This document shows, piece after piece, positions 1 to 64,000 of a stretch of DNA of 64,000 bases. Origin of the DNA: Pseudomonas capeferrum (lineage in GTDB: Bacteria > Pseudomonadota > Gammaproteobacteria > Pseudomonadales > Pseudomonadaceae); contig NZ_JAAMQM010000002.1 in assembly GCF_013523055.1 (NCBI RefSeq), positions 124,001 through 188,000 on the forward strand. Reading direction: 5' to 3'. The translations under genes and the position numbers were made by a program. The notes beneath the pieces are model-generated. The model was not told the DNA's origin, did not search any database, and saw only the letters and a list, made by a program, of their open reading frames with translations. How positions within the stretch are numbered: position 1 is the first letter of the stretch; every line of letters starts with the position of its first letter.

Positions 1-1
1 T

Positions 2-457
2 GATGAGGCCAAGCTGACCATTCGCGGCGTACCGGACAATCCGGGTGTCGCCTTCAAGATCCTCGGCCCGATCAGTGCCTCGAACATCGAAGTCGACATG
101 ATCGTGCAGAATGTCGCGCACGATAACACCACGGACTTCACCTTCACCGTTCACCGCAACGAGTACGAGAAGGCACAGAGCGTCCTGGAAAACACGGCTC
201 GCGAGATCGGTGCGCGTGAAGTCATTGGCGATACCAAGATCGCCAAGGTCTCCATCGTCGGTGTCGGCATGCGCTCGCACGCCGGCGTTGCCAGCCAGAT
301 GTTCGAAGCCTTGGCCAAGGAAAGCATCAATATCCAGATGATCTCCACCTCGGAGATCAAGGTGTCGGTGGTCATCGAAGAGAAGTACCTCGAACTGGCG
401 GTACGTGCGCTGCACACGGCTTTCGAGCTGGATGCCCCCGTACGACAGAGTGAGTGA
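2..457 (+). CDS. lysC: Aspartate kinase, C-terminal part (cut by window edge)
   Basis: The frame is open from the window edge to a TGA stop and gives the last 151 residues of aspartokinase, which makes aspartyl phosphate at the head of lysine, threonine and methionine synthesis. The visible part is the regulatory region of two ACT domains: the first carries the VPDNPGVAFKIL stretch typical of effector-binding ACT domains, and the second has KVSIVGVGMRSHAGVAS followed by the INIQMISTSEIKVSVV segment. The catalytic kinase domain lies upstream of the window. Identity is supported by the genes that follow (rsmA and tRNA-Ser), the standard Pseudomonas order. A GC-rich hairpin follows the stop. Confidence 0.95.
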   Translation, partial: DEAKLTIRGVPDNPGVAFKILGPISASNIEVDMIVQNVAHDNTTDFTFTVHRNEYEKAQSVLENTAREIGAREVIGDTKIAKVSIVGVGMRSHAGVASQMFEALAKESINIQMISTSEIKVSVVIEEKYLELAVRALHTAFELDAPVRQSE

Positions 458-471
458 AACACTGCCTTGAG

Positions 472-494
472 GGGCGCGGCTTGCCGCGCCCTTC
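472..494 (+). terminator. GC-rich hairpin after lysC
   Basis: An 8-bp stem (472-479 with 484-491) closes a CTTG loop just behind the lysC stop. No T-run follows, so it may only attenuate or protect the 3' end rather than terminate fully. Confidence 0.5.
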
Positions 495-636
495 GCGTTT
501 CTGGCTTTCACGCGCGATCCTGTCCTTTCGTGCGCGAGAGCCGATACGGGGCTGCTTCGGATCTTCCTGATGGAAAATAGGCGTGGCCCCTGCCGTAAAG
601 ACTGTTATCCCTGAATGATTGTGTAAGGAGAAAGCT

Positions 637-825
637 ATGTTGATTCTGACTCGTCGGTGCGCCGAGAGCCTGATCATTGGCGACGGTGAGATCACCGTGA
701 CTGTGCTGGGCGTCAAAGGAAACCAGGTGCGTATCGGTGTCAGCGCCCCTAAGGAAGTGGCGGTTCACCGCGAGGAAATCTACCTGCGGATCAAGAAAGA
801 GAAAGACGAAGAACCAAGCCTTTAA
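637..825 (+). CDS. rsmA: RsmA/CsrA post-transcriptional regulator
   Basis: A 62-residue CsrA-family RNA-binding protein that binds GGA motifs near ribosome sites of target mRNAs; in pseudomonads it acts in the Gac/Rsm switch between motile and sessile or secretion lifestyles. The protein starts MLILTRR, has the [11 protein letters not shown] core and the VAVHREE segment with the RNA-contacting arginine at position 45. The ATG at 637 is chosen because AAGGAG lies at 625-630; an in-frame upstream start would lack a ribosome site and add residues before the conserved MLILTRR. The first loop ([12 protein letters not shown]) differs from the usual VGETLMIGDEV and is one residue longer. Position between lysC and tRNA-Ser marks it as the rsmA paralogue rather than rsmE or rsmI. 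Confidence 0.95.
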
Positions 826-897
826 TTTTTATCGATTTTTTTTCACAAAAGGGTTTGCAAACGGGGAGAGGTCTGGTTATTATACGCCCCGTGTTGC

Positions 898-988
898 GGT
901 GAGGTGGCCGAGTGGCCGAAGGCGCTCCCCTGCTAAGGGAGTATACCTCATAAGGGTATCGGGGGTTCGAATCCCCCCTTCACCGCCA
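898..988 (+). tRNA. tRNA-Ser (anticodon GCU)
   Basis: A 91-nt class II tRNA with a seven-pair acceptor stem (GGTGAGG with CTTCACC), anticodon GCT at 932-934, a long variable arm, a GGTTCGAATCC T-arm and an encoded CCA at 986-988. Confidence 0.97.
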
Positions 989-1096
989 TTATTCGTGTAG
1001 GGCGCTTCTAACTGGCTGGGTTGCTTAAGTCGTTGAAATTAAACGAAAAAGTACTTGGCAAATCGGTAAAGCGAACTATAATGCGCGGCAAGACAT

Positions 1097-1173
1097 GGAC
1101 TCATAGCTCAGCTGGATAGAGTACTCGGCTACGAACCGAGCGGTCGCAGGTTCGAATCCTGCTGAGTCCACCA
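1097..1173 (+). tRNA. tRNA-Arg (anticodon ACG), copy 1
   Basis: A 77-nt tRNA with acceptor stem GGACTCA/TGAGTCC, anticodon ACG in the loop CTACGAA, and encoded CCA. It is the first of three copies with the same mature sequence. Confidence 0.97.
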
Positions 1174-1246
1174 TATAATAAGCCTGGTTCTTCATCGAGG
1201 CAGGCTTGTTTAAACCAGTGGTAACCTGGTCTAAAATTACCAAACT

Positions 1247-1323
1247 GGACTCATAGCTCAGCTGGATAGAGTACTCGGCTACGAACCGAGCGGTCGCAGG
1301 TTCGAATCCTGCTGAGTCCACCA
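1247..1323 (+). tRNA. tRNA-Arg (anticodon ACG), copy 2
   Basis: Same mature sequence as the copy at 1097, including encoded CCA. The spacer before it also closely matches the spacer before copy 3, so the unit (about 150 bp) arose by tandem duplication. Confidence 0.97.
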
Positions 1324-1397
1324 TACAATAAGCCTGGTTCGTTTATCGAAGCAGGTTTGTTTCAACCAGTGGTAGCCTGGTCTAAAAATACCAAACT

Positions 1398-1474
1398 GGA
1401 CTCATAGCTCAGCTGGATAGAGTACTCGGCTACGAACCGAGCGGTCGCAGGTTCGAATCCTGCTGAGTCCACCA
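1398..1474 (+). tRNA. tRNA-Arg (anticodon ACG), copy 3
   Basis: Third copy of the tRNA-Arg(ACG) with encoded CCA; a strong terminator follows at once, so the tRNA genes are probably one transcription unit. Confidence 0.97.
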
Positions 1475-1483
1475 TATACCAAG

Positions 1484-1509
1484 AAGCCCGCTTTCATAGC
1501 GGGCTTTTT
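1484..1509 (+). terminator. Intrinsic terminator of the tRNA cluster
   Basis: A 7-bp stem AGCCCGC/GCGGGCT (1485-1491 with 1499-1505) is followed by a T-run, ideally placed 10 nt after the last tRNA-Arg. Confidence 0.9.
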
Positions 1510-1782
1510 GCTGTCTGGAGCATTACCTTTTCTTTAGCGTTCGCCGTCGCACGCACGGCTTCGAGCGTTGTCATAGCTTTCTCTCGCAAGCGATTGTTCT
1601 GGCCAAAAATTTAAGCGATCACGCCGCCAAGGCAGTGTATGATTGCGCCCGTCAGCCCCGCCGGGGCTTGTGGAATGCCACCATGGACTTACCCAGTAGT
1701 TACTCAATAGCCCGATTTGTTCAGCAGAATCTGACCGATTGATTCTCCCGGCGTGCTCCGCTGCTGGGAGTGGAGTTCGCCT

Positions 1783-3225
1783 ATGACCGAAGTCGAAGTA
1801 AAGAAAGCGCCTGAAAGCCTGCAGGATCGCCTGGCCCAGGTGATCGACCTGCTGCAACGCCAGCGGGTGGTCGAGGACCTGACGCACCGTCAGGAAGGCC
1901 ACCACCATGACTTGGTGGAGAACCTGGTCCATCGGCAGAACCTGGTCGAGCTGCAACGCAAGCTCGATGACCTGCACCCCGCCGACATCGCCTACATCCT
2001 CGAAGCACTGCCGCTGGACGACCGCCTGACGGTCTGGCAGTTGGTGCGCTCCGAGCGTGACGGCGACATCCTCCTCGAAGTATCCGACTCGGTTCGGGAA
2101 AACCTGATCGCCGACATGGACGATCACGAGCTGCTCGCCGCCGCCAAGGAGATGGACGCCGACGAGCTGGCCGACCTGGCGCCCGAGCTGCCGCGTGATG
2201 TCGTCCACGAGCTGATGGAAAGCCTCGACGCGCAACAGCGTGAGCGTGTGCGATCGGCCTTGAGCTACGACGAGGATCAGGTCGGCGCGCTGATGGACTT
2301 CGAGATGGTCACCATCCGCGAAGATGTCAGCCTGGAAGTGGTATTGCGCTACCTGCGTCGGCTGAAGGAGCTGCCTGGCCATACCGACAAGCTGTTCGTG
2401 GTCGATTCCGACGGTGTCCTCAAGGGCGTGCTACCGATCAAGCGTTTGCTGGTCAACGATCCGGAGAAGCAGGTTTCCGAAGTCATGGCCAGCGATCCGG
2501 TGAGCTTCCATCCCGATGAAGATGCCTATGATGCGGCTCAGGCGTTCGAGCGTTATGACCTGGTATCGGCGCCGGTGGTCGACAAGAAAGATCGCCTCAT
2601 CGGCCGTCTGACCATCGATGAAATGGTCGACTTGATTCGTGAGGAAAGCGAGAGCGAAGTGCTTAACATGGCCGGCCTGCGCGAAGAGGAAGACATCTTC
2701 GCCTCGGTCTGGCGCTCGCTGCGCAACCGCTGGGCCTGGCTGGCCATCAACCTCATCACCGCATTCCTGGCTTCCCGTGTCATTGGCCTGTTCGAGGGCT
2801 CGATCGAAAAACTGGTCGCACTGGCCGCCTTGATGCCTATCGTGGCGGGTATCGGCGGCAACTCGGGCAATCAGACCATCACCATGATCGTCCGAGCCAT
2901 GGCTCTGGACCAGGTAAGCCCTGGCAATACCTCGCGTCTGATGCGCAAGGAGCTGGCGGTTTCCCTGCTCAACGGCTTGATCTGGGGCGGCGTGATAGGA
3001 GTGGTGGCGTTCTTGCTGTATGACAGCTGGTCATTGGGAGTGGTCATGACGGCCGCCATGACCCTGAACCTGCTGCTGGCTGCCTTGATGGGGGTGTTGA
3101 TCCCCATGACGCTGATGCGCCTGGGGCGCGACCCGGCAATGGGCGCAAGCGTAATGATCACTGCAGTGACCGACAGTGGTGGGTTCTTCATCTTCCTGGG
3201 GCTGGCCACCATCTTCCTGCTCTGA
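1783..3225 (+). CDS. mgtE: MgtE magnesium transporter
   Basis: A 480-residue MgtE-family Mg2+ channel of the inner membrane. The N-terminal half (to about residue 135) is the acidic helical MgtE N-domain (LHPADIAYILEALP, EMDADELADLAPELP), followed by two CBS domains (about 140-265, with KQVSEVMASDPVSF) that sense Mg2+ and gate the pore. The C-terminal 180 residues have five hydrophobic segments, including the pore signature GIGGNSGNQT. The ATG at 1783 follows TGGAG; an upstream in-frame start adds only ten unconserved residues. No M-box-like leader is evident in the 270 bp upstream. It is transcribed alone and ends in a symmetrical terminator shared with amrZ on the other strand. Confidence 0.95.
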   Translation: MTEVEVKKAPESLQDRLAQVIDLLQRQRVVEDLTHRQEGHHHDLVENLVHRQNLVELQRKLDDLHPADIAYILEALPLDDRLTVWQLVRSERDGDILLEVSDSVRENLIADMDDHELLAAAKEMDADELADLAPELPRDVVHELMESLDAQQRERVRSALSYDEDQVGALMDFEMVTIREDVSLEVVLRYLRRLKELPGHTDKLFVVDSDGVLKGVLPIKRLLVNDPEKQVSEVMASDPVSFHPDEDAYDAAQAFERYDLVSAPVVDKKDRLIGRLTIDEMVDLIREESESEVLNMAGLREEEDIFASVWRSLRNRWAWLAINLITAFLASRVIGLFEGSIEKLVALAALMPIVAGIGGNSGNQTITMIVRAMALDQVSPGNTSRLMRKELAVSLLNGLIWGGVIGVVAFLLYDSWSLGVVMTAAMTLNLLLAALMGVLIPMTLMRLGRDPAMGASVMITAVTDSGGFFIFLGLATIFLL

Positions 3226-3246
3226 CCGAGCCTAGCGATCGAACAT

Positions 3247-3274
3247 GAAAAAGCCAGCTTTCGCTGGCTTTTTC
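3247..3274. terminator. Bidirectional terminator between mgtE and amrZ
   Basis: The palindrome AAAAAGCCAGC - TTTC - GCTGGCTTTTT has an A-run on one side and a T-run on the other, so it can stop transcription from both convergent genes. Confidence 0.92.
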
Positions 3275-3296
3275 AATACAGGCAAGCAGTCAGCAA

Positions 3297-3623
3297 TCAG
3301 GAGGCGTCAGCCGCCATTTCCGCGTCATGAGCGATCAGTGCCACCAAGGCATTCTGCTGACGGTGGGAAAGCTGACGGAAGCGTTGCAACAGTTCGCGTT
3401 CATGCAGTGACAGCTCCGGGCTGTCGAGGCGCATGCTCAGTTCATCGCCAAGAGCTCCTTCCTGGATAAGGCTCTGCTCCAGACGGGCGATGATTTCGGA
3501 GTTCATGCTGCGGTGATGGTTGCGCGCAACCTCGGCAATGCGCTCACGCATTCCGTCTGGCAGGCGGACGACGAATTTGTCAGCAGTGCGGCTCGAATAG
3601 ATAGCCTGTTTCATTGGGCGCAT
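3297..3623 (-). CDS. amrZ: AmrZ, ribbon-helix-helix regulator
   Basis: A 108-residue Arc/MetJ-type DNA-binding protein. The flexible N-arm and ribbon ([17 protein letters not shown]) and the helix pair ([20 protein letters not shown]) match, from memory, AmrZ of pseudomonads almost residue for residue; the C-terminal part ([20 protein letters not shown]) is its oligomerisation domain. AmrZ controls alginate, flagella, twitching and c-di-GMP genes. The start at 3623 (MRPMKQ) is preferred over an in-frame ATG 54 nt upstream because the added residues are not part of the known family; no strong ribosome site is visible for either. It is monocistronic and convergent with mgtE. Confidence 0.9.
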
Positions 3624-3970
3624 ATAATTGACCGGTTTTTCTGGTTCAGGGGAAGCGGTTCGCAAAATTGGCCGCACGGTGCGAATACGACCGTAACGAC
3701 GACAAAATGTTCAACCGTGACTGGAATTAAGGTGTTCATCTTGCCTCAGGATCGTCGATTCCTTGGCGTCAAATCTGTGACAAATAGTGATCCCGCTGCA
3801 GGCTTATTGCCAGTACCAATCATCAGAAATGAGTACTGGTTTGAAAAGTTTATCGCTCGTACGGCTCTACGGATCATCAGCCCTTTGCCGTCAAAAACCG
3901 GTAACGGTCAACAAAGCTCAGGAAAAACGCCTAGAATGCGCAGGTTTCCTTGATACAGAGCATAGTGGCT
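3624..3970. other. amrZ-phnN intergenic region
   Basis: These 347 bp between divergent genes are less GC-rich than the surroundings and should hold the amrZ promoter, a gene that in other pseudomonads is autoregulated. I see no convincing ORF and no repeat. An AmrZ operator is likely here but I cannot point to one with confidence. Confidence 0.4.
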
Positions 3971-4564
3971 ATGCAGCATGACGCAAGTGAGAATCGTAAC
4001 GGCCTTCATGCAGGCAGGCTGATTTATCTTGTCGGGCCTTCCGGCTCGGGTAAGGATTCCCTGATCGAGGCCGCGCGCACCCAGTTGGCTGCCCATGACA
4101 TTCGTATTGCCCGGCGTGTGATTACACGGTCGGCGGAGGCTTTGGGTGAGCACGCGCATGGCGTCAGCATTGGGCGTTTCGAGCATCTTCTAAGAGAGGG
4201 TGCCTTCTCCATGCACTGGCGAGCCAATGGTCTGGCTTACGGCATTCCAGTCGGGATCGATGGATGGTTGAACGCCGGGCATCATGTTCTGGTCAATGGT
4301 TCGCGGGGTTATCTGCCTGAAGCCTGTCTACGTTATCCACGGCTTTTGGCGATATGCCTCGAAGTGGCACCCGAGGTTCTACGAAGGCGTCTGGAGGAAA
4401 GAGGCCGGGAAAGCCCGGAGGAGATCGAAGGACGCATGAGCCGAAACGCGCGATTGCAAGGCGAGAACGGCTTAGGCGTACGTACACTCGATAATTCTGG
4501 AGCGCTTCAGGAAACGGTCAGGGCATTGCTTGGTCTGTTACGTGAAGAGGCGGTAATTGCCTAG
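3971..4564 (+). CDS. phnN: Ribose 1,5-bisphosphate phosphokinase PhnN
   Basis: A 197-residue P-loop kinase of the guanylate-kinase fold that phosphorylates ribose 1,5-bisphosphate to PRPP. The Walker A motif GPSGSGKDS is at residues 22-30; the family pattern RVITR, then the HGVSIGRFEHLLREGAF and HWRANGLAYGIP stretches, follow, and a C-terminal LEERGRESPEEIEGRMSR lid completes the domain. The ATG at 3971 is taken; a TTG 21 nt upstream in frame is possible, and neither has a strong ribosome site. PhnN normally sits in C-P lyase operons, but none of phnG-M is in view, so it probably serves as a salvage route to PRPP. Confidence 0.88.
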   Translation: MQHDASENRNGLHAGRLIYLVGPSGSGKDSLIEAARTQLAAHDIRIARRVITRSAEALGEHAHGVSIGRFEHLLREGAFSMHWRANGLAYGIPVGIDGWLNAGHHVLVNGSRGYLPEACLRYPRLLAICLEVAPEVLRRRLEERGRESPEEIEGRMSRNARLQGENGLGVRTLDNSGALQETVRALLGLLREEAVIA

Positions 4565-4576
4565 ACGGCGTCTAGA
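4561..4576. terminator. Short palindrome between phnN and the small convergent gene
   Basis: CTAGAC-GGC-GTCTAG spans the stop codons of the two convergent genes. The stem is only 6 bp and has no T-run, so it is a weak candidate. Confidence 0.35.
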
Positions 4577-4760
4577 AGGCAATTCGCTGTGATGTTTCGG
4601 AGTGCATCCGCGCCTGATCGGATCCCATGACGGCTTGCTGCGCTTGCAGGTTAGGCGCGTATTTGGCGAGATGGCCTGCCGAGGTAGAAAAATCACTTAC
4701 ACCGAGGGTCACGACGGCACCCAGGACCAGGGCGTTCAACAGGAGCAGAAAGCTGTTCAT
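4572..4760 (-). CDS. Small secreted or membrane-anchored protein
   Basis: A 62-residue protein starting MNSFLLLLNALVLGAVVTLG, which is either an N-terminal membrane helix or a signal peptide, followed by a polar tail rich in Gln and Ala (LQAQQAVMGSDQARMHSETSQ). The start at 4760 is supported by GAGGA eight bases upstream; a longer reading would place 26 unlikely residues in front. I do not recognise a family. The clear ribosome site and hydrophobic N-terminus argue that it is real. Confidence 0.65.
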   Translation of the reverse strand: MNSFLLLLNALVLGAVVTLGVSDFSTSAGHLAKYAPNLQAQQAVMGSDQARMHSETSQRIAF

Positions 4761-5042
4761 GATGTGTTCCTCGATCAAGGAAGGGATATCGATACTCAAG
4801 CAGGTGTCGTGCCAGACATGCAAAGGAAATATTACCACTTAAATCAATGAGTTAGGCTTTATTTTCAGGGTAGGGCCATGCACTTTGCATTTTGCACGGT
4901 CTATTTTCATGCATTTTGCCCGCTAGCCCGCGCGATGGAATTCATCCTACGGGCAAAAAGCCCGATTCAAACATGACAAAAGGCAGCTCGGTGGGTAACA
5001 TGCTCGCCGTCCTCACCGCGCAGCGCTCGCTGTCGGTTCAAA
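4761..5042. other. Gene-poor stretch before the tRNA-Arg region
   Basis: It contains an AT-rich promoter-like stretch upstream of the small gene and a small CGGGC-AAAAA-GCCCG hairpin at about 4951-4965. No ORF with a plausible start is seen. Confidence 0.4.
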
Positions 5043-5116
5043 GGTCTCAGTAGCTCAATTGGATAGAGCATCCCCCCTAAGGGGAAGGTTGCAGGTTCTT
5101 ATCTGGGGTGGGGCAC
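5043..5116 (+). pseudogene. Degenerate tRNA-Arg-like gene
   Basis: The D-arm (AGTAGCTCAATTGGATAGAGCA) is intact, but the anticodon stem TCCCC/GGGGA encloses only five bases (CCTAA), two short of the usual CTCCTAA, so the anticodon is damaged. The T-arm (GCAGGTTCTTATCTGGG) has lost its conserved TTCGA and pairing, and the acceptor ends do not pair. It resembles a tRNA-Arg(CCU) remnant, 130 bp before an intact tRNA-Arg(CCU). Confidence 0.75.
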
Positions 5117-5246
5117 AGTCTCCGAATGAGGCTGGCAGTCCTGCCTGACTGGCCTAGAGATCTGCAAGGGTGGAATGCCCAAGGGGAGTGGAATGAGGGT
5201 AACCCTTTTCTAAATCCCTGGTTTTGCGTAAGATATGCCGCTTGAT

Positions 5247-5318
5247 GTCTCCTTAGTTTAACGGATAGAACAAGCCCCTCCTAAGGGCTAGATGCTGGTT
5301 CGATTCCAGCAGGGGACG
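5247..5318 (+). tRNA. tRNA-Arg (anticodon CCU), no encoded CCA
   Basis: Full cloverleaf: acceptor GTCTCCT/AGGGGAC (one G-U pair), D-stem GTTT/GAAC, anticodon stem AGCCC/GGGCT around CTCCTAA, T-arm GCTGG-TTCGATT-CCAGC. The discriminator G is followed by CAT, so CCA must be added after transcription, unlike the other tRNA genes here. tRNA-Arg(CCU) genes are common integration targets, and the accessory genes that follow fit that. Confidence 0.85.
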
Positions 5319-5580
5319 CATTCTTCATCAGCCCACCTCCCTCCTTTTCCAGTGCCTGGCTCGCGGATTTTCTGTGCCTTCCGCATCCGATTTCTCTTAG
5401 TTTGAATGTGGTAGACCCAGCTACAATCCTTCCAAAGCACAGCCCCTCTGCCTCTCGAAAAACAGATCATCTGATTAGCCGGACGCGACTCCCAGCAGTC
5501 CATTCTTTAGCTGGCAATTTCCTCAAATCATCCTAGGTACCGCAGGAAGTAGGGCGGTTCGCTTGATGAATAGGCTGACG
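5319..5580. other. Stretch without recognised gene
   Basis: About 260 bp between tRNA-Arg(CCU) and a hypothetical gene on the other strand. I see no integrase fragment and no direct repeat of the tRNA 3' end. Confidence 0.35.
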
Positions 5581-6096
5581 CTAAAGCAAGCACTCTACGG
5601 CCTCGCTGGCTGATAAACCTCCGCGCTTACATGCAAGAAGAAAATCCTGGTCAAGCATCGCCTGGTCGTCAGCGAACAACCCGTGAAATTGAGCGACTAT
5701 GTCCGGACGCGGACGCCCATCGGTTGGATAGGCGCTCGTAGAATCACCTAGAGAGATATCTTCCTTGGCCCGTTTTAGAAGAGACAACCAAAGCCCATAG
5801 GGGACGGTCGTACGGTTCTCGTGTCGGCAACGGTATGAGAGTATCCGAAGCAGCTCAGGAGCTCGACTAATACAGACCTCACACACGACGCGTAGCGCCC
5901 CAAACGGAGCGTCACTCATTCCGATGACGGAGCTGTGACGCAGTCTAGGTATGGATTGATAGGATTCGTCGATGTTGACCGGATGCTCGTAAGCGTACTG
6001 CAAGGCCAGAGCACCGAAGCGTTCGGTACCAAGAGACCTAGCGAGGCGCTCGATAGCTTCGAGCTCGTGAAGGTTGTCCTGTGTTAAAGCTATCAA
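5581..6096 (-). CDS. Hypothetical protein
   Basis: A 171-residue soluble protein with no signal peptide or membrane segment. It is leucine- and alanine-rich with a likely helical N-terminus (LHELEAIERLARSLG) and a Cys/His-containing centre (VVCEVCISRAPEL, YRCRHENR). I do not recognise the family. The start is a TTG at 6096 with an AGGAGG-like stretch upstream; a shorter product from an internal ATG (MSDAPFGAL) cannot be excluded. It lies next to a DUF7693-like gene on the same strand and in the accessory region behind tRNA-Arg(CCU). Confidence 0.55.
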   Translation of the reverse strand: MIALTQDNLHELEAIERLARSLGTERFGALALQYAYEHPVNIDESYQSIPRLRHSSVIGMSDAPFGALRVVCEVCISRAPELLRILSYRCRHENRTTVPYGLWLSLLKRAKEDISLGDSTSAYPTDGRPRPDIVAQFHGLFADDQAMLDQDFLLACKRGGLSASEAVECLL

Positions 6097-6220
6097 TTCC
6101 TCACACCCCTCCTGTAGCTAACGACGCCATCTGTTGGTCAGATACGTCAGCAAACATTAATCTTATCCTCATGCAGCCAACGTAGTTAATGCATTCGAAC
6201 TGAAAGGCGAGCGGAACGCG

Positions 6221-6308
6221 CAAGCCGCATGGCTGCAGGCGTGAGGATGGAAGCCCGTAGGGCCGAGCCACGTAGTGGCTTGGTATACGACAGCCGGCCC
6301 CAGCGGGG
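6221..6308. repeat. Cluster of four short hairpins (structured intergenic element)
   Basis: Four consecutive perfect stems with tiny loops: AGCC-gcat-GGCT (6223-6234), GCCC-gta-GGGC (6253-6263), AGCCAC-gta-GTGGCT (6266-6280) and CCCC-agc-GGGG (6298-6308). It lies between two genes read on the minus strand. The pattern looks like a conserved structured element, but I cannot assign it to a named family. Confidence 0.55.
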
Positions 6309-6324
6309 TATGCCACGAAGTCCT

Positions 6325-6681
6325 CTACAGAGCCTTCAACATCTTTTCCAAGGTCTGATGTTCCCACGTCGATAACAGAGCAATCGGATCAGTCCGATCA
6401 CCTGAATCGAAATCCCAACATTGCCCATCCGGGCTCACAGCCTGCTCGCAGTAGTTCAGCTCATCGCAATCGTTGTAAATCGTGATGCGCCAACCCTCCA
6501 CGTTGACGACAAAGTGACAGGCGTAGACCTCATCCCAAGTCTGGTCGCCGATCTTGGTCATAGCCCGACGCCCAAGCACCACCTCTCGCAGCACCTGGCA
6601 AACCTCACGTGCCGTGAGCCCGTCTCGAGATCCATCGCCGCAATCGTCTAGTGTCATAGGGCAGTCTATTTTCTCAGTCAT
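6325..6681 (-). CDS. DUF7693-like hypothetical protein
   Basis: A 118-residue protein with the pattern LTAREVCQVLREVVLGRR, then WDEVYACHFVVNVEGWRITIYND, CDELNYCE and a C-terminal LLSTWEHQTLEKMLKAL. I recall this as the Pseudomonas-restricted DUF7693 family (function unknown); the assignment is from memory. No signal peptide or membrane helix. The ATG at 6681 has only a weak ribosome site. These genes usually sit in variable regions, which fits the position near a damaged tRNA gene. Confidence 0.7.
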   Translation of the reverse strand: MTEKIDCPMTLDDCGDGSRDGLTAREVCQVLREVVLGRRAMTKIGDQTWDEVYACHFVVNVEGWRITIYNDCDELNYCEQAVSPDGQCWDFDSGDRTDPIALLSTWEHQTLEKMLKAL

Positions 6682-6713
6682 CTACTTGAGGATTCTACTC
6701 TCCACGCACAGGG

Positions 6714-7409
6714 ATGGATGTCATGGCTTCAGTTGACGGCCATTTGGACAAGGCACGGGTGATCGTCCTTAGGGCTGAGGGACGGGTATTTTCAGCTGGG
6801 GCCGATTTGAGTTCGGCAGCCTTCGTTCCGCCCGGTCCCGGGCGTGCCCAGCGTCAGCATGAGATGCAACGGTTGTATTCCGGTGTTGTGCGGCTAATGC
6901 GCAGTTGCCCGCAACCCATTATTGCCTTGGCCCAAGGGGCTGCTTGCGGGGCAGGCTTTTCGTTGCTGCTGGCGTCTGATGTAAGGCTGCCGACTGAGCA
7001 CGCAAAAATGAATGCCGCGTATCTGCGCATCGGTCTGGGTGGCTGTGATATGGGCTCCGGTTACCTGATGCCACGCCTGGCAGGACTATCAGCGGCAAGC
7101 GAATTCCTTCTCAGCGGCCGCTTCATCAGCGCACAACGTGCGCTGGCGATGGGGTTGATCAGCGAAATTGTCGCACCTGAACAGTTACTCGAGAGCGGCC
7201 TTTCGCTGGCCCGCGACATGCTCAAGGCATCGCCCATGGGATTGCGCCTGACCTAAGAAACCTTGAATGCCAGCGTGGATGCCGGCAGTCTCGACGCTGC
7301 TCTGGTACTTGAGGACCGCCAGCAGGTAATCCTGCTCGATACCGAAGATCACCGTGAGGCGGTGGCGGCGTTTCTGGAGCGAAAAGCACCGAGTTACGAG
7401 GATTTTTGA
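6714..7409 (+). pseudogene. Enoyl-CoA hydratase/isomerase remnant
   Basis: Crotonase-fold sequence with the first oxyanion-hole region (GRVFSAGADL) and the second (QGAACGAGFSLLLASD) intact. It begins about 40 residues into the usual domain, so the N-terminus is missing. A TAA at 7254-7256 interrupts the frame; the reading continues in the same frame (ETLNASVDAGSLDAAL ... APSYEDF) to a natural stop at 7407-7409, so one substitution created the stop. Together with the acyl-CoA synthetase scrap that follows, this is a decayed fatty-acid or aromatic-acid degradation unit. Confidence 0.85.
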
Positions 7410-7620
7410 GGCGATATCGTGATGGGCGGAGATGAGATGGGCGCGATCATGAATATCGGTAACTACAGATCCGCATCGAGCAGGGCAAAGTCTTTCCCAT
7501 AACATGTGCATGGCTATCACCCCCTGTGAGCGGGCAGCGCTGCTCTGGCCGTAGACACTACGCCACCCTCGCCGAGTAGCGATCCACGGGAGGGTGCACT
7601 ATAAACACTCCGCGACTGAT

Positions 7621-7770
7621 ATTCGAAGTGGCCGTGGTGGCCCGCACCGATGCGCCGAGATCAACGCCTTTTGCCGTACCCACCTGGACGCGTTCAAGGT
7701 GCCGCGCATGATAGTCTTTGGTGAGCTGCCAAAAATATCCACCGGTAAGATTCAGAAATTCCCCTGCGTG
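7621..7770 (+). pseudogene. C-terminal scrap of an acyl-CoA synthetase (AMP-forming)
   Basis: EVAVVARTD in one frame and INAFCRTHLDAFKVPRMIVF plus ELPKISTGKIQKF in the next are the C-terminal signature of AMP-forming acyl-CoA ligases, including the STGKIQK lysine motif. A deletion with frameshift separates the two pieces. The second piece is read in frame into the following LysR gene, but the regulator has its own start, so no functional fusion is implied. Confidence 0.8.
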
Positions 7771-7854
7771 ACGGACCCGCCAGCGCTGATCTATGCGCGC
7801 CTCTGGCCGGCATCTTGCTTTATCTTTGCCACTGATAAAAACGAGCCGGACACC

Positions 7855-8778
7855 GTGAAATTTCATCAAATCAAAGCCTTGGTCGCAATCAACCAATGCG
7901 GCAGCATCAACGAGGCTTCGCAAATACTGCATGTCACCCAGCCGGCGCTGAGCCGCTCGATCAAGGATCTGGAACGAGAGCTTGGGCTGGCCTTGCTGCA
8001 GCGATCGTACAAGGGCATGTCGCTGACCGATGAGGGGCGGCGCATCATCCGCCACGCCCACATGGCCGTTGAAAGCATGCGGCGTCTGCAGATCGAGGCC
8101 GATAACATTCATGATACTGCGGTGGGGGAGGTGGCCATCGGGGTGACTTCGTTGACCGCCATGCTGCCGGGTTTCGAGCAGTGCATCAGTGATTTTCAAG
8201 CGAAGAACCAACGGGTGCGAATCAAGCTGGTCGAGCAGCGCCCTAGCCATATTGTCCAACGTTTGCGTGACGGGACGCTGGATTTTGCACTGACTTCGCA
8301 GCAGAACACTCAGCGCCTGAATCTCGACTGGGAAGCCTTGCATCGTATTCAGGGTGCGGTGCTTTGCAGCCCCGGCAATCCCTTGCGCCACTCGCGTTCA
8401 CTGCGCCAGTTGCAATACGCCAACTGGATCAGCCTGGATGAGATCGACGATCGCTCGTCGCAGTTCTACCAAATGTTCGAGGTCAACGATATTCATCCGC
8501 CGCAGAAGGTCATCGAGTGCGCCTCTCTGCTGTTGGCCTTGCGTCTGGTGGAGAATGCCGATGCTTTCATGACCCTGAGTAACCTGGCGGTGGGCAATAC
8601 GCTGCCGCCGGGACGCTCGCCAGAGTTGGTCTGGGTCGAGGTCGAGGAGATCATTCCCGACTATCCGATTTATCTGGTGTGCGTCGACCGCCACTCGCTG
8701 ACGTCGCCGGCCAGGGACCTGTTCTATGGCCTCAGGTCCAAGTTGACCGCAGAGTCGATATCCGAAAGCGCTGGTTAG
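7855..8778 (+). CDS. LysR-family transcriptional regulator
   Basis: A 307-residue LysR protein. The winged helix-turn-helix is at residues 1-60 (FHQIKALVAINQCGSINEAS, TQPALSRSIKDLERELG), followed by a typical effector-binding domain from about residue 90. The GTG at 7855 places the HTH at the usual distance from the N-terminus; a longer in-frame reading would include the acyl-CoA synthetase scrap. The gene converges on the porin gene and the two stop codons overlap by 4 nt. It is a candidate regulator of the porin / MFS / M20 unit. Confidence 0.88.
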   Translation: MKFHQIKALVAINQCGSINEASQILHVTQPALSRSIKDLERELGLALLQRSYKGMSLTDEGRRIIRHAHMAVESMRRLQIEADNIHDTAVGEVAIGVTSLTAMLPGFEQCISDFQAKNQRVRIKLVEQRPSHIVQRLRDGTLDFALTSQQNTQRLNLDWEALHRIQGAVLCSPGNPLRHSRSLRQLQYANWISLDEIDDRSSQFYQMFEVNDIHPPQKVIECASLLLALRLVENADAFMTLSNLAVGNTLPPGRSPELVWVEVEEIIPDYPIYLVCVDRHSLTSPARDLFYGLRSKLTAESISESAG

Positions 8779-9914
8779 AAGTGGTAGTACATGCCTATTG
8801 CCAAGTTCTGCGGGTCGTCACCGGCCTGCTCAAGCGGGATGCCAGCATAGGTCACGGCTGAATTAGGACGGTTGTCGATCAGCGCGACGCGGCCGTAGAT
8901 TGCCCAGTTGGGCCGTAGAAAATGGTCGTAGCCGAGCATCACGCCGACCGCATCTTGGTCGCCGAATTCGATGTTTCGCTTGACCAGTGCCAGGCGTGCC
9001 ACGTCGGTTTTGCCCACTGGCGCTGAGATGCCCAGCGTCCACGCGCTCATGCTCGGCGTAGCGTGATAGTCGACATCCTGGCGCTGCCAGGTCAGGCTGG
9101 CCGCGAGAGGCCCGAAATCATAAAAGGCTGAAGCGCTCTTGAAATAGTTATGGGTCTGGCGCTGGCGGCCGCCGTCATCCCACGGGTCGCTGAGATAGTC
9201 ATTGAACGAGCCCAACAACATCCACCGCGCATTGCTGTACTGCACGCTCAGGCCCTTGCCGCGCAGGGTTTTGCCCGAACTGGCGGTGTCGTTCAAGCCG
9301 AAGCTCAACGCGCTGCCGAGGCTGAAGCCGCCGAACTTGGGCGTGGTGTATGCCAGGGTATGTTTGGGCCGAAGGTCAAGGTAATAGGCTCCGCGCCCGG
9401 CAGGCGGGATGGTGAGGTAGGTGTAGGGCGAGCCATAGGTGGCCAGAAATGGATCGGCGAAGGTCGGCGTGCCCATGCCGTAGGTTTTGCCGAATTCTAG
9501 CTTGCCATACGCTTGCGAACGCAGCGCCGCAACCGCCAAGCGTAGGGCGCCGATCTGCTTCCAATGCTCATCAAATGCTTGGCCATTGAGGTTGAAGCCT
9601 TCTTCGACATCTATTTCCAGCACCGTGTCCGGGGCTAGCGCCTTGCGCATGTATAGCCCCAACTTGTTAGTCCAGGCCGCGCCGCCAGCGACCTTGAATC
9701 CCGAGTGATGACCCGAGTCCTGGTAGTTCACAAACGCATCGACGGTGCCATAGAACTTGAGCTTGTCGTCATAGCCCTTGTCGACGTTGTAGTAGCCAAA
9801 CCCCGATGCCACCCGGGCGATGGAGGGGAACCCCTCGGCCAGGCTGGCAATCGGCAGACCAAGACCCAGGAGCATGGCGACCAGTGACAAACTGCGCGTG
9901 GCGGACGTATCCAT
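8775..9914 (-). CDS. Gram-negative porin (trimeric, Porin_4 type)
   Basis: A 379-residue outer-membrane beta-barrel protein. A signal peptide (LSLVAMLLGLGLPIASLAEG) precedes the first strand LKFYGTVDAFVNYQDSG, typical of the betaproteobacterial-like general porins; the chain ends ...LAIGMYYHF with the terminal Phe required for barrel assembly. The start at 9914 is preferred over 9932 because GGAGAG lies seven bases upstream. It is divergent from an MFS transporter and amidohydrolase, so it likely admits the same small anionic substrate across the outer membrane. Confidence 0.85.
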   Translation of the reverse strand: MDTSATRSLSLVAMLLGLGLPIASLAEGFPSIARVASGFGYYNVDKGYDDKLKFYGTVDAFVNYQDSGHHSGFKVAGGAAWTNKLGLYMRKALAPDTVLEIDVEEGFNLNGQAFDEHWKQIGALRLAVAALRSQAYGKLEFGKTYGMGTPTFADPFLATYGSPYTYLTIPPAGRGAYYLDLRPKHTLAYTTPKFGGFSLGSALSFGLNDTASSGKTLRGKGLSVQYSNARWMLLGSFNDYLSDPWDDGGRQRQTHNYFKSASAFYDFGPLAASLTWQRQDVDYHATPSMSAWTLGISAPVGKTDVARLALVKRNIEFGDQDAVGVMLGYDHFLRPNWAIYGRVALIDNRPNSAVTYAGIPLEQAGDDPQNLAIGMYYHF

Positions 9915-10296
9915 TCGGACTCTCCGTGACATGATGGCTGTGGTTTGCAGTCTTCCCGAAAATAAAATCTTCCGGAAATTGTCAATTTCATATGCCTATG
10001 TCTTTTTGCTAACTTGCTTATCCGGCGAAGTTGATTTTGGGGCTGTCGAGCGAGGTGAACTGGTCGCGAAACGTGGGATTCTGCTTCTTTGTTCCCGGAT
10101 TCATCCGTGATCGCTGCCAGAAAATAGTGCGTCGGGTGGCTGAGATGCTGGAAATCGCCCTCCCTTGGAGCGCTATGGCGCATGAGGCCGCGCAAACTTA
10201 ACAATTGGTTAATTGCCTGCAAAAAATGCAAGTGATTGATTGCTAGGGTTGCCCGATAGTTGGCGTTAACAACGCGAACGACTCGGAGAGAGCCCC
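9915..10296. promoter_or_regulatory. Divergent promoter region, porin and MFS genes
   Basis: 382 bp between two divergent genes, AT-rich near 9955-10010 and 10200-10260. It must hold both promoters. I cannot define the -35/-10 boxes or a LysR site with confidence; no gene is seen inside it. Confidence 0.5.
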
Positions 10297-11616
10297 ATGA
10301 GCATCCTGCATTCCGATACCCCTTTGGCAAACAGCGCGATCCGGCCGGAGCACGCTGCCGTCGGGTCTAGAAAAGCCACCGTGGCATGCGCCCTGGGCAA
10401 CGCTCTAGAGATGTACGACTTCACCATCTACAGTTTTTTCGCTGTGGTGATTGCCAAGAACTTTTTCCCGGCACAGTCTCCGGTGGCGTCATTGCTGATG
10501 TCGTTGACCGCCTTTGGCGTGGGTTTTCTGATGCGGCCAGTGGGAGCGATGGTGATCGGCCGCTTCGCCGACCGGAACGGTCGTAAGGCGGCGCTGACCC
10601 TGACCATCTCTCTAATGACGCTGGGTACCGCCCTCATCGCTTTCGCCCCCACTTACCAACAAGCCGGCGCTTTCGGCACCATGCTTCTGGTGATCGGGCG
10701 ACTGACCCAAGGGTTTTCCGCCGGCGGTGAAATCGGCACCGCCTCGGTGCTGCTGATGGAGTCGACCTCGACGGCCAATCGTTGTCACAGCGTAAGCTGG
10801 CAGGCCGCCAGCCAGGGGTACGCGGCTTTGGTAGGGGCCGGCATCGGGCTGCTGCTCAGCAGTGTCATGAGCACGCCTGACCTCGAAGACTGGGGGTGGC
10901 GCATCCCGTTCATCGTTGGCCTGCTGATCGGCCCGGTCGGCTGGTACATTCGCCGTTGCCTGTCTGAGACCCTGGAGCAGCCAGCGATCTGCGAACCGTG
11001 TACGGCGAGCCGCAAAGCCCATTGGCGCGAGATGATCGACCTGCGCAACACCGTTCTGGCCATCGGCCTGATGGCGAGTGCGACCATTGGCATGTACCTG
11101 TTCATTTTCTATATGCCGTCGTATCTGGTCACCACGCTGCACTACCCACAGCGCAGTGCCCTGGCAATTGCCTGCGTTGGCGCAGCGTGCCTGGCGATCA
11201 TCTCGCCGATTGCCGGGCGCTATGCCGACCGCCACGGCCTGCGCAAAAAGCTTCTGGTGTGGACCGTCACTTTGCCGGTCATAGCGGCATGGCCGGCGCT
11301 GTGGCTGTTGTCGCACACCACCAACCTATACGCTGCAATGCTGATCGTGGCGCTGCTGGTATTGCCCGGCTGCGTCGGTTCCGGGGCGTTTTTCGCGATG
11401 ATCATGGAAGCCTTCGCCAAGCCGCAACGGGCACTTGGCACCTCAGTCAGTTACAGCTTCGGCGTGACCTTGTTCGGTGGCTTCTCGCCGCTGATCGCCA
11501 CGTGGCTGACCTCGACCCTCAACAATCCGTTGGCCCCGGCCTTTTACCTGTTGGCCGGTGGGGCGATCAGCCTGACCTGCCTGAAACTGTTCCCGGAAAA
11601 TACTGGAAGAGCCTGA
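10297..11616 (+). CDS. MFS transporter, metabolite:H+ symporter family
   Basis: A 439-residue inner-membrane protein with 12 predicted helices. Diagnostic features are LGNALEMYDFTIYSFFA in the first helix (the MHS-type E-x-(Y/F)-D-F motif), the loop 2-3 signature GRFADRNGRK, and RLTQGFSAGGEIG in helix 4. Members of this group (ProP, citrate, shikimate and alpha-ketoglutarate carriers) import organic acids or osmolytes with protons. CGGAGAG lies nine bases before the ATG. The amidohydrolase gene starts 3 nt after its stop, so the pair is one operon: uptake followed by hydrolysis. Confidence 0.9.
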   Translation: MSILHSDTPLANSAIRPEHAAVGSRKATVACALGNALEMYDFTIYSFFAVVIAKNFFPAQSPVASLLMSLTAFGVGFLMRPVGAMVIGRFADRNGRKAALTLTISLMTLGTALIAFAPTYQQAGAFGTMLLVIGRLTQGFSAGGEIGTASVLLMESTSTANRCHSVSWQAASQGYAALVGAGIGLLLSSVMSTPDLEDWGWRIPFIVGLLIGPVGWYIRRCLSETLEQPAICEPCTASRKAHWREMIDLRNTVLAIGLMASATIGMYLFIFYMPSYLVTTLHYPQRSALAIACVGAACLAIISPIAGRYADRHGLRKKLLVWTVTLPVIAAWPALWLLSHTTNLYAAMLIVALLVLPGCVGSGAFFAMIMEAFAKPQRALGTSVSYSFGVTLFGGFSPLIATWLTSTLNNPLAPAFYLLAGGAISLTCLKLFPENTGRA

Positions 11617-11619
11617 CCC

Positions 11620-12795
11620 ATGCGCACTCAAGAAGCCGAAACTACTTTCAGCGACACCGACCTGCAAACCTTCGTGGCCTTGCGTCGGCAAATTCACGCA
11701 GCTCCCGAGCTAGGAGGCGAGACCCCGCACACCGCCGAATTGGTCGCCGCCAAGCTGGAGCAATGGGGCTACCAGGTTCACCGCGGCATTGGCGGTCATG
11801 GCCTGGTAGGGGTTTTGCAAAAAGGCCATGGTCTGCGTCGCATTGGCCTGCGCGCGGACATGGACGCGCTACCGATGCAGGAGAAAAATGCCTTTGCCCA
11901 TGCCAGCCAGATTCCGGGTCGCATGCATGCCTGCGGTCACGACGGGCATACTGCGATCTTGCTCGCCGCCGCCTATCGCCTGGCGACCGCTAACTTCAAC
12001 GGCACCCTCAATCTGATTTTCCAGCCTGACGAGGAAGGGCTGTGCGGCGCCAAGGCGATGATCGACGACGGCCTGTTTCAACGCTTTCCGTGCGATGCAA
12101 TTTTTGCCCTGCACAACATGCCCGGTTCGCCGGTGGGCACGGCGGTGATCCAGGCGGGGCCGACTATGGCGTCGTCCGAGCGGGTGCGCCTGAGCATCAC
12201 CGGCAAGGGTGGACATGGCGCCATGCCCGAGCTGGCAGTCGATCCAATGCCAGTGGTTGCCAGTCTGATCAATGCCATCCAGACCATCAAGTCACGCAAT
12301 CTGGGCCCTGAAGAATACGCCGTGATCAGCATCGGCATGCTGCAGGCAGGCAGTGTCTACAACATCATTCCCGACGAAGCCAGCATGTTGATCAGCGTGC
12401 GCACCGACACCCCGCAAACCCAGCACAAGATTAACCAGCGCCTGGAGCAGATTGTCCGCGGTCACGAGCAGTCGTTCGGTGTCAGTATCAATTTGCAGAT
12501 TACTCAACTAGCCCCTGCGTTGATCAACCACGCGGCCGAAACTGCGTTAGTTCGTCAAAGCCTGGAGCCGCTATTCGAGCCCGGCCAGTTGCACAGCCGT
12601 GGACCCAAGATCATGGGTACCGAAGACTTTGCCTGGATGCTCAACGAGGTACCGGGCTGTTACTTCATGCTGGGTAACGGCGAGGGTGAGTTTCATGGCT
12701 GCTCGGTGCATAACCCGCACTACGATTTCAACGACGAATTGATCCGCTTGGGCGCTGACTGCTGGGTGAAACTGGCGGAGGATTTCCTAGCCTAG
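11620..12795 (+). CDS. M20-family amidohydrolase (N-acyl amino acid / hippurate type)
   Basis: A 391-residue M20D peptidase of the hippurate hydrolase / IAA-amino-acid hydrolase group, which splits N-acyl amino acids to acid plus amino acid using two metal ions. Visible motifs: GLRADMDALPMQE (about residues 76-88), GRMHACGHDGHT with metal ligands C105 and H107, QPDEEG with E138/E139, and KIMGTEDFAWM near the C-terminus carrying the last ligand region. No signal peptide, so it acts in the cytoplasm on imported substrate. Substrate inside the family cannot be read from sequence; the porin and H+ symporter beside it favour a small acidic conjugate. Confidence 0.9.
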   Translation: MRTQEAETTFSDTDLQTFVALRRQIHAAPELGGETPHTAELVAAKLEQWGYQVHRGIGGHGLVGVLQKGHGLRRIGLRADMDALPMQEKNAFAHASQIPGRMHACGHDGHTAILLAAAYRLATANFNGTLNLIFQPDEEGLCGAKAMIDDGLFQRFPCDAIFALHNMPGSPVGTAVIQAGPTMASSERVRLSITGKGGHGAMPELAVDPMPVVASLINAIQTIKSRNLGPEEYAVISIGMLQAGSVYNIIPDEASMLISVRTDTPQTQHKINQRLEQIVRGHEQSFGVSINLQITQLAPALINHAAETALVRQSLEPLFEPGQLHSRGPKIMGTEDFAWMLNEVPGCYFMLGNGEGEFHGCSVHNPHYDFNDELIRLGADCWVKLAEDFLA

Positions 12796-12934
12796 GCCCG
12801 GTCATCATCCATTGTTCACAGAAACGTGTTCAGCCTGATCTGTCAGGGCCTTACTGGCAAGGATGCCGAAAGCCCTCGGCGACTGGTGTCCGGAAACTTT
12901 GCCAAATCAAGAAGTCTTTTTCAGAGTTTCCCTA

Positions 12935-13510
12935 GAGGGTGTAGACAAAATTATGTCGTGAGTCGACGCGCAAGTATGCGCGCCTCGGCCAGCCACACCC
13001 ACGCTTCACTCACGGCGAGCAGTCGATCGTGGTGCATGATTAGCCGCCGAGCCCTCTCATTCCAAGCATGAGTCCGCTCAACAACCCACCTATTGGGCAT
13101 AACTACGAAGCCGGTAGGTGCAGGAGCTACAGTAAACAGATCGCCTTGCTCTGAGTGCCATTGCCCCGTTCTTCTATTGTTTGACCCCCGGATTAATTGA
13201 ACGTTGACCGCGTGCATTTGATGCATGCATTGAGCCCATTTACCCGCGTATGCACTATCGACGAAAAGCGTAGTCAATGAAGGGTATTTTTCCTTCGAGT
13301 AAGCCACGGCGTCATCCGCTGCGTCGCGATCCTGCACACTCGCTGCGCTGATACTCACCGCCAGAAGCAGGCCCAGCGTATCGACTATCAGACTTCGCTT
13401 GCGGCCCTTTACTTTCTTGCCTGCGTCGAAGCCACTGGCTCCGCCTTGAGGGGAACTGCGAGTCGATTGGGAATCCCATTCAGCATCAGTCAAGCAACTG
13501 GGATATCGCT
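12935..13510 (-). mobile_element. Internally deleted IS5-family element
   Basis: The transposase start (RYPSCLTDAEW) is fused by deletion to the catalytic half (GFDAGKKVKGRKRSLIVDTLG ... LFVDSAYAGKWA ... RWVVERTHAWNERARRL), so both Asp and the Glu of the DDE triad remain but about 80 N-terminal residues are gone. The outer end near 12935 (GAGGGTGTAGACAAAATTATG) looks like an IS terminal repeat; I find no matching inverted end on the other side. Confidence 0.75.
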
Positions 13511-14253
13511 GCTCTGGCAACTGGCGTCGGTGCGTTTCGTTGTAGCCATAGGACTTGCGAGGTTCGGGTGACACAAAGCTGCCCTTGGCGCGCTGCTTTA
13601 TGCGTGTAATCCCCGCCAGCTTCAAGGCTTTTGCAAACGTGTCGGGATGAGCGGTGACACCTGTTTTCGCCAACAGATACCGTTCCGGCAGAGCGGTCAG
13701 TTGCCCTCGTCTTCCACTCCCCAGTAGTCGTTGAGCTTTTTCGCAGCACCAGCAAGGCGGCTGTTTCAGCCAGTGCCTTGTCCTTGCGGCGCAATTCGCG
13801 CTCCAGCTGTTGAATACGTTTCCTGTCCTGTCGCGCTTGCTCCCGATCCGCCTTGGGCTGAGGTTTGACAGGGGCCATGCTGCTGATGAACGACTGTCTC
13901 CAAGCTGCAACTTGCTCGGGGTACAGACCTTTGCGGCGGCAATACTCACCCAGCCCCACCTCGGACAGGTTGGCGCTTTCGATGACGGTAGAGAACTTCA
14001 TTTCCGCCGATCAGGATTCGGCTGGGTGATGAGGATCGGACACTTCACATCCTTTGGCTCTGGCTTGTTTACGCCAGTTGGACAGCGACATTTCGGTGAA
14101 TCCCTCGCGCCGGGCTACCTCGGCCCTCGTCAGGCTCAGCGGGGAGAGCAGCATCTTGAGCAGTTCAGCTTTACGCTCAGAGGAATAGTACGGCACTTCG
14201 ACTCGCTTTCCGCCCCCAGGGTTGGTTTTCAGGTGAATCGGGAGAGGCGACAA
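13511..14253 (-). mobile_element. Broken IS3-family element (orfA plus start of orfB)
   Basis: orfA begins at 14253 (SSERKAELLKMLLSPLSLTR, then an HTH of the form ARREGFTEMSLSNWRKQAR) and is interrupted by a TGA where Trp is expected at 14011-14013. The same frame continues with GEYCRRKGLYPEQVAAWRQ and a coiled coil (QQLERELRRKDKALAETAAL), then loses frame in an A-run at LVLRKK. A short orfB-like start (RIKQRAKGSFVSPEPRKSYG) runs directly into the IS5 fragment, so an IS5 insertion or recombination removed the rest. Confidence 0.75.
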
Positions 14254-14605
14254 CTATCCTGGCACCGGGGACTCACTCCAAACACTAAATCACCTGGCGA
14301 TAATAGATAGCAGCCTATCGTTAAGTTAAGCTGGCCTTGCCAGTTATACCCCAGTGAAAGATACGCACGCCAGATGCCTCAGCACAGTATCTTATGAGTG
14401 GAAGCAGGATTCTCGTACAAATCGGGGATCGCAACTGCGCTCCAATCCCAACGCATAACGGCATAAATTTCTGCGGTAGGACTGTTTGAATCAGAGCACC
14501 TACGGCCTCCCCGGGCCTGACAAGCAGTTCAAGCTTGACAAGTCAAGCCAGAAAAACCAAAAATTGATCAATGATGTATGAAGTCTGACGACTAAAAACA
14601 ACAAC
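14254..14605. other. Stretch without recognised gene
   Basis: 352 bp between the IS3 remnant and the lactonase-like gene. It becomes AT-rich towards 14540-14600, where the promoter of the next gene should be. No ORF or inverted terminal repeat recognised. Confidence 0.4.
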
Positions 14606-14620
14606 GTGGAGAAGTATCAG

Positions 14621-15760
14621 ATGGACCGAGCCAAAACTATCAAGCGCCTTGCCAGCGCCGCACTGCTAGTGAGCGCCTCACAGGCCTGGGCCAACACTTT
14701 TGTCTACGTCTCCAACGCCACCGACGGTACTATTAGTAGCTACGACCTGTCTAAACAAGGGCAATTGCAGCCCCTGACCACCACCGAAGCCGGAGCAGGC
14801 GTCATGCCGCTCGCTTTAAGCCCAGACCACAGCAAACTCTACGCCTCCATCCGGGGCAAACCTTACTCAGTAGCCACCTACGCTATCGAGCCCGCCAGTG
14901 GTGCACTCAAGCACCTGAAGAATGCTACCGTTGCTGACAGCCTGGCCTATATCTCGACGGACAAGACCGGCCATCACTTGTTTGGCGCTTCATACGGCGA
15001 AGACCTGGTAAGCGTTAACTCAATTAATGCCGATGGCGTAGTTACGGATAACGCGCAGCAAATCATCAAGACCGGCCCGAATGCCCACTCAATCATCGTA
15101 GATAACACCAATCGGTTTGTGTACGTCGCCAACTTGGGCGCAGACAAACTTCTTGAATTCAGATTCAATGCCGCCAGCGGCAAACTTGATCCTCTCGGCC
15201 ACGTTGAACTACCCAAAAACAGCGGCCCGCGCCACCCAGTCATTTCACCAGATAACCGCTTCCTCTATCTGCTTAGCGAGATGGCCGGCAGCGTCACCAC
15301 CTTTGCCGTAAACCAAAATACCGGGCAGCTCAGCGCACTGGGTGAGGTCAACGCGATACCAGCAGACTCCGACCTGGTACACGGCACTGCCCGACCGATG
15401 ATCAAGCCAGGGCAACCGGTACCGCCGCCACTGGCCACCAACCTGATCTGGGCCGCCGACATTGCGCTGACGCCTGACGGGCGCTTCCTTTATACCTCTG
15501 AGCGCACTGGCAGTACCGTCAGCGTGTTTACGGTAGACCGGAACAGCGGCCTGCCCAGCTTCGTGCAAAACCTTAAAGTCGAACAGCAACCGCGGGGTAT
15601 CACCGTAGACCCCGCGGGTCAATGGCTGCTGGTCACTGGCGAAAAAAGCCCTAACATTGGTGTGTACGCCATTGATCCGAGCCGCGGCACACTCACTCAA
15701 CACGCCACCGCACCTGCCGGCAAAGGCGCAAACTGGGTACAAGCCGTCAGTTATCCATGA
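14621..15760 (+). CDS. Secreted lactonase-family beta-propeller protein
   Basis: A 379-residue protein with a Sec signal peptide (RLASAALLVSASQAWA) and a seven-bladed propeller of the 6-phosphogluconolactonase-like family. The blades show repeating patterns such as FVYVSNATDGTISSYDL, RFVYVANLGADKLLEF, RFLYTSERTGSTVSVF and QWLLVTGEKSPNIGVY. The ATG at 14621 follows GGAG at 14607-14610; a GTG at 14606 would include the ribosome site itself. Export makes a role in the pentose phosphate pathway unlikely; a periplasmic lactonase or a binding propeller is possible. IS remnants flank it on both sides, so it is an isolated gene in a scarred region. Confidence 0.82.
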   Translation: MDRAKTIKRLASAALLVSASQAWANTFVYVSNATDGTISSYDLSKQGQLQPLTTTEAGAGVMPLALSPDHSKLYASIRGKPYSVATYAIEPASGALKHLKNATVADSLAYISTDKTGHHLFGASYGEDLVSVNSINADGVVTDNAQQIIKTGPNAHSIIVDNTNRFVYVANLGADKLLEFRFNAASGKLDPLGHVELPKNSGPRHPVISPDNRFLYLLSEMAGSVTTFAVNQNTGQLSALGEVNAIPADSDLVHGTARPMIKPGQPVPPPLATNLIWAADIALTPDGRFLYTSERTGSTVSVFTVDRNSGLPSFVQNLKVEQQPRGITVDPAGQWLLVTGEKSPNIGVYAIDPSRGTLTQHATAPAGKGANWVQAVSYP

Positions 15761-16159
15761 AATAAAATCGGTGCCTCTCAGTTGGTCACACCCAAGACTA
15801 GGGGCGCCATGCATCCCGCCTACGCTCAGACCTGTGTAGTGGTCTAATGACCGGACACCTATTTAGGCGAGAATGCTCGCCCCAGAGAGGTGTCTGATGA
15901 CCAAGCAACGTCGTACCTTCACCCCTGAGTTCAAGCGAGAGGCTGCGTGCCTGGTGATTGACCAAGGCTACAGCCATACCGAAGCAGCCCGTTCGCTTGG
16001 GCTGGTTGAGTCGGCCTTGCGTCGTTGGGTGAACCCGCTCCAGCAGGAACGTGGCGGTGTCACTCCGATCAGCAAAGCCCTGACGCCCGAGCAGCAAAAG
16101 ATCCAAGAGTTGGAAGCCCGAATCAATCGGCTGGAACGGGAAAAATCGATTTTAAAAAA

Positions 16160-17058
<899 letters not shown>

Positions 17059-17066
17059 CCACTACA

Positions 17067-17365
17067 TACAGAACTTCTTCCATCGCCGGATCGCTCAGGG
17101 AGAACCAGTTCTGCAACAGATGGATGTGCAGCATGGTTTCCAGCGGATAAGGTTTTCGGCCGCCACCGGCTTTAGGGTAAAACGGCTCGATCAGCCCCAG
17201 CAGGCCTGTCCAGGGTACGACCTGATCCATCTCGGCGAGGAAGCGTTCGCGGCGGGTTTGCTTGCGCTTGCCGGCGTACTCAAAGTCGGAAAAGCTCATC
17301 TGGCTCATGGGCGGCTCGGATCAGGTGGTCAGGGAATTTTCGCATAACTGAGAGCTTGTTCGGAG
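17067..17365 (-). mobile_element. N-terminal remnant of an IS5-family element
   Basis: Read from 17308 on the minus strand, the sequence gives a transposase start (MSQMSFSDFEYAGKRKQTRR, then KPYPLETMLHIHLLQNWFSL) up to SDPAMEEVLY, where the IS3 element begins. The catalytic part is absent on the far side of the IS3 element. The outer end, near GGTGGTCAGGGAATTTTCGC at 17320-17345, resembles the leader of this IS group. Confidence 0.82.
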
Positions 17366-17510
17366 ATTCCCATACAATTTCGACATCCCGACTCTTCCCC
17401 GCATTGCCCTTCGCGAGCATGGTCAGCATCCCGCTTTGTGGGGATGCCAATCAACGATCAGACTGACTCGGCAGCGGACACACGCTCATTCCATGAACCT
17501 CATCCCGATG

Positions 17511-18476
17511 TCATTTGCAATTTCCGGCCTTGCGATAACCTGCGGCCAGAGCTTCAGGCTCTGAGCTGAACGACACCTGGTTCTTCACCGATACCTTGTC
17601 ATAGCTCGGGCAGCCTGTAGGCAGGTGATAGAGACGACTATTACGGTTGCCGATGATTGCCCCGCCATTCGCCTTGCTCGACGTCTGGGCGCTGGCCTTT
17701 GTGTTGGAAGTCGACACGGGGATAGCGCTCACGACACCTTCACCCACGGGTTTGTAGCCCAGTGTCCATTCACGCTCGCCGGTAACGAAGGGATTGGGGT
17801 GCCCCATGATCCTGGCAATACGTTGGTTACGTTCCTTCTCCCACGCGGACACGGGATGCTGCTTGTCCCAAGCCATGAGGAGCTGCTGTTGCTGGCGCGA
17901 CATGTTCAACTTGTACCGATCGAACATGTAGAAGGTTGTCCTGGCAACCAGCCCCTTCACTTCGTCACGGGGTTCGGCCGCGCGTTGCTGGAAATCGACC
18001 TTGGTCGTGCACTGACCGTATTGAGGCGCTACACCTGAGGCCATGCCGTAGTTGAAATTGCTGCGGTCGCCGTTTACCTCGCCCACGGCGGGGTAGAGGT
18101 TGAACAGGTCAGCTTCCATCGCACGGAAAACCGGATCGTCGTCTACACAGTGCTCGCGACCTCCATTCTGCCAGCATTGACGCTGGTGTCCGAACGTCCA
18201 TGCGGGAACGATGTGCTCCCATTCAGTGCGTTCTGCACGAGTCTGCTGCTTGCGGGTCTCATAGCCGCAGGACTTGGCATCGACCCTGCCGCCTGATTGG
18301 CCTGCCCACGTCCATTTGCAGCCACAATAAAGTTCGCCCATGGCGCTGTTCGCCTGATCGAAGTACACCTTCTGCTTGGCGATGACCTTGGCTTCGGTGA
18401 AGGACGCGGGAGGGCTGGAGAAAGCGGGGGAAACAACAGCGAGGGAAAGGACTAGGACGTACAACAGCTTCTTCAT
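17511..18476 (-). CDS. endA: Secreted endonuclease I with C-terminal small domain
   Basis: A 321-residue periplasmic or extracellular nuclease. After a signal peptide (KKLLYVLVLSLAVVSPAFS) comes the endonuclease I domain (to about residue 235) with the catalytic region TEWEHIVPAWTFG, the EADLFNLYPAVGEVNGDRSN metal site and many Cys pairs typical of the Vvn/Dns group. A linker rich in Ser, Thr and Ala leads to a C-terminal 50-residue module (IIGNRNSRLYHLPTGCPSYD ... AAGYRKAGNC) of the kind appended to secreted nucleases and resembling an Ada-like metal-binding fold. Length exceeds the usual 230-280 because of this module. MKK at 18476 and MHMKK at 18482 are both possible starts; neither has a strong ribosome site. 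Confidence 0.88.
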   Translation of the reverse strand: MKKLLYVLVLSLAVVSPAFSSPPASFTEAKVIAKQKVYFDQANSAMGELYCGCKWTWAGQSGGRVDAKSCGYETRKQQTRAERTEWEHIVPAWTFGHQRQCWQNGGREHCVDDDPVFRAMEADLFNLYPAVGEVNGDRSNFNYGMASGVAPQYGQCTTKVDFQQRAAEPRDEVKGLVARTTFYMFDRYKLNMSRQQQQLLMAWDKQHPVSAWEKERNQRIARIMGHPNPFVTGEREWTLGYKPVGEGVVSAIPVSTSNTKASAQTSSKANGGAIIGNRNSRLYHLPTGCPSYDKVSVKNQVSFSSEPEALAAGYRKAGNCK

Positions 18477-18729
18477 GTGCACACATCATCGAGATTGAGG
18501 CTTCGATTATACGTAGGTCATTCACCGATTCACCTGATTGACATTTCAATTTTCCGTCGAAAAAGTCATACAAATAGCGCGCTGGCGAATGGTGATTGTC
18601 GTTCGTCGCTGCAGTCGCCCAGGTAAGCGTTCCGGCGACCCGATTCAGCGGTTTCTCTTCACAACCCTTGTGACATCGGTAGAGTCTGTCGCTATCGTTG
18701 CGAATCGATTCCCTGATGAGCGAGCAGCC

Positions 18730-20565
18730 ATGCAAATCGCACCATCCCCACTCAATGAAGCCGCGCGCCTGTGCTTCCTCGAGAGCCTCAACATTCTCGA
18801 TACGCCCGCCGAAGAATCCTTCGACCGCATCACCCGGCTCGCTGGCGCTTTGCTCGATGTGCCCATGGCCTTGGTCTCGCTGGTCGACATGAATCGCCAA
18901 TGGTTCAAGTCGCGCCAGGGTATCGATGTCCGGGAAACCACTCGAGACGTCGCATTTTGTGCTCATGCCCTGCATGTAGAGGAGCTGCTGGTCATACCGG
19001 ACGCACGGTTGGATCCGCGTTTTGAAGACAATCCGCTGGTTGTAGGGGAACCCTTCGTACGGTTTTACGCCGGAGTACCGTTGCGCTTCGCGGGTGAGCT
19101 GACGGTCGGTACGCTCTGTGTGCTGGATACCAGGCCACGACAAGTGTCGGACGCCGACTTGGCGAACCTTCGCGATCTGGCCAGGATCGTCGAGCGAGAA
19201 ATGCTCCATCGCAGCCTGGCTATCGACGTTGGTGCGATACAGCAAGCAGAACAGAGTGCGCTGGTTTCTTCGGACACGCGTTTTCGCATGGTCTTCAATA
19301 ACAGCCCCACCGCTAAGGCCATAACAGGGCTGGATGGACGAATACTCCAAGCCAATCGCGAATTGTGTCAGCTCCTTGGTCAAGCCCCCGAGTCCTTGGT
19401 GCTGCTTCATTTGGCTGACCTGATAGATCCCAGGGATCAGCAGGACCTCGAGCTTTTCTGGGGTCGGCTGATCGCGGGTGCGCTGGATTCGCATGTCGCC
19501 GAGGTGCGTTTCTCAAGTGATGCTGGAGATACGGTATGGGTAGAGCTGAGCATGTCTGTCCTGCGCGGGGAGGGGGGAGAGCCCGAACAGATGGTGGTGT
19601 TCGCCCGAGACATCGGGGAGCGCAAGCGCAGGCAGCTGCAGCTCCAGCGATACCAGGCCACGCTGGAGCAACAGGTAGCGCAACGTACCGACGAGCTCGA
19701 GCGCAGCCAGGAAACCTTGCAGGCCATTGCCGACAATCTGCCCGTGCTGATTGCCCACATCGATACCGATCTCCGGTACCGATTCAACAATGCCGTGTAT
19801 CAGCAGATCTTCGGGCTGGCGCCGGCTCGGTTGAAAGGTCGGAAAGTGAAGGATGTGCTGCCCGAATACGTCTATCAACAATTGTTGCCCTGTTTCACCA
19901 AGGCACTGGCCGGTGAGCGCGTGGAGGCCGACAACATGCGCTATAGCCCGAACGATTCCCGCATCTGGCATGCCACGTACGTGCCGGATATCCGTAACGG
20001 AAAGGTCGAGGGCTTCTTCGTGATGTCGTTGGATGTGACGGATCGCAAGCAGAGAGAGAAGACCCTGCTGGATCAGGCGACCCTGGACTCGTTGACCGGC
20101 CTGCCCAACCGTTCGGCGTTGCACAAGGAGCTGGACTATGTAGTGCAGCATCGAATCCCATTCGCGCTCTACTTCATCGATCTCGACGGCTTCAAGCAGG
20201 TCAACGACAAATATGGCCACGAAACCGGCGACCTGCTTTTGCAAGCGGCTGCGGAGCGGATGCTGACGATCATGCGCGCCGACGACACGGTGGCCAGGCT
20301 AGGCGGGGACGAGTTCGTCGTCATCGCCCAGCCGGTGTCCAGTCAGGCGGCGATCAGGGATATCGCACGCAAGCTCTGCGACACGCTGTCCGCTCCCTTC
20401 GATCTCGAAGAGGTCAGGGTATCCATCGGAGCAAGCATAGGCATCCATGTGAATCATTCGGGACTTGCTCCGCTGACGGCGGACGAGGTCTTGGTTCGAG
20501 CGGATAAAGCCATGTACGAGGCCAAGCGACAAGGGCGCAATGGCTATTGTGTTGCAGCTGATTGA
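18730..20565 (+). CDS. GAF-PAS-PAS-GGDEF diguanylate cyclase
   Basis: A 611-residue cytoplasmic c-di-GMP synthase. Residues about 1-165 form a GAF domain starting LNEAARLCFLESLNILDTP; two PAS domains follow (FRMVFNNSPTAKAITGLDGR and LRYRFNNAVYQQIFGLAPAR), joined by a coiled coil (LEQQVAQRTDELERSQETLQ). The C-terminal cyclase has the active loop RLGGDEF (GGDEF at 525-529) and an inhibitory RxxD site (RADD) exactly five residues before it, so product inhibition is expected. The ATG at 18730 begins the conserved GAF N-terminus; in-frame upstream codons are not family-like. No membrane segment is seen, so the signal is intracellular. Confidence 0.9.
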   Translation: MQIAPSPLNEAARLCFLESLNILDTPAEESFDRITRLAGALLDVPMALVSLVDMNRQWFKSRQGIDVRETTRDVAFCAHALHVEELLVIPDARLDPRFEDNPLVVGEPFVRFYAGVPLRFAGELTVGTLCVLDTRPRQVSDADLANLRDLARIVEREMLHRSLAIDVGAIQQAEQSALVSSDTRFRMVFNNSPTAKAITGLDGRILQANRELCQLLGQAPESLVLLHLADLIDPRDQQDLELFWGRLIAGALDSHVAEVRFSSDAGDTVWVELSMSVLRGEGGEPEQMVVFARDIGERKRRQLQLQRYQATLEQQVAQRTDELERSQETLQAIADNLPVLIAHIDTDLRYRFNNAVYQQIFGLAPARLKGRKVKDVLPEYVYQQLLPCFTKALAGERVEADNMRYSPNDSRIWHATYVPDIRNGKVEGFFVMSLDVTDRKQREKTLLDQATLDSLTGLPNRSALHKELDYVVQHRIPFALYFIDLDGFKQVNDKYGHETGDLLLQAAAERMLTIMRADDTVARLGGDEFVVIAQPVSSQAAIRDIARKLCDTLSAPFDLEEVRVSIGASIGIHVNHSGLAPLTADEVLVRADKAMYEAKRQGRNGYCVAAD

Positions 20566-20614
20566 GTAGGTAACTAGCTAACGTTCGGGAGGCCACCGAG
20601 GCCCACGTTCAATT

Positions 20615-20880
20615 TTTCGTTTGAAGAACCCACCCTTCCTGGCTCATGTCCCGAGTGAGCCGTGAGCAAGGAGCTCCATGAAGGCGGCGGAACAGCTCCA
20701 TAATCATGGCCAGACTGTGCTCGGCCACGGTATTGGCGGCATAACCTGGCACGCTGGCCACTTCGATGCCGTGGGCATCGCAATAGCCGTTGAACACATG
20801 ATGCTCAGCCCCACCTTTCTCGATATTACAGTCATGACAATTGATCGTACGCTTGCGCTTGTTCGCGCGGATTGTCATGG
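20615..20880 (-). pseudogene. D-2-hydroxyacid dehydrogenase fragment
   Basis: About 60 residues match the middle of this family: YCDAHGIEVASVPGYAANTV and AEHSLAMIMELFRRL, normally followed by the NAD-binding GxGxxG, which is absent. Neither the catalytic His nor either end of the enzyme is present. It is a scrap left between the diguanylate cyclase gene and a REP doublet. Confidence 0.7.
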
Positions 20881-21118
20881 ATTTCTAATTGTCGAGATTG
20901 ATAGGACATGGGGACTGCGGCAAGCCCGGAAGTGGGCCACGATCGGCACAGGAGAAACTGGCGGGCCTCACACCGCTGCAAACCCATGTTTTCCGCCACT
21001 CCTAGGAAAACCATAAGAAAGTCGCCGCAGGTAGGCATTCGCAGCGGCTATGCCAGTCAGTTAGGAAAAGCATTCGGTTTTGAAGTGCTGAAGCCTGCCT
21101 TTCGGTTTTTGCGATTTT

Positions 21119-21230
21119 CTGTGGAGCTGAGGGCCTCGTCGCGGGGCAAGCCCGCTCGCCACCGGGGGCATGTTCTCGCTGTGGCGCGTACCGGTGGTGA
21201 GCGGGCTTGTCCCGCGACGAGGCCGTCGGT
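21119..21230. repeat. REP doublet (REPIN)
   Basis: Two P. putida-type REP palindromes in opposite orientation (core GCGGGGCAAGCCCGCTCGCC and its inverse) separated by about 25 bp. Arms are imperfect (G-to-T style changes such as GGTGGTGAGCGGG), so it is an older copy. Confidence 0.85.
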
Positions 21231-21289
21231 ATCACAGAGGATTCGCGAGCTGATAAATAACTTCAGCCTGAACATCACGTCGCACGCGC

Positions 21290-22160
21290 CTCCCCAAGTG
21301 GCGCTTGAATGCCGAGAATGCCAACAACTCATCGCGTTCGCCGGCCAGTCAGTTGGCCAACAGGGTGTCGGTCACCGGTGCCCAGGTGGTGCCCAAGCCA
21401 TTGCAGCAGAGTGCTCCGTGGGCCTTGGGGGCAAGCGAGCCGAAATGAGACATGTGATTGCGCGACAGGCACATGGAGCCGCCCCATGTGTAATCGAAAG
21501 GCGACCCGGTGGGTATCGGGAATCGGCGTTCGAACGACTCTCTGTGCTGGCGACCGGCATGATCGAGATAGCGCCGATGGGCCCTGCCATCGGCGTTGAA
21601 GCTGAAGCTGTTGCGAACCAGCAGGCGTTGATCGGGGTGCGGCGCCACGTGCGGCCGGAGGGATCGGCGGGAATGCCCCCAGGTTTCCTTTCCGCCCAGA
21701 CGATTTTGCTCCTCTGCCGTCAAAGGGCGCGTCATGCTTGCGTAGGTGAAGATGGGTAGGAGCCTGCCTGGCAGGAAACCGAAGTGGGAGGCGAAGGCGA
21801 GGTCAGCAGCAACTGATCGACAACGATCTCGCCACTGGCATGCTTGAGCGTGATGCGGTCGCCTTGCTCGATGGCGGTGATGACCGTGTGCTCATACAGG
21901 GTCACGTTACCGGGTAGCGTATTCGCCAATTCTTTGGCCAGGGCAGCGGGCTGTAGCAGCATGGTCCCCGGCGTATAGAGGGCCTTTTCGTAGAGCGAGG
22001 TACCAAGGTGAACGGGTATGTCTCGACTCTCGATCATCTCGTAGGGCTGGCCAAGCTTTTCCAGTCCGCTGCGATGGGCCTCCAACACCGCGAGCACTTT
22101 GCTTTCGTCTGCGGCCTGACACTTGCCGTTGGCGCGGATCTGACAAACGATGCCCATTTC
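21290..22160 (-). pseudogene. FAD-dependent amine/amino-acid oxidase, frameshifted
   Basis: Read on the minus strand, the first piece (ESKVLAVLEAHRSGLEKLG ... LYTPGTMLLQPAALAKELA ... VTLYEHTVITAIEQGDRITL) and the second (FGFLPGRLLPIFTYASMTRP, FDYTWGGSMCLSRN, KAHGALCCNGLGTTWAPVTD) are consecutive parts of a DAO-family oxidoreductase of the gamma-glutamylputrescine oxidase type, but lie in different frames with further slips. The N-terminal GxGxxG FAD site is missing. It lies divergent to an aldehyde dehydrogenase that could have used its aldehyde product. Confidence 0.8.
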
Positions 22161-22426
22161 TGTTGTCGGTGACAACGGTTGGCAAGTAAGAGAAATGCTC
22201 GGGCACACGGTTATTAAAGTATTCCCTTGAGCGTGAATGTGCTGGCAACGTAAAAAAGCCTGGTGCGCCGAGAGCGTGTCAGATGCCCCTCGACGTCCTA
22301 TTTGCGCAAACGGCATCTTTAGTTTGGCCAGTTTTTTTATTCCGCCAAGGCATATATTTACTCGTTTTACTTGGGCTGAGACTGCCGCACCATCATGTGC
22401 TTGTTAAAACAATCACGGAGCGAAGC

Positions 22427-23917
22427 GTGCACGATTTCAATTATTGGCAGCAACGTGCTGCACAACAACGTTTCCTGGACAAGGCGTGGATCAATGGACG
22501 TTGGGTCTCAGCGCAATCCGAGGCGACGTTCGATTCCGTCAACCCTGCGACTCGTCAACTTCTCGCGCGGGTAGCGGCCTGTGGCGAAGTCGAAGTCGAT
22601 CTGGCCGTTAGGGCGGCCCGTCGTGCGTTCAACGAAGGTCCTTGGGTTCGCATGTCGCCGTCCGAGCGAAAGAAAATCCTGTTGCGCTTGGCGGAGCTGC
22701 TGATGGCTCATCGGGAAGAGTTTGCATTGCTCGACTCGCTCAACATGGGCAAGCCGGTCATGGATGCGTACGACATCGATGTTCCCGGTGCAGCCAATGT
22801 GTTCGCGTGGTACGGCGAGGCAGTGGACAAGATCTACGATCAGGTCGCTCCAACGAGCAAGTCTGCCTTGGCGACTATCACCCGTCAGGCGCTTGGCGTG
22901 GTCGCTGCGGTCGTGCCGTGGAATTTCCCGTTGGACATGGCGTCATGGAAGCTGGCCCCTGCGCTGGCTGCCGGAAACAGCGTGGTTCTCAAACCTGCGG
23001 AGCAGTCTCCGTCCTCGGCCCTGAGGCTGGCTCAGTTGGCGCAGGAAGCGGGTATTCCTGATGGCGTTCTCAACGTAGTCCCGGGCCTGGGCGAGAGCGC
23101 TGGGCGAGCATTGGGTCTACATCCGGACGTGGATTGCCTCGTGTTCACGGGCTCTACCCAGGTCGGCAAATATTTCATGCAGTATTCAGCCCAATCGAAC
23201 CTCAAGCAGGTGTGGCTGGAATGCGGTGGTAAAAGCCCGAGTCTGGTGTTCGAAGATTGCCAGGATCTCGACCTCGCCGCGGAGAAAGCTGCCTTCGGCA
23301 TCTTCTTCAATCAGGGCGAGGTCTGTTCCGCCAATTCCCGTCTCTACGTACAGCGCTCGATTCAGGACGAGTTCATCGAGCGCCTCGTCGCCAAGGCAAG
23401 CCAGTGGCTTCCCGGCGATCCTCTGAACCCGGCGAGCCGCGCGGGTGCCATCGTCGATGGACAACAGGCGGGGCGCATCGTCTCGGCCATCGAGCAAGCC
23501 ACTGCGGATGGCGCACGCCTCGTGTACGGCGGCGACAGGTTGACGTTCAACGGGTCCGACAATTTCATCGCGCCAACCATTTTCCGCGACGTCCACCAGA
23601 GCATGGCGCTGACCCGAGAAGAAATCTTCGGGCCGGTATTGGCAGTCAGCGCTTTCGATACCGAAGAGCAGGCGCTCTCGATGGCCAATGACAGCATCTA
23701 TGGGCTCGCCGCCTCTGTCTGGAGCGACGACCTGAACCGTGCCCACCGTGTAGCGGCTGCCTTGAACGTGGGCACTGTATCGGTCAATACGGTGGACGCG
23801 CTTGACGTGACGGTGCCGTTCGGGGGTGGCAAGCAATCAGGGTTCGGGCGCGATCTGTCACTGCATGCGTTCGACAAGTACACCCAGCTGAAAACGACCT
23901 GGTTCCAGCTTCGTTGA
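22427..23917 (+). CDS. NAD(P)-dependent aldehyde dehydrogenase (PuuC/KauB-like)
   Basis: A 496-residue aldehyde dehydrogenase oxidising an aldehyde to its acid. Signatures: VVPWNFPLDMASWKLAPALA, FTGSTQVGK, the general base in LECGGKSPSLVF and the catalytic Cys at residue 300 in NQGEVCSANSRLYV. The sequence around it is closest, by eye, to gamma-glutamyl-aminobutyraldehyde / 4-guanidinobutyraldehyde dehydrogenases. The start is a GTG at 22427 with GGAG six bases upstream; longer reading adds 48 hydrophobic residues absent from the family. Its neighbours (amine oxidase remnant, LuxR regulator, class-III aminotransferase, permease) place it in amine catabolism. Confidence 0.88.
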   Translation: MHDFNYWQQRAAQQRFLDKAWINGRWVSAQSEATFDSVNPATRQLLARVAACGEVEVDLAVRAARRAFNEGPWVRMSPSERKKILLRLAELLMAHREEFALLDSLNMGKPVMDAYDIDVPGAANVFAWYGEAVDKIYDQVAPTSKSALATITRQALGVVAAVVPWNFPLDMASWKLAPALAAGNSVVLKPAEQSPSSALRLAQLAQEAGIPDGVLNVVPGLGESAGRALGLHPDVDCLVFTGSTQVGKYFMQYSAQSNLKQVWLECGGKSPSLVFEDCQDLDLAAEKAAFGIFFNQGEVCSANSRLYVQRSIQDEFIERLVAKASQWLPGDPLNPASRAGAIVDGQQAGRIVSAIEQATADGARLVYGGDRLTFNGSDNFIAPTIFRDVHQSMALTREEIFGPVLAVSAFDTEEQALSMANDSIYGLAASVWSDDLNRAHRVAAALNVGTVSVNTVDALDVTVPFGGGKQSGFGRDLSLHAFDKYTQLKTTWFQLR

Positions 23918-24076
23918 GCTGCAGTCGAGGGCAGGTTTCAAGCGTGCACAGGGTGTCGATTCCCCCCATAGGGTGATATCGGAGGTGCTGCCCTCATGGG
24001 ACAATCCCGAGCACTAGGCGGGATATTCAGCGCCTCTTGAAAGGATTCACGAGGCGCCTTCGCAGACAGGTGGCGC

Positions 24077-24958
24077 ATGATGGAAAGTGAACGGCTTGCA
24101 TCGTTGCAGTGGTTTCAACAGCTGGCAAAAGTGACCGAGGTCATAGGTCAGCACGAGTTTGTCACTACCTTGGTCGATGCGTTGAGTTGCCTGGCGCCGA
24201 TTCGAGCCGCGACGGTGTATCTCTATCCGCACGAGGGGCTGCCCACTGCGCTGTTCGAGTGTGACGACGAAGGGCCGTGGTTACCGGAAGGTAACGTCAA
24301 GCAATACCTGACAGGGTTCTATCTGCTCGACCCTTTTTATGGGGCCTGCGTCGATAACCTGGCCTCCGGTTGTTATCACCTGGCAGACGTGGCGCCAGAC
24401 CATTTCGAGCGCAGCGAATATTATGTGGCTTTTTATCAACATGCCCATATAGAGGACGAACTCAATTACATATTGCAAGTTGCCCCCGGACTGACACTTT
24501 CTCTTTCACTGGTCAGTGCGAACAAGTTGAGCGACGCCGCATTGAGGCACTTCAAGATCATCAGTCCCTGGGTGCTGTCCGTGCTCGACAGGCATTGGGA
24601 AGGATTGGGCAATGACGCACGCGGCGAAAGGTTCGAGAGTCCGTTCGCTCGCAAGGTACACGCGGCGCTCAAGAACTTTGGCTGCTCGCTGTTATCGCAG
24701 CGTGAGTGTGAAATCGCCCAATGCATATTGCGCGGCCATTCCACGCGATCGTTGGCTGAACGTCTGGTCATTTCTGAAGATACTGTCAAGACGCACCGCA
24801 AGCATGTGTACAGCAAGCTGGATATAAGTTCCCAGTCTGAACTGTTTTCCTTGTTCATCCATTCCTTGGCTCATGCGCAAGGCGTGCTGGGCAAGGACCC
24901 TCTGGAAACCTACCTGGGCATGGGCGCAAGGCCCATACCCGCGTTACGCCAACTATAA
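24077..24958 (+). CDS. LuxR-family transcriptional regulator
   Basis: A 293-residue regulator with a C-terminal LuxR helix-turn-helix at about 220-282 (LLSQRECEIAQCILRGHSTR, SLAERLVISEDTVKTHRKHV). The 200-residue N-terminal part is of unknown sensor type; it lacks the Trp/Tyr/Asp pattern of acyl-homoserine-lactone binders, and there is no receiver domain. A GGTGG stretch precedes the ATG at 24077. The aminotransferase starts 13 nt downstream, so the regulator probably senses the amine or a product and controls the genes around it. Confidence 0.85.
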   Translation: MMESERLASLQWFQQLAKVTEVIGQHEFVTTLVDALSCLAPIRAATVYLYPHEGLPTALFECDDEGPWLPEGNVKQYLTGFYLLDPFYGACVDNLASGCYHLADVAPDHFERSEYYVAFYQHAHIEDELNYILQVAPGLTLSLSLVSANKLSDAALRHFKIISPWVLSVLDRHWEGLGNDARGERFESPFARKVHAALKNFGCSLLSQRECEIAQCILRGHSTRSLAERLVISEDTVKTHRKHVYSKLDISSQSELFSLFIHSLAHAQGVLGKDPLETYLGMGARPIPALRQL

Positions 24959-24971
24959 GAAGGAACATCAG

Positions 24972-26354
24972 ATGAATGCACCATTGAAGCTGGGTCGCGC
25001 GACCGCAGATTACCAAGCCTCGGACGCTGCGCATCACATTCATGCCTTTCTCGATCAAAAGGCACTGAATGCCGAAGGCCCCCGAGTGATGGTCCGAGGC
25101 GAGGGCCTTTACCTCTGGGACAACGATGGCAATCGCTACCTCGATGGCATGTCCGGCCTCTGGTGCACCCAGCTAGGTTATGGCCGCAAGGACCTGACTG
25201 TCGCGGCGAGCGCGCAGATGGACCAGCTGCCTTACTACAATATGTTTTTCCACACCACTCACCCGGCGGTGATCGAGCTCTCGGAACTGCTGTTCAGCCT
25301 GTTGCCGGGGCATTACAGCCACGCCATCTATACCAATTCCGGTTCTGAAGCGAACGAAGTACTCATTCGCACAGTGCGCCGTTACTGGCAGGTTGTCGGC
25401 AAGCCTGAAAAGAAAATCATGATTGGCCGCTGGAATGGCTACCACGGCTCCACCTTGGCCGCCACGGCGTTGGGCGGCATGAAATTCATGCATGAAATGG
25501 GCGGCATGATTCCAGATGTCGCGCATATCGACGAACCGTATTGGTACGCACAGGGTGGCGATCTCACCCCAGCCGAATTTGGCCGCCGATGCGCGTTGCA
25601 GCTGGAAGAAAAGATCCTGGAACTGGGCGCCGAGAACGTCGCCGGATTCATCGCCGAGCCATTCCAGGGCGCGGGGGGCATGATCTTCCCACCTGAGAGC
25701 TATTGGCCCGAAATCCAGCGCATCTGCCGCCAATACGATGTCCTGTTGTGCGCCGACGAGGTGATCGGAGGCTTCGGACGCACGGGCGAATGGTTCGCTC
25801 ACCAGTACTTTGGATTCGAGCCCGATACCTTGTCGATCGCCAAGGGTCTCACCAGTGGCTACATACCGATGGGTGGCCTGGTGTTGTCCAAGCGCATCGC
25901 CGAGGCGTTGGTCGAGCAGGGCGGTGTGTTCGCCCACGGCTTGACCTATTCCGGCCATCCCGTTGCAGCTGCCGTCGCAATAGCCAACCTCAAGGCTTTG
26001 CGCGACGAGGGCATCGTTACCCAAGTCAAGAACGACACGGGGCCTTATCTGCAAAAATGCCTTCGGGAGGTCTTTGCCGACCACTCCCTGATCGGGGAAG
26101 TCCAGGGTACGGGTCTGGTGGCAGCCTTGCAGTTTGCCGAGGACAAGGCGACTCGCAAGCGCTTCGATAACGAGAGTGACATCGCCTGGCAGTGCCGTAC
26201 GTTCGGTTTCGAGGAGGGGATCATCATCCGCTCGACGCTGGGCCGCATGATCATGGCGCCCGCCCTGGTAGCGGGGCACGCGGAGATCGACGAGTTGATC
26301 GAAAAGACGCGCAGGGCCGTCGACCGTACCGCGCGGCTAATCGGCCGAGCGTAG
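24972..26354 (+). CDS. Class-III aminotransferase (polyamine/omega-amino acid type)
   Basis: A 460-residue PLP enzyme of the omega-transaminase group that moves a terminal amino group to pyruvate or 2-oxoglutarate. Features: NSGSEANEVLIRTVRRYW, WNGYHGSTLAA, AGFIAEPFQGAGGMIFPP, the cofactor Asp in LLCADEVIGGFGRTG, and the Schiff-base Lys at residue 291 in SIAKGLTSGYIPMG. Overall it resembles SpuC-like putrescine/spermidine:pyruvate aminotransferases; the exact amine is not provable from sequence. AAGGA lies seven bases before the ATG at 24972, which begins the conserved N-terminus. Confidence 0.9.
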   Translation: MNAPLKLGRATADYQASDAAHHIHAFLDQKALNAEGPRVMVRGEGLYLWDNDGNRYLDGMSGLWCTQLGYGRKDLTVAASAQMDQLPYYNMFFHTTHPAVIELSELLFSLLPGHYSHAIYTNSGSEANEVLIRTVRRYWQVVGKPEKKIMIGRWNGYHGSTLAATALGGMKFMHEMGGMIPDVAHIDEPYWYAQGGDLTPAEFGRRCALQLEEKILELGAENVAGFIAEPFQGAGGMIFPPESYWPEIQRICRQYDVLLCADEVIGGFGRTGEWFAHQYFGFEPDTLSIAKGLTSGYIPMGGLVLSKRIAEALVEQGGVFAHGLTYSGHPVAAAVAIANLKALRDEGIVTQVKNDTGPYLQKCLREVFADHSLIGEVQGTGLVAALQFAEDKATRKRFDNESDIAWQCRTFGFEEGIIIRSTLGRMIMAPALVAGHAEIDELIEKTRRAVDRTARLIGRA

Positions 26355-26517
26355 ACGCACTGAAAGGACGTGGCGTCGGCGGCTTCGCAGCCGGCGCCCT
26401 CCCTCCCTAGACCTCGAGCGTGTGGTGAACCTGATGAGTCCAGGGGTTACACGCTTCGCATACCCGCGTGTCGTCGATCTTGCGCAGTACCCATCCATAA
26501 CAACAAAAGGTGTACTC

Positions 26518-27963
26518 ATGGCTGCTCATCCCACTCTACCCAGCGGCGGAACAGGCCGTGCCCCAGCGCCCCGGAAACTGGGACTCACATCCTTGTTGGC
26601 GGTAGCCATTGGCCTGGTCGTCTCCCAAGGCGTCATGGTCTTGATGCTGCAAGGCGTGGGGATTGCCGGGTTCGGCTTCATCATCCCGCTGGCAATCGCC
26701 TGGTTGCTCGCCCTTTGCTATGCGTGCTCGTTTTCCGAACTGGCGCTGATGATGCCTCGTTCCGGGGGGCTGAGCACCTACACGGAAGTTGCGATCGGAC
26801 AGTTCCCGGCGATACTCGCGACGTTTTCAGGATACATAGTCGTCGCCATGTTCGCGCTCTCCGCCGAGCTCTTGTTGATGGAGTTCATCATCGACAAGGT
26901 CTACCCTCACTCGCTCCCTTCGTTATCGATAGCGTTTGGTGTTCTCGCATTGTTCACGGTGTTGAATCTATTCAATATCGATATCTTCGCGCGTCTTCAG
27001 ACGGCGCTTGCGGTTGTCATGGTGGTCATCCTGCTGGTAATGGGGCTTGGTGCGATTGCCAGTGATATCCCCACGCCGAACCCGACGGCCCTGGCGCAGT
27101 GGAATCCCATGGGCATGGGCGTGATCGCGCTTGCCGCCATGGCGGTATGGGGGTTTGTCGGCGCGGAGTTCGTCTGCCCCTTGGTGGAAGAAACACGTCG
27201 CCCGGAACGCGCTATCCCCGCATCGATGTTCATAGGGCTTACCGTTATCTTCGTGATCATCTGCGCTTATGGCCTAGGCGCTCTGTTGACCGTGCCGCAA
27301 GCGGAACTGGCGGCCAATGGACTGCCTCATTACCTTTTCGCCACGACCGTGTTCGGGGAGACCGGCAAGGTATTTCTGGTAGCCGCGTCGATCACTGCGA
27401 CCTGTAGCACGCTCAACAGCTCACTGGCGGCGATCCCGCGGATGCTCTTCGGCATGGCCCGGAACGGGCAAGCGTTCAAGGTGTTCAAGGTTCAAGGCAA
27501 GCGCAGCGGCGCTCCATGGGTCGCTGTGTTGTTCATCTCCGGCGTGACGGGCCTGCCGCTGCTGTTGATGCACGATCATCCCGACGCCATCAATCAGTTG
27601 CTGCTTTCCGCCGCTCTGGCATGGCTTCTGGCCTATGTGATCACGCACATCAATGTCATCGCCTTGAGACGCAGGTACCCGCTGGCCGCGCGGCCCTTCA
27701 AGACCCCCCTCTACCCCCTTCCACAGGCAGTCGGCATAGCAGGCATGCTCTATGCCATCTGGCATGTGTCACCGAGCCCGGACATGACCTTCGCCATTTT
27801 CGCCTATGCGGGCATGGTCCTGCTGCTAGTGTCCGTAATCGCGATCATCTGGATCAAGGTAGTGATGCGCAAGCCGCTGTTCAAGCCTGAACCCCTGGCG
27901 CTAGATGAACAGTCGAACCGTCCCGACTTGCCCGGCGTCACGGTACCCGGCGTGCCCGTTTGA
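26518..27963 (+). CDS. APC-family amino acid/amine permease
   Basis: A 481-residue inner-membrane transporter with about 12 helices and the APC fold; the first helix has LTSLLAVAIGLVVSQGVMV in place of the unwound GxG segment of the family, and helix 6 carries MAVWGFVGAEFVCPLVEETR, a typical amino-acid/polyamine permease signature. The ATG at 26518 is preceded by AAAAGG; an upstream in-frame start adds 32 residues without membrane character. Lying 160 bp behind the aminotransferase and in the same direction, it likely imports the amine substrate. Confidence 0.87.
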   Translation: MAAHPTLPSGGTGRAPAPRKLGLTSLLAVAIGLVVSQGVMVLMLQGVGIAGFGFIIPLAIAWLLALCYACSFSELALMMPRSGGLSTYTEVAIGQFPAILATFSGYIVVAMFALSAELLLMEFIIDKVYPHSLPSLSIAFGVLALFTVLNLFNIDIFARLQTALAVVMVVILLVMGLGAIASDIPTPNPTALAQWNPMGMGVIALAAMAVWGFVGAEFVCPLVEETRRPERAIPASMFIGLTVIFVIICAYGLGALLTVPQAELAANGLPHYLFATTVFGETGKVFLVAASITATCSTLNSSLAAIPRMLFGMARNGQAFKVFKVQGKRSGAPWVAVLFISGVTGLPLLLMHDHPDAINQLLLSAALAWLLAYVITHINVIALRRRYPLAARPFKTPLYPLPQAVGIAGMLYAIWHVSPSPDMTFAIFAYAGMVLLLVSVIAIIWIKVVMRKPLFKPEPLALDEQSNRPDLPGVTVPGVPV

Positions 27964-28117
27964 GGGACGAACAGGCGAGCGCTGTCGTTGTGGGTCGCGA
28001 TCCCTGTGGGGCATCGACCTCTCTTCGAGCAGCGCCTGGCCGAGCCTGTGCACTGCGCTCTTTTCTCATTACGCTGACAAGTCTCGCGGCCATCCAAAGT
28101 ATCTTCACTGTGAAGAA

Positions 28118-28250
28118 ACGGTCCGGGTCGATGCCCTTAATGCATTCATGGCCACCGTCGTCGCGGGAAGCTTTTCGGCGGCGGCTCGGTTGCTGGATAT
28201 CTCGCCCGCGCTGGGCAGCGGAGCAGTTCAATGTCTCGAGGTAGCCTTGG
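28118..28250 (+). pseudogene. LysR regulator N-terminal fragment
   Basis: VDALNAFMATVVAGSFSAAA and RLLDISPA are the start of a LysR winged HTH. The sequence degenerates after about 30 residues and there is no effector domain; it faces the alcohol dehydrogenase remnant that it probably once regulated. Confidence 0.7.
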
Positions 28251-28299
28251 GATCAGGTTGTTCGTCCGCTCCAGTGGGTCTGCGCACATCGCACATCAC

Positions 28300-28702
28300 T
28301 CACGCCCACGGTTCAGGTCCTGGGGGCCTCTCTCGCCGAGCGCTGTGAAAGCCATGGCGTCGACCGAGCCGAGCGCAAGGGTGTCGAGCTGTTGCGCCCG
28401 TGGGGCCGAATGGTCGATGACCTGGTGGGCGCCCAGTTCGCTCCCCCATTGACGGGTTTGCGGGCGCGAGGCGGTGCCGATCACCGTGAGCTGCGTGAGT
28501 CTGCGGGCCAGTTGAACCAGGATCGAGCCAACGCCGCCAGCGGCGCCGATTACAAGCTGGTGTCGACCGGGTTGACGGCGATCGCCTTGACCTCGACCAA
28601 CAGGTCGCGAGAGCCCGGCATGGGTTCCGGCAGATCCATCTCGAACAAGGATCGAGGGTCCTGGATCGGCAGGCCGGGTTGGCTGAATACGACGGCTTTC
28701 AT
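28300..28702 (-). pseudogene. Zinc-type alcohol dehydrogenase / quinone reductase remnant
   Basis: On the minus strand MKAVVFSQPGLPIQDPRSLF ... DLLVEVKAIAVNPVDT is the start of the GroES-like domain. At about 28551-28560 it jumps, in a new frame, to VIGAAGGVGSILVQLARRL and VIGTASRPQTRQWGSELGAH, the cofactor domain about 100 residues later. The C-terminal third is missing. An internal deletion plus truncation is the simplest reading. Confidence 0.75.
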
Positions 28703-28882
28703 GGGGGCATTGTCCTTTGCAGGGAGAGGAGGAGTGTCAGGGGATCTGTCCGGTCGTTTCTGAAAAGCAGGTCAATCGAAGGAACACTCTCAGCATTTCA
28801 TTGAAAATGAGCATGGACATGAACATAGGGACGAGCTGGGCCAGCGAGCACCCGGCGCTCGACCCATGTAGCTGGCACATAC

Positions 28883-28907
28883 CAAAAAAGCCGCTGGATA
28901 AGCGGCC
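28883..28907 (-). terminator. Intrinsic terminator of the solute-binding protein gene
   Basis: On the minus strand GCCGCT-TATCC-AGCGGC is followed by TTTTTT. It lies about 50 nt behind the stop of the gene at 28958. Confidence 0.88.
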
Positions 28908-28957
28908 TTTTCGGTATCGAGGGTACGAAGTCTATTGCAGCCAATTGGCTGGATCCT

Positions 28958-29998
28958 TCAGCGAGCGGCCCAGGCGTTGAAGCGCTCCTCGAGCTCCTCG
29001 CCGTGGTCGACCCAGAACTCGGCATCGACCAGCTGCGCCTGGGCCAGGTTGTCCGGCGCCGTCGGAAGCTGCTTCTGGACCTCGACCGGCAGTTGCGAGA
29101 GGGCTTCGGTGCGGACCGGGCCGTATGGAATCTGGGTGGAGAAGGTTTTCTGGGACTCGACCTGGCTGGCGAAGGCGATGAATTTCTCTGCCAGTGCCTT
29201 GTTCTTCGAACCGCGCACGATGGCCCAATGATCGGGATCGTAGAGGCTGCCGGGCCAGACGATGCTCAGCTGGGAGCCTTCTTTCTGCGCCGCGGCGATC
29301 CGGCCATTGTAGGCGGCCGACATCACCACGTCCCCGGCCATCAACCACTGAGGCGGCTGGGCGCCGGCTTCCCACCACTGGATGTTTTTCTTGATCTCGT
29401 CCAGCTTGCGAAATGCGCGGTTCACACCCTCGGGCGTGCCCAGCACCTTGTAGAGATCGTCCCGGCTGACTCCATCGGCGAGCAAGGCGACTTCCAACGT
29501 GTACTTGGCCCCTTTGCGCAGGCCGCGTTTACCAGGAAAACGCTGGATGTCCCAGAAGTCGGCCCATGAGCTGGGGCCGACAGTGAGTTTCTGAGCGTTG
29601 TAGGCGAGCACCATCGACCAGACATAGCTGGCCACGCCGCATTCGCTCACGGTGCCAGGCAGGTAGCTTGATTGGTCGCCGAGGATCGCCGGATCCATGC
29701 GCTCGAAAAGCCCCTCTTCGCAGCCGCGGATGAGCTCCGGGCTCTCGACCTCTACCACATCCCAGGAGACATGGCCCACATCGACCATCGCCTTGATCTT
29801 GGAAAGCTCTCCGTTGTACTCGCCCGCCACTACCTTGGCAGCGCCGCTTTTTTCGAAGGGCTGGAAGTAGGCTGCCTGTTGGGCGACCTTGGTCGCACCG
29901 CCGAATGAAATGACGGTAAGGCTGGATTCCTCGCAAAGGGCTGGAAAACTGGCGGCGCAAAGAAACGCCAGGCTGATCGATGCGGTGTAAGTACGCAT
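28958..29998 (-). CDS. ABC transporter solute-binding protein (PotD-like)
   Basis: A 346-residue periplasmic binding protein with a signal peptide (ASISLAFLCAASFPALCEES) and a family-1 fold: LTVISFGGATKVAQQAAYF at the N-terminus, then GEYNGELSKIKAMV, SWDVVEVESPELIRGCEEGL and the hinge-side AYNGRIAAAQKEGSQLSIVW. This pattern is that of putrescine/spermidine and related amine binders. GAGGGAG lies seven bases before the ATG. No ABC permease or ATPase gene is next to it, so it must share membrane components encoded elsewhere. A LysR gene is divergent from it. Confidence 0.87.
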   Translation of the reverse strand: MRTYTASISLAFLCAASFPALCEESSLTVISFGGATKVAQQAAYFQPFEKSGAAKVVAGEYNGELSKIKAMVDVGHVSWDVVEVESPELIRGCEEGLFERMDPAILGDQSSYLPGTVSECGVASYVWSMVLAYNAQKLTVGPSSWADFWDIQRFPGKRGLRKGAKYTLEVALLADGVSRDDLYKVLGTPEGVNRAFRKLDEIKKNIQWWEAGAQPPQWLMAGDVVMSAAYNGRIAAAQKEGSQLSIVWPGSLYDPDHWAIVRGSKNKALAEKFIAFASQVESQKTFSTQIPYGPVRTEALSQLPVEVQKQLPTAPDNLAQAQLVDAEFWVDHGEELEERFNAWAAR

Positions 29999-30315
29999 GA
30001 GACTCCCTCACTACTTGTGGTTGTGTTTGTGTGTGTAGAGGCAGTAGGGCCAGCCGGCCCGAGGTCGTGACACTGGTGAAGCGTCCCGGTCGATTTTTAT
30101 GATTGTCGACCGCCCATGGTCTGATGCCGGTCATTGAGGTAGATGGTGCGCCACTATGGTCGCAAGGAAAACGAGTAAAAATATGCTTCAGTCATATGAA
30201 AAAGCTCTGTAGCCGCACGCCCACCCGTTCACTGTCCTGGGTTAATGTGGTCATCACTCGAAGAACACCGCTTTCGCTAACGCGCTGGCCGGCAAACCTT
30301 GCATCCGGGGTACCT
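29999..30315. promoter_or_regulatory. Divergent promoter region, solute-binding protein and LysR genes
   Basis: 317 bp between divergent starts. LysR proteins usually bind between themselves and the divergent target; I cannot single out a T-N11-A site here. No other gene is seen. Confidence 0.5.
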
Positions 30316-31233
30316 GTGGCTTCCTATACGTTGAGACAGCTCAAATACTTTGTGACGACCGTGGAGGCCGGCAGTGTCGCCGAGGCTTCGCGCCAGCTGT
30401 ACATCGCGCAACCCTCGATCTCCACGGCGGTCAAGAACCTCGAGGAAAGCTTCGGGGTTCAACTGTTCATTCGTCACCACGCCCAGGGTGTCTCCCTGAC
30501 CCCGAGCGGCAAGCGCTTCTACCACAAGGCGCAGGAACTGCTGCGCCTGGCTCATGAATTCGAACAGAATGCCTTGGCCGACAACGATGTCGTGACCGGC
30601 CAGATCGATATCGGCTGTTTCGAAACGGTGGCGCCGCTCTACCTGCCGCAGCTGATAGCCGGCTTCAACGAACTTTATCCAGGGGTCGACATTCGCATCC
30701 GCGACGGCGACCAGCAGGAACTGGTGCAAGGGCTGACCTCAGGCTCGTTCGACCTGGCGATCCTGTATGACCACGAGCTGGACAACACCATCGAAACCGA
30801 ACCCCTGATGCCGCCACAGAGACCCTACGTGCTCTTGCCCGCCAATCACCGCTATGCCGGGCAGGCACAGGTATCGCTCAGGGACCTGGTGAGAGAGCCC
30901 ATGATCCTTCTGGACGTGCTGCCCAGCCGCACGTATTTCGTGAGCCTGTTCCATGAGCTCGACCTGACGCCCAACATCGTCTTCGGCTCACCCTCGATCG
31001 AGATGGTGCGCGGCATGGTCGGTCAGGGCTTTGGTTTCTCGCTTCTGGTGACGCGTCCGCACTCCACCAGCACTTACGATGGCAAGGAGGTCGTGGCGAT
31101 CGAGATCGCCGAGCCGGTGACGATGTCGGGGCTGGCCAGCGCAAGGCTGCGCAAGGCGCAACTGACGAAACCGGCGCAGCTGTTCGTGAACTTCTGCCGG
31201 GAGAGGCTGACGCAGATGAGTCAGGAGACCTGA
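30316..31233 (+). CDS. LysR-family transcriptional regulator
   Basis: A 305-residue regulator: HTH at residues 1-60 (YTLRQLKYFVTTVEAGSVAE, IAQPSISTAVKNLEESFG) and an effector domain with IDIGCFETVAPLYLPQLIAG. The GTG start at 30316 with GGGGT upstream puts the HTH at the N-terminus; a longer in-frame reading adds 71 non-family residues. It is divergent from the solute-binding protein gene and lies next to the monooxygenase-RidA-DUF1028-deacylase operon, either of which may be its target. Confidence 0.88.
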   Translation: MASYTLRQLKYFVTTVEAGSVAEASRQLYIAQPSISTAVKNLEESFGVQLFIRHHAQGVSLTPSGKRFYHKAQELLRLAHEFEQNALADNDVVTGQIDIGCFETVAPLYLPQLIAGFNELYPGVDIRIRDGDQQELVQGLTSGSFDLAILYDHELDNTIETEPLMPPQRPYVLLPANHRYAGQAQVSLRDLVREPMILLDVLPSRTYFVSLFHELDLTPNIVFGSPSIEMVRGMVGQGFGFSLLVTRPHSTSTYDGKEVVAIEIAEPVTMSGLASARLRKAQLTKPAQLFVNFCRERLTQMSQET

Positions 31234-31327
31234 GACGCGGGTTTTTCACGTGGCTTCGTAGAGAACCGCGGGCAAGCTCTGATGCAATCAAAAAGGCGAG
31301 GGGTCGTGCTGAGGCTTGTGTTCCACT

Positions 31328-31806
31328 CCATAAGCCTGCGGCGAGTCTGATGGCCTTGTCGCGGGACGAGCCCGCTCGCCACTGGGATGCGGTGCGGCGA
31401 CAAGCGAGTCAGGGGCCGCACGTGAGACAAGCCAGTTCATCATTGGGGCATGTGCGCTACGTATCCATAAGCCTGCGGCGAGTCTGATGGCCTTGTCGCG
31501 GGACGAGCCCGCTCGCCACCGGTATGCGGTGCGGCGACAAGTGAGTCAGGGTCCGCACGTGAGACAAGCCAGTTCATCATTGGGGGCATGCATTCGCTGC
31601 GCTACGTACCCATAAGCCTGCGGCGAGTCTGATGGCCTTGTCGCGGGACGAGCCCGCTCGCCACCGGGATGCGGTGCGGCGACAAGCGAGTCAGGGGCCG
31701 CACGTGAGACAAGCCAGCTCATCATTGGGAACATGCATTCGCTGCACCACGTACCGGTGGCGAGCGGGCTTGTCCCGCGACAAGGCCCTCAGCCTTATGA
31801 AAGACT
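31328..31806. repeat. Tandem array of three REP-bearing units, closed by an inverted REP
   Basis: Three units start at 31328, 31465 and 31610 with CCATAAGCCTGCGGCGAGTC, each holding one REP core (GGGACGAGCCCGCTCGCCAC) and the segment GCGGCGACAAGCGAGTCAGG. Unit lengths are 137 and 145 bp. After the third, an oppositely oriented REP (GGTGGCGAGCGGGCTTGTCC) closes the array. Nothing in it looks coding. Confidence 0.88.
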
Positions 31807-31883
31807 TTGAGAGAAAACTAAAAGCACGGTAAATGAACCGTAATGTCGCTTCTTGATTGACTGGCAATGAAGCAAGTTCCGGC

Positions 31884-33041
31884 TCAAGCGCCGAGGTAGG
31901 TGGCCACGCGCAGCATCATCTCATCGCAGCGCTTCAACTGATCCAGGCTCACGTACTCGTCGGGCTTGTGGCCCTGGTCCATGCTCCCGGGCCCGCAGAC
32001 GACCGTGGGTATGCCGGCCTGGTCGAACAGGCCTCCCTCGGTGCCAAAGGCGACGGTACCGAATTCCGCGCAACCGCACAGATCCGCCACAAGCAGCGCG
32101 GCTTCGCTGTCTGCGGGCGTGGCCAGGCCTGGGTAAGCGCTCAGGGGGCGCAGGTAGATGCCGGTGTCCGCCTTCACCGCCTGCATGCGCGGTACCAGGG
32201 CATCCGTGGCGAAACGCTCCAGGGCGTCGGCGACCTCCTGGGCATCGAAGCCTGGCAAGGCACGCACCTCGAAATCGAACTCGCACTCGGCCGGCACGAT
32301 ATTCAGCGCTCGCCCCCCCTGGATGACGCCGGTCTGGATGGTGGAGTAGGGGGGATCGAACCGCGCGTCATGCTTGCCAGGCTCGGCGAGCGCTTCCCCG
32401 ATCTCGCCCAGCCGACCGATCAGCCTTGCCGCATACTCGATCGCGTTGACCCCATAGGGCGCATACGCCGAGTGGCAGGCAGCGCCTTTCACCTGGCAAC
32501 GCATCGCCAGCTTGCCCTTGTGGCCAAGCACCGGCTTGAGTTCGGTCGGCTCGCCGATGAGGCACAGTCTGGGTTTATTAGGCCGCTGCTCGAGGCGGGC
32601 GAGCATGGAGCGCACCCCCAGGCAGCCCACTTCTTCGTCATAGGAAAAGGCCAGGTGCACCGGCCGACGCAGGGCGCTTTCGACGAACCTGGGCACCGCG
32701 GCCAGGACGCAGGCAATGAAGCCCTTCATGTCCGCCGTGCCGCGGCCATGCAGCCGGCCATCCGCTTCGGTCAGGGTGAAGGGATCGAAGGTCCAGTCCT
32801 GACCGTCGACCGGCACCACGTCGGTGTGGCCCGACAGCACGATGCCGCCTGACGTATCCGGGCCGATGCTTGCGAACAGGTTGGCCTTGGTACGTTCGTC
32901 GTTGAACAGCAGCTCGCTGTCCACACCGAACCCAGCCAGGTAATCCCTGATGAAATAGATCAGCTCCAGGTTCGAGTCGCGGCTCACGGTGGCGAAGCCG
33001 ACCAGCCGCTCGAGCAATGCCCGGCTGGATTGGCTACTCAT
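31884..33041 (-). CDS. ArgE-like M20 deacylase
   Basis: A 385-residue metallo-hydrolase of the acetylornithine deacetylase group, removing an acyl group from an amino acid. Motifs: SGHTDVVPVDGQDW (metal His and catalytic Asp), RGTADMKGFIA (bridging Asp), YDEEVGCLG (general base Glu), CLIGEPTEL, and the late metal ligand in MDQGHKPDEYV. The ATG at 33041 overlaps the stop of the DUF1028 gene by 8 nt, implying translational coupling. It is the last gene of a four-gene operon with a flavin monooxygenase, RidA and DUF1028 proteins, so catabolic deacylation is more likely than arginine synthesis. Confidence 0.87.
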   Translation of the reverse strand: MSSQSSRALLERLVGFATVSRDSNLELIYFIRDYLAGFGVDSELLFNDERTKANLFASIGPDTSGGIVLSGHTDVVPVDGQDWTFDPFTLTEADGRLHGRGTADMKGFIACVLAAVPRFVESALRRPVHLAFSYDEEVGCLGVRSMLARLEQRPNKPRLCLIGEPTELKPVLGHKGKLAMRCQVKGAACHSAYAPYGVNAIEYAARLIGRLGEIGEALAEPGKHDARFDPPYSTIQTGVIQGGRALNIVPAECEFDFEVRALPGFDAQEVADALERFATDALVPRMQAVKADTGIYLRPLSAYPGLATPADSEAALLVADLCGCAEFGTVAFGTEGGLFDQAGIPTVVCGPGSMDQGHKPDEYVSLDQLKRCDEMMLRVATYLGA

Positions 33042-33711
33042 CCCCGGGCACTCCGTAGCTCGGTGCCGCCGTGGGGTCGAGCGCACGGGTGAGGTAATCC
33101 TGCAGCTGCGGTTTGTAGGTTTCCCAGAGCGAATCCAGTTGGCCTATCGGATCCGCGTCGGCCCAGTCCACGCGCAGGTCCGCGATCGGCCAGACCAGGT
33201 CACCGACGATCTTCATCGCCGCCGAATGCACGGGCCCGGCCTCGCCTCCTGCCGCCATCGCCGCATGCATGGCCGCCATGAGGCGATCGCCGAGTTGGCC
33301 GGGGGCGCTTTCGAATGCCTCGACCATGGCCTGGATCACATCGACGCTGGACAGCAGGTTGCCCGCGGCTGCGCACTGGTCACCGGCCACCGCGTTGTGA
33401 ATGCCCAGGGATTCCTTGCCGCTGAAGGTCGCGATACGGCCGTCGCTGTCGATGACGGTGACCTGTCGATACTGGCTCCAGCCATTGGCATGCAGGGCAC
33501 GGTCCAGGGCCACGCCAGGCTCGAGCTGTTCGTGCTCCAGCAGGTCGAGAATTTCAGGGCCCAGTGCCGGCAGCGTGATGTTCTGGGTGGATACCGCGCC
33601 GACACCGGCCCTGACCCACGGGCAGCGCGCGCCGACAGCGATGCTGGAAGAACTGATGGCAATACCGAGCTGGCCCGTTTCCGAGCAGCGACCGATGATG
33701 GAGAACGTCAT
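33034..33711 (-). CDS. DUF1028 protein (Ntn-hydrolase-like)
   Basis: A 225-residue protein of the DUF1028 family, which has an Ntn-hydrolase fold of unknown substrate. It starts TFSIIGRCSETGQLGIAISS, continues SSIAVGARCPWVRAGVGAVS and TQNITLPALGPEILDLL, and has a middle FSGKESLGIHNAVAGDQCAA and AAGNLLSSVDVIQAMVEAFE, all typical of the family. The ATG lies in a conserved context at 33711. Downstream it overlaps the ArgE-like gene by 8 nt; upstream the RidA gene ends 79 nt away. DUF1028 genes are often found with amidohydrolases and RidA, suggesting an amide-hydrolysis step. Confidence 0.88.
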   Translation of the reverse strand: MTFSIIGRCSETGQLGIAISSSSIAVGARCPWVRAGVGAVSTQNITLPALGPEILDLLEHEQLEPGVALDRALHANGWSQYRQVTVIDSDGRIATFSGKESLGIHNAVAGDQCAAAGNLLSSVDVIQAMVEAFESAPGQLGDRLMAAMHAAMAAGGEAGPVHSAAMKIVGDLVWPIADLRVDWADADPIGQLDSLWETYKPQLQDYLTRALDPTAAPSYGVPGDE

Positions 33712-33790
33712 GTACTACTCCTCGAAATTCCTGGAATACAGAGACCGGGCTACCAGCATGGGAGAACGGCCTCCATGGATCACTTGCCGA

Positions 33791-34216
33791 TCAGCTCGCC
33801 TGCCAATCTTCCGGGATCACCGCGATGACGTCGATTTCCATCAGCCACTGCGGTTGCGCCAGGGCGGAAACGACCAGGCCGGTAGAGATCGGGAATACGC
33901 CCTTGAGCCACTTGCCCACCACTTGATAAACCGGCTCGCGGTAGCGAGGGTCGATGATGTAGGTCGTGGTCTTGACGATGTGCGACAGATCGCTGCCAGC
34001 CTCTTCGAGAAGCTGTTTGATGTTCTTCATCGCCTGTTCGGTCTGGGCGGCGGGGTCGCCCAGGCCCACCAGGCGACCCTCGAAGTCGGTGCCTACCTGG
34101 CCCCGCACATAGACCGTGTTGCCGGCGCGCACGGCCTGGCACAGGTCGTTGTCCAGCGTCTGGTTGGGGTAGGTTGCCTTGGTGTTGAACATGCGAATGC
34201 GGGTATGGGTTGCCAT
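33791..34216 (-). CDS. RidA-family enamine/imine deaminase
   Basis: A 141-residue YjgF/YER057c/UK114-family protein. Signatures: NDLCQAVRAGNTVYVRGQVG, GDPAAQTEQAMKNIKQLLEE, TTYIIDPRYREPVYQVV and the C-terminal PQWLMEIDVIAVIP with the usual Glu. Such proteins deaminate reactive enamines or imines released by other enzymes. Start at 34216 is supported by AGGAT upstream. In this operon, directly after a flavin monooxygenase, it could detoxify or process an imine formed by N-oxidation or deamination. Confidence 0.9.
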   Translation of the reverse strand: MATHTRIRMFNTKATYPNQTLDNDLCQAVRAGNTVYVRGQVGTDFEGRLVGLGDPAAQTEQAMKNIKQLLEEAGSDLSHIVKTTTYIIDPRYREPVYQVVGKWLKGVFPISTGLVVSALAQPQWLMEIDVIAVIPEDWQAS

Positions 34217-34271
34217 GTCTGTTCGATCCTGTTGAATCAGAGTGTCGTGAGGGGGGGTACCCGGCTGGAAC

Positions 34272-35549
34272 TTACTGTTCCTGCTCGCGCTGGGTAGCGT
34301 CGCGGTAGGACAGATAGGTGCGCTGGGTAGCGATGTGGCCAGCCACATGCTTGGCGTCATGCCAGACCCCCCAGATGAACGCCGAACCCCGACGGGACAA
34401 CCATGGCAGGCCCAGGAAGTACACGCCCGGCTCGCTGGAAACACCGCGCTGATGCTTCGGCTTGCCGCGCTCGTCGAACGCGTCCACCTTGAGCCAGCTG
34501 TAATCGACGGAGTAGCCAGTCGCCCAGATGATCGAAGTGATTCCGGCCTCGGCCAGGTTCAGCTCGAGCACGGGATGAGTCACGCAGTCAGGATCGGGGT
34601 AGCGAGTGCGCGCCTCCGGCTCTTCCGGCAGGTCCAGGCCGTTGCGCGCGATATAGGCATCCGCGGCATCCAGCAGGGCCAGGTAATTCTCATCGCCAGC
34701 GGTCAGGTTGGCCGTCAAGTCGTCCTGGAACTTGACCGCGCCGTTTTCGAACGACTGGGTCAGGCCGACAAGGGTCATGCCTTGATGAGCCAGGCCACGG
34801 AAGTCGACGGTGTTGCCACCCCGAGCGCCACTGACCGCAATGGTGACGTGCTCCCGCCCTTTTTTGACCGTTTCGGCATCCCACTCGCCCAGCACTCCGA
34901 GCCACCAGCAGAAATCGCGGTTGCGATAGGCGCGCGGCGGACGATCATGCGCGCCGACGGACAGGTACACCTTCCTGCCAGCGCGTTGCAGCTCATCGGC
35001 GATCTGGACACCGGACGAACCGGCGCCTACCACCAGGACAGCACCCTCTGGCAGCTGCTCGGGGTTGAAATAGGCGGCGGAGTGGATCTGGTGGATGTTG
35101 TCATCCGCGGGAGCGATCGGTGGTATGACGGGTTTCTGGAATGGGCCAGTTGCCACGACGACACGGTTCGCTTCGATCACCCCATCGGAGGTCTCGACGG
35201 TGAAACCCGGGCGACCCACATTGCGAACCACCTGACGGACTTCCACGCCGGTGCGGATGGGGGCATCGAATTTCTTCGCGTAGGTTTCGAAATACGCCGC
35301 GACCTGATCCTTGGAGGCGAAGGCATCGGGAGCAAGCCCATCGAATTCCAGGCCAGGGAAGCGATCGTGCCATGCCGGGCCATTTGCAACCAACGAGTCC
35401 CAACGGCCCGTGCGCCACGCTTCGGCGATTCGGCTACGTTCGAGGACGAGATGAGGGATGCCGAGCGTGCTCAGGTGCTCGCTAATTGCGATACCGGCTT
35501 GACCAGCGCCAACCACAAGGGTATCGATCTCTGTTTTTTGTACTGGCAT
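34272..35549 (-). CDS. Flavin-containing monooxygenase (FMO/NAD(P)-binding type)
   Basis: A 425-residue FAD- and NADPH-dependent monooxygenase. GAGQAGIA near residue 15 is the FAD Rossmann site; WDSLVANGPAWHDRFPG follows; GAGSSGVQIADELQ near 170 is the NADPH site; IIWATGYSVDYSWL near 330 is the conserved ATG motif. This layout matches the YUCCA/FMO-like and Baeyer-Villiger relatives, which N- or S-oxygenate small amines or sulfides. AAGGAT lies seven bases before the ATG at 35549. It is the first gene of the operon with RidA, DUF1028 and ArgE-like genes. Confidence 0.88.
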   Translation of the reverse strand: MPVQKTEIDTLVVGAGQAGIAISEHLSTLGIPHLVLERSRIAEAWRTGRWDSLVANGPAWHDRFPGLEFDGLAPDAFASKDQVAAYFETYAKKFDAPIRTGVEVRQVVRNVGRPGFTVETSDGVIEANRVVVATGPFQKPVIPPIAPADDNIHQIHSAAYFNPEQLPEGAVLVVGAGSSGVQIADELQRAGRKVYLSVGAHDRPPRAYRNRDFCWWLGVLGEWDAETVKKGREHVTIAVSGARGGNTVDFRGLAHQGMTLVGLTQSFENGAVKFQDDLTANLTAGDENYLALLDAADAYIARNGLDLPEEPEARTRYPDPDCVTHPVLELNLAEAGITSIIWATGYSVDYSWLKVDAFDERGKPKHQRGVSSEPGVYFLGLPWLSRRGSAFIWGVWHDAKHVAGHIATQRTYLSYRDATQREQEQ

Positions 35550-35877
35550 CTGTGAATCCTTCGAGAGGCAGGAGTGGACCAGGTCGGCGATAGCGTCGCT
35601 GTCTATGCACATCCATCGTGTGGTGATCGTTTGCGCCGTGTTCATCGGTAGCCAAGGCGTTCATCGATCACATGCGGGATGGGATAGGTCACATTCTGTT
35701 CAAAGGGTGCAGTTCGCGAAATTATGATTTTTGTGGTCGCTGCCTAGGAAAATGCTGTTACCCCCGTGTGCAAAGGGTTCCAGGCCCTTCGCGAGAACTT
35801 TGAAGAGCCTCCGGAGCTTGAAAAAAACAGGGAAGTCACCCTGGCGCAAGGGTGCAGATCCTTGCGCAGGGCCATGG
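35550..35877. other. Region upstream of the monooxygenase operon
   Basis: About 330 bp holding the operon promoter on the minus strand. A hairpin at about 35838-35868 (GCGCAAGG / CCTTGCGC) lies just after the stop of the glycosidase-like gene and may terminate it. No gene recognised. Confidence 0.45.
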
Positions 35878-37791
35878 TCATGAGTCTTTCCAGGACAAGG
35901 CGAACAGTGTTTCGGCGGGTACTTCGAACTGGACGCGGCCGTCTCGGCAATCGACCGTGGCATCACGGCTACGGCTGTCGGGGCCGAAAAGCGTGAGAGC
36001 CGGACAGACGCTGCCTACGCCTCGCAGGCTGACTTGTTGCAGGCGGGCGCCCTTGTTCACGCCAAGCACACTGCGTTGTCGATCACGGGCCATGGCCAAT
36101 GCGTCGACTTCGAACGCGCTGTTGTCCAGACGCTGGACCTGATCCAGCCAATGCGCCTGCATGAACTGTTGGGCGAGTCCCACGGGCTTCAACTCGAAGC
36201 GACCCGGGCCTGGCATCGCGATCATGCCCTTGAGATGGTTGGGATCGTCGGCAGCCTGAAACCAGTTGAGCAGATCGAGCAAACCGTCCTGGGCCGAGTT
36301 GATAGCGACCGAGGCCCACCACAGGGAGGCGAAGTGCGTTTCCTGTTCGTAGGGGCTCACGCTCCCACCGCTGGATATGTTCGTCTGGTCCAGCAGGAGC
36401 GCCTTGCGCGGCCGGCCATTGGCTTGCAGACCCACCACCTCGGCAGCTCGGCGCACATTGTCGCGGTACACCCGTGTGGCCAGCAGGTCGCGGACCATCC
36501 ATTCATGCCAGGCCATGGCGTCGATCTTCGATCCCGATTCGGCGAGCATTCGTTGGGCCCAGTCGATGCCCCTGCGTTGCGCGCTCTCTGGCCGGAACGG
36601 ACCGCCGACCAGCCGCGAGCTTGCCGGCATCGCGATACGCACGCCCGCTTCGCGAGCGCCCGGGAAGTCGCGCACCCGTTGCTCCATGGCATCGAAGTAG
36701 CGCTTGTAGGTGGTGTAGTCGCGGTAGTTGAGATTGGGCTCGTCGGCGAACGACAGGTAGTGAGTGCCGCTGCCACCCAGGGCCACAGTCGCCGCCAGCC
36801 AGGCGTCCAGACCCTTGAAGCTCTGGGTATCGGGCCGCAAGTCGGCCTTGCGCTGGGTGGCGGCCAGTAACGTCATGTTCGTATCGATGGCGCCGCGCTC
36901 CTGATAGAAACGTCGGAAGGCATCTTCGTAATGGGGCTTGGCGGCAAGGATGTCGACCAGGCTGTAGAACCCGGCCGCGCGTGGCTTGAGTGCATCGAGC
37001 GCGGCATGGCTCGACGGCGGCGGCAGCAAGTAGGGCAGAGCGACGCCCAGGCGCGGGGTAGGGCCGAGCACATCGGCATGCACAGTGAGTTCGGTACGGC
37101 CACTGTCCTGACGCAGCGGTTGCAGGTCTTGTGGACGCTGGGCGAACAGATTCGCCGTGCCGTCCAGCCAGAAGGCCGCCTTGCCGCGGCCTTGCAGGCG
37201 CAGGCGCCAGGTCTGATCGATGTCGCTTGCGGGCAGGGCGATCTTGTCGAATTGCGGATAGGCCTGATAGGACTTGAGGGTCAGTGCGACCTTGGCGCCA
37301 TCGTTCAGACGTTCGGCCTGCAAAGCCCTCACGCCACCGAAGTACTTGCCCGCCAGGACCGCACGCTCACCGGCGCGGACCTTGAAGTAGAGCTCGGTAT
37401 CAGGCCCGGTTTCGACGCTGAAGTGCACCTTGGCCGGCGCGAACAGGCCGACCGTGGTGTCGTCGTATTCCAGGCGGTAGCGCCTGAAACTGTAGCCCGG
37501 CACCTCGACGCGGTAGCTGACCTTGCTGGCTGGCAACGGCCAGGCTTGTTGGCCACGGCTTTCGCTGGAAGGGATCAAGCGCTCGGCGCGCAATTGGCCC
37601 TCGCCGTCGAGCAGGTAGATACGTTCGTCGTTCGCGTCCGTTTGCCACGCCGGTACCCAACTGACGCGCACCGTATCGTCGCGACCCGGTTGCAGGTAGA
37701 AGCTTCCGTCGCGCACGTCGCCCCACCGCATGGGGTCAGCCTGAGCCAGGCCGCCGAGTGCAAGTATCATTACTGCAAATATAGACTTCAA
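35878..37791 (-). CDS. Secreted glycoside-hydrolase-like protein
   Basis: A 637-residue exported protein. The start is a TTG at 37791 with GAGG upstream, giving a clean signal peptide (LKSIFAVMILALGGLAQADP); an ATG further upstream would add 36 residues that spoil it. Residues to about 250 look like beta-sandwich modules (YSFRRYRLEYDD, LYFKVRAGERAV). The second half resembles a clan-A (beta/alpha)8 glycosidase: YLSFADEPNLNYRDYTTYKR has a possible acid/base Glu, KIDAMAWHEWMVRDLL a second carboxylate, followed by LLNWFQAADDPNHLKGMIAM. Family assignment (GH39-like) is only a guess; substrate unknown. Transcribed alone, divergent from an acyltransferase gene nearly 1 kb away. Confidence 0.6.
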   Translation of the reverse strand: MKSIFAVMILALGGLAQADPMRWGDVRDGSFYLQPGRDDTVRVSWVPAWQTDANDERIYLLDGEGQLRAERLIPSSESRGQQAWPLPASKVSYRVEVPGYSFRRYRLEYDDTTVGLFAPAKVHFSVETGPDTELYFKVRAGERAVLAGKYFGGVRALQAERLNDGAKVALTLKSYQAYPQFDKIALPASDIDQTWRLRLQGRGKAAFWLDGTANLFAQRPQDLQPLRQDSGRTELTVHADVLGPTPRLGVALPYLLPPPSSHAALDALKPRAAGFYSLVDILAAKPHYEDAFRRFYQERGAIDTNMTLLAATQRKADLRPDTQSFKGLDAWLAATVALGGSGTHYLSFADEPNLNYRDYTTYKRYFDAMEQRVRDFPGAREAGVRIAMPASSRLVGGPFRPESAQRRGIDWAQRMLAESGSKIDAMAWHEWMVRDLLATRVYRDNVRRAAEVVGLQANGRPRKALLLDQTNISSGGSVSPYEQETHFASLWWASVAINSAQDGLLDLLNWFQAADDPNHLKGMIAMPGPGRFELKPVGLAQQFMQAHWLDQVQRLDNSAFEVDALAMARDRQRSVLGVNKGARLQQVSLRGVGSVCPALTLFGPDSRSRDATVDCRDGRVQFEVPAETLFALSWKDS

Positions 37792-38748
37792 GTTCTTTGC
37801 CTCGGTGTCAAACGCAGCGCAACGATAGTGTTGCCTGGACGGAAACAGGGTGGGTATTCGCGCAAACGGGTCTGGACGGGATACGGCGAATGCGCGCAAC
37901 TTTTCGCAAAAACACTCATGTCCATGGCGGCGTGTCCCCGTTAGGTTTTCAGACAGGTGATAAGGGTGTGTAACAGGTTATAGACCAATAGTGGCACATT
38001 GCATCATTCCGTGAATTTTTGCTGTTCACGGGGCTCAGTTGCACGATGGCCTCTGGGGGCATGTCGTTGGTGTTTTAGCGCCCTTGAGATCGAGCGCCGC
38101 CCACGCGGCGCTTCGCGAGCAAATCGCATCGGCGAACCGCCGCTCCCACATTTATTGCAACGTGCCATGGCCTGACAGACCGAGCTCAGCCTTGTTTGTA
38201 CGACAAAGATATCGAGACGTCAGCAACAGCCTTGATGCAATCCTCAGCCATGCACCAAGGCTAACAACCCCGATCTCACAGGCCATGGCACGTTGCAATA
38301 AATGTGGGAGCGGCGGTTCGCCGATGCGATTTACCCGCGAAGCGCCGCGCGGGCGGCGCTGGATCTCAAGGGGGCCTACACATGCCATGACATGCACCAC
38401 GCGGGCGGCGCTCGATCTCAAGAGCGCTGAACATGCCATGACATGCACCTGGAATCCCTCATGTAAACCCAAATAAATATAAGGTAATCAATCGGTGAAC
38501 AATTTTATTTTCTACCGTTCAATCACTTTCCGATAGGTTGATCACATCAATGTTTTATTGGCGCCATTTGTGCGTCACGATGTTCCCATAAAATAAACCG
38601 AAACCAACTTGAACTTTGCAACGCTACTGCTAATGTTGCCTCGGCTTCGCACTTCGCAACCTATCGATTGTTCATGTTGGCGTATCCATAGTGTTAGCGC
38701 ACGACAATAGAGTGCTTGCTGCTCCCTCCCAATTGAAAGGATCACGTC
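37792..38748. other. Long intergenic region with large palindrome
   Basis: 957 bp between divergent genes. It holds the inverted repeat listed separately, an additional partial copy of its arm at 38398-38460, and an AT-rich stretch at 38460-38540. I see no credible gene. Confidence 0.6.
38081..38372. repeat. Inverted repeat, two 94-bp arms around a 104-bp centre
   Basis: Arm 38081-38174 and arm 38279-38372 are reverse complements with only a few mismatches. Each arm includes GGGAGCGGCGGTTCGCCGAT or its complement, a motif dispersed in Pseudomonas genomes, and a GGCGCTCGATCTCAAG-type end. The centre is not coding. The structure resembles a small non-autonomous palindromic element. Confidence 0.8.
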
Positions 38749-39810
38749 ATGAGCGCCCCGCTCCAAGCGCCAGCCGACAAGCTGGACAGTGTTCAACTGC
38801 TGCGCGCCATCGCGGCACTCGCCGTGGTTTTCTTTCACATTCCATTGTTTCGCAATGGCGACTGGGGCGTGGACATCTTCTTTGTGATCAGTGGCTTCAT
38901 CATGGCCCTGGTCACGACCCACTCCACCAGCCACTTTTTCACCAAACGGGTGGTTCGTGTCGTTCCGCTCTATTGGCTCGGCACGCTGGGTGTCTTCGGC
39001 GTGGCCCTGTTACTGCCGAGTCTGCTGGATAACACCACCGCGGACGTGCCTGGCCTGCTCAAGTCCCTGTTCTTCATTCCCTACCAGAAGGGTCAATACG
39101 TCCAACCCCTGCTGTACCTGGGTTGGACCCTGAACCTGGAAATGTTCTTCTACGCGGTGTTCGCCATCTCCATGGCCATCAGTCACCGTCACCGGCTGCT
39201 GATCTGCTCGAGTCTGCTGCTGGCGCTCGTGCTGCTAGGCAACCTGGTAGCGTTCGAGGGCCTGTTCGCACGCTTCTACACCCAGGAAATCCTCGCCGAA
39301 TTCGTCCTGGGCATGGCCTGTTACGGCGTCTTTGCCCGCACCGCCGGCTGGCGCCGGGCAGGGCCCGGCACGGGCGCGCGCGCAGCCCTGATCGTGCTGG
39401 GTGTCGCTGCCCTGGCCTGCATGCCCTTTACCAGCGGCCTGATCGAGGCGGTGGGACGTTCGGGCGTCTGGGGCATATTGGCGACGGTCGTGTTCCTGGC
39501 GTTGGTCCATGGGCTGTCGGGAGTTCGCCTGCCCGGCTTGCTGGTACTGATCGGCGACGCCAGTTACTCCCTCTACCTGTTCCACCCCTATGTGTTGAAG
39601 GTGTTCAACAAGGTCTTCCACGTGTTCGACACACCGGGCATGCTTGCCTATGTCATGACCCCCGTGAGTATTGCCCTGTGCTGCGTCGTGGCAGTGGGCA
39701 TCTATCGCTGGGTGGAGCTACCAACCACTCAATGGCTGCGCGCTCGTCTCATTGACCGGCGCAAGTCGGCAATTGGCTCGCAGGTCATGCCGGCCGGAAG
39801 CGGCGAATAG
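38749..39810 (+). CDS. Acyltransferase 3 family membrane protein
   Basis: A 353-residue inner-membrane O-acyltransferase with about ten helices. The first helix carries QLLRAIAALAVVFFHIPLF with the conserved catalytic His, followed by GVDIFFVISGFIMAL and the RVVRVVPLYWLGT motif. Such enzymes acetylate or succinylate surface polysaccharides, lipid-linked sugars or antibiotics. AAAGGA precedes the ATG. There are no neighbouring polysaccharide synthesis genes, so the substrate is unknown. Confidence 0.9.
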   Translation: MSAPLQAPADKLDSVQLLRAIAALAVVFFHIPLFRNGDWGVDIFFVISGFIMALVTTHSTSHFFTKRVVRVVPLYWLGTLGVFGVALLLPSLLDNTTADVPGLLKSLFFIPYQKGQYVQPLLYLGWTLNLEMFFYAVFAISMAISHRHRLLICSSLLLALVLLGNLVAFEGLFARFYTQEILAEFVLGMACYGVFARTAGWRRAGPGTGARAALIVLGVAALACMPFTSGLIEAVGRSGVWGILATVVFLALVHGLSGVRLPGLLVLIGDASYSLYLFHPYVLKVFNKVFHVFDTPGMLAYVMTPVSIALCCVVAVGIYRWVELPTTQWLRARLIDRRKSAIGSQVMPAGSGE

Positions 39811-39849
39811 AGCGGCACTTGGACACCCTGGCCGGTATACCGCATGAGC

Positions 39850-40665
39850 CTATGCTCCTGGCACGCCAGGCACATCCATGTTGATCCTGCGCCAGGCGGC
39901 TTGGGCAAGGCTGTAGAGCGAAAAGGCCAGCAACCCCAGGCCCATCGCCATCAAGATAACGCCGCCGGCTGGGAGATTCTGCAGGGCATCGAGAGCATCC
40001 TTCATGCCTGGCGGGTTCATGGCCTTGTAATTGGAGCCACTGATCATCAGCAGCAGGGCTATCTCGATAAACACCACCCCACGAGCGATCAGGCCGAAGC
40101 GCGAGACGGGGCGCACATAGCGCATGACGTCCTTGTCGGCTTCGAAGTATTTCTCGAACGATGCCTTCCAGCCCTTGACGATATGAGCCATCCCTACGCC
40201 CAGCGGGACCATGGCAATGAGGTATATCAGGGTATTGGAGTGCTCCCAGGACAGCAGGTGAGCCAGCAGGTCCTTGGCCTGTCCTCCGCCGGAGCCGCCG
40301 GCGCTTTCGAGACCGCTGACCAGCAGACCCAGCGCGAAGAATGCCAACGCGCCGTTGGCCATCGCGCTGGCCAACAGGCCTGTCCGAATCACCACCCCCT
40401 TGAAGCTTTTACCATGATGGTCGAAGTCGCGGACTGCTTGCAGCACACGCCATCCGGCAAAGGCCAGCAAGCCGGCCACTACCAACCCGACGAGTACGTG
40501 GCCGAACGGCTGGCTCAGCAGGGCTTCCAGGCTCTTGTGGCTGTCCTTGGGTCTTGTGGAGTCTCGAGCGGCCAGCAGAGCGAAGATACCGATGATCAGA
40601 TAGATTGCTCCCCGCGCGGCGTAGCCACCCCGTGCGAGTGCGATGAGACCTTGTTGCGTTGGCAT
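39850..40665 (-). CDS. DUF1206 membrane protein
   Basis: A 271-residue inner-membrane protein with six helices arranged as three two-helix DUF1206 repeats: LARGGYAARGAIYLIIGIFA, then VVIRTGLLASAMANGALAFF, then VSRFGLIARGVVFIEIALLL. Each repeat begins with the same R-x-G-x-x-A-R-G type pattern. Function unknown. It is convergent with the acyltransferase and 110 bp behind the histidine kinase gene end. Confidence 0.88.
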   Translation of the reverse strand: MPTQQGLIALARGGYAARGAIYLIIGIFALLAARDSTRPKDSHKSLEALLSQPFGHVLVGLVVAGLLAFAGWRVLQAVRDFDHHGKSFKGVVIRTGLLASAMANGALAFFALGLLVSGLESAGGSGGGQAKDLLAHLLSWEHSNTLIYLIAMVPLGVGMAHIVKGWKASFEKYFEADKDVMRYVRPVSRFGLIARGVVFIEIALLLMISGSNYKAMNPPGMKDALDALQNLPAGGVILMAMGLGLLAFSLYSLAQAAWRRINMDVPGVPGA

Positions 40666-40778
40666 GAAGAGGGTTCCAGAGAGGCTGTAGGTGAAAGACC
40701 TGTCTGGCCGGGTGGGGTTCGATCACAAGCTCGAGCGGATCGAACCCATGCAGCGGACGCGGACCTGTCCCGCCACCT

Positions 40779-43457
40779 TCAGCGCGCCAGGCCGCCTACC
40801 TCCATCTTCAGCATGTCACGCGCCTTGAGCACCAGGTGCGCCATGGCGAACGGCTTGGTGATTACCGCCATTCCCGTGTCGAGATGCCCGTCGCCCACCG
40901 CCGCGTTCTCGGCGTACCCGGTCACGAACAACACCTTGAGCCGAGGGACGATGCCCCTTGCCGCATCCGCGACTTGCCGCCCATTCATTCCTCCGGGCAG
41001 CCCTACGTCCGTGATCAGCAGGTCAACCGCGGGCCGCGCCTGCAATCCGCTAAGTCCCGTCATGCCGTCGGTGGCCTCCATCACGGAAAAACCTTCCTCT
41101 CGAAGCGCTTCGGCCATCAGCATTCGCACCGTGGCATCGTCGTCGATGACCAGAACCATGCCCTGACCGGCAACTGGCGCGGACGCCGAGGCCCGTACCG
41201 CGCCCTCAGGGGCTATCTCTCCCAGAAACCGTGGCAGGTAGAGCGTGAAGGTGGAGCCGGATCCCGGCACGGAGTGCGCGAGCACATGGCCCCCGGACTG
41301 GTTCACGAAACCGTGGATCATGGACAGGCCAAGCCCGGTGCCTTGCCCGATGGGCTTGGTGGTGAAGAAGGGGTCGAATATCCTGTCCATGAGCTCTGGT
41401 TCGATCCCGGAGCCCGTATCCTTCACGCTGATACGCACGAAGTCGCCCTCATGCCTGAGGCCGCGGGGCAGGTCGTTGCCATCGGTATTGGCGGTCTCGA
41501 TGCTCATCAGTCCGCCGTCGGGCATTGCATCTCGCGCATTGATAGCAAGGTTGAGAAGGGCGCTTTCGAGCTGCGCGGCGTCGATCTTCGTCGGCCACAG
41601 TGCCGGGTCCTGGACAACGCTGATATCGATGGACGGACCGACCGTGCGCCTGATCAGGTCCTGCATGTTCAGCACCAGATGGTTCACATCGGCGGGCTTG
41701 GGATCCAGCGTTTGCCGACGAGAGAACGCCAGCAGGCGCTGCGTCAATGTCGCGGCCTTGTGCGCGGAGCCGTGCGCCGCCTTGATGAAACGTCCGATAT
41801 CGTCGCTGCGGCCGACAGCGATGCGTTTCTCCATGAGCTCCAGGCTGCCGAGGATGCCGGCCAGGAGATTGTTGAAGTCGTGGGCGATGCCGCCAGTCAG
41901 CTGTCCCACGGCCTCCATCTTTTGCGCCTGCCTGAGCGCTTCATGCGCAAGCAGCAGTTCATTCGTTCGGGCTTCTACTCGTTGCTCTAGGGTCGCATTG
42001 GCGTTTTTCGTTTCTTCGAACAGCTTGGCGTTGTCAATGGCGATGGCGGCCTGGGCAGCCAGGGCGGCCATCAGTTTTTCATGCCGCTCGGTAAATTGAT
42101 CCGCTTCGGGATGGCCGTAGAAAAGGCCCCCCAGTACTTGGCCCGAACGTGAAACCACGGACACTGCCAGATAACTTCTGATCGGCAGGTAGCCGGCGGC
42201 GGGCAGGCCATAATGGGGCGCGAATGCCTGGTATCGCGGATCCAGCGAGATGTCACCGGAACGTACGACACCCAGGTTCTCGAACGTCGGGTCGAACAGC
42301 CGTGTCGGCTCTGGGGGCGGCAGGTGAGCGAAGTCACGCTTGGAGGCGCCCGACAAGGTAACCAGGCGCAGCTTCTGGCCATCCTCATCGACCACGTTAT
42401 GGAAATACGCGCCATAACGCGCGCCGGTCAACTCTATCCCGGCATCCGTCACCGTCTGCACCAGCCGCTGCAGATCGAGGTCGCCGGCAAGCTGTGCGTT
42501 GATCCGGTTGAGCGTCTCCAGGGTCCGGCTCTCTTCGCGCAGGGCCGCCTCGCTGGCGGTCAGTGCCGCGCGCGCCAGGTGCGCCTCGGTGACATCGAAC
42601 CCTTCGCAGAAGATACCGGTCACTTCACCCGAGTCGTCCAGCAGGGGTTCATAGATGAAATCCAGGAAACGTTGCTCGGAAGGTGCTCCTGGATAGCTCA
42701 GCAGAATGGGCGTTTCGGCGGAGACCAGCCGTTGGCCGGTATGGTAGACACGATCGAGCCACTCGTAGAACCCCTGACCCTCGAGCTCGGGAAATGCCTC
42801 GTAGATGGTCTTGCCGATAAAATCCCTGTCGCCGAACAATCGCTTGTACGACTGGTTGACGAAATCGAAGGTGTGGTCCGGGCCGCGCAGGATCGTGATG
42901 AAGCCTGGCGCCTGCTCGAACATGCGTCTTTGACGCCTGGACTCCTCTTCGAGCCTGCGTTCGCCGAGGATTCGCTCGGTGGTCTCGTGGCCCTGGTTGA
43001 ACACGCCCGCGATCTGCCCGTCTTCTCCCGGGATCGGCGTGAAACTGTAGTTCCAGTAGGTCTCGCACAGGTCGCTGCCTCGCGCGATCAGCAGCAGTTG
43101 ATCGTAGGCGGAATAGCCCCGGGCAGTGCTGACGACGCTCTCGAACTGTGGACCGATCACATCCCAGATGTCTGCCCATACCTCACGTGCCGGTCGGCCC
43201 AAGGCCGTGGGATGGCGGTCATCGGGTATGGGCGCCCAGGCATCGTTGTAGAGCAGGCACAGGTCCTGGCCCCAGTAGATCGCGGTGGGAAAGCTGGAGT
43301 GCAGACAGATGCTCAGGGCCGATCGCAAGGATTGGGGCCAGGTACAGGGGTTCCCCAAGGGTGTCCTGGACCAGTCATGGCTCCGGATGAGCCTGCCCAT
43401 TTCCCCGCCACCTTGGAGGAAATCCAGGGGCACGGAGCTTGGTACGTTTACGGTCAT
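40779..43457 (-). CDS. Hybrid sensor histidine kinase (PAS-PAS-GAF-HK-REC)
   Basis: An 892-residue soluble kinase. A PAS domain (about 20-165; DLCLLYNDAWAPIPDDRHPT), a second PAS (about 180-295; FDFVNQSYKRLFGDRDFIG), a GAF domain (about 320-480; LVQTVTDAGIELTGARYGAY), a coiled coil, the phospho-His in GGIAHDFNNLLAGILGSLEL, the ATPase boxes (NLAINARDAMPDGG, KDTGSGIEPELMDRIFDPFF, TGLGLSMIHGFV) and a C-terminal receiver with the phospho-Asp in LLITDVGLPGGMNG. No membrane segments, so it senses a cytoplasmic or diffusible cue, as do light- or redox-sensing relatives. It is divergent from the GGDEF-EAL gene, with 159 bp between starts. Confidence 0.9.
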   Translation of the reverse strand: MTVNVPSSVPLDFLQGGGEMGRLIRSHDWSRTPLGNPCTWPQSLRSALSICLHSSFPTAIYWGQDLCLLYNDAWAPIPDDRHPTALGRPAREVWADIWDVIGPQFESVVSTARGYSAYDQLLLIARGSDLCETYWNYSFTPIPGEDGQIAGVFNQGHETTERILGERRLEEESRRQRRMFEQAPGFITILRGPDHTFDFVNQSYKRLFGDRDFIGKTIYEAFPELEGQGFYEWLDRVYHTGQRLVSAETPILLSYPGAPSEQRFLDFIYEPLLDDSGEVTGIFCEGFDVTEAHLARAALTASEAALREESRTLETLNRINAQLAGDLDLQRLVQTVTDAGIELTGARYGAYFHNVVDEDGQKLRLVTLSGASKRDFAHLPPPEPTRLFDPTFENLGVVRSGDISLDPRYQAFAPHYGLPAAGYLPIRSYLAVSVVSRSGQVLGGLFYGHPEADQFTERHEKLMAALAAQAAIAIDNAKLFEETKNANATLEQRVEARTNELLLAHEALRQAQKMEAVGQLTGGIAHDFNNLLAGILGSLELMEKRIAVGRSDDIGRFIKAAHGSAHKAATLTQRLLAFSRRQTLDPKPADVNHLVLNMQDLIRRTVGPSIDISVVQDPALWPTKIDAAQLESALLNLAINARDAMPDGGLMSIETANTDGNDLPRGLRHEGDFVRISVKDTGSGIEPELMDRIFDPFFTTKPIGQGTGLGLSMIHGFVNQSGGHVLAHSVPGSGSTFTLYLPRFLGEIAPEGAVRASASAPVAGQGMVLVIDDDATVRMLMAEALREEGFSVMEATDGMTGLSGLQARPAVDLLITDVGLPGGMNGRQVADAARGIVPRLKVLFVTGYAENAAVGDGHLDTGMAVITKPFAMAHLVLKARDMLKMEVGGLAR

Positions 43458-43616
43458 CGGTGTTGTCTCAAGCGATCAGGGTGTTCGATGCGGTCAATAG
43501 TATCGAGGAACGCCAGCCGAGGGTGGATCGATGTTGCAGAAAGCCATCACCGTTGCTCATCCATTGGCCTTATTGGCCGATAACCTGGCATGAACCCCGT
43601 ATGCCGGTCGAGAGCA

Positions 43617-46172
43617 ATGATCAAGAATCCCACCTGTGGTCCCACCCCCCCAGCAAGCCAGGGCCAGAGCGTCAATCTGACGCGCGCCTCATTATTCTTG
43701 TTCACCGGGCTTCTGACATTGGTCCTGTTGTTCGCCGGCGCGCTTGCCACCTATTTCGCGCTCAACCTGGACCGGACAGAGGCGAAGAAAGCGGCCTTCC
43801 TTGCCGACAAGGCGGTCCAATCGCTGCGCAAGAACGTACTGGCAACGACCAAGGATTATGCGTTCTGGGGCGACGCCTACCGCAACCTGCATCTTGCGCT
43901 GGATACGGAATGGGCATTCGTCCAGGAGAATCTAGGTCCTACACTGTTCCCGGCCTTTGGTTTCAATGGTGTGTTCGTGATCGGCACCGCGGACCAGACA
44001 CTCTATTCGGTGATTGATGGCAAACGCTCGCAGGTGCCTGCCGCGCAGTGGCTAGGTGAGCCACTCGACCAGCTAGTGCGGGAGGCTCGTGCGCAGGAAG
44101 AGCACGAGAAGTCGGTAAGCGCATTCGTACGTACGAACGCAGCGCTGGTCCTGATCGGTGCCGCGGCCATTACGCCGGGTACGGACCCGACAGTACAGCG
44201 CGACGACGGCCTGGCATCGGTACTGGTATTCGCCAGGAGGCTCGACAACGGCAGCCTGGAATCCCTCGGTAACAGCTTCGGCGTCGAACACCTGCGTTTG
44301 GCTCAACGCCCGGCACTCGAGCCAGGTCAGGTAATGGACAAGGCGAAAGCGCTAGCGACGCTTGCATGGAGTCCCCCGACGCCGGGCCGCGAAATACTGG
44401 CGTTCATGCTGCCTCTGCTGGGGCTGTTCGCGCTGCTCGTCTACCTGATGGTATGGATAATCCTGCGCCGTGCCACGGCAGCGGCGAAGCTGCTCGATCT
44501 CAGTCATGTCGCCTTGCAACGCAGTCAGGGGGCGCTGGCCATCAGCGAAGCGCGCTTTCGGGATGTGGCCGAGGCCAGTTCGGACTGGATATGGGAGGTC
44601 GATGACCAAGGCCGGTTCACCTATCTCTCCGAACGGTTCGAGATCATTACCGGCTTCGCCCGGGAGGCCTGGCTGGGGATCGCCATAGAAAAGCTGGTCA
44701 AAGGCGAGGAGGGGTCGCTGCTGGAATGGTTGAACCACCGGTCCAGGAGCGCCAATGCTTCCTTCCAATGCACCTGCGTGGACAAGGAAGGCGGATATCG
44801 CATCCTGCGGGTGACGGCCAGGGACATGCAGGGCCAAGGCTATCGCGGGACCGCCGTGGACATCACCGACGATGTCGAGGCGCGAAAACGTATCGAGTAC
44901 CTCTCCGAACATGACGTCTTGACCGGGCTGCCAAACCGAGAACGCCTGCGGGACTTCCTGGAAGGAAGGCTCAGGTCCGCGTCGACCGGCACGAACCCTC
45001 TGGTGATGTTCAGCATCGACCTCGACCGTTTCAAACCGGTGAACGATCTGCTGGGCCATGCGGTAGGCGACCGGGTGCTGCTCGAAACCGCACGGCGGTT
45101 GGGCGAATGCGTGCGCAGCGGGGACCTGGTGGCGAGGGTCGGAGGGGATGAGTTCGTGATGGTCGTCACCGGTATGCTCGATCATGTGGAGATCGAGGCG
45201 CTCTGTCGCCGATTGATCGATGCGGTCGAGCAGCCGATCCAGCTCGAAGAGCAGAACATCTTCATCAGCGCCAGTATCGGGATTGCCCTGTCGCCAAGTG
45301 ACGCACGCGAGGCAGCGGAGCTGCTGCGCTATTCCGATATCGCGCTCTACGAAGCCAAGGCGAGCGGCAGAGGCACCTGGCGCTTCTACGCGGGTGACAT
45401 GAATGCGCGGATCATCGAGCGCCGACGGCTTGAAAGCGACCTGCGTTATGGCATCAAGAATGGCGAACTGCGCCTGTATTTCCAACCGCGTTTTCGGATC
45501 AGCGATGGCCAGATGGTCGGCGCCGAAGCGCTGGTGCGTTGGCAGCATCCTCAACGTGGGCTGGTTTATCCGGATACCTTCATCCCGATAGCCGAAGACA
45601 CGGGGCTCATCGCATCGTTGAGTGACTGGGTCCTCGATGCGGCGTGCAAGACGGCCGCCGACTGGCCTGAAGAACTGTTCGTATCGGTCAACCTGTCCTC
45701 CAAGGAGTTCCAGTCCACTCAATTGATCGAGCGGATCGAGCGGGTCCTGGCTGTTTCCAGATTGCAACCCGCTCGCCTGGAGCTGGAGCTGACCGAAAGC
45801 GTGATGGTCGAGGACGCCACGAGTGCCTTGAGTATCATGCGATCGCTCAAGGCATTGGGCGTGAAGTTGGCGATGGATGATTTCGGGACCGGCTATTCGT
45901 CACTGAGCTACTTGCGCTCGTTCCCGTTCGATGGGCTGAAGATCGACCGCAGCTTCGTGAGCCGATTGGGCGAGAGCGAGGATGACAAGGCCATCATCCA
46001 GGCGATCGTTGGCCTGGGCCGTGCATTGTCGCTGACCGTGACCGCCGAGGGCATCGAAACCCCGGAGCATCTGGCGCTGTTGAAAGCCGTGACCTGCGAT
46101 GAGGGACAGGGGTATCACCTGAGCAGACCGATGGATGCGGTCGCGTTCAATCAGATGATGATGACGACCTAG
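43617..46172 (+). CDS. Membrane GGDEF-EAL protein (CHASE4-PAS)
   Basis: An 851-residue inner-membrane enzyme of c-di-GMP turnover. Helix at about residues 20-45, a periplasmic CHASE4-type domain (TTKDYAFWGDAYRNLHLALD), a second helix (LAFMLPLLGLFALLVYLMVW), a PAS domain, a GGDEF domain with intact RVGGDEF and an RxxD inhibitory site (RSGD) five residues before it, and an EAL domain with AEALVRWQHP, DDFGTGYSSLSYLRSF and TAEGIETPEH. Both halves look catalytically competent. Start at 43617 (MIKNPT) or 27 nt upstream; evidence does not separate them. Confidence 0.9.
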   Translation: MIKNPTCGPTPPASQGQSVNLTRASLFLFTGLLTLVLLFAGALATYFALNLDRTEAKKAAFLADKAVQSLRKNVLATTKDYAFWGDAYRNLHLALDTEWAFVQENLGPTLFPAFGFNGVFVIGTADQTLYSVIDGKRSQVPAAQWLGEPLDQLVREARAQEEHEKSVSAFVRTNAALVLIGAAAITPGTDPTVQRDDGLASVLVFARRLDNGSLESLGNSFGVEHLRLAQRPALEPGQVMDKAKALATLAWSPPTPGREILAFMLPLLGLFALLVYLMVWIILRRATAAAKLLDLSHVALQRSQGALAISEARFRDVAEASSDWIWEVDDQGRFTYLSERFEIITGFAREAWLGIAIEKLVKGEEGSLLEWLNHRSRSANASFQCTCVDKEGGYRILRVTARDMQGQGYRGTAVDITDDVEARKRIEYLSEHDVLTGLPNRERLRDFLEGRLRSASTGTNPLVMFSIDLDRFKPVNDLLGHAVGDRVLLETARRLGECVRSGDLVARVGGDEFVMVVTGMLDHVEIEALCRRLIDAVEQPIQLEEQNIFISASIGIALSPSDAREAAELLRYSDIALYEAKASGRGTWRFYAGDMNARIIERRRLESDLRYGIKNGELRLYFQPRFRISDGQMVGAEALVRWQHPQRGLVYPDTFIPIAEDTGLIASLSDWVLDAACKTAADWPEELFVSVNLSSKEFQSTQLIERIERVLAVSRLQPARLELELTESVMVEDATSALSIMRSLKALGVKLAMDDFGTGYSSLSYLRSFPFDGLKIDRSFVSRLGESEDDKAIIQAIVGLGRALSLTVTAEGIETPEHLALLKAVTCDEGQGYHLSRPMDAVAFNQMMMTT

Positions 46173-46266
46173 GAAACAGGCTTCGGCGTGGATCGAGTAA
46201 CTGAAAAGCAGAGGAGCGAGCGAAGATGATACCGACGTCATTCAAAGACTCTATCGGGGCCTGGTC

Positions 46267-46587
46267 ATGAACCCGAGCACACCGGACGGTCGATATTTCG
46301 TGGTCAAGGGTCAGCTCTGGCGTTGCAGCGATCCCTCGCTGGCCGAGGACGTTCGACAAGGATCGGTCGACGAACTCATGGCCGGGAGGCGGGACGTCAA
46401 GGCGGCCAAGGCCTCGGGCGAGGTAGCGCAGTTGAAGGCCGCTCGGGCCCGCGTCAACGCCGCCAAGGTGGCGCTCGGCGAGCGAGGGCCCGTCTGGTGG
46501 GATGACGGGAGCCCGGATTACAACAGGTTCCTGGTCACCAACACGCCTTACGCCGACTGGTACCGCGCGCTCGGCCCGCGGACCTGA
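46267..46587 (+). CDS. Conserved hypothetical protein
   Basis: A 106-residue soluble protein. The N-terminus (GRYFVVKGQLWRCSDPSLAE) and C-terminus (GPVWWDDGSPDYNRFLVTNT) flank a helical Lys/Arg/Ala-rich middle (AAKASGEVAQLKAARARVNA). I have the impression that it belongs to a small family widespread in proteobacteria but know no function. GGGG lies seven bases before the ATG. Confidence 0.75.
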   Translation: MNPSTPDGRYFVVKGQLWRCSDPSLAEDVRQGSVDELMAGRRDVKAAKASGEVAQLKAARARVNAAKVALGERGPVWWDDGSPDYNRFLVTNTPYADWYRALGPRT

Positions 46588-46708
46588 CGTGTTCGACAAG
46601 GCCATGGACAGGTCACGTGTCTGAATCGGACGCGCGGTGATCGTTCATGTCTTGCGCCGACTACCTCGCCACACGGCCTTCCCGTAGAATCCGCGCCCTT
46701 TTGCTGGG

Positions 46709-47088
46709 ATGTGGAGGATGGTCAGGGGTGAAAACCGCGCTACGGCGTGTGGATTGGTGACGATTGTCTTGTGGAGCACCGCCGCCGGTCTCATCAGGAG
46801 CGTGAGTGACGGTTTCGGCGCGCTGGGTGGAGCGGCCCTGATCTATGCCTGGGGCGCCATCCTGCTGTTGATCCTCTTCGGCAAACCGCGGCTGCGCTGG
46901 TCTTCGCGCTTCTACCTGGTCGTCGGCAGTGCGCTGTTCGTCGCCTATGAAGTCTGTCTTTCACTGTCGTTGGGGTATGCGAACGACAGCAACCAGGCGA
47001 TCGAGCTGGGGGTCGTGAACTACCTGTGGCCGTGCCTCACGGTGCTACTGGCCATCTTCATGAGCGGCCAGCGCGCCAGCCTGCTGGG
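46709..47088 (+). pseudogene. yddG: YddG-type aromatic amino acid exporter, truncated
   Basis: About 125 residues match the N-terminal four helices of the YddG drug/metabolite transporter: GLVTIVLWSTAAGLIRSVSD, GAALIYAWGAILLLI, YEVCLSLSLGYANDSNQAIE and LGVVNYLWPCLTVLLAIFMS. Similarity stops after SGQRASLLG at about 47088, with the remaining six helices gone. The frame continues open through unrelated sequence into a tandem repeat until 47797 because the repeat period is divisible by three, but that extension is not protein-like. Confidence 0.88.
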
Positions 47089-47169
47089 TCCGGCATGCCC
47101 TGATGCCTGGCAGTCAGGGAAGCCGTCTGATCTGGATGTTGAAGCTCATCGTTCGGTTTCTGAGATCAG

Positions 47170-47945
47170 CTGTGCGGCTGCTGCCCCTGTCGCGGGGCAA
47201 GCCCGCTCACCACTGGTTCTGTGCAAGTCATGCCACTGGTTGTGTGCAAGCCATGCCACTGGTCTGTGCAGGTCATGCCACTGGTTGTGTGCAAGCCATG
47301 CCACTGGTCTGTGCAGGTCATGCCACTGGTTCTGTGCAAGTCATGTCACTGGTCTGTGCAGTTCATGCCACTGGTTGTGTGGAAGACATGCCACTGGTTT
47401 TGTGCAAGTCATACCAATGGTCTGTGCAGGTCATGCCACTGGTTGGGTGCAAGACATGCCATTGGTTCTTTACAGGCCATGCCACTGGTTGTGTGGAAGA
47501 CATGCCACTGGTTTTGTGCAAGTCATAACACTGTTCTGCGCAAGTCATGTCATTGGTCTGTTCAGGTCATGTCACTGGTTGTGTGCAAGACATGCCACTG
47601 GTTCTGTGCAAGTCATGTCACTGGTCTGTGCAGGTCATGCCACTGGTTGTGTGGAAGACATGCCACTGGTTGTGTGCAAGTCATACCACTGGTCTGTGCA
47701 GGTCATGCCACTGGTTGTGGGCAAGACATGCCATTGGTTCTTTACAGGCCATGCCACTGTTGCTGTGGAAGACATGCCACTGGTTCTGTGCAGGTGATGC
47801 CAGCGATATAAACAAGCTATGAAAGATGCTGGTGCCTTAGGCCTACGCTGGTGCTTTAAGCCTGCGCTGGTGTTCTGGCCCAAGTGGGGCACCGGTGGCA
47901 TGACTTGCGAAGAACCGGTGGCGAGCGGGCTTGTCCCGCGATAGG
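47170..47945. repeat. Minisatellite of about 25 units (22/23 bp) between two inverted REPs
   Basis: From 47211 to about 47804 the motif CATGCCACTGGT plus TGTGTGCAAG or CTGTGCAGGT repeats every 22 or 23 bp, alternating so that two units make 45 bp. A higher-order period of 272 bp is visible: ATTGGTTCTTTACAGGCC occurs at 47461 and again at 47733. A REP (GTCGCGGGGCAAGCCCGCTC) lies at the left edge and the inverse REP (GGTGGCGAGCGGGCTTGTCC) at 47918-47940. The right flank still carries one unit-like copy next to the REP (47890-47912). Confidence 0.92.
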
Positions 47946-48022
47946 GCCAGCAGCTTCACAGAAAATTACAGGGGGGTTACGCTCCATTTGCATAACCCGC
48001 CAGCCCAACTGCGCTGCTCCAC

Positions 48023-49402
48023 TCAAAGATGCAACGCATGCCCCAACGCCCGCAGCGCCGCCTCCTGCACCGCCTCCCCCAAGGTCGGATGCGCATGGAT
48101 GGTCCCCGCGATATCTTCCAGCCTAGCGCCCATTTCCAGTGACTGGGCAAACGCGCTGGACAGCTCCGATACCCCCACGCCGACAGCCTGCCAACCCATC
48201 ACCAGGTGATTGTCACGACGAGCGACCACGCGCACGAACCCGCTACGCGATTCGAGCGTCATGGCGCGCCCGTTGGCGGCGAAGGGGAACTGCGCGACGA
48301 TGCAGTCCAGGCCCTGCTGGCCGGCCTGTTCAGGTGTAGTACCCACCACCACCAGCTCCGGATCGGTGAAGCACACGGCGGCAATCGCGGCGGGCTCGAA
48401 ACGCCGAGATTTGCCGGCGATCAGTTCCGCCACCATCTCGCCTTGGGCCATCGCCCGATGGGCCAGCATGGGTTCACCCGTCAGGTCACCGATGGCCCAT
48501 ACGTTGCGCATGCTGGTCTGGCAACGTGCGTCCACGTCGATAGCCGGGCCGTTCATCTTCAAGTCCAGGCATTCCAGGCCCTGCGTGCGTGGCCGACGGC
48601 CTACCGCGACCAGCACTCGGTCCGCTTCGAGGGTCAACGTCTGCCCCTGGCCATCGCGAGCCGTCAGGCACTGGCTAGCCGGATCGTAACCCTCGACGCT
48701 GTGACCCAGGTAAAGCTGGATACCGAGCTTGCCGATCGACTCGGCCACCGGCTGGGTCAGCTCGCTGTCGTAGGTCGGCAAGATACGCTCGCGCGCTTCG
48801 ACCACGCTGACCCTAGCGCCGAGCTTGCGGTAGGCAATGCCCAGCTCCAGGCCGATGTAGCCGCCACCCACCACCACCAGGTGCTTGGGCAACGTCTCGG
48901 GCGCCAGGGCCTCGGTCGACGAGATGATCGGTCCGCCCAGGGGCAGCATCGGCAACTCGACACTGCTCGAACCGGTCGCCAGCAGCAGGTGTTCACAATG
49001 AATCCGCTGGCCATCGACCTCGACGTTCTTGCCATCGACGATCGTTGCCCAGCCCTGGATCACCTTGACCCCGTGCTTTTTCAGCAGCGCGGCTACCCCG
49101 GTCGTCAGGCGATCGACGATGCCGTCCTTCCAGGCCACGCTGCGGCCGATGTCCAGCCTCGGTGCACTGACGTGAATGCCGAGCGCCGAGCCATCCTGGT
49201 GGCTGCAAGCCTGATGGAATTGCTCGGCCACATGAATCAGCGCCTTGGAGGGGATGCAGCCGATGTTCAGGCAGGTACCGCCCAGGGCCTGGCCTTCGAC
49301 CAGTACCGTGGGGATGCCCAGTTGCCCGGCGCGAATGGCAGCCACATAGCCGCCAGGTCCGCCGCCGATGACCAGCAGGGTCGTATCGAGGGTCTGTTGC
49401 AT
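48023..49402 (-). CDS. lpdV: Dihydrolipoamide dehydrogenase of the branched-chain complex (E3)
   Basis: A 459-residue flavoprotein that reoxidises the lipoyl arm of the branched-chain keto acid dehydrogenase. [14 protein letters not shown] is the FAD site; the redox-active disulfide is in [28 protein letters not shown] binds NAD; the catalytic His is in [12 protein letters not shown] at the C-terminus. Length equals the known P. putida LpdV. It begins 2 nt after bkdB ends and is the last gene of the bkd operon. Confidence 0.95.
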
Positions 49403-49404
49403 CG

Positions 49405-50751
49405 TCACTCCACGAACAGGCAGGCAGGTTGTTCCAACAGGCCGCGCACGGCCTGGATGAACAGCGCGGCATCCATGCCGTCGACCACCCGGTGATCGAA
49501 CGAGCTGGACAGGTTCATCATCTTGCGCACCACGATCTGGCCATCGATCACCACGGGCCGATCGACCATGCGGTTGACGCCGACGATCGCCACCTCCGGT
49601 GTATTGACCACCGGTGTGCTGGCAATGCCCCCCAACGCCCCGAGGCTGGTCAGGGTGATGGTCGAACCGGACATTTCCTCGCGCGTGGCCTTGTTGTTGC
49701 GCGCGGCATGCGCCAGGCGCGTGATCTCGCTGGCGTTGTCCCACAGGCTGCCCGCTTCGGCATGGCGCAGGACCGGTACCATCAGGCCATTGTCGCCCTG
49801 GGTGGCAATGCCTACGTGCACGGCGCCGTGACGGGTGATGACCTGAGCTTCATCGTCATAGGTGGCGTTGATCTGCGGAAAGTCGCGCAGGGCAACGACC
49901 ATGGCCCGGACCAGCAGGGGTAGCAAGGTCAGCTTGCCGCGACTCTCGCTCCATTGCTTGTTCAGGTGCAGGCGCAGGGCTTCGAGCGCCGTGACGTCGA
50001 TCTCCTCGACATAGCTGAAATGCGCGACCCGGCGCTTGGCATCCTGCATGCGCTGGGCGATCTTGCGGCGCAGGCCGATGACCGGGATCTGCTCGCTGTC
50101 AGTGCGCCTGTCATAGCCGCCTGGCGCTTGGCCGACACGGGTATTCGGCCGGCTCATGAAGCTGTCGAGATCTTCGTGCAGGATACGACCGGCGGGCCCG
50201 CTGCCTTGTACGTAGCGCAATTCGATGCCGGCATCCAGGGCGCGCTTGCGCACGGCAGGGGAGGCGAGGGGCTTCTCGTCGGCCTGGCGATGCGCCACGG
50301 AAGCCGCGCAACCCGTGTAGCGCCCCCCAGCGCCAACCGCAGCTGGGGCTCCCTCGGACTGGACGGCATCAGCCATGGCAGAGGCGCCCTGTGGCTGGAC
50401 GGCGCCAACTGCGGCAGAAGCAGCTGGCAGCTGGACAGCGCTTGCCGCCTCCACGGCCCCAGCTGGCTCGACCAGCTTGGCCTGCGGTGTGTCGACATGA
50501 TTGCCGCTGCCTTCCACTTCGATGCGAATCAGCTCACTGCCGACCGCCATCACTTCACCGGGCTCACCGCCCAGCGCCAAGACCTTGCCGCTGACCGGCG
50601 AGGGTATCTCGACGGTTGCCTTGTCGGTCATGACATCAGCCACCACCTGATCCTCGGTGATGGTGTCGCCTATCTTGACGAACCATTCCACCAGTTCCAC
50701 CTGCGCGATGCCCTCGCCAATGTCCGGCATCTTGATGACGTGCGTGCCCAT
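49405..50751 (-). CDS. bkdB: Branched-chain keto acid dehydrogenase E2 (lipoamide acyltransferase)
   Basis: A 448-residue transacylase that forms the complex core. One lipoyl domain at residues 1-80 with the lipoylated Lys in [10 protein letters not shown]; a long Ala/Pro/Gln-rich flexible linker; a subunit-binding domain ([20 protein letters not shown]); and the catalytic domain ending [14 protein letters not shown] with the HxxxDG active site. The linker contains repeated AVQ-x-GA units and makes the protein somewhat longer than the P. putida reference. Its start abuts the bkdA2 stop with no gap. Confidence 0.95.
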
Positions 50752-51810
50752 TCAGACCTCCATGACCCGTTTCAATGCCGCGCCTACCCGGGTCGGCCCG
50801 GGGAAGTAGGCCCATTCCTGCGCGTGGGGGTACGGTGTATCCCAGCCGGTGACACGCTCGATGGGGGCCTCCAGATGGTGGAAGCAGTGCTCCTGGACCA
50901 GCGCCACCAGTTCGGCGCCGAAACCGCAGGTGCGCGTGGCTTCATGGACGACGACACATCGACCAGTCTTCTTCACCGAGTCGACGATGGTCTCCAGGTC
51001 CAGCGGCCAGAGGCTGCGCAGGTCGATGACTTCGGCATCGACGCCGGTTTCCTCGGCTGCCACCTGGGCCACGTATACCGTGGTGCCGTAGGTGAGGACG
51101 GTGACATCGTTGCCGGGACGGGTGACGACCGCCTTGTCCAGCGGCACCGAGTAATAGCCGTCCGGTACCGCACTCTGCGGATGCTTGGACCAAGGCGTCA
51201 CGGGACGGTCGTGGTGGCCGTCGAACGGGCCGTTGTACAAGCGCTTGGGCTCGAGGAAGATCACTGGATCGTCGCATTCGATCGAGGCGATCAACAGGCC
51301 CTTGGCATCGTAGGGATTGGACGGCATTACCGTGCGCAGGCCGCAGACCTGGGTGAACATCGCTTCCGGGCTCTGGCTGTGGGTCTGCCCGCCATAGATC
51401 CCGCCGCCGCAGGGCATGCGCAGGGTCAGCGGGGATATGAACTCGCCCGCCGAGCGATAGCGCAGGCGCGCCATTTCCGACACGATCTGGTCGGAAGCGG
51501 GGTAGAAGTAGTCGGCGAACTGGATTTCCACCACGGGCCGCAGCCCATAGGCGCCCATGCCGACGGCCGTGCCGACGATACCGCTTTCGGAGATCGGCGC
51601 GTCGAATACCCGTGACTTGCCATACTTGACCTGCAGCCCTTCGGTGCAGCGGAACACGCCACCGAAGTAGCCGACGTCCTGGCCGTAGATCACCACATTG
51701 TCATCGCGCTCGAGCATCACATCCATGGCCGAGCGCAAGGCCTGGATCATGGTCATGGTGGTCGTGGTCATGGCGGTTCCCGGGTCGATGCTGTTGCTTT
51801 GGTCGTTCAT
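50752..51810 (-). CDS. bkdA2: Branched-chain keto acid dehydrogenase E1 beta
   Basis: A 352-residue thiamine-diphosphate enzyme subunit. Typical segments: MTMIQALRSAMDVMLERDDN, VIYGQDVGYFGGVFRCTEGL, the EIQFADYFYPASDQIVSEMA region and the C-terminal VHEATRTCGFGAELVALVQE. The MNDQSN start at 51810 lies 1 nt after the bkdA1 stop, so the two E1 subunits are translated together. Confidence 0.95.
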   Translation of the reverse strand: MNDQSNSIDPGTAMTTTTMTMIQALRSAMDVMLERDDNVVIYGQDVGYFGGVFRCTEGLQVKYGKSRVFDAPISESGIVGTAVGMGAYGLRPVVEIQFADYFYPASDQIVSEMARLRYRSAGEFISPLTLRMPCGGGIYGGQTHSQSPEAMFTQVCGLRTVMPSNPYDAKGLLIASIECDDPVIFLEPKRLYNGPFDGHHDRPVTPWSKHPQSAVPDGYYSVPLDKAVVTRPGNDVTVLTYGTTVYVAQVAAEETGVDAEVIDLRSLWPLDLETIVDSVKKTGRCVVVHEATRTCGFGAELVALVQEHCFHHLEAPIERVTGWDTPYPHAQEWAYFPGPTRVGAALKRVMEV

Positions 51811-51811
51811 C

Positions 51812-53240
<1,429 letters not shown>

Positions 53241-53726
53241 ATGCGAAAACTGGATCGCACGGATATCGGTATTCTCAACGCCCTTCAGGAAAATGCGCGT
53301 ATCACCAATGCCGAGCTGGCGCGCTCGGTGAACCTGTCTCCCACGCCCTGTTTCAACCGGGTCAAGGCCATGGAAGAGTCGGGGGTGATTCGTCAGCAGG
53401 TGACCTTGCTGTCGCCCGAGGTATTGGGGCTGGACGTGAATGTATTCATCCATGTCAGTCTCGAGAAGCAGGTAGAGCAGTCGTTGCATCGCTTCGAGGA
53501 GGAAATCGCCGAGCGCCCTGAAGTGATGGAGTGCTATCTCATGACCGGAGACCCCGATTACCTCTTGCGTGTGCTGCTGCCCAGCATCCAGGCGTTGGAG
53601 CGCTTCCTCGACTACCTCACACGGTTGCCCGGTGTTGCCAATATCCGTTCCAGCTTTGCCCTCAAGCAGGTGCGCTACAAGACGGCATTGCCATTACCCG
53701 CCAACGGGATGAACCTGCGTGAGTGA
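53241..53726 (+). CDS. bkdR: BkdR, Lrp-family activator of the bkd operon
   Basis: A 161-residue Lrp/AsnC regulator. N-terminal HTH ([40 protein letters not shown]) and a C-terminal RAM ligand domain with [20 protein letters not shown]. Length and divergent position next to bkdA1 match the known P. putida BkdR. Confidence 0.95.
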
Positions 53727-53827
53727 GGGGCGGGTTGGCGCCGCCATCTGTTGCGCGCAATGCCGGACAGACAAGGTAGAACAGCCGATTCAGAGGCTGG
53801 AGTTTATCGGGTAGGTCTCGAACTTTT

Positions 53828-53935
53828 TGTGATGCTGAGGGCCTATCGCGGGGCAAGCCCGCTCGCCACCTGGATTGTGTTTTCACTGCACCGGTGGCGA
53901 GCGGGCTTGCCCCGCGATAGGCCCTCAGCATCACA
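53828..53935. repeat. REP doublet (REPIN) with perfect arms
   Basis: Two 43-bp arms, 53828-53870 and 53893-53935, are exact reverse complements (starting TGTGATGCTGAGGGCCTATC) separated by 22 bp. It lies between bkdR and a glutamine-synthetase-like gene. Perfect identity suggests a recent or maintained copy. Confidence 0.93.
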
Positions 53936-54098
53936 GAAGATTCCACAAACCGAAGACTAAGCTTCAGGCTGTGAATCGACTTTTTTGCCTTGACTGACCC
54001 GCATCGCCCCCGCTGCGCAGGCTTGATATTCCGTGCGTTCGGCGCCTATGTTGTAGCTGTTGCCGTTTACGGCCTGTACACATGACAAGGATGAAGCC

Positions 54099-55442
54099 AT
54101 GACGACCGATGGCCAGCGTTCATTCGCCGAGCGTTTGACAGGCATTGACGAGATCGAGTGCGTGACCCCGGACCTCAATGGGGTGCCTCGCGGCAAGGTG
54201 ATGACCGCGCAGGGCTTTCTCGAGGGACGTCGCCTGCAGATGGCGCGGGGGGTGCTGCTGCAGTGCATCATGGGTGGCTATCCGGCTGCGAGATTCTATG
54301 GCGGCGACGACGGCGACCTGGCGCTGGTGGCGGATCCCGGACAGGTCCATCGCCTGCCCTGGAGCGAGGAGCCGAGAGCCCTGGCGATCTGCGACGCCGA
54401 CGAACTGGATGGCGGCGGCTCGGGCCTGTCGACACGAGGCCAGCTCAAGGCCGTGATCGCCCGTTATGCGGCCCTCGGGCTGGCACCGGTGGTGGCCACC
54501 GAGCTGGAGTTCTTCGTCTTTGCGGCCAACCCTGATCCGGGCCAGGCATTCCAGCCGCCCCTCGGCAAGGACGGTCGTCGCGAAGATGGCCAATCGGCTT
54601 TCAGCGTCAGTTCCAACAACGGCCTGCGTCCGTTCTTCAGCGAAGTCTATCGCTGCATGGCCGCCCTCGGCCTGCCGCGGGACACCTTCATGCACGAAAT
54701 GGGCGTCAGCCAGTTCGAGATCAATCTGCTGCATGACGACCCACTCTTGCTGGCCGACCAGACCTTCCTGTTCAAGCACCTGCTCAAGGAGGTGGCTCTC
54801 AAGCACGGGGTGACGGTGGTGTGCATGGCCAAGCCGCTGGCCAGAACGGCCGGCAGTTCCATGCATATCCACCAGAGCCTGGTAGAGATCGACAGCGGTC
54901 GGAATGTCTTCAGCGACCGCGATGGCCAGGCGACCGATACCTTTCATCATTTCATCGGCGGGCTACAGGCTTGCATGGCCGACTTCACGGCCTTGTTCGC
55001 GCCCCATGTCAATTCCTACCAGCGGCTGTGTCATCCCTATGCGTCGCCCAACAATGCCTGCTGGTCCGAGGACAATCGCGCCGCCGGTCTGCGTATCCCC
55101 GCCAGCTCGCCCTCGGCGCGACGCGTCGAGAACCGTCTGCCGGGCGCCGATGCCAACCCTTACCTGGCAATTGCCGCCAGCCTGGCGGCCGGGTTGCATG
55201 GCATCGAGCGGCGTCTGTCGCCAACGTCCGCCATCCAGGGTGAGTTCCAGGTTCCCGAGCACCTGAGCCTGCCTTGTACCTTGCATGCGGCCCTAGAGCG
55301 TCTCAAGCGCAGCACGCTGGCCCGGGAACTGTTCGGCACCGAGTTCATCGAAGGCTACGTAGCGACCAAGACCCTGGAGCTGACCGATTTTCTTGACGAG
55401 ATCACTCCCTGGGAACGTCGTGTACTCGCCGCTCAAGCCTGA
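54099..55442 (+). CDS. Glutamine-synthetase-like gamma-glutamyl ligase
   Basis: A 447-residue member of the GlnA superfamily outside the true GlnA I group. It keeps the ATP/metal motifs ATELEFFVFA, HEMGVSQFEINL, AKPLARTAGSSMHIHQSL and SARRVENRLPGADANPYLAI. It lacks the adenylylation-loop Tyr sequence of nitrogen-regulated GlnA. Relatives (PuuA, SpuI) glutamylate putrescine, spermidine or ethanolamine. AAGGA lies seven bases before the ATG at 54099. The amine-catabolic genes at 21-31 kb are consistent with, but do not prove, an amine substrate. Confidence 0.87.
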   Translation: MTTDGQRSFAERLTGIDEIECVTPDLNGVPRGKVMTAQGFLEGRRLQMARGVLLQCIMGGYPAARFYGGDDGDLALVADPGQVHRLPWSEEPRALAICDADELDGGGSGLSTRGQLKAVIARYAALGLAPVVATELEFFVFAANPDPGQAFQPPLGKDGRREDGQSAFSVSSNNGLRPFFSEVYRCMAALGLPRDTFMHEMGVSQFEINLLHDDPLLLADQTFLFKHLLKEVALKHGVTVVCMAKPLARTAGSSMHIHQSLVEIDSGRNVFSDRDGQATDTFHHFIGGLQACMADFTALFAPHVNSYQRLCHPYASPNNACWSEDNRAAGLRIPASSPSARRVENRLPGADANPYLAIAASLAAGLHGIERRLSPTSAIQGEFQVPEHLSLPCTLHAALERLKRSTLARELFGTEFIEGYVATKTLELTDFLDEITPWERRVLAAQA

Positions 55443-55590
55443 TGGCTGAAAAGGAGAGGCGCCGACCGGAGGACATGTCCGGGTGCGTCGCTCGGTTGTC
55501 TTTTTCAGCAGCAGGACTGCATCGGTCAGGCTTTAACCCTTATGCTTGCCAAAAACGATTCACCCGCTCAAGGAGCCCTTTGGGACGCTG

Positions 55591-56958
55591 ATGGGACAGA
55601 TCTGGAAGTCATTTCGCTCGCTGTATTTCGCTGCCCTGATGATGCTGATCGGCTCCGGTCTGCTAAGTACCTACCTGGCGTTGCGCCTGGCTGCCGACAA
55701 TGTCGACAGCCTCTGGGTCGGTGCCCTGATGGCCGCCAACTATTTCGGTCTCGCCGTGGGTGGCAAGATCGGACATCGCTTGATTGCCCGTGTCGGGCAC
55801 ATCCGCGCCTATGCCACCTGCGCCGGTATCGTCGGCGCCGCGGTGCTGGGCCACGGTATGACCGACTGGTTGCCCGCCTGGGTAGGGCTGAGGATGATCG
55901 TGGGCCTGGGGATGATGTGCCAGTACATGGTTCTGGAGAGCTGGCTGAACGAGCAGGCGGATGCCCGTCAGCGTGGCGCCGTCTTCAGTGGCTACATGAT
56001 CGCGTCCTACCTCGGACTGGTGCTTGGCCAAATGATCCTGGTAGTGCATCCCGAGCTGGGCCCGGAACTGCTGATGCTGGTCGCCATGTGCTTCGCCCTG
56101 TGCCTGGTGCCGGTGGCGATGACTCGACGCATCCACCCCGCGCCGCTGCATCCGGCGCCCCTGGACCCGCGATTCTTCATCAAGCGGGTACCGCAGTCGC
56201 TGAGCACGGTGCTGGGGTCCGGTCTCATCGTCGGGTCGTTCTATGGTCTGGCGCCGGTATACGCCTCCGATCAAGGCATGCCGACCCAACAGGTCGGTCT
56301 TTTCATGGGCTGCTGCATTCTCGCGGGCCTGGTGGTGCAGTACCCGCTGGGCTGGCTGTCCGACCGTTATGACCGGGCCCTGCTGATTCGCAGCCTGGCC
56401 GGTGGTCTGGCGCTGTTCTCGCTGCCGTTGGCGATACTTCCCAGCGTGCCGCTGGAGCTGCTGTTCGGCATCGGTTTCCTGATTTCCCTGTTGCAGTTCG
56501 GCCTGTACCCATTGGCCGTGGCCTTTTCCAATGACCACGTCGAAAGCGAGCGCAGGGTTTCCCTGACCGCCATGCTGCTGGTGACCTACGGCGTCGGCGC
56601 CAGCATCGGTCCATTGCTGGCGGGTGTGCTGATGAAAGTGTTCGGCGCGCAGATGCTCTATGCCTTCTTCGTGTTCTTTGCCTTGGTCCTGGTCTGGCGG
56701 ATACGTCCGAAGGCTGTCACTGGGCTGCATCAGGTCGACGACGCACCGCTCAATCACGTGGCCATGCCAGCGGCAGGTTCGCCATTGTCCGCCGCGCTCG
56801 ACCCTAGGGTGGACGAGCAGGTGGTGCAGGATGTGATGCACACGCCAGCGGCGGCGGCCCCGGAAGAGGCCGCGATGCAAGAGGGAGCAGAAGAGAAATC
56901 ACGGGAGGAGGTAGCGTTCGTTGCCGAGTCCGAAGACGACAAGCCGCGCCCGGTCTAG
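55591..56958 (+). CDS. MFS transporter (YcaD-like)
   Basis: A 455-residue major facilitator with 12 helices. SLYFAALMMLIGSGLLSTYL begins helix 1; ANYFGLAVGGKIGHRLIARV is helix 2 with the loop 2-3 signature; YPLGWLSDRYDR is the repeat in the second half. The last 60 residues are a soluble Ala/Glu-rich tail (PAAAAPEEAAMQEGAEEKSR) not usual in the family. The ATG at 55591 precedes helix 1 by about ten residues and has AAGGAG further upstream. Substrate unknown. Confidence 0.85.
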   Translation: MGQIWKSFRSLYFAALMMLIGSGLLSTYLALRLAADNVDSLWVGALMAANYFGLAVGGKIGHRLIARVGHIRAYATCAGIVGAAVLGHGMTDWLPAWVGLRMIVGLGMMCQYMVLESWLNEQADARQRGAVFSGYMIASYLGLVLGQMILVVHPELGPELLMLVAMCFALCLVPVAMTRRIHPAPLHPAPLDPRFFIKRVPQSLSTVLGSGLIVGSFYGLAPVYASDQGMPTQQVGLFMGCCILAGLVVQYPLGWLSDRYDRALLIRSLAGGLALFSLPLAILPSVPLELLFGIGFLISLLQFGLYPLAVAFSNDHVESERRVSLTAMLLVTYGVGASIGPLLAGVLMKVFGAQMLYAFFVFFALVLVWRIRPKAVTGLHQVDDAPLNHVAMPAAGSPLSAALDPRVDEQVVQDVMHTPAAAAPEEAAMQEGAEEKSREEVAFVAESEDDKPRPV

Positions 56959-56969
56959 ATCGATCCGGC

Positions 56970-56999
56970 GTCGGGCGAGCTTGCAAGAGGTCGCCCGAC
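56970..56999. terminator. Hairpin between convergent MFS and flgZ genes
   Basis: A perfect 9-bp stem, GTCGGGCGA (56970-56978) with TCGCCCGAC (56991-56999), fills the short gap between two convergent genes. No T-run on either side. Confidence 0.6.
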
Positions 57000-57010
57000 A
57001 GCGCGTCGGA

Positions 57011-57748
57011 TCAGTAGTCGTCCTTGTCGAACCGTCGCGCTTCACGCTGTAGCTGATAGACGAAGCTCTCGACCTTGCGCTGCAACTGACCGGTAAGGTT
57101 GTGGAAGCGCACGCCTGCGAAGGTGGTGTTGATGTGCTCTTCGAAGTGCAGATGGCGCAGCTCGACCATGACTTGGGACATGCCGAGCGGCGCGCCCGCG
57201 CTGAACTTCTCGTAGACCTGGCCCAGTTGCAGGCGGTCCTCGATGTCGCCCTCGAAGCGCAGCTTGCATCCTGTCGCCGAAATATCCAGCAACTTGCCGC
57301 GCAGGGCACCCAGCCCCCTGAGACGTACACCGTCCAGCGTGACATCGATCAGTTGGGAAAGCTTCAGCGCCGCGCGAAAGGCGTTGCGCCGCTGGTGATA
57401 GGTCACCTCGTCGGGCAGGCTGCCGCGGTAGCAACGGTTGCCGTCGATCTCGGAGATACTGACTTCGGTGTTGCAGTCCCAGGCGATACGTACGCCGTCA
57501 TGGAAGCCTTCGATGCGGAAGGGCTCGCCATTCTCGATGAATCTCTCGCCATCGCGGGGGATCATTTCATCCAGTGCCAGGGTGTCGGTGTCCACGTGGA
57601 CGACATAGCTCTGGAAGCGCTGATCGCGTTCAGGGAAAGTGATCATCAGCGGATCATGGCTTTCAAGCAGCAGTCGCAGGTTGGCAGCAATTTCCAAGGG
57701 CGTAGTCAACACCTTCGGCGGCTGCGGAGCATCGGCTTCATCGAACAC
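57011..57748 (-). CDS. flgZ: YcgR/FlgZ flagellar brake protein (PilZ)
   Basis: A 245-residue c-di-GMP receptor that slows the flagellar motor. N-terminal YcgR domain (to about 115), then a PilZ domain with the binding motifs YHQRRNAFR and [10 protein letters not shown]. The start is a GTG at 57748; GGAG lies ten bases upstream. It follows flgN by 77 bp on the same strand, the standard Pseudomonas order flgM-flgN-flgZ, so it is probably expressed with late flagellar genes. Confidence 0.92.
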
Positions 57749-57825
57749 GGGTCAACAATCTCCAGGCAAAACGACACACGCAATAAGGCATTTTGCCAGC
57801 ATGTATCGTGCCTTGAATAGAAAAA

Positions 57826-58293
57826 TCACACTTGGCTGAGTGTCTGAGGCTTGCTCAGCGGCGAGGTAGCGCCCCGACTGTTGTAGAGCGACGGCGAGTC
57901 GCCGCCCATGAGAATCCTAATCTGGCTGGAGGTCGCATGCTGCTGGACCTGGATGATGCGGCCGTTGGTCTCGTTGATCTTCTGGCAGGCATCCATCAGC
58001 CGGGTCAGCGCATCGAGCTGCTGCATGATCACTTCGCCAGCCGACGACTGCGCCGCAAGGGCTTGCACACCGGCACGATCGGGGGTGAGGCCGAGGCTGG
58101 TAAGCAGGTGGTTGCGCCGCTTGCCCTGCTGTTCGAGCAATACGATCAACGACTGCTTGCGTGCCAGGATGTTTTCCAGCAGCAGCATGTCCCGGCCGTG
58201 CAGGGCCAAGGTTTCACTCTCGAGCAGCTCGAGCAGTTCTTGCGTCGGGGCAAGGTCGTCTTCGATCAGTTGCAGCAGGGTCATGTCGTGCAT
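57826..58293 (-). CDS. flgN: FlgN, flagellar hook-filament junction chaperone
   Basis: A 155-residue mostly helical protein (LLQLIEDDLAPTQELLELLE, RDMLLLENILARKQSLIVLL, DACQKINETNGRIIQVQQHA). It binds FlgK and FlgL before export. Located 44 bp after flgM and on the same strand, as usual. Confidence 0.9.
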   Translation of the reverse strand: MHDMTLLQLIEDDLAPTQELLELLESETLALHGRDMLLLENILARKQSLIVLLEQQGKRRNHLLTSLGLTPDRAGVQALAAQSSAGEVIMQQLDALTRLMDACQKINETNGRIIQVQQHATSSQIRILMGGDSPSLYNSRGATSPLSKPQTLSQV

Positions 58294-58337
58294 GGCGGGC
58301 TCTCGTATGGCGTCCCTGAAGTCAGCGCGCCGCGAGG

Positions 58338-58652
58338 TCAGCGCTGGCCTTCGAAATTGAGCATCTTGCTGGCGACGCGACCGGCATCGACCTGATAGCT
58401 GCCATCGGCGATGGCCTGTTTCAACGCGGCCACACGGGCGCTGTCGACGACCGGCTGGTCACGCAGCTTTTCGCTGATCTTCTGCAACTGTTGAGCCTCG
58501 TTACTGAGGTGTACCGTTTCTCCGCTGGTGCCAGGACGCACGGAGGCGGCAGTGGTTTCGCCGGATTTCTCTGCGCCGCTGGACGCAGTGTTCGTGCGTG
58601 CGCCGCCCGAGACGGACGGTGAATTATTCAAACGACTGAAGTCGATGACCAT
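58338..58652 (-). CDS. flgM: FlgM, anti-sigma-28 factor
   Basis: A 104-residue protein, disordered at the N-terminus ([20 protein letters not shown]) with the C-terminal FliA-binding helices ([46 protein letters not shown]). It holds FliA inactive until the hook is complete. The start at 58652 gives the family's [10 protein letters not shown] sigma-28 promoter lies about 40-60 nt upstream. Confidence 0.93.
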
Positions 58653-58687
58653 GATCAGAAGCCTCTGGGTATTGGACGCTTGCCTTG

Positions 58688-58714
58688 TTTTCGGCCATGG
58701 CGCAAAAAACTTTA
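58688..58714 (-). promoter_or_regulatory. Sigma-28 (FliA) promoter of flgMN
   Basis: On the minus strand TAAA, a 15-bp spacer and GCCGAAAA match the consensus TAAA-N15-GCCGATAA with one mismatch. Position is right for flgM, known to be FliA-dependent in Pseudomonas. Confidence 0.8.
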
Positions 58715-58803
58715 GGCACGAATGCGAAGTCGTCTCTCGACGATCACCCGCAACCCGTTCTGACACAGTTTAGGAAAAGCGGCTCACCACCGCCAGCCTT
58801 ATC

Positions 58804-59556
58804 CTACATGGCGACCTCGACCTGGCCAGGCCCCGTCACACGGGCCTTGACCACCCGCTTGGAATTCAGGTTGCGCACGCGGATCTGCTCGCTCAGACCG
58901 CCCTTGACCAGGGCCTCCCCCGGCATGCGCACGCTGAGCGTGCCGCTACGCGCCGTGATCACCACCTGGTCGCCCTTGCGAATGACTTCCGCCTGCTCCA
59001 GATGCTGGGGTGTCAACACCTGATCGAGCACGGCAGGACGCAGCAGTTTCATACCCACGGCCTGGTCCAGCTGGGTCAGAAATCCTTGATTGAGCGTACC
59101 GACGTCGCGCTCGCGCAGGATCACGTCGCCTTCGCCCACCACGCTCTCGCGCTTGAGCGGACGAGCCATGGTCACCACATCGCGAAACAGTCGCACCTGG
59201 GCCGGAACGAAGACCGTCCACGGCCCGCTGCCATTGCAGCGAACCCGTACCGTGACCCGGCCAAGAGGTTGCGCCGGGCTTTCCAGCGAAGCGTCCAGGT
59301 CGCGGTCGCACAGTGGCATGCGCAGGCGCGGGTCCAGTGTATTCACCGTGATCTCGTAGCGCCCTTCGGTTTGGCTGGAGGCCAGATAATCCTCGACCGT
59401 GAATTCAAGAAACCCCTGGGTGACGCCGATAAGCTGTTCAGGCAGGGTGGCGGCGGCAGCCTGGACGCGAGCGTAGGGTGCCCACAGGCACATCGCGGCC
59501 AGGAGGCCGAATGCCAGGCGAGTCAATCGTCGGAAAAATGTCGTTTTAGTGTGCAT
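58804..59556 (-). CDS. flgA: FlgA, P-ring assembly chaperone
   Basis: A 250-residue periplasmic protein with a signal peptide (FFRRLTRLAFGLLAAMCLWA), a SAF-like domain (VVGEGDVILRERDVGTLNQG) and the C-terminal VITARSGTLSVRMPGEALVK and RVRNLNSKRVVKARVTGPGQ segments of the family. Start at 59556 (MHTKTT) is chosen because it precedes the signal peptide; longer readings are not family-like. Divergent from cheV. Confidence 0.92.
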   Translation of the reverse strand: MHTKTTFFRRLTRLAFGLLAAMCLWAPYARVQAAAATLPEQLIGVTQGFLEFTVEDYLASSQTEGRYEITVNTLDPRLRMPLCDRDLDASLESPAQPLGRVTVRVRCNGSGPWTVFVPAQVRLFRDVVTMARPLKRESVVGEGDVILRERDVGTLNQGFLTQLDQAVGMKLLRPAVLDQVLTPQHLEQAEVIRKGDQVVITARSGTLSVRMPGEALVKGGLSEQIRVRNLNSKRVVKARVTGPGQVEVAM

Positions 59557-59561
59557 GACAC

Positions 59562-59588
59562 TCAAAAAAGCAAAGCTCGTGCCGATTC
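59562..59588 (+). promoter_or_regulatory. Sigma-28 (FliA) promoter of cheV
   Basis: TCAA, exactly 15 bp, then GCCGATTC; the family consensus is TCAA/TAAA-N15-GCCGATAA. It lies 33 nt before the cheV start. Confidence 0.8.
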
Positions 59589-59620
59589 GGTACGCAGGCT
59601 GAATCGAAAAGGAGTCTGGC

Positions 59621-60550
59621 ATGGCAGGTGTTATGGATTCGGTCAACCAGCGCACGCAGCTGGTTGGACAGAATCGCCTGGAACTACTGTTGTTTCGCCT
59701 CAATGGCAATCAGCTGTACGGCATCAACGTGTTCAAGGTGCGCGAGGTGCTGCAATGCCCGGAGCTTACCCTGCTGCCGCGATCGCATCGGGTCGTGCGT
59801 GGCGTGGCCAATATCCGCGGGGCGACCATCCCGATCATCGACCTGTCGATGGCGACCGGCTTGCCCGGGCTCGAGGAGGAAACGCGCAAGAGCTTCGTGA
59901 TCATCACCGAGTACAACACCAAGACCCAGGGTTTCCTGGTGCATTCGGTCGAGCGTATCGTCAACATGAACTGGGAAGAGATCCATCCGCCACCCCGCGG
60001 CACGGGGCGCGATCATTACCTGACGGCGGTGACCCGCGTCGACAACCGCATGGTCGAGATCATCGATGTGGAAAAGGTGCTCGCTGAAGTGGCGCCGTCT
60101 TCCGAGGCGGTCTCGGAAGGGGTGATCGACGCCGAGGTGCAGGACAAGGCGGTCATGCTGCGGGTGCTGACGGTCGACGACTCGTCGGTGGCGCGCAAGC
60201 AGGTCAGTCGTTGCCTGCAGACCGTCGGTGTCGAGGTAGTGGCATTGAACGATGGTCGCCAGGCGCTGACTTACCTGCGCAAGCTGGTCGATGAGGGCAA
60301 GCGACCGGAAGAAGAGTTTCTGATGATGATTTCCGACATCGAAATGCCGGAGATGGACGGCTACACCCTGACCGCTGAAATCCGCAGCGATCCGCGCATG
60401 CAAAAATTGCACATCATCCTGCATACTTCCCTATCCGGAGTATTCAACCAGGCGATGGTCAAGAAAGTCGGTGCCGATGATTTCCTGGCCAAGTTCCGGC
60501 CGGACGATCTGGCCCAGCGCGTCGTCGACCGGATCAAGGCTACGCATTGA
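59621..60550 (+). CDS. cheV: CheV, chemotaxis coupling protein with receiver
   Basis: A 309-residue CheW-REC fusion linking receptors to CheA. CheW domain at about 15-165 (NQLYGINVFKVREVLQCPEL, RGVANIRGATIPIIDLSMAT); receiver at about 180-305 with DDSSVARKQ and the phospho-Asp at 239 in ISDIEMPEMDGYT. AAAAGGAG precedes the ATG. cheR follows 48 bp later. Confidence 0.94.
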   Translation: MAGVMDSVNQRTQLVGQNRLELLLFRLNGNQLYGINVFKVREVLQCPELTLLPRSHRVVRGVANIRGATIPIIDLSMATGLPGLEEETRKSFVIITEYNTKTQGFLVHSVERIVNMNWEEIHPPPRGTGRDHYLTAVTRVDNRMVEIIDVEKVLAEVAPSSEAVSEGVIDAEVQDKAVMLRVLTVDDSSVARKQVSRCLQTVGVEVVALNDGRQALTYLRKLVDEGKRPEEEFLMMISDIEMPEMDGYTLTAEIRSDPRMQKLHIILHTSLSGVFNQAMVKKVGADDFLAKFRPDDLAQRVVDRIKATH

Positions 60551-60598
60551 ACGGCCGGGGGCGAGCCCCTGGCGTTACAGATTTGAGAGGCGGCACCA

Positions 60599-61426
60599 TT
60601 GTCTACGGCTAATTTGGATTTCGAACAGTTCCGGGTATTCCTGGAGAAAGCCTGTGGCATCCTGCTGGGCGAGAATAAACAGTACCTGGTCTCCAGCCGT
60701 CTCAACAAGCTGATGGAGCAGCAGGGCATCAAGTCGTTGACCGAGCTGGTGCAGCGCATCCAGAGTTTGCCGCGCAGTGGTCTGCGCGAGCAGGTGGTGG
60801 ACGCCATGACGACCAACGAGACCTTGTGGTTCCGCGATACCTATCCTTTCGAGGTGATGAAGAACCGGGCCATTCCCGAGTTCATCAAGGGCAATCCCGG
60901 TCAGCGCCTGCGTATCTGGTCGGCCGCCTGCTCCTCGGGACAGGAGCCGTTTTCCCTGTCCATGACCATCGATGAGTTCGAGCGGAGCAACCTCGGCCAG
61001 TTGAAGATGGGGGCGCAGATAGTCGCCACCGATCTGTCCGGGTCCATGTTGGCCAATTGCAAGACCGGCGAGTATGACAGCCTGGCCATTGCCCGCGGTC
61101 TGTCCCAGGAGCGCCTGCAGCGCTATTTCGATGTCAAGAGCCCCGGACGCTGGGCGGTCAAGCCGGCGATCCGCAGTCGCGTCGAGTTTCGCCCCATCAA
61201 TCTGCTAGACAGCTATGCCGCCCTGGGCAAGTTCGATGTGATCTTTTGCCGCAACGTGCTGATCTACTTCTCGGCACAGGTCAAGAAGGACATCCTCTTG
61301 CGCATGCACAGTGCTCTGAAGCCGGGAGGGTACCTGTTCCTCGGGGCTTCCGAGGCGCTTAATGGCTTGCCGGACCATTATCGGATGGTGCAGTGCAGTC
61401 CGGGGATCATCTACCAGGCGAAGTGA
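60599..61426 (+). CDS. cheR: CheR, chemoreceptor methyltransferase
   Basis: A 275-residue SAM-dependent glutamate methyltransferase. N-terminal helical domain (FEQFRVFLEKACGILLGENK), then TTNETLWFRDTYPFEVM, the SAM site WSAACSSGQEPFSLSM and the FDVIFCRNVLIYFS motif. The start is a TTG at 60599 with GAGAGG nine bases upstream. Operonic with cheV. Confidence 0.94.
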   Translation: MSTANLDFEQFRVFLEKACGILLGENKQYLVSSRLNKLMEQQGIKSLTELVQRIQSLPRSGLREQVVDAMTTNETLWFRDTYPFEVMKNRAIPEFIKGNPGQRLRIWSAACSSGQEPFSLSMTIDEFERSNLGQLKMGAQIVATDLSGSMLANCKTGEYDSLAIARGLSQERLQRYFDVKSPGRWAVKPAIRSRVEFRPINLLDSYAALGKFDVIFCRNVLIYFSAQVKKDILLRMHSALKPGGYLFLGASEALNGLPDHYRMVQCSPGIIYQAK

Positions 61427-61524
61427 GTGAGGAGGGGGGCGGTGACTCAGGTGGATTAGGTGGCTGCCTTTCCTGGCTGAGGTATCTGTTTTTCCGCCAC
61501 TATTGCATGGGTTTGTCTGTCTTT

Positions 61525-62101
61525 ATTGCCAGGCGAGTCCTTCGGACTCGATCGCGGGACAAGCCCGCTCGCCACCGGGAGTCACTTCGCCCGGTAGCAA
61601 GCCCGGCCACCACCGGGAATCACCTCACCCGGTAGCAAGCCCGGCCACTACCGGGAATCACCTCACCCGGTAGCAAGCCCGGCCACTACCGGGAATTACC
61701 TCACCCGGTAGCAAGCCCGGCCACTACCGGGAATCACCTCGCCCGGTAGCAAGCCCGGCCACCACCGGGAATCACCTCGCCCGGTAGCTAGCCCGGCCAC
61801 TACTGGGAATCACCTCACCCGGCAGCAAGCCCGGCCACCACCGGGAGTCACTTCGCCCGGTAGCAAGTCCGGCCACCACCGGGAATCACCTCACCCGGTA
61901 GCAAGCCCGGCCACTACTGGGAATCACCTCGCCCGGTAGCAAGCCCGGCCACCACCGGGAATCACCTCACCCGGTAGCAAGCCCGGCCACCACCGGGAAT
62001 CACCTCGCCCGGTAGCAAGCCCGGTCACTACCGGGAATCACCCTGTACCGGTGGCGAGCGGGCTTGCCCCGCGATCGAGGCCGAAGGACTCGCCTGGCAA
62101 T
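61525..62101. repeat. 38-bp tandem array (about 12 units) between 55-bp inverted REP arms
   Basis: Left arm 61525-61579 and right arm 62047-62101 are reverse complements with three mismatches and include the REP core and the outer sequence ATTGCCAGGCGAGTCCTTCG. Between them the unit CCGGGAATCACCTCACCCGG-TAGCAAGCCCGGCCACTA recurs every 38 bp, with first and last copies near 61575 and 62029. Units differ by a few bases (CACTA/CACCA, CTCAC/CTCGC). Confidence 0.93.
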
Positions 62102-62323
62102 ACTGACGTGGCCTTACCCGGAATGTTGTGGCTACTCGGACCATCCGGACAAGATCATGCGATAGCGAAAGCATTCTACTCCCGTCAATTTTTTGTTTTA
62201 CCGCCATCCCCTCCCTCCAATTGCCGCTTCCGACCGCCCCAGCGGAAAACCTTTGCCGCTTTTCTGGCAGCATCTCCTCCTCAATAAAGCCCTTACCCCA
62301 GTCATTACGGCTTTCCAGCCAAC

Positions 62324-62339
62324 TGGCACACCCTTTGCT
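62324..62339 (+). promoter_or_regulatory. Sigma-54 promoter of the flgB operon
   Basis: TGGCAC-ACCCT-TTGCT is a perfect match to the -24/-12 consensus (TGGCAC-N5-TTGCW), 50 bp before flgB. In pseudomonads flgBCDE are class II/III genes under RpoN and FleQ or FleR. Confidence 0.92.
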
Positions 62340-62389
62340 TTAGCGTTGACCAACGACTGATCCGGTCACCCTTTGAAGGTTTTCCTGTC

Positions 62390-62797
62390 ATGAGCATCAG
62401 CTTCGACAAGGCGCTCGGTATCCACGAACGGGCCCTGAACTTCCGCGCCCAGCGCGCCGAAGTGCTGGCCAACAACATCGCCAACGCCGACACGCCGAAC
62501 TACAAGGCGCGCGACATGGACTTCTCCTCGATGCTCGCCGCGGAGTCCGAGAAGCGCCAAGGCGGCTCGTTCGGCCTGGAGCGCACCAACAGTCGGCATA
62601 TCGATGCCCAGGGCGCGAGTACTGGCGAGCAGACGTTGCAATACCGCACGCCCATGCAGCCATCGATCGACCAGAACACCGTGGATGCGCAGATCGAGCA
62701 ATCCAACTATGCGCAGAACGCCATGGATTTCCAGGCCAGCTTCACGTTGCTCAACAGTAAATTCAAAGGGCTGATCTCGGCCCTGCGCGGAGAGTGA
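62390..62797 (+). CDS. flgB: FlgB, flagellar proximal rod protein
   Basis: A 135-residue rod protein with the N-terminal signature RAEVLANNIANADTPNYKAR and a C-terminal helix (AMDFQASFTLLNSKFKGLIS). GAAGG lies eight bases before the ATG. First gene of the flgBCD(E) operon; flgC begins 3 nt after it. Confidence 0.95.
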   Translation: MSISFDKALGIHERALNFRAQRAEVLANNIANADTPNYKARDMDFSSMLAAESEKRQGGSFGLERTNSRHIDAQGASTGEQTLQYRTPMQPSIDQNTVDAQIEQSNYAQNAMDFQASFTLLNSKFKGLISALRGE

Positions 62798-62800
62798 TCC

Positions 62801-63241
62801 ATGTCCCTTGCCAGTGTCTTCAATATTGCCGGTAGCGGCATGAGTGCGCAGACCACGCGTCTCAATACCGTCGCTTCCAACATCGCCAACGCCGAGACGG
62901 TCTCGTCGAGCATCGACCAGACCTACCGTGCACGTCATCCGGTGTTCGCCACGACCTTCCAGCAGGCCCAGGGCACCGGGCAATCGTTGTTCCAGGATCA
63001 GGACGGCGCCGGACAGGGCGTCCAGGTCACGGGCATCGTCGAGGACCAGAGCAACCTCGAGGCGCGCTACGAGCCGAGTCATCCGGCCGCCAACAAGGAT
63101 GGCTATGTCTATTACCCGAACGTCAACGTCGTCGAGGAAATGGCCGACATGATCTCGGCCAGCCGGTCCTTCCAGACCAACGCCGAGCTGATGAACACCG
63201 CCAAGACCATGATGCAGAAGGTCCTGACCCTGGGTCAGTGA
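62801..63241 (+). CDS. flgC: FlgC, flagellar proximal rod protein
   Basis: A 146-residue rod protein: SLASVFNIAGSGMSAQTTRL, NTVASNIANAETV and the C-terminal YPNVNVVEEMADMISASRSF that all axial proteins share. Its ribosome site (GAGAG) overlaps the end of flgB. flgD follows 15 nt later. Confidence 0.95.
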   Translation: MSLASVFNIAGSGMSAQTTRLNTVASNIANAETVSSSIDQTYRARHPVFATTFQQAQGTGQSLFQDQDGAGQGVQVTGIVEDQSNLEARYEPSHPAANKDGYVYYPNVNVVEEMADMISASRSFQTNAELMNTAKTMMQKVLTLGQ

Positions 63242-63256
63242 TAAGGAATCCGAACC

Positions 63257-63973
63257 ATGGCTGTCGATAGCACCAGCGGTGTGAACCTGAGTGACGTGAT
63301 CAAGGCGTCGGGTGTCAGCGCCGCTACCACCACTTCCAGCAACAAGAGCGCATTGACCAGTGCCAGCAACGACGCGCTGGGCAAGGATGCGTTCCTGCAA
63401 CTGCTGGTCACTCAGATGCAGAACCAGAATCCCCTCGACCCCCAGGACAACGGCGAGTTCGTGGCCCAGCTGGCACAGTTCAGCAGCCTGGAGGGCATTA
63501 CCAGTCTCAACGATTCGGTGACTTCCATCGCCGGTGCGCTGGGTTCGTCCCAGGCCCTGCAGGCGTCGTCGCTGGTCGGGCGTTCGGTGGTGGTGCAGAG
63601 CGACAAGGCCGTGGTCGATACCACCAAGAGCCTCACCGGCTCGGTCGTCGTGCCGCAGTCGATCAGCTCGGCCACGGTCACGGTCACGGATGCTGAGGGC
63701 AATACCGTGAAGACCCTCGACCTGGGGGCGCACTCTGCCGGCAATGCCGAGTTCATCTGGGACGGCACCAACGCCAAGGGCGAGAAGGTCGATCCGGGCA
63801 CCTACAGCTTCACCGCGCAGACCACGGTCGATGGCGAGGCACTGCAGATGTCCACCCTCCTGCCGGCCACCGTCACCAGCGTCACGCTCAGCCAGACAGG
63901 CGGCGAAATGATGCTCAACCTCGCGGGATTGGGCCAGCTGGCCCTGTCCAAAGTGCAAACCATCGGGATCTGA
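63257..63973 (+). CDS. flgD: FlgD, hook assembly scaffold
   Basis: A 238-residue hook-cap protein. LGKDAFLQLLVTQMQNQNPL and DPQDNGEFVAQLAQFSSLEG form the export-related N-terminal region; the FlgD Ig-like and Tudor-like domains follow (AEFIWDGTNAKGEKVDPGTY). AAGGA lies eight bases before the ATG. Confidence 0.95.
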   Translation: MAVDSTSGVNLSDVIKASGVSAATTTSSNKSALTSASNDALGKDAFLQLLVTQMQNQNPLDPQDNGEFVAQLAQFSSLEGITSLNDSVTSIAGALGSSQALQASSLVGRSVVVQSDKAVVDTTKSLTGSVVVPQSISSATVTVTDAEGNTVKTLDLGAHSAGNAEFIWDGTNAKGEKVDPGTYSFTAQTTVDGEALQMSTLLPATVTSVTLSQTGGEMMLNLAGLGQLALSKVQTIGI

Positions 63974-63992
63974 GGCCGGCTCACGCGGCACT

Positions 63993-63997
63993 AGGAG
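63993..63997 (+). promoter_or_regulatory. Ribosome binding site of the next gene (flgE expected)
   Basis: AGGAG three bases before the window end, 20 nt after the flgD stop. By operon order the following gene should be flgE; its start is outside the window. Confidence 0.7.
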
Positions 63998-64000
63998 AGA

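Follow-up and report, generated by a model that had tools for sequence, protein, structure and literature searches.

A minisatellite fills the loop between two inverted REPs in Pseudomonas capeferrum, and we posit, with a probability of about 0.6, that the locus is a REPIN whose short loop was replaced by a locally grown minisatellite. REPINs consist of two inverted REPs, and a RAYT transposase is believed to mobilise them in trans. The features of the locus and its surroundings are listed in Table 1, with positions counted in the window, that is, the whole stretch of 64,000 nucleotides that was analysed.

Table 1. Features of the array-filled REP doublet, its neighbourhood, and a second such doublet in the window.
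Feature	Position	Strand	Basis or remark
yddG 5' stump (DMT-family exporter of aromatic amino acids), about 123 of 300 codons kept	46709..47080	+	NCBIfam; YddG of a relative
362-aa ORF spanning yddG stump, left REP and the greater part of the array	46709..47797	+	TGA stop at 47795-47797
Left REP, R1 family, 2 mismatches	47190..47213	+	Consensus scan
Minisatellite	47210..47802	+	TRF; unit segmentation; first unit overlaps the left REP by 4 bases
Short tandem repeat, 19 bp x 2.4, in the same loop as the 26-unit array	47828..47872	+	TRF
Single inverted unit copy abutting the right REP	47891..47917	-	Mirror match to the left arm
Right REP, R1 family, exact consensus	47918..47941	-	Consensus scan
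lpdV-like dihydrolipoyl dehydrogenase, convergent neighbour	48023..49471 (start provisional)	-	TIGR01350, E 8.7e-139; ORF 48023-49744
Second array-filled doublet in the window	61552..62074		REPs 61552-61575 (+) and 62051-62074 (-); TRF, REP scan

Segmentation of the array resolved 26 head-to-tail, imperfect units, 18 of 23 bp and eight of 22 bp, which agrees with the usual size of minisatellite units (about 10-100 bp), in a draft assembly (5.97 Mb, 95 contigs) where array lengths may be misstated. The G+C content of the array is 0.52. Above the single unit a second-level period of 272 bp was found, with a self-identity of 0.849 over 325 positions against 0.626 for the next best shift. This period stems mainly from units 6-14, which recur as units 18-26 (about nine units, edit distances 0-4), and is weak between units 1-5 and units 13-17 (edit distances 3-7). 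A first-pass annotation of this DNA had proposed an array of about 25 units between opposed REPs, a 272-bp second-level repeat and growth in blocks; the segmentation and the shift analysis confirm the former two, and the recurrence of units 6-14 supports the last.

Both flanking REPs belong to a family termed R1, read here with the consensus TCGCGGGACAAGCCCGCTCGCCAC, which represents the main REP of the genome (353 copies at up to three mismatches). The locus shares with REPINs the pair of inverted REPs and a genomic background of many related REPs (the same 353 copies) together with two Y1_Tnp genes. It also shares the hairpin: in a single-strand DNA fold of 47160-47960 both REPs and the arms adjoining them form a long closing stem, and the minimum-energy fold of doublet plus array has a z-score of -3.17 relative to 20 shuffles. 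In the two arms, bases 2-27 counted from the REP inwards mirror each other at 23 of the 26 positions, as the first-pass annotation had noted in describing an inverse unit copy beside the right REP. The loop departs from what is expected of a REPIN with short-looped sisters, measuring 704 bp, whereas 62 of the 80 R1 doublets surveyed have loops of at most 60 bp. No REP was found inside it (R1 at up to five, R2 at up to four mismatches), whereas in a BIME-2 element the repeated unit includes the REP. Mirrored arms were considered and rejected as a general cause of arrays, since the other array-filled doublets surveyed score 10 or less for this property. Scores of 25-27, against 20 here, were found in four array-free doublets with loops of 154-157 bp (C66:209330-209532, C2:131745-131949, C22:78592-78791 and C77:166914-167116, where C labels contigs). 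These four, two R1 and two R2, have long mirrored inner arms and are perhaps a distinct element.

In order to place this locus among the other REP doublets, 2.34 Mb or 39% of this one draft genome were surveyed on partly chosen contigs (C22, C11 1-420000, C44, C66, C55, C88, C2, C77, C40 and C30 1-20000), using two REP families defined from the genome itself, R1 (up to five mismatches) and R2 (up to four mismatches). The survey yielded 205 R1 and 104 R2 REPs and 99 doublets in the order + then - with a gap of at most 1500 bp (80 R1, 19 R2). It was to these doublets that the array test was applied, 23 pairs of the opposite order (6 R1, 17 R2) being set aside. Arrays filled all eight loops longer than 200 bp, four of the 21 loops of 61-200 bp, and none of the 70 loops of 60 bp or less. 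The eight long loops hold units of 7, 22/23, 36, 38, 42 and 45 bp in R1 doublets and of 26 and 36 bp in R2 doublets. The earlier proposal of array growth inside a REP doublet is thereby strengthened, other doublets of the genome being array-filled too. One of them lies in the same window (Table 1), where a 38-bp unit is repeated 12.7 times (61560-62042), beginning within one REP and stopping 8 bp short of the other. The largest loop found, 966 bp, belongs to an R2 doublet (C22:269089-270100) and carries a 26-bp unit in 37 copies.

Ten of the 16 arrays with a span of at least 100 bp and a period of at most 60 lie inside doublets, which make up 0.55% of the sequence (binomial chance 2e-19). The six remaining arrays comprise one R2-REP tandem, one hexamer and four coding-like arrays (C11:158077, C44:172108, C44:172260 and C77:206652); the periods of the latter are multiples of three and they lie in open frames 185-537 codons long, so that they are probably genic. 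Under a stricter null, in which these four were dropped and arrays were assumed to be confined to the intergenic 8-12% of the DNA, the chance of finding 10 of 12 arrays in doublets is 1.4e-10 to 2.5e-12. Four contigs (C22, C44, C2 and C40) were already known to contain a widened doublet before being read as a whole, and C30 was selected because it has a RAYT-like gene and a small array. When the five arrays with previously known doublets are excluded, five of 11 arrays lie in doublets (2.4e-9), or five of seven under the stricter null (2.9e-5 to 3.9e-6). On C11, C55, C66, C77 and C88 (1.44 Mb, without prior knowledge), one of four arrays lies in a doublet, with a chance of 0.012; the signal in these five contigs rests on that one case.

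Within the genome the unit itself was found at this locus only. At up to three mismatches its pattern has 14 matches in the genome, all within this array, so that it is not part of an array-bearing element dispersed in the genome, as BrickBuilt is. A shorter pattern at up to one mismatch was searched in 398 genomes of the genus, the own genome included, drawn evenly from a larger group. It gave 15 matches here and one each in seven genomes, and no array of the unit in the 397 other genomes, where arrays of more diverged units would escape the pattern. Searched at E 0.1 against the surveyed 2.34 Mb, the flanks 47080-47185 and 47800-47905 matched nowhere else. A search for a genome of the same species found none, the best lpdV match among 56 other relatives having 81% identity, and the best matches listed for 43500-47200 in the 397 genus genomes reach 71-76%. 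A scan of genome contigs, which may omit records of the own genome or very near ones, returned at least 40 related loci, 26 of them from Pseudomonas, with 76% protein identity as the best listed.

In some of the arrays the starting point can still be read. The first unit here starts at offset -4, on the left REP's own edge (CCAC), which forms part of that unit, and two 37-bp arrays on C30 share this start. Among 12 array starts, seven lie within 11 bp of the inner edge of the left REP (including that of the 26-bp array, at 9 bp), one lies 16 bp inside the left REP and four lie 17-41 bp beyond its edge. A copy of the unit in an array-free doublet was not found, the best other loops scoring 13.0 with the left arm and 12.0 with the right arm, and the control, 100 shuffles of the right arm only, having a mean of 10.6 and a maximum of 14.0. 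C88:167468-167553 was accordingly rejected as an unexpanded sister doublet (loop 13.0 versus the shuffled right-arm maximum of 14.0). The first-pass suggestion that the unit derives from the spacer of an ordinary doublet is thus only partly supported: the first unit does begin on the REP edge, but none of the array-free doublets was found to hold the unit.

Likeness between units and REPs was tested with 500 shuffles per array in 12 arrays, the C39 32-bp array being left out, and all p-values are uncorrected. It reached p <= 0.020 in five of the 12 (the 38-, 45- and 42-bp arrays, one 37-bp array and the R2 36-bp array). It was not significant for the 22/23-bp array (p 0.62), the other 37-bp array (0.084), the C2 36-bp array (0.77) or the 33-bp (0.17), 19-bp (0.44), 26-bp (0.99) and 7-bp (0.98) arrays. 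We therefore rejected the idea that all units are decayed REP halves, as p fell below 0.05 in only five of 12 arrays and not in this one. The opposite idea, that the units are wholly unrelated to each other, is contradicted by alike pairs among 11 units: of 55 pairs (200 shuffles, uncorrected), five were alike at p < 0.01 and eight at p < 0.05. The pairs at p < 0.01 include the two 37-bp units, which are nearly identical (score 70), as well as 45/42, 42/C39-32 and C2-36/R2-36. The 22/23-bp unit resembles the C40 42-bp unit (p 0.005) and the C2 36-bp unit (p 0.02), again uncorrected. Some arrays may hence share a source, and a decayed REP piece in common is a possible reason for the likeness.

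Two Y1_Tnp genes were found in the genome, one on C30 and one on C39, and because REP doublets adjoin them we infer that they are RAYTs and not other Y1 transposases. Array-filled doublets adjoin both. The C30 gene has two R1 doublets upstream, with loops of 178 and 176 bp and 37-bp arrays of nearly the same unit. The C39 gene, on the minus strand (frame 1126-1671 in L178), has upstream an R2 doublet (1691-2206) whose 470-bp loop holds a 32-bp array of 13.9 copies, and downstream a 22/23-bp array (932-1102) that runs into a REP of related type. With the C39 doublet included, 11 arrays of at least 100 bp lie inside doublets. REPIN clusters next to RAYT genes have been described (available part of PMC3116915), and the capture of RAYT 3' ends between REPs is mentioned in the accessible text of PMC2817692. 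In L177 five copies of a 111-bp unit occupy 1327-1884, the first of them beginning in the final codons of a RAYT-like gene.

According to our explanation, the array would have started when the REP-edge motif CCACYGGT mispaired with a second copy 23 bp inside the loop, through a slipped strand or a template switch favoured by the REP hairpin. Unequal exchange would then have copied blocks of several units, and the mirrored unit at the right REP might, as a guess, reflect hairpin-templated correction. REPs have been reported to interact with DNA polymerase I (PMC2817692, in the part available), which agrees with slippage at the REP hairpin and proves nothing. Most likely the array has no function of its own. 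A wider reading, to which we give somewhat less than even odds, is that REP doublets serve as nurseries of new minisatellites: the hairpin at the end of a REPIN would predispose the loop to be duplicated again and again, so that doublets would produce tandem arrays of their own, and this would be the origin of most non-coding minisatellites in genomes of this kind, those in RAYT-adjacent doublets included.

The array lies between two genes, the yddG stump and the lpdV-like gene, which converge on the REP doublet. The stump matches the NCBIfam model NF008676 for YddG over residues 8-126 (E 2e-48, 165 bits versus a cut-off of 194), and residues 3-123 of a relative's 300-residue YddG align at 46718-47080 with 74% identity. 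A second yddG match is absent from the draft at E <= 0.001, leaving the remaining 177 codons unmatched, and judging from the sequence these 3' codons appear to be lost. The homology ends at 47080, which leaves 110 bp to the left REP and 130 bp to the array, and the reading frame continues through most of the array. The first-pass annotation had held that the array ended yddG; the gene is indeed truncated, but the array is not supported as the cause of the break, since the homology stops ahead of the REP and the 3' part is unmatched in the draft. A separate deletion or rearrangement is more likely. In all seven relatives with both matches listed, yddG and lpdV are on separate contigs or hundreds of kb from each other, and their junction here is therefore a rearrangement. 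The mean identity of the stump to 26 relatives is 0.743, inside the range of the relatives' own means (0.728-0.856, average 0.816), so that the loss of yddG looks recent or the stump is still constrained.

Three other explanations have to be weighed against local growth by slippage and exchange. A putative, and in our view unlikely, role of RAYT would be that the enzyme, acting at the REPs, repeatedly re-copies the loop DNA, growth then being RAYT-dependent and not a matter of ordinary slippage. The array-filled doublets beside the C39 gene (R2, loop 470 bp) and upstream of the C30 gene (two R1, 176 and 178 bp) speak for it, and the available part of PMC2817692 considers recombination or slippage alone unlikely for the length differences of BIMEs and proposes a RAYT-catalysed reaction. 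Eight of the 11 array-filled doublets with arrays of at least 100 bp, however, are on contigs without RAYT-like genes, and the block repeats inside the array are a trace of the kind left by slippage or unequal exchange, which argues against RAYT-driven growth.

A functional array, serving as a row of protein-binding sites, as a terminator between the convergent genes or as the translated tail of the YddG stump, is more doubtful still. In its favour, the reading frame of yddG stays open over most of the array, the doublet lies between convergent genes, and the identity of the stump (0.743) fits continued constraint as well as recent loss. Yet the commonest units have no stop trinucleotide on the + strand, so that a long open frame through the array comes easily, and the sole frame of six that is open across the whole array is not that of yddG. 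From doublet to doublet, moreover, the units vary, which speaks against a single binding protein, and the array was not found in the 397 other genus genomes searched. Least probable among the explanations is that the array was brought in by a mobile or foreign segment or was produced by the draft assembly, as its G+C content of 0.52, the rearranged yddG/lpdV junction and the 95 contigs of the draft might suggest; the array starts on the local REP, though, and its unit is mirrored at the other REP, while no other copy was found in the genome and no array of it in the 397 relatives, and other doublets hold other units.

The REPIN with a locally grown minisatellite, our preferred reading, can be compared with several known systems, each described here from the available part of its source. 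The REPINs of Pseudomonas fluorescens SBW25, whose doublets peak at 71 or 110 bp, share with this genome the inverted REPs with a spacer, many genomic REPs and RAYT genes with a REPIN cluster (PMC3116915). Higher-order arrays in SBW25 repeat whole REPs or REPINs, whereas here the loop alone is repeated, up to 704 bp (966 bp in R2). REP dimers of the GTAG families, including those of P. putida, have variable spacers as here, but most measure 20 to 100 bp, and tandem arrays within them are not described in the accessible text (PMC3733652). In the BIME-2 and palindromic-unit arrays of E. coli, tandem repetition is likewise tied to palindromic units, the majority of the minisatellites in PMC2884548 being palindromic-unit elements; the REP there is inside the repeated unit, whereas no whole REP recurs in the array described here (PMC2817692, PMC2884548). 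The closest precedent is the BrickBuilt MITE of Porphyromonas gingivalis, in which inverted repeats bound a miniature element and a 23-nt minisatellite of 1 to 22.8 units lies within it (PMC4596501). BrickBuilt is one family whose unit was found 19 times in one genome, whereas the present unit occurs at one locus and its ends are REPs. In the open-access literature searched, including the available parts of PMC3116915, PMC3733652, PMC4596501, PMC3686654, PMC2817692 and PMC2884548, we found no description of minisatellites inside REPIN loops and no precedent for array-filled REPIN loops with mostly different units.

How bacterial minisatellites originate can rarely be seen. In this genome one type of element houses several arrays, mostly of different units, and in some of these arrays the start at the inner edge of the REP is legible. 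If finished genomes bear this out, REPINs would provide a path, open to testing, by which a mobile hairpin becomes a tandem array; they would also supply ready candidates for typing markers in Pseudomonas and point to one way for a REPIN to lose its mobility.

Other repeats were seen in the window and in relatives. At 31328-31755 of the window, three tandem 145-bp units each carry a REP and are followed by an inverted REP, which is the ordinary form of a REP tandem and unlike the 26-unit array. The relatives G031 and G017 have many near-identical REPs, whose close pairs, among those listed, are mostly in the order - then + and about 67-85 bp apart. Near the start of the window, three tRNA-Arg (ACG) genes at 1097, 1247 and 1398 lie in a 151-bp unit repeated 2.5 times (1096-1476).
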